Positions 1 to 15,721 of a DNA stretch of 15,721 nt are shown piece by piece. The stretch comes from Paracoccus sp. (in: a-proteobacteria) (lineage in GTDB: Bacteria > Pseudomonadota > Alphaproteobacteria > Rhodobacterales > Rhodobacteraceae): the NCBI GenBank assembly GCA_018056045.1, contig JAGPGI010000016.1, forward strand, positions 1-15,721, written 5' to 3'. A program made the position numbers and the translations under genes. The first letter of the stretch is position 1; every line of letters starts with the position of its first letter. Under the pieces are notes generated by a model that saw only the letters and a program-made list of their open reading frames with translations, was not told the origin of the DNA and did no database searches.

Positions 1-7
1 CGCCATA

Positions 8-341
8 CGGTTCATCCCCGCGCATGCGGGGAACAGGCCGCGGTCGAGGCTGCGGGCTTCCGCACGCACGGTTCATCCCCGCGCATGCGGGGAACAGGTT
101 CGCCGCGGCACGTTCCGCCTTCTTTGCCTCGGTTCATCCCCGCGCATGCGGGGAACAGTCACAATCTGATGACCGCAATTGTTCTCGCGGCGGTTCATCC
201 CCGCGCATGCGGGGAACAGGGATCAAACCCGGCCGATGGCCCCGATTACACCGGTTCATCCCCGCGCATGCGGGGAACAGCTCGCCGAATCCGACCAAGC
301 CGTCTCCGACGCCGGTTCATCCCCGCGCATGCGGGGAACAG
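8..341 (-). CRISPR. Type I-E CRISPR array, six repeats visible, continues beyond left edge
   Basis: Six identical 29-bp repeats lie at 8-36, 69-97, 130-158, 191-219, 252-280 and 313-341, separated by five spacers of exactly 32 bp; bases 1-7 are the end of a further spacer, so the array continues out of the window. Read on the minus strand (the cas direction), each repeat carries a CCCCGC / GCGGGG stem with an ATGC loop and ends in the handle ATGAACCG, the usual type I-E architecture. The leader-side end is at 341, next to cas2, so new spacers should be added there. The repeats show no degeneration, which suggests a recently active array. The spacers show no match elsewhere in the window that I can see. 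Confidence 0.98.
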
Positions 342-408
342 ACTTGTTGCAGGGCCTTGATCCTGAACGGTTTTAGCGAAGTCAAAAAGCGCACCGATTT
401 TAGGTTGT
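342..408 (-). promoter_or_regulatory. CRISPR leader
   Basis: This is the 67-bp stretch between the cas2 stop and the first repeat, the usual position of a leader. It is richer in A/T than its surroundings, with runs such as CTAAAATCGG and CTTTTTGAC on the minus strand. The leader should contain the promoter for the pre-crRNA and the signals for Cas1-Cas2 integration. I cannot point to a convincing -35/-10 pair, and the array may partly be transcribed by read-through from cas2. Confidence 0.7.
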
Positions 409-1596
<1,188 letters not shown>

Positions 1597-1597
<1 letters not shown>

Positions 1598-2288
1598 CAG
1601 GCGCGCCGGAGCAGCATCAGCCCGCAGCCAAAGGCCTTGGCGCGGCCGAAGCCCGCCGCGATGGCGGCCAGAAACAGCGCGGGCTCGGTAACGGTCAGCG
1701 TCCCGGTCAGGTCGAGAATGCCGAATTGCGGCTGGCCTTTGCGCTTGCCCCTGTGGCCGGGCAGCACGGCCACGGAATAATCGCCGACCTCGACCCGCGC
1801 GGGGGCAAAGCCGTGCCGCGCCCCCTGCCCCGCCAGCCAGCCTTCGGCCACCTGCCGCGCCGCCGCCATGCGCGCCTCGGCCCGGCCCTGTTTCAGCGGA
1901 TGGATCGCATCCATGACCAGGTCGATATGCCGCTTTTTCTCGGCCCCGCCGGCGGATCGGGTGCCGGTCTTTTCGGTGCGCGTGGCATTGGCGCGCAGGG
2001 CGAAAGCCAGCCGGTCACCGGGCCGCAGATCGGGGGTGAACGCCTTGACCTCGGGCGGCTCGAACAGCGCGCCGGCATTCGGGGCGCGCCGCGACAGGGT
2101 GATGAAACGGCCCTCGCCCTCGGCCCGCCACAGGAAATCGCGCGCGGCCGCCGGATCGCCGGCAAAGGCCGACCAGACCAGCCGGTGATGGGCGTCGCGC
2201 TGCGGGCCGTCGCCCGGCGGGTTCAGCAGCGCTGACAGCGCATCAAGCGAGGGGTCGCGGGCCAGTTGCAGGCGCGAGATAAACAGGC

Positions 2289-2292
<4 letters not shown>
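1597..2292 (-). CDS. cas6e: Cas6e, CRISPR RNA endonuclease of Cascade
   Basis: Cuts the pre-crRNA at the base of each repeat hairpin and stays bound to the 3' end of the mature crRNA within Cascade. The 231-residue protein begins MSLFISRLQL, typical of CasE/Cse3. It has an N-terminal HHRLVW segment (H35, H36) matching the region of the family's catalytic histidine, and ends with the glycine-rich GFGRAKAFGCGLM motif expected for RAMP proteins. It is somewhat longer than the E. coli protein (199 residues). The start overlaps the cas5e stop by 4 bp (ATGA). In this locus it should also process the degenerate repeats of the creA-like RNA at 6272-6360, the second of which keeps a full stem. Confidence 0.95.
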
Positions 2293-4543
<2,251 letters not shown>

Positions 4544-4547
<4 letters not shown>

Positions 4548-6019
4548 GTGGTTTCCTTCCTGCGTTTGGCCGGGACCGGCACGGGCAGCGTCAGCGCGGC
4601 GTAAACCCCCGCCCCCTCGCCATAGCCGGCAAAGGCCGCGCCCAGCCGGCGATGCGCCGCGACGATCTCGCGCTGCACCTTCACGTCGCGTTCCGACAGG
4701 CCCGGCAGCGCCCGCGCCTCAAACAGCGCCAGCGCCACCCGGCGCAGTACGGCAAGCCAGTCCCGCGCCACGGCTTCGATCCCGGCGCCAGCCTCCAGCG
4801 CCGCCAGCCCGGCCTCGAACGCCGCCTGCGTCTCGGCATAGAACGCCTCGCGCAGCGCCTCGCGCGCCTCGCCCTCGGCCATGACCGGGGTCAGCGCCCG
4901 GCGCAGCGCCAGCGCATAGATATCGGCCGCCCCGACCATGCCCGTCAGGCAGGCCAGCGCCCTGCCCTGCAACCGCACCAGCGGCGGCGTCGACAGGATG
5001 AAATCGCGCGGCTTCATATTGTCCATCGCCCAGCCCGCGACCAGCACCCGCGCGCGCCGGCCGCCGCTGCGCGCGAACCAGTTGCGCAGCACCAGCGCCC
5101 GGCGTTGCAGCCCGTCGCCGTCATCCTGCGCCGCCATCACCACGCCCAGCCAGTGGCGATAGCCGAACAGCCCCGCTCGCGGATGTTTCGGCAGCCATTC
5201 ATCGGTCAGCTTCAGCCGGTAATAGGGCGTCAGCGGATGGTCCCAACCGGCATAATTGGTGCCGTAAGGGCGCTGGATCACGCCGGTGATCCGGCCCCCG
5301 TCCCCGACCAGCCGCAAGCGGCGCGGCATGCCGAAAAACGCCTCGGCGGGATGGGCCTGTTCGGGATAAACCGCCCGCCCGCCTTCGGATGTCACCGTTG
5401 CCCGCATCCAGGGCAGAACCCCGGGCCCCGCCGGCAGGCCGTCGGGGACATTGGCCCAGATCGTCGCCCACAGCCCGCCCTGCGGCTGCACCAGCGTCAG
5501 CAGCGGCCCACCCCCCCGCATCGAGGTGCGGTTTCCCGCACCGCCCGCCGGCGCAAAGGCCTGGAAAGTGTACAGCGCCATCGCCGCCAGCGCCGGCTCC
5601 AGCGCCGGATAACGGTCGCGCCAGACCATCAGATCGGCATTGTTCCTGACCGTCTGCCCGCCGGCGCTGTCGATGAACAGCATGTCGGGCGGGTTCGCCT
5701 CGCCTGGCAGATCCTCGCGGTCCTGCAAGAAACGCGGGCCGCCGCCCATCAGATCAAAGGCCGGGGCCAGATCCGCCAGCCGCGCCCGCAGCCGGTCGGG
5801 ATCGGGCTTTTGACGCGCCTCCCAGTCCTCGGCATCCCCGGGCGGATCGGCCAGCAAGACCAGCCCGATCAGCAGTTCCAGACAGGCAAGGTTCAGGTCG
5901 GCGCGCGGCCAGTCCAGCCGCCGGATCGCGGCATCGGCCATCTGCCAGGGGGCAATGATGCGGCGCGTCCCATCGGCTGAGATAACCGGGATCCAGGCGT
6001 CGGTGATGAGGTTGAGCAA
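4544..6019 (-). CDS. cse1: Cse1 (Cas8e), Cascade large subunit, TTG start
   Basis: Large Cascade subunit that reads the PAM and recruits Cas3. The protein has 491 residues (502 in E. coli). It begins with the recognisable LLNLITDAWIPVISADG, the standard CasA N terminus, which fixes the start at a TTG codon at 6019. AAGGGA lies 9 bases upstream and no in-frame ATG or GTG is available nearby. Internal features include PAFDLMGGGPRFLQ and GGGPLLTLVQPQGGLWATIW. A weak start codon combined with an upstream RNA toxin module suggests that Cascade levels are set in this leader. Its transcript may start at the promoter at 6216-6244 and read through the creT-like element, or come from cas3. Confidence 0.95.
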
Positions 6020-6052
6020 AGCGGCAATTCCCTTGAATATGCGGAATGAATT

Positions 6053-6097
6053 GCCTTTGGCGCTCGAACCTGCGTAAATGGGACGAGCGCCAAAGGC
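6053..6097 (-). terminator. 14-bp stem-loop after the creT-like mini-ORF
   Basis: Bases 6053-6066 and 6084-6097 are perfect 14-bp inverted repeats (GCCTTTGGCGCTCG on the plus strand) with a 17-base loop. On the minus strand the hairpin begins directly after the TAA of the mini-ORF and ends about 33 bases before the cse1 start. No long U-run follows, so it may act as a 3' stabilising structure or a leaky terminator between creT and cse1 rather than a strong terminator. Confidence 0.75.
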
Positions 6098-6118
6098 TTA
6101 GGCTATTAAGATTCTCAT
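6098..6118 (-). CDS. Six-residue mini-ORF MRILIA of the creT-like element
   Basis: ATG at 6118 with a textbook Shine-Dalgarno (AAGGAGG, 8 bases upstream of the ATG) encodes M-R-I-L-I-A and stops at TAA. The codons after ATG are AGA, ATC, TTA, ATA and GCC. AGA, TTA and ATA are codons that a GC-rich genome avoids and that are read by scarce tRNAs. CreT toxins studied in archaea stall ribosomes on AGA or on AUA codons near the start; this ORF carries both kinds and a TTA. It has the strongest ribosome-binding site in the cas region, which would be odd for a meaningless hexapeptide. Confidence 0.7.
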   Translation of the reverse strand: MRILIA

Positions 6119-6178
6119 CTTCTTAACCTCCTTGTTGCTTACGGTCCTGCAACGACCGTGCTCAGAGATGGGCCTACC

Positions 6179-6214
6179 AGCCGCGAACCGGTTAGCTCTG
6201 GTTCGCGGCTTTTT
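6179..6214 (+). terminator. Rho-independent-type terminator hairpin on the plus strand
   Basis: Perfect 11-bp arms AGCCGCGAACC (6179-6189) and GGTTCGCGGCT (6200-6210) with a 10-base loop, followed by T residues to 6214. On the plus strand it has all features of an intrinsic terminator, so it could end an RNA made antisense to the creT-like region. On the minus strand the same stem would form the 5' end of the creT-like RNA. No convincing plus-strand promoter was found, so the 5'-stem role may be the real one. Confidence 0.6.
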
Positions 6215-6215
6215 C

Positions 6216-6244
6216 ATGCTGGCATGGTGTGCAATGTCTGTCAA
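6216..6244 (-). promoter_or_regulatory. Predicted creT promoter
   Basis: Perfect -35 TTGACA at 6244-6239, a 17-bp spacer, and a weak -10 CAGCAT at 6221-6216. This would start transcription near 6210, at the base of the 11-bp stem-loop. The -35 overlaps the PAM-distal end of the Cascade self-target (6274-6243), so bound Cascade would block RNA polymerase. The promoter may also serve cse1 and the downstream cas genes by read-through. Confidence 0.6.
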
Positions 6245-6277
6245 CCAGCTTTGCTTACGCCATACAGCTACACTCTT
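6243..6277 (-). promoter_or_regulatory. Self-target (protospacer plus AAG PAM) of the creA-like RNA
   Basis: On the minus strand, AAG at 6277-6275 is followed by a 32-base site from 6274 to 6243. Compared with the pseudo-spacer (6332 to 6301), positions 1-22 match except 6, 14 and 18; positions 23-32 are essentially unmatched. AAG is the canonical type I-E PAM in E. coli. Positions 6 and 18 belong to the every-sixth bases flipped out of the crRNA-DNA duplex and tolerated in Cascade binding. A seed-perfect but incomplete match is expected to allow Cascade binding without Cas3 destruction. Confidence 0.78.
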
Positions 6278-6360
6278 ATCCCCGCGTGTGCGGGGAACAT
6301 TCTCCATGAAGCTTCCGCAATACAGCGACACTCGGAGCATCCCCGCTTTCAGGGGAACAT
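6272..6360 (-). ncRNA. creA: CreA-like crRNA: degenerate repeat-spacer-repeat between cas3 and cse1
   Basis: Two diverged copies of the array repeat lie at 6333-6360 (28 bp) and 6272-6300 (29 bp), with exactly 32 bp between them; their starts are 61 bp apart, the array period. The first copy, in transcription order, has a shortened stem (CCCC/GGGG) and the handle ATGCTCCG. The second keeps the full CCCCGC/GCGGGG stem with an ACAC loop, but its last six bases have been replaced by the PAM and the start of the target site. Eight of 29 positions differ from the array repeat. The RNA should be processed or bound by Cas6e and Cascade and guide it to the adjacent creT promoter. This mirrors CreA antitoxins known from Haloarcula type I-B loci. 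A decayed array remnant is the alternative, but the self-match with a PAM argues against it. Confidence 0.8.
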
Positions 6361-6365
6361 CATCT

Positions 6366-6395
6366 TGTCTACTCATGACTGACCCGCACTGTCAA
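6366..6395 (-). promoter_or_regulatory. Predicted creA promoter in the 3' end of cas3
   Basis: Perfect -35 TTGACA at 6395-6390, overlapping the last Phe-Asp codons of cas3, an 18-bp spacer, and -10-like TAGACA at 6371-6366. Transcription would begin near 6360, the first base of the first degenerate repeat. The promoter therefore seems dedicated to the creA-like RNA, independent of cas3 transcription. Six-of-six -35 matches are uncommon in this GC-rich DNA, and the creT promoter also has one. Confidence 0.55.
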
Positions 6396-8874
6396 AGACA
6401 ATCCCCCGCTCGGGGTCATAGCGCAGCCCGTCGCAGATCGCCCCGTCCCCGTCCCCGGCCAGCGGACAGACGGTGACGCTGGCCCGGCGCCAGTCCGGCC
6501 AGTCGGCGATCAGCGCGGCAATCTCGGGCGCGGTCTGATCGGGCAGGGCCAAGGCCGCCAGCCGATGCGCGGCCACCTGAACCTCGGACGATTGCCAGCC
6601 CTCGGCATCATTGTCCCCGGCATAGGGCCGCAGGCCCTGCCCCGCGCGCCGGACCAGCAGCAGCGCCCGCTGCGGCCGGCCAAGCCGGGTCGGATAATCG
6701 GTATCCGCCGCCGCCGCATTGCCGCGATAGCCGGCCTTCAGGTCGATCAGGTTGCGCCGCGCCTGATTGGCCTCGGCATAGCCCTGCCCCAGCCGCTCGA
6801 CCTCGGCGCGTTCCAGCACCCCGGGCATGGGCGCGGCATCGGGGCCATGAACCGCCTCGATCAGCGCCCGCAGCCCCTGCGGCGCGGTGATCCGGCCGAC
6901 CCGGAACAGCACCTCGGCGGTGCGCCATTGCAGGTCCAGCGGATAGACCCAGGCGCCGCGATCCAGCACCCGATGCAGCCATTGGTCGTCCTCGACCCGG
7001 CCCGGATCGGGCGCGACGACATGCAGCACCGGTGCCGGAACCGGGCGCCGATCCGCCGGGCGCAGGTCCATATGCCGCCACAACCGCCCTGCCCGCTGCA
7101 CCAGCGCGGCAATCGGCGCAAGGTCGGAAATCATCACATCAAAGTCTAAATCAAGTGAGTTTTCAACAACTTGCGTGGCGACGAGCACCCTGCCCCGACG
7201 CCCTGCCCCGTGCTTTCCAAAGACATCCATCAGCGCGCGTTCATGCCGCAGCCGGTCGGCCAGCGCAAAGCGCGCATGCAGCAGATCGGCGCGGATCCCG
7301 GCGGCCCGCAGCGCCTCGACCCCGGCGATCGCGTCATCGACGGCATTGCGCACCCACAGGCAGGCCGCGCCCTGCCCCGCCTTGTCGCGCAGCAGCGCCA
7401 CCGCCTCCTCCATGCCGGCCAGCCGGCTGACCGTGACCGGTCCCTTGCCGCCGGAGACCGGCTCCAGATCCCGCCGGCACTCGCCCGCCGCGACGGTCAG
7501 CGCCGGATAGGCCGGATGCCCGTCATCGCCGGCCCCCCAGGCCGCCAGCAAGTCCCGGCGCTGATCCAGCGGCAAGGTTGCCGTCAGCAGGATCGCCGAG
7601 CCTCCGGCCATGCGATGCGCGCGCAACAGCTGCGCCAGCTCGGCCGCCATGTAGGGCGCGCCCATCTCATGCACCTCGTCCACGATCAGGATTTTCGAGG
7701 CCAGCCCGTAATGGCGCAGCGTGGCAAAGCGCGTCGGCAGAACCGACAGCAGCGCCTGATCGACGGTCCCCACGCCCACCGTCGCCAGCAAGGCCCGGCG
7801 GCGGCTGTCCGCCAGCCACTCGGTGCAGATCGGCGCATCGGAGGACTGACGCGGATCCAGACGGACGGCACGAAAATCCTCGGACATTCCCGCCCGCCCA
7901 TGCGCCAGCGTCAGGCTGGGCGGGCTGGTAAACATCCGGCGCACCACCTGCCGCGCCCGGCGAAACATCGCATCCGCCGTGGCCGTGCTCGGCAGGGCAA
8001 AGAACAGCCCCCTGCCCTTGCCCGCGACCATCATCCGTTGCGCCAGGATCAGCGCCGCCTCGGTCTTGCCGACGCCGGTTTCATCCTCGATCACCGCCAG
8101 CATCGGCCCGTCCGTCAAAACCACCCCGGCCGCCGCGCGCTGCATCGGGCGCAGGTCGAAATCAAACAGCGCCCCGTCCGCAGCCGCAGGCACCGACAGT
8201 CCCGCCGCCGCGACCGCCAGCGCCGCCCGTTCGCGCGCACCGCTCAGATAATCCGCAACCGTTGGCCCCGGCCTGCATGGCGGAAACCAGTCGGTGTTCG
8301 AGCCGATCCAATCCGCCGCCGCGACCAGACCCGGCAGCCACCAGTTCAGCGCCTGCGTGCTCTCGCCCGTCAGACCGTCCAGAGACGCGCCCGGCCACAG
8401 CCCGGCAACCAGCCGGATCGCCTGCGCCGCATCGGCGATGCCATCGGCGCCGACGGCATCAGTCAAACGCCAATCCTGAAGGTCGGCAAGCCCGGGCGGC
8501 CGACCGTGATGCCCCGCGACCGAGGCGTAAAGCCGATTTCGCTGCGACCGGGTCCCGCCCAGAAGATCGGCGAGAAGGCCGTCATGGTGATACAGCAAAA
8601 CCTCGGTCATTTCCCAATGCCGCGCGTATTGCCGCGCGCCGGTGGTCAGCATCGCCCGGAAACTGTCGCTGATCTTGCCCAGATCATGCAGCGCCGTCAG
8701 CATAACCAGCGCGTCACGCATTGCGGCCGTGAAGGGCTCGGCAGCGATCAGCCGCTCGGCCACGGCGGCGACATCCAGCATGTGATACAGTGCCGGATGC
8801 GCGATGCCGCGATCATCCGGGCTTTTGCCGGGCCAGCCAGTAAGGCGCGTCGCTGCTTCGGCGGTCTCGGTCAT
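6373..8874 (-). CDS. cas3: Cas3, type I-E CRISPR helicase-nuclease
   Basis: Single-strand nuclease and 3'-5' helicase recruited by Cse1 to shred targeted DNA. The 833-residue protein has an N-terminal HD nuclease domain (H31, HD at 63-64 in ALHDLGK, HH at 96-97 and GHHGRP at 121-126). It is followed by a superfamily 2 helicase: Walker A ETGVGKT at 265-271, DEVH box at 399-402, TAT at 431-433, VATQVVENSLDLD near 565-577 and QRAGR at 593-597; a C-terminal domain completes it. All catalytic motifs look intact. GAGGGAG lies 7 bases before the ATG at 8874. Only 49 bp separate it from repC, and that gap is largely taken up by parS, so its promoter is not obvious; read-through from repC is possible. 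Its last codons carry the predicted creA promoter. Confidence 0.97.
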   Translation of the reverse strand: MTETAEAATRLTGWPGKSPDDRGIAHPALYHMLDVAAVAERLIAAEPFTAAMRDALVMLTALHDLGKISDSFRAMLTTGARQYARHWEMTEVLLYHHDGLLADLLGGTRSQRNRLYASVAGHHGRPPGLADLQDWRLTDAVGADGIADAAQAIRLVAGLWPGASLDGLTGESTQALNWWLPGLVAAADWIGSNTDWFPPCRPGPTVADYLSGARERAALAVAAAGLSVPAAADGALFDFDLRPMQRAAAGVVLTDGPMLAVIEDETGVGKTEAALILAQRMMVAGKGRGLFFALPSTATADAMFRRARQVVRRMFTSPPSLTLAHGRAGMSEDFRAVRLDPRQSSDAPICTEWLADSRRRALLATVGVGTVDQALLSVLPTRFATLRHYGLASKILIVDEVHEMGAPYMAAELAQLLRAHRMAGGSAILLTATLPLDQRRDLLAAWGAGDDGHPAYPALTVAAGECRRDLEPVSGGKGPVTVSRLAGMEEAVALLRDKAGQGAACLWVRNAVDDAIAGVEALRAAGIRADLLHARFALADRLRHERALMDVFGKHGAGRRGRVLVATQVVENSLDLDFDVMISDLAPIAALVQRAGRLWRHMDLRPADRRPVPAPVLHVVAPDPGRVEDDQWLHRVLDRGAWVYPLDLQWRTAEVLFRVGRITAPQGLRALIEAVHGPDAAPMPGVLERAEVERLGQGYAEANQARRNLIDLKAGYRGNAAAADTDYPTRLGRPQRALLLVRRAGQGLRPYAGDNDAEGWQSSEVQVAAHRLAALALPDQTAPEIAALIADWPDWRRASVTVCPLAGDGDGAICDGLRYDPERGIVFDSAGQS

Positions 8875-8906
8875 CGCAGGGCTCCCTCTTCTTGCGGCTC
8901 CACGCA

Positions 8907-8922
8907 GTTCACAGCTGTGAAC
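8907..8922. promoter_or_regulatory. parS: parS-like centromere site of the repABC plasmid
   Basis: Perfect 16-bp palindrome GTTCACAGCTGTGAAC. It agrees at every fixed position with the repABC parS consensus GTTNNCNGCNGNNAAC, recalled from the alphaproteobacterial literature. It sits 2 bp after the repC stop, a place where parS occurs in several repABC plasmids. RepB should bind here and RepA should use the complex for segregation. It also occupies the leader of cas3, so RepB binding or spreading could affect cas3 expression. Confidence 0.85.
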
Positions 8923-8923
8923 A

Positions 8924-10144
8924 CTATGCCGCCTTCCGCATCAGGGCCATGATCATCGGGCCACACGAGAAGGCGCCTGTCGCGGCTTTCGTCGTCAGGC
9001 TCCGCAGATAGCCGCCGGGCGAGCGGATGTCGGCAAATCGCTCCAACATCGCCGCCAGAACCACCGCGGCCTGCTCTGGCCCCATGGCTTCCCGTGCCTC
9101 GCTCCAGGCCGAGGGTGAAATGCCCATCATCGGCCGCACGACGTCGGCGGCCCGAACAAGCTGGTGCCAGTGCCTGATCGGGCCATCACCATAATTCTGG
9201 ATTTCAGCACAGACCGACACGACCAGCGCCAACGGGATATTCGGCAGATTCAGATCAGCAGGGTCTTCGGCATCGGTCTCGATCCTTTCTGTCCGGTCGT
9301 CAGCGCCCGGCGCCGCCACCATTGCCCGTTCTGGGCAAGGTTCAAGATCATAAGAGTCTGCCTTTGAATTCTGATAGTGCTGTTCATTATTGGCGGCATT
9401 GCTGCTCGATTCTTGTGTATCGATACGACAATCCAGCACATCCCTGGCCCGGTTGAGCGCAGCCAGCAACTCGCTTTGAAGTCGCCCCAGATCGCTTGCC
9501 CCCAGTTTGCGCCGCAGCGCGCGGGCGGAAAGCGCGGCAAGGTCAGACAGTTGATCCCAGAGCGCCAGGTCGGGGCGTAGGCCGGCCCCATAGGCGGCCA
9601 GCCCGGCCAGGTCGCGGCGCATCAGGCTGACCGTCTCGCGCAGGCGCGACAGATGCTCGGCAGCGGCGCGGGCGGTTTCGGCGGCGGCGAGGATTTCGGC
9701 CTGCCGCGCGATCAGCGGCGAGAGGTCAAAGCCGAAGGCGACGGTTTCCTCGGCGTAGCGGCGGGCATAGCGCTTGCCGTTCGGGCTGTCGCGACGCAGG
9801 ATCAGACCGGTTTCCACCAGACGGGCCAAATGCCGGCGCATCGTCGATGAGGCCATGCCCTTCAGCCGCTCGCAGATCGAGACGTTCGAGGGATGGACGA
9901 GCGGCGGGCCGTCATTGCCGCCAAGCGTGGTGCCGGGATGAAAGCTGACAAGCGCCTCCAGCACGGCCAGATCGCGGTCCGAGAGACCGAAGGCCGCACG
10001 GCCGGCGATCAGCTCGCGCAGGGTTTCCCATTTGTTGACGGTACGCGCGCCGGTGCTGTCGGCACCCCGCGCAACAGCCTGCGCGCGGTGCAATTGGCCA
10101 GCATCGACCGGCCGCAGAAAAGCGGTGACGGGTGCATAGGTCAT
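8924..10144 (-). CDS. repC: RepC, plasmid replication initiator
   Basis: Initiator protein of repABC replicons, acting in cis on an origin inside its own gene. The N-terminal part carries the RepC winged-helix region, with NKWETLRELIAGRAAFGLSD, PSNVSICERLKGMASSTMRR and RRDSPNGKRYARR. A variable linker rich in N, Q and S follows (DTQESSSNAANNEQHYQNSK), then the C-terminal RP-C domain with MMGISPSAWSEAREAMGPEQ. I favour the ATG at 10144 (MTYAPVTAFLRP, 406 residues), although the frame is open to an ATG at 10177 (417 residues). Neither start has a clear ribosome-binding site, in line with repC translation being controlled by RNA structure in the 154-187 bp upstream gap. It is the third gene of the operon, and its stop abuts parS. 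Confidence 0.92.
   Translation of the reverse strand: MTYAPVTAFLRPVDAGQLHRAQAVARGADSTGARTVNKWETLRELIAGRAAFGLSDRDLAVLEALVSFHPGTTLGGNDGPPLVHPSNVSICERLKGMASSTMRRHLARLVETGLILRRDSPNGKRYARRYAEETVAFGFDLSPLIARQAEILAAAETARAAAEHLSRLRETVSLMRRDLAGLAAYGAGLRPDLALWDQLSDLAALSARALRRKLGASDLGRLQSELLAALNRARDVLDCRIDTQESSSNAANNEQHYQNSKADSYDLEPCPERAMVAAPGADDRTERIETDAEDPADLNLPNIPLALVVSVCAEIQNYGDGPIRHWHQLVRAADVVRPMMGISPSAWSEAREAMGPEQAAVVLAAMLERFADIRSPGGYLRSLTTKAATGAFSCGPMIMALMRKAA
9341..9433. other. AT-rich candidate origin of replication within repC
   Basis: Bases 9341-9420 are about 60% A+T by my count, against roughly a third in the surrounding DNA. They encode the low-complexity linker of RepC. In studied repABC plasmids the origin lies in an AT-rich segment in the middle of repC. 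This placement fits, but no iterons or DnaA boxes were identified here. Confidence 0.5.
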
Positions 10145-10194
10145 GTTTTTGTTCACGAAGGCAAAGAATATCCGCATCGCGAATCACTCAGGAC

Positions 10195-10223
10195 TTGCGA
10201 AACTGCGCGTCTGGACCTACCTT
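10195..10223 (+). promoter_or_regulatory. Predicted promoter of the incompatibility antisense RNA
   Basis: TTGCGA (10195-10200), a 17-bp spacer and TACCTT (10218-10223), oriented against repABC. It would start an RNA near 10230 that ends at the hairpin at 10246-10279. The match to sigma-70 consensus is moderate, but the distance to the terminator gives the ~50-nt length typical for repABC antisense RNAs. Confidence 0.5.
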
Positions 10224-10229
10224 GAAGGT

Positions 10230-10279
10230 GCTAGAAACAAGATTGGGTCTCGTGAGGTGAAAGCTTTGCGGGACCTTTT
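10230..10279 (+). ncRNA. ctRNA: Predicted counter-transcribed RNA (incompatibility factor) of repABC
   Basis: The repB-repC gap of repABC plasmids encodes a small antisense RNA that lowers RepC synthesis and determines incompatibility. On the plus strand here a 7-bp stem (10246-10252 GGTCTCG with 10269-10275 CGGGACC, one G-U pair) is followed by TTTT at 10276-10279, a classic intrinsic terminator. It lies about 50 bases after the predicted start near 10230. The RNA is complementary to the repC leader. The ends are predictions. Confidence 0.7.
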
Positions 10280-10331
10280 CGTTACCTGGTTCGTGCCTCC
10301 TGCTCTGGTTATCGTTGACTGCTCGTTGCCT

Positions 10332-11330
10332 CTATCGGCCCTGGTCCTGCCAGCGCTGATAAAGCTCGTAGAGAAGCACACCGGCTTCCTGTTCCATCCA
10401 ATCCGCGAATTCGCCCGGCGCCAGATCAAGGCGCAGGCCCTTGGCATTGCGCGATACCCGCGCGGCGTAATCATCGGCCAGCGAGATCCTGCGCGGGGCC
10501 GGGGCGGGCTTTTTCGCCGCCGGCCGGGCAGGGGCGCCGGGTTGGGGCAGGGCGGCCTGCACAGCCTCAAACGCGGCGACCGAGGGGTCGAAATCCTCGG
10601 GCTGCGCCTGCGCCAGAGCCGCGCTGCTGTAGGCCATCGCCCGCTCTCGTTCGGCCAGTTCGGCCAGCGCCGCGCGGTCTGCGCCCATCTGATCGATGGT
10701 GCGTCCCATGGCCTCCCACCGGGGGCGGCCGACGCCATAGGCGGGACCGATCGCGCGCACCAGATCGGCGCCGACCTGCTCGATGACGGTCAGCGCCATC
10801 GAGACCGAGGACTTGGTCACCGTCAGCACCTCGGCCACCTGGGCCTGCGTTCCAAAGCCGCTGTCGACCAGCTCGCGGGCGAACAGCGCTTTTTCGATAT
10901 AGCTGAGATCGCGGCGCGCCATGTTTTCCGAAATCTGCGCGCGCAGAGCGTCATCATCCCCCATGGATGCAACCAACGCCCTGATCGTGCTGATCTTTTC
11001 AGAGGCACGGATGGCCATCAACCGGCGATAGCCATAGACCAGCAGATAGCGGTCGGGCCGCGCCGGATCGCGCCGGACCAGGATCGGAACCGTCTGGCCG
11101 TTCTGTTCGATGGCGTCGCGCAGATCCTCTAGCCCGGATTCGTCCAGCCGGTCGCGAATGCGGTCGCCGATGTCGATGTGGTCGGGGTCGAGTTCCCACA
11201 CGCGATGCGCATCGACGGCATCGCGGGCGGCGCGCAGGGCGCGGTTGCCCGGCATGATCGAGGCCGGCGTCGGGGCGGCGGCACCGGCGAGATTGTCCAG
11301 CAGCGACATGCGTTGTTTCTTGTTCGTCAT
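10332..11330 (-). CDS. repB: RepB, ParB-family plasmid partition protein
   Basis: Centromere-binding protein that loads onto parS (8907-8922) and works with RepA to segregate the plasmid; in repABC systems it also acts as co-repressor. The 332-residue protein begins MTNKKQRMSLLDNL. It has the ParB CTPase-domain motifs LLVYGYRRLMAIR (about residues 96-108) and ENMARRDLSYIEKA (about 135-148), and a helix-turn-helix near 159-182 (GTQAQVAEVLTVTKSSVSMA). A proline/alanine-rich stretch (APARPAAKKPAPAPRR) links to the C-terminal dimerisation domain. Its ATG overlaps the repA stop by 4 bp. The stop is followed by the antisense-RNA gap before repC. Confidence 0.95.
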   Translation of the reverse strand: MTNKKQRMSLLDNLAGAAAPTPASIMPGNRALRAARDAVDAHRVWELDPDHIDIGDRIRDRLDESGLEDLRDAIEQNGQTVPILVRRDPARPDRYLLVYGYRRLMAIRASEKISTIRALVASMGDDDALRAQISENMARRDLSYIEKALFARELVDSGFGTQAQVAEVLTVTKSSVSMALTVIEQVGADLVRAIGPAYGVGRPRWEAMGRTIDQMGADRAALAELAERERAMAYSSAALAQAQPEDFDPSVAAFEAVQAALPQPGAPARPAAKKPAPAPRRISLADDYAARVSRNAKGLRLDLAPGEFADWMEQEAGVLLYELYQRWQDQGR

Positions 11331-12547
11331 TTCAGTCCTCCCGCCCGGCCCCAGGTACGCTGGATCAGGCTGGCAATTTCGTCATTGACGGCATTCAGGC
11401 TTTCGATGGCGCGGTCATAGGTGGTGCGGGTAAAGGCGCTGCGCTCGACCTCGTAAAGGGTCTGCTTGGTCAGGCCAGCGTCGGAAATCGCGGTGGATTT
11501 CAGCATCGGCGCGTTCAGCACCTTTTCGCCATACATCGTGCGCAGGAAGGCGACGATGCGGTTCTGCGGCGCGTCGGTGGGTTCATAGCGGGTCAGCAGA
11601 TAGCGCATCCAGTCATGCGACATGTCGGCGCCGCTGCCGGCAATGACATCCATCAGATCGGCAGTCATGCGCAGGAATTGCGACATCGACATCACGTCCA
11701 GCATCTCGGGATGGATGGTGACCAGGACGCCGGTGGCGGCGGACAGCGCCGACATGGTCAGAAAGCCCAGCTGCGGCGGGCAATCGATCACCACCACGTC
11801 ATAATCGGCATCGACCTGCGCCAAAGCCTCGCGCACGCGGAAGAAGAACAGGCCGGCATGGCCCGCCGTCAGCGCGCGCGGGGTGTCGTGCTCGAATTCC
11901 ATCAGCTCGAGATTGCCGGGAATGAGGTCGAGGCCGGGAATATAGGTCGGGCGGATGACGTCGCGGATGGGGCAGGGGTCGTCATAACGGATCGCATCAT
12001 AGAGGGTGCCGCCCTCGGGAATGTCGATTTCGGGCTGGACGCCGTGCAGAGCGGTCAGCGAGGCCTGCGGATCGAGGTCGATCGCCAGCACCCGATAACC
12101 CAGCAGGGCCAGCCGTTGCGCCAGATGCGCCGCGGTGGTGGTCTTGCCCGAACCACCCTTGAAGTTCATCACCCCGATGATTTGCAGGTGATCGCCCTGT
12201 CGTCGCCCGGGCAGGTAATCGCCAGGTTTGCGTGCCGTCTTTTCAAGCAGTTGCCGCAGGTCCTGGATATCCTGCGCCGAATAGAGGCGCCGATTTCCGC
12301 CGGTCAATTCGGGCGAGGGACCCTTGCCATCGAGGTTCAGCTTGCGAAGATAGCTGTCATTGACGCCCAGCAGGGCCGCGGCTTCGCCCGAGGTGAACTT
12401 GCGCATCGCCTTGTGCGCATCGGGCGGAAACAGGCTTTCGCGTTGCGCATGAAGCTGCGCCGCCAGCTGTTCGGCCTGTTGGCGAATGACCCAGTTCAGG
12501 TCTTCGCGCTGGAAACCACTGCCCATAGACTGCCCGTTCGTGTTCAC
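11327..12547 (-). CDS. repA: RepA, ParA-family partition ATPase
   Basis: Walker-type ATPase that moves RepB-parS complexes and represses its own operon. From the GTG at 12547 the protein has 406 residues. A MerR-like helix-turn-helix lies at about 51-70 (FTSGEAAALLGVNDSYLRKL), the deviant Walker A motif KGGSGKTT at 130-137, and Walker B-type VVVIDCPPQLGF around residue 255. An ATG seven codons downstream (12526) is an alternative start; neither has a good ribosome-binding site. It heads the repABC operon, overlapping repB by 4 bp, and is divergent from the vapB-vapC pair across a 186-bp regulatory gap, where RepA should bind to autorepress. Confidence 0.96.
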   Translation of the reverse strand: MNTNGQSMGSGFQREDLNWVIRQQAEQLAAQLHAQRESLFPPDAHKAMRKFTSGEAAALLGVNDSYLRKLNLDGKGPSPELTGGNRRLYSAQDIQDLRQLLEKTARKPGDYLPGRRQGDHLQIIGVMNFKGGSGKTTTAAHLAQRLALLGYRVLAIDLDPQASLTALHGVQPEIDIPEGGTLYDAIRYDDPCPIRDVIRPTYIPGLDLIPGNLELMEFEHDTPRALTAGHAGLFFFRVREALAQVDADYDVVVIDCPPQLGFLTMSALSAATGVLVTIHPEMLDVMSMSQFLRMTADLMDVIAGSGADMSHDWMRYLLTRYEPTDAPQNRIVAFLRTMYGEKVLNAPMLKSTAISDAGLTKQTLYEVERSAFTRTTYDRAIESLNAVNDEIASLIQRTWGRAGGLK

Positions 12548-12733
12548 GTTTTTTGGCGTTTACCCGCCTATTACCGTGACTATTGCCTGTCAGCGGCGAT
12601 TCTGGCAACTGTTTTCTGTCTGGACGCAACATATGGTAGTGCAACGCGCGCTGCTACCATGGGCAGCAGATTGCATTTCCAATGCGTTTATACCATATGT
12701 AAGGAGAACCCGGATCTCTCCTTGGATATCGCC
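12548..12733. promoter_or_regulatory. Divergent regulatory region between repA and the AbrB/VapC pair
   Basis: This 186-bp gap is AT-richer than its surroundings and must hold the repABC promoter (minus strand) and the toxin-antitoxin promoter (plus strand). Three copies of an ATGGTA core are visible: CATATGGTA at 12630-12638 (plus), CTACCATG at 12654-12661 and TACCATATG at 12691-12699 (both the complement). The first and third are perfect 9-bp inverted copies. Such spaced sites suggest binding by the AbrB-like antitoxin or by RepA. I do not see an unambiguous promoter for either direction. AAGGAG at 12701-12706 is too far from the vapB ATG to serve it. Confidence 0.5.
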
Positions 12734-12979
12734 ATGTCACAATCCACCGTCACCGTGAAGGGCCAGACCACCTTGCCAAAGGCGGTGCGGCAGGCGCTGT
12801 CGCTGTCGCCAGGCGATCAGCTGCGCTATGTCATTCTGGATGACGGGCAGGTGCGGCTGCTGCGGACGCGGCCGGTGGCCGATCTGGCCGGGCTGCTGCA
12901 CCGGGACGGGCAGGCGGCCGTCTCGCTGGACGAGATGGAGGCGGCGATCGCGGCCGGCGCACGGGATGGGGCCGCGTGA
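12734..12979 (+). CDS. vapB: AbrB/MazE-type antitoxin (VapB)
   Basis: Antitoxin of a type II pair; it binds and neutralises the PIN toxin and autoregulates the operon. The 81-residue protein has an N-terminal swapped-hairpin AbrB fold, TVTVKGQTTLPKAVRQALSL followed by SPGDQLRYVI. The C-terminal tail is acidic and amphipathic (LDEMEAAIAAGARDG) and should wrap the toxin. The ATG at 12734 is chosen because the AbrB domain begins right after it. Its stop overlaps the vapC GTG by 4 bp. The pair probably acts as a plasmid addiction module beside repABC. Confidence 0.9.
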   Translation: MSQSTVTVKGQTTLPKAVRQALSLSPGDQLRYVILDDGQVRLLRTRPVADLAGLLHRDGQAAVSLDEMEAAIAAGARDGAA

Positions 12980-13386
12980 CCGGTCTCGATACCAATGTCC
13001 TTGTCCGCTATCTGGTCCAGGATGATCCGGTGCAGGCCGCCTTGGCGACCGAGGCAATCACCGCGCTGACTGAGGCGGCGCCTGGCTGGATTTCCCGCGA
13101 AGTGATGATCGAGACGGTCTGGGTGCTGGAACGCGCCTATCGCCTGTCGCGCAGCGATATTGCCGATGCGATCGACGGGCTGCTGGCCGCGCGCGAGCTG
13201 GTGGTTGAAGAATCCGATCGCGTTGGACTGGCGGCGCAACGCTGGCGCGCGGGCGGGGCGGGATTCGCGGACCAGATGATCGCGCTGGCCGGGCAGGGCG
13301 CCGGCTGCGACAGAACCCTGACTTTCGACCTGAAGGCAGCCGGGATTCCGGGCATGGCGCTGCTGGCACCGGGGCGAGATGGCTGA
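12976..13386 (+). CDS. vapC: VapC-type PIN-domain toxin
   Basis: Predicted Mg-dependent ribonuclease toxin. The 136-residue protein starts at a GTG overlapping the antitoxin stop and opens with GLDTNVLVRYLVQDD, the standard PIN start. The four acidic active-site positions are visible: D5, E46 (ETVWVLERAY), D99 (FADQMIA) and D118 (LTFD). VapC enzymes cut tRNA or rRNA; which one cannot be read here. It is intact, transcribed with the upstream antitoxin, and followed 13 bp later by a terminator hairpin. Confidence 0.93.
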   Translation: MTGLDTNVLVRYLVQDDPVQAALATEAITALTEAAPGWISREVMIETVWVLERAYRLSRSDIADAIDGLLAARELVVEESDRVGLAAQRWRAGGAGFADQMIALAGQGAGCDRTLTFDLKAAGIPGMALLAPGRDG

Positions 13387-13398
13387 TGCCGCTGGCAG

Positions 13399-13420
13399 AA
13401 GGGTGGTCTGCCACCCTTTT
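13399..13420 (+). terminator. Intrinsic terminator after vapB-vapC
   Basis: An 8-bp stem (13399-13406 AAGGGTGG with 13411-13418 CCACCCTT) closed by a TCTG tetraloop and ending in TTTT at 13417-13420. It lies directly after the vapC stop and before the convergent recombinase gene, which ends at 13459. Confidence 0.85.
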
Positions 13421-13458
13421 GCCGCCACGGCGCAGATCTCCCGCAGGCGGAGGTCATC

Positions 13459-14499
13459 TCATCCCAGCAGGTCGGTCGCGGGGTTCCTCGTTATCTCGAC
13501 ATCTGCGTAATAGCGTTGCGCCTGCGCCGGCGATCGGTGCAGCGACAGCTGCATGGCGGCGGGCAGGGGGGCACCGTCCAGCGCGGCCTGGGTCAGAAAG
13601 CCCGAGCGCAGCCCGTGCGGGCTGGCGAAGCCCGGCGGATAGCCGGCCAGCTCCAACCGATGCGCGACGATCGCCCGGAAGCCGCCCGGCGTCAGCCGGC
13701 GGGTCAGCACCCGATCGGCCTGGCTGATCGGCCGGAACAGCGGCCCGCCTGTGATCCCGGCGGCAGCGATCCAGGCCAGCACGGATCGCGCCGGAAATCC
13801 TTTGAGCGGCAACCACGGCGCCTGATCGGGTGTCGTGGTCTTGGTGTGCAGCAGACGGATGCGGATCAGCCCGCGCTCCGCCATTGGCCGGAGATCGATA
13901 TCGTCAAGATCCAGCGCCGTGACCTCGGAACGCCGGCGCCCACCGCTGCCCCAGGCCAGCGCGAGGGCGGCATGGTCGCGCCGGTCACGCAGCGCGCCAG
14001 TGCCGCAGGTCGCGAGCATCGCCCTCAGCACATCGCGGGTGATCGGGTTCTCGGATTTCCGCTGGCGAGGGCGGGCGGCGGCCCGCCGCGCCTTGGCCCG
14101 CGCCTCCTTCAGCAGCGGCGCGTCAAAGGGCGAGATCAGGTTCTTCATCCGGTGGAAGGCGCGCCAGCTGGCGATGCGGCGATCCAGAGTGGACGGGGCA
14201 GGGGCGGCGTATCCTCGCCGGAGCCCGGCACCCACCAGCGCCTCGGTCGCGCTGCGCGCCGGCCCGCTGGCCGCGCTGAGGTCCTGGGCGTGGTCGAGGA
14301 TGAAGCGCAGCGCCACGGCCTCGCTTTCGGGCCAGGACAGTGGCTGACCGAAAGCGGCAGCTTTCCAGGCGGCGATATAGGCCAGGTCCTGCTCGTATGC
14401 GCGCAAGGTGTTCTCGGCCGTGCCACGGCGGAAGAGCTCGGTCAGGGCGTCCTGATCGGCAAGGGTGAGTGAGATGGGAGCGAGGGGAAGGCTTGTCAT
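13459..14499 (-). CDS. Tyrosine recombinase (phage-integrase family)
   Basis: Site-specific recombinase, probably for plasmid multimer resolution or integration. The 346-residue protein has an N-terminal SAM-like core-binding domain (about 15-130) and a C-terminal catalytic domain with the full set: R179 in GGRRRSEV, K210 in HTKTTT, H285 and R288 in SPHGLRSG, H311 in LSLHRS and Y320 in AQRYYADV. Nothing is missing, so it should be active. It converges with vapC and diverges from the Phd/VapC pair. No attachment site is certain, but the 12-7-12 inverted repeat at 15243-15273 has the shape of a core site for such enzymes. Similar recombinases are common beside repABC loci. Confidence 0.93.
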   Translation of the reverse strand: MTSLPLAPISLTLADQDALTELFRRGTAENTLRAYEQDLAYIAAWKAAAFGQPLSWPESEAVALRFILDHAQDLSAASGPARSATEALVGAGLRRGYAAPAPSTLDRRIASWRAFHRMKNLISPFDAPLLKEARAKARRAAARPRQRKSENPITRDVLRAMLATCGTGALRDRRDHAALALAWGSGGRRRSEVTALDLDDIDLRPMAERGLIRIRLLHTKTTTPDQAPWLPLKGFPARSVLAWIAAAGITGGPLFRPISQADRVLTRRLTPGGFRAIVAHRLELAGYPPGFASPHGLRSGFLTQAALDGAPLPAAMQLSLHRSPAQAQRYYADVEITRNPATDLLG

Positions 14500-14510
14500 G
14501 GCGGCGCCAA

Positions 14511-14532
14511 TAAACTAGATTGTAAACCAGAT
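14511..14532 (+). repeat. Tandem 10-bp operator-like repeats before the Phd/VapC pair
   Basis: TAAACTAGAT at 14511-14520 and TAAACCAGAT at 14523-14532 are direct repeats with one mismatch and a 12-bp period, just upstream of the antitoxin ribosome-binding site (AAAGGA, 14534-14539). The position suggests an operator for the Phd-type antitoxin, which would also cover the promoter region of the divergent recombinase gene. Confidence 0.5.
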
Positions 14533-14545
14533 GAAAGGACGAACC

Positions 14546-14788
14546 ATGCGCGAGATCGGTGCCTTCGAGGCCAAGACCCATCTGTCCGAGCTGCTGGCCG
14601 CCGCCGAGGCCGGCGAATCCGTGCTGATTACCCGGCGCGGCGCCCCCGTTGCGCGCCTTGTGCCCGCAGGCGGCAACCGTGCGGCCGCGCTGGCGCGGCT
14701 GGCCGCGTTGCGCAGCCGGTTGGCAGAGCGGAACGTGAGATTGTCAGCCTCGGAGATCCTGTCGGCGCGGGATGAAGGCCGGCGCTGA
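14546..14788 (+). CDS. Phd/YefM-type antitoxin
   Basis: Antitoxin partner of the adjacent PIN toxin. The 80-residue protein begins MREIGAFEAKTHLSELLAAA and has VLITRRGAPVARLVP, the typical Phd/YefM N-terminal DNA-binding fold. The C-terminal helix ends in SASEILSARDEGRR and should contact the toxin. I start at the ATG at 14546, which has AAAGGA six bases upstream; an in-frame ATG at 14531 would only add five residues. Its stop shares one base with the toxin start (TGATG). It is divergent from the recombinase and probably autoregulated through the repeats at 14511-14532. Confidence 0.92.
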   Translation: MREIGAFEAKTHLSELLAAAEAGESVLITRRGAPVARLVPAGGNRAAALARLAALRSRLAERNVRLSASEILSARDEGRR

Positions 14789-15180
14789 TGCTGATCATCG
14801 ATGCCTCGGCCCTGGTCGGATGGCTGATGCCCGACGAAACCGGCCCTGACCTGCAGGCAGAACTGGCCCGGCATGACGAGCTGGTGGCGCCCTGGCTCCT
14901 GTGGGTCGAGCTTCGCAACATCCTGCTGGTCAGCGAACGCCGGGGCCGACTGCCAGCCGGCATAGCCGAGCAGATCGTCGAAACCATCGATGGTCTGGGC
15001 ATCCGACTGGACACAACGCCATCCGGGCCGGTGGTCTTCGACCTGTGCCGGCGCCACGGACTGACCGCCTATGACGGCCTCTATCTGGAGGCCGCCCTGC
15101 GCCATGGCGGTCCGTTGGTCACCCTGGATCGGGCCTTGCGTCAGGCGGCAGCCGCCGAAGGCGTCTCGGTCATCGACTGA
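14788..15180 (+). CDS. vapC: VapC-type PIN-domain toxin, second copy
   Basis: Predicted ribonuclease toxin of 130 residues, of a different PIN subgroup from the one at 12976. It has D5 in MLIIDASALVGWL, E41 in WVELRN, D96 in LTAYDGLYLEAA and D114 in VTLDRAL, the complete PIN acidic quartet. The TAYDxxYLxxA signature is typical of VapC toxins paired with Phd-like antitoxins. It is translationally coupled to the antitoxin by a one-base overlap. The gene is intact, and no clear terminator follows. The pair gives this replicon a second protein-based addiction system. Confidence 0.93.
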   Translation: MLIIDASALVGWLMPDETGPDLQAELARHDELVAPWLLWVELRNILLVSERRGRLPAGIAEQIVETIDGLGIRLDTTPSGPVVFDLCRRHGLTAYDGLYLEAALRHGGPLVTLDRALRQAAAAEGVSVID

Positions 15181-15242
15181 CATCGTGGGCTCCTGCGGTC
15201 TGTTTTGCGGCCCAGGATAGTGGTTTTCTGGCCTTAGCTCAA

Positions 15243-15273
15243 CACTGTCGATAATGGCATCTTATCGACAGTG
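15243..15273. repeat. 12-bp perfect inverted repeat with 7-bp spacer (operator or recombination core site)
   Basis: CACTGTCGATAA (15243-15254) and TTATCGACAGTG (15262-15273) are perfect inverted copies around TGGCATC; five further outer bases pair if one base is bulged out (CTCAA / TTGAG). The geometry, ATAA facing TTAT across a short asymmetric centre, resembles core sites of tyrosine recombinases such as Xer. No T-run follows, so a terminator is unlikely. It lies 57 bp before the DUF1612-like start, so a regulator's operator is the other option. Confidence 0.6.
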
Positions 15274-15329
15274 ATTGAGAGAAAACAAAGAGACTTCAGT
15301 GCTCCGCATTTATCGGATATTCTGCGGAT

Positions 15330-15721
15330 ATGAGCGATCTCGATGAATATTGGTTTGATCCACCAGAGGGCGACGATCCCGCCTATCCGCCCCTGCCACG
15401 GGCGGATCGGAGGTTATTGCTCGATCCGGCGGCCTGGCGCGCGGCGGAGCGGGACTGCGCCGTGGACCTGGCGCAGGCCGCGCAGGCCATCGGCCGGTTG
15501 GACGGGCTGCTGGCCGGTCTGGACGAGACCCTGCGCCGCGGTCTGATCACCCGGTTGGCATTCAGTGAGGTCGTGTCCATGCTCTGGGCCGCGGGGACGC
15601 CGATTCCGCAAGAGGTGCTGATCCGCGACCTGGCCGATGCCCCGGCCTCGGTCGATCTGGACGCACTGTCCCAGGCCCGGTGGGCCATCGGGCGGTTGCA
15701 GGGCAGGGGGCGGGTGGACGA
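15330..15721 (+). CDS. RHE_PE00001/DUF1612-like protein, N-terminal part only
   Basis: The reading frame is open from the ATG at 15330 to the window edge (130 codons seen). The start is MSDLDEYWFDPP, followed by AAQAIGRLDGLLAGLDETLR and GLITRLAFSEVVSMLW. I recognise this as the family called RHE_PE00001, often near repABC genes, whose complete members are about 350 residues with a C-terminal helix-turn-helix (DUF1612). The function is unknown; a Fic-like helical N-terminal region is sometimes assigned. No strong ribosome-binding site is visible, and two CGGATAT repeats overlap the start. The assignment rests on memory of family members. Confidence 0.75.
   Translation, partial: MSDLDEYWFDPPEGDDPAYPPLPRADRRLLLDPAAWRAAERDCAVDLAQAAQAIGRLDGLLAGLDETLRRGLITRLAFSEVVSMLWAAGTPIPQEVLIRDLADAPASVDLDALSQARWAIGRLQGRGRVD

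Follow-up and report, generated by a model that had tools for sequence, protein, structure and literature searches.

The window, by which we mean the whole 15,721-nucleotide stretch analysed here, is contig C277 of a Paracoccus assembly of 3.04 Mb that is 72% complete. On its minus strand it carries repABC genes followed by cas3, cse1, cse2, cas7, cas5, cas6e, cas1, cas2 and a CRISPR array, with every gene of a type I-E locus present according to Pfam. The repABC setting described in an earlier note on this DNA was supported by Pfam matches to RP-C, ParB_N and a ParA-type AAA_31, together with a RepB match that stays below its cut-off, and with these genes beside it the type I-E locus looks like a plasmid-borne one. 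The genes and the array are arranged as follows.

8..341, minus strand: CRISPR array, six exact 29-nt repeats within the window (sequence)
409..4547, minus strand: cse2, cas7, cas5, cas6e, cas1 and cas2, the remainder of the type I-E operon (Pfam)
4544..6019, minus strand: cse1 (casA) (Pfam CRISPR_Cse1)
6373..8874, minus strand: cas3 (HD and helicase), upstream neighbour of the gap (Pfam Cas3_HD, Cas3-like_C_2)
8924..12547, minus strand: repC, repB/parB and repA/parA of the repABC replicon (Pfam)

Near repABC, the plus strand encodes a MazE/PrlF-type antitoxin with a PIN protein (12737–13386) and a Phd/YefM-type antitoxin with a PIN protein (14531–15180), and between these two toxin-antitoxin pairs lies a tyrosine recombinase of the phage integrase family on the minus strand (13459–14499).

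The gap between cas3 and cse1 measures 353 nt. A distant-mode similarity search of the gap DNA against PLSDB gave no match, and Rfam returned one below-threshold IRES match and nothing else. The earlier note had placed in this gap a promoter, a crRNA-like degenerate mini-array, a PAM-flanked partial target running into a second promoter and a short structured RNA, and had read the whole as an RNA toxin-antitoxin of the CreTA type; each of these elements was recovered from the sequence on the minus strand, where they lie in the following positions.

6390..6395, minus strand: predicted creA promoter, −35 TTGACA inside the cas3 end, with a weak −10 at about 6372–6367 (sequence)
6333..6360, minus strand: psiR1, degenerate repeat of 28 nt (alignment with the array repeat)
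6301..6332, minus strand: psiS, spacer of the predicted CreA, exactly 32 nt (sequence)
6272..6300, minus strand: psiR2, degenerate repeat identical to the array repeat at 21 of 29 positions (alignment)
6275..6277, minus strand: PAM AAG (sequence)
6243..6274, minus strand: target (protospacer) of psiS, 19 of the first 22 positions matching
6239..6244, minus strand: predicted creT promoter, −35 TTGACA, with a weak −10 CAGCAT at 6221–6216 (sequence)
6179..6210, minus strand: hairpin 1 at the predicted CreT 5′ end (fold; two-sided changes in relatives)
6141..6159, minus strand: hairpin 2, upstream of the ribosome-binding site (sequence, fold)
6126..6133, minus strand: AAGGAGGT, full-length Shine-Dalgarno match, 7 nt before the start codon (sequence)
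6108..6121, minus strand: small hairpin including the start codon, 5-bp stem and GAGA loop (fold; not general in relatives)
6098..6118, minus strand: creT mini-ORF ATG AGA ATC TTA ATA GCC TAA, six codons (sequence)
6053..6097, minus strand: hairpin 3, 14-bp stem directly after the stop codon, without a U tract (fold, sequence)

The upstream half of the gap resembles a crRNA gene with degenerate repeats inside the cas locus, psiR1, psiS and psiR2 lying between cas3 and cse1. The last 8 nt of psiR1, ATGCTCCG, resemble the array handle ATGAACCG, so that most of the 5′ handle is retained, while psiR2 keeps the front of the repeat and has decayed in its last 8 nt, which contain the PAM, its end now reading ATAAGAGT. 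A first repeat that is good at its end and a second that is good at its start are what a two-handled CreA needs. The target starts inside the decayed end of psiR2 with AAG just before it, and it overlaps the −35 TTGACA by 2 nt. Over the first 22 positions psiS equals the target at 1–5, 7–13, 15–17 and 19–22; the mismatches fall at 6, 14 and 18 and for the most part past position 22. All ten seed positions (1–5 and 7–11) match, and the psiS seed thus faces a PAM-flanked target at the predicted toxin promoter. Of the two promoters claimed earlier, the −35 boxes stood, both being perfect TTGACA, but both −10 hexamers are poor, and a consensus promoter scan (at least 9 of 12 positions) over 5950–6450 reported none.

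Downstream of the target, the predicted CreT RNA (6210–6053) folds at −74.5 kcal/mol, whereas 200 Markov-resampled sequences fold at −46.9±7.5 kcal/mol. Its 5′-terminal hairpin 1 covaries, the number of two-sided pairs alone not going beyond shuffles. In the window and six relatives picked for visible similarity, 56 of 56 cells pair (81% in shuffles) and 12 cells carry a two-sided change (shuffles give 3.9, and not one of 500 gets as high); two-sided changes affect 4 of the 8 pairs, a count also reached by 107 of 500 shuffles. In the wider set of the window and 13 relatives, the share of paired cells is 80.4%, with shuffles giving 66.5%. On the opposite, plus strand, hairpin 1 (6179–6210) has a T run behind it and is scored as an intrinsic terminator; several relatives share the A run that comes before it on the minus strand. 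A peptide start at ATGAAAAAG within hairpin 1 was considered and dropped, its ATG not being kept in L040 and L047.

Strong Shine-Dalgarno, short rare-codon ORF and stem-loop are combined in this RNA, a set of traits that fits the tested archaeal toxins and not every CreT. The rarity of the codons in question is evident from the host itself, as ATA, TTA and AGA occur 2, 1 and 2 times in the 16 Pfam-matched genes of the window (4,623 codons). Together with CTA they are the four rarest sense codons in 35 ORFs from 20 contigs, a set chosen with a GC-pattern filter that itself lowers codons ending in A or T. Unfiltered ORFs gave 8.2 ATA, 1.9 AGA and 0.8 TTA per thousand, a count that disagrees for ATA and was set aside because long wrong-strand ORFs inflate this codon. 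tRNA-Arg(TCT) and tRNA-Leu(TAA) are each encoded by a single gene in the assembly, and no tRNA with a CAT anticodon was found in this incomplete assembly.

The most economical reading of the gap, and the most likely one, is a CreTA module (type VIII toxin-antitoxin); we regard it as quite probable that the spacer-target pair and the structured rare-codon mini-ORF form such a unit. CreA, the crRNA-like RNA, would guide Cascade onto the predicted creT promoter and keep creT silent, and on loss of Cascade CreT would be made and would probably stop growth, by occupying the few tRNAs that decode AGA, UUA and AUA. We infer for this that both RNAs are transcribed, that Cas6e processes CreA, that repression occurs without cleavage, and that CreT is toxic with tRNA depletion as the cause.

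CreTA with a toxin that acts through a hairpin at its start codon, as in Acinetobacter type I-F, and not by tRNA depletion, would account for the same arrangement. The window AUG is indeed part of a 5-bp stem closed by a GAGA loop (−3.0 kcal/mol), and the AUG of the Acinetobacter CreT is likewise found in a 5-bp stem (PMC10097628). As the stem takes up ATC and the TT of TTA while AGA sits in the loop, two of the rare codons in the window could serve structure. Local folding of 12 modules, however, gave start-codon pairing only in the window, L010 (−2.1 kcal/mol), L069 (−0.9 kcal/mol) and L047 (−0.3 kcal/mol), with none in the remaining eight, while rare codons recur. We hence consider toxicity through a start-codon hairpin unlikely; given the hairpin of the window copy, an Acinetobacter-type mechanism may nevertheless apply to this copy.

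Because the gap DNA had given no match in PLSDB, relatives were located through cse1. We compared 80 gaps, comprising the window, 75 of the best 80 of 90 cse1-relative loci and four further loci. Left out were L004, L052, L059 and L073, whose cas3 end was not found, L005, whose gap is filled by an ordinary array, L100, whose match begins at residue 95, and second-set loci that repeat first-set ones. For L016 and L007 the end of cas3 was assigned manually, upon which L016 yielded a module and L007, whose large gap is probably erroneous, did not. A module was called when a repeat-type handle and a G-rich stem lay upstream of the spacer and the target, preceded by a type I-E PAM, followed 30–150 nt downstream; this rule was written after the gaps had been read, its distance limit, initially 130 nt, having been raised to 150 nt and a looser form of the handle dropped. 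Without anchoring to the repeats, the seed-pair search picked up array repeats and hairpin arms as well, and the anchored rule was used instead.

Spacer-target pairing with 8–10 of 10 seed matches and a PAM was found in 22 of the 80 type I-E gaps, namely in 21 of the 31 gaps of at least 240 nt as opposed to 1 of the 49 smaller ones. Resampled targets (6,200 trials on the 31 large gaps) reached at least 9 of 10 seed matches in 0.05% and at least 8 in 1% of cases, and spacers held against the target of another locus reached at least 8 in 5 of 462 comparisons. The spacers themselves differ widely, a median of 6 of 22 bases being identical between loci. Mini-array and target are thus co-conserved in homologous loci despite differing spacers, which is what the earlier note had expected of a functional pair. 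AAG serves as PAM in 20 modules and ATG in two. By the rule, ten of the 31 large gaps contain no module (L003, L007, L019, L020, L025, L027, L067, L071, L076 and L079). L076 shows a 10/10 pair with AAG beyond the distance limit and went uncounted, as did L106 (8/10 by eye) and L164 (9/10 by eye, PAM AAA); L112 has the same sequence as L076.

The distribution of mismatches follows a pattern. Positions 6, 12 and 18 match in 5, 7 and 8 of the 22 modules, and the same period of six is found in type I-E Cascade. Positions 12 and 18 together match in 15 of 44 cells compared to 83 of 110 for positions 13–17 (Fisher P 2.5e-6, a value that overstates independence because the rules were written after the gaps had been seen and the modules are related). 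The low match counts at 12 and 18 were not built in, as selection used positions 1–5 and 7–11 and the 22-nt total served only as a tie-breaker. In the tested type I-B CreA, nucleotides 6 and 12 are described as unpaired, and mutating either is without effect (PMC8501985). Within the seed, position 9 is the most frequent mismatch, affecting 6 of the 22 modules (L011, L018, L031, L056, L058 and L061).

A TTGAC motif stands 15–62 nt after the target start in 18 of the 22 modules as opposed to 4.6% of resampled sequences, the range having been set after the gaps were seen. This bears on the notion that the locus has no function today and is the decayed remnant of a two-unit CRISPR array whose spacer had been duplicated. 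In 13 of the 22 modules the target starts 4–8 nt past the last GGG of psiR2, approximately where a second spacer would start, which makes a two-unit array plausible as the origin of the module. Mere decay is, however, at odds with mismatches that cluster at unread positions, with PAMs that are AAG or ATG, and with a −35 box and toxin half that are kept across unrelated spacers, so we give this explanation hardly any credence. Ordinary arrays are found in two Paracoccus loci, between cas3 and cse1 in L005 and upstream of cse1 in L004, where the cas3 end was not found, and a third Paracoccus locus, L003, has a decayed array where others hold the CreTA module. It is possible that arrays at this site were the source of the mini-array.

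Turning to the toxin half, we searched the relatives for mini-ORFs starting with ATG or GTG, preceded by a Shine-Dalgarno stretch of at least 4 nt, no longer than 14 codons and located 130–180 nt after the target start, a range that was set after the mini-ORF regions of the gaps had been seen. Such a mini-ORF was picked in 18 of the 22 modules, 137–178 nt after the target start, compared to 7.8% of resampled sequences, and Shine-Dalgarno stretches of at least 6 nt occur in 9 of the 22 as opposed to 0.3%. ATA, AGA, AGG or TTA are present in 12 of the 18 picks. They make up 17 of the 74 picked codons, whereas in the pooled cse1 genes of the same loci, in which ATA, TTA and AGA are the three rarest codons, they account for 53 of 9,858 (0.54%). 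In picks from resampled sequence, a control that retains the higher A+T of the gap, they amount to 6.8% of codons (binomial P 8e-6 for 17 of 74, again with independence overstated). The pick of L101 has TTA TTA TTA in a row, and AAA ATA CCY is common to L016, L018, L023, L031, L056 and L057. Six picks lack the four rare codons (L011, L014, L045, L058, L064 and L078), and in L021, L029, L061 and L062 no mini-ORF was picked by the rule. For L045 the rule took ATG GGG TAG, and GTG CAT AGA ATA CGC TGA was seen nearby by eye. The Shine-Dalgarno, the six-codon frame with rare codons and the terminal hairpin that the earlier note described for a short structured RNA are present in the window, and the position and rare codons of the mini-ORF are kept in most modules, not in all.

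Two further explanations concern the distance between the mini-ORF and cse1. Hairpin 3 ends 33 nt before the cse1 start, a scan revealed no promoter-like site in between, and as no U tract follows it, hairpin 3 is not a typical intrinsic terminator. A leader-peptide attenuator, in which ribosomes stalling at rare codons control the cse1 operon, would be in line with a strong Shine-Dalgarno, a short ORF and a hairpin directly after the stop codon just before cse1, but the missing U tract and a CreA-target pair that it leaves unexplained render it very improbable. Alternatively, the crRNA-like RNA may be a CreR that only tunes the Cascade operon, the target lying in the cse1 promoter and the stretch in between being a leader and not a toxin. 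CreR likewise guides the effector to the promoter of the cas operon and is generally not coupled with toxin genes (PMC12737573). The 33 nt after hairpin 3 without a U tract suit this explanation, as do L021, paired 10/10 with an ATG PAM and only 104 nt between target and cse1, and Roseomonas marmotae p1318-5 (L173), paired 10/10 with AAG in a gap of 148 nt, both with scant room for a toxin; the same guide can evidently sit directly before cse1 in a CreR-like manner. A plain leader, however, needs neither the full Shine-Dalgarno of the window nor a mini-ORF spaced as is typical of the family nor rare codons, and in L018, L031, L045 and L057 a hairpin with a U tract after creT, seen by eye along with more space before cse1, would separate creT from cse1. 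For the window we thus regard a toxin-free CreR as improbable.

Returning to CreTA, the short distance after hairpin 3, free of promoter-like sites, means that the creT promoter may also feed the cse1 operon, in which case the Cascade operon would regulate itself. Such a joint circuit need not hold across the family, because the four loci with a U tract have more space there. Combining these elements, we tentatively propose, as a conjecture that we hold to be somewhat less probable than its opposite, a type I-E branch of CreTA that resides on bacterial plasmids and whose toxin RNA and Cascade operon would both be driven by a single promoter silenced by Cascade, so that loss of Cascade would free the poison and the repair order together. 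The six-codon frame would drain the Arg-UCU, Leu-UAA and Ile-CAU tRNAs, and CreR would be the form that this site takes without a toxin, making CreTA and CreR two states of one locus.

Several published systems share parts of this arrangement. The earlier note had named CreTA as known from archaeal type I-B loci; CreTA is not confined to them, having been tested in Acinetobacter type I-F (PMC10097628) and Citrobacter rodentium type I-E (PMC12055562). In archaea, a CreT that acts through rare tRNAs has been demonstrated, the modules being those of Halobacterium hubeiense and Haloarcula hispanica, with the CreT of H. hubeiense having a Shine-Dalgarno, six codons, rare codons and a stem-loop (PMC8501985). 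Common to these archaeal modules and ours are a seed at 1–5 and 7–11 that pairs with the toxin promoter next to a PAM and a short rare-codon ORF; two degenerate repeats are shared with H. hubeiense, a strong Shine-Dalgarno with H. hispanica, and the stem-loop that the archaeal toxins require has its counterpart in a hairpin here (PMC8501985). The rare codons of the window are single (AGA, UUA and AUA), whereas the tested archaeal toxins carry tandem pairs, that is, two consecutive identical rare codons, AUA or AGA (PMC8501985).

Citrobacter rodentium has a type I-E CreTA in the cas3-casA gap, with a PAM-flanked target at the toxin promoter as in the window, for which Cascade is needed and cas3 is not (PMC12055562), which means that belonging to type I-E would not by itself be new. 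Its toxin, however, is a 96-bp ORF that lacks rare codons and has to be translated, in contrast to six codons here, and its creA lies on the opposite strand, whereas creA and creT share a strand in the window (PMC12055562). The Acinetobacter type I-F module resembles ours in its place between cas3 and the first effector gene, its two degenerate repeats and its Shine-Dalgarno-led mini-ORF, but the mini-ORF diverges from creA and toxicity arises via the start-codon hairpin and not via rare tRNAs (PMC10097628). That the rare-codon mechanism can work in a bacterium is indicated by a synthetic CreT with AGA, AGG and CTA runs that kills E. coli; it likewise places several kinds of rare codons in one short frame, but is man-made from an archaeal toxin and not a natural CRISPR-linked module (PMC12362730). 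No natural bacterial rare-codon CreT is described in the passages of the CreTA and CreR literature that we covered, including PMC9458426, PMC12737573, PMC8730458, PMC12948488, PMC9379143 and PMC10767807. Among the literature matches listed for CreTA with Paracoccus, Rhodobacter or Alphaproteobacteria, nothing relevant appeared. Li et al. are said to have predicted several bacterial CreTA modules in 2021.

CRISPR systems are costly and often lost. If the CreTA reading is true, a considerable fraction of the type I-E loci in this survey, which belong mostly to Rhodobacterales and lie in part on complete plasmids, would carry a hidden lock against the loss of Cascade, and archaea would not be the only organisms with a natural tRNA-depleting CreT. 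The 22 natural spacer-target pairs further bear on the guide positions that Cascade needs for silencing without cutting. The repABC setting makes a link between CRISPR addiction and plasmid addiction plausible: on a replicon that has repABC and another two toxin-antitoxin pairs, cells that lose the plasmid could likewise be punished by the lock, but only if CreT outlives CreA.

To look at wider samples, we ran tblastn against PLSDB, where cse1 relatives were found in 32 records at E 1e-30. Twelve records were taken and 11 analysed (limit 200 nt), L172 with its 61-nt gap being left out. A pair with AAG was present in 4 of the 11, the other seven showing none by the rule, and the PLSDB gene table, which lists no RNA genes, leaves the gaps of these relatives blank. 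Besides the Roseomonas plasmid, Haematobacter massiliensis pOT1-4 has a pair with AAG, its module being the same as that of L078, Paracoccus aestuarii p296221 a pair with AAG and the mini-ORF GTG CTA AAA ATA CCC TAG (by eye), and Acidiphilium pACRY02 (L175) an 8/10 pair with AAG. An ORF reading ATG AGA CGG AGA TAC CGG ATA without a clear Shine-Dalgarno was noted in pACRY02. In a class-wide sample of 385 genomes, 11 had a Cse1 match, and the seven gaps read by eye contained one possible module (L106) in addition to L112, identical to L076. The more distant L106 has a possible spacer-target pair (8/10, ATG PAM, by eye) in the gap upstream of cse1, and it also contains a 17-codon ORF with AGA AGA after AGAGG.
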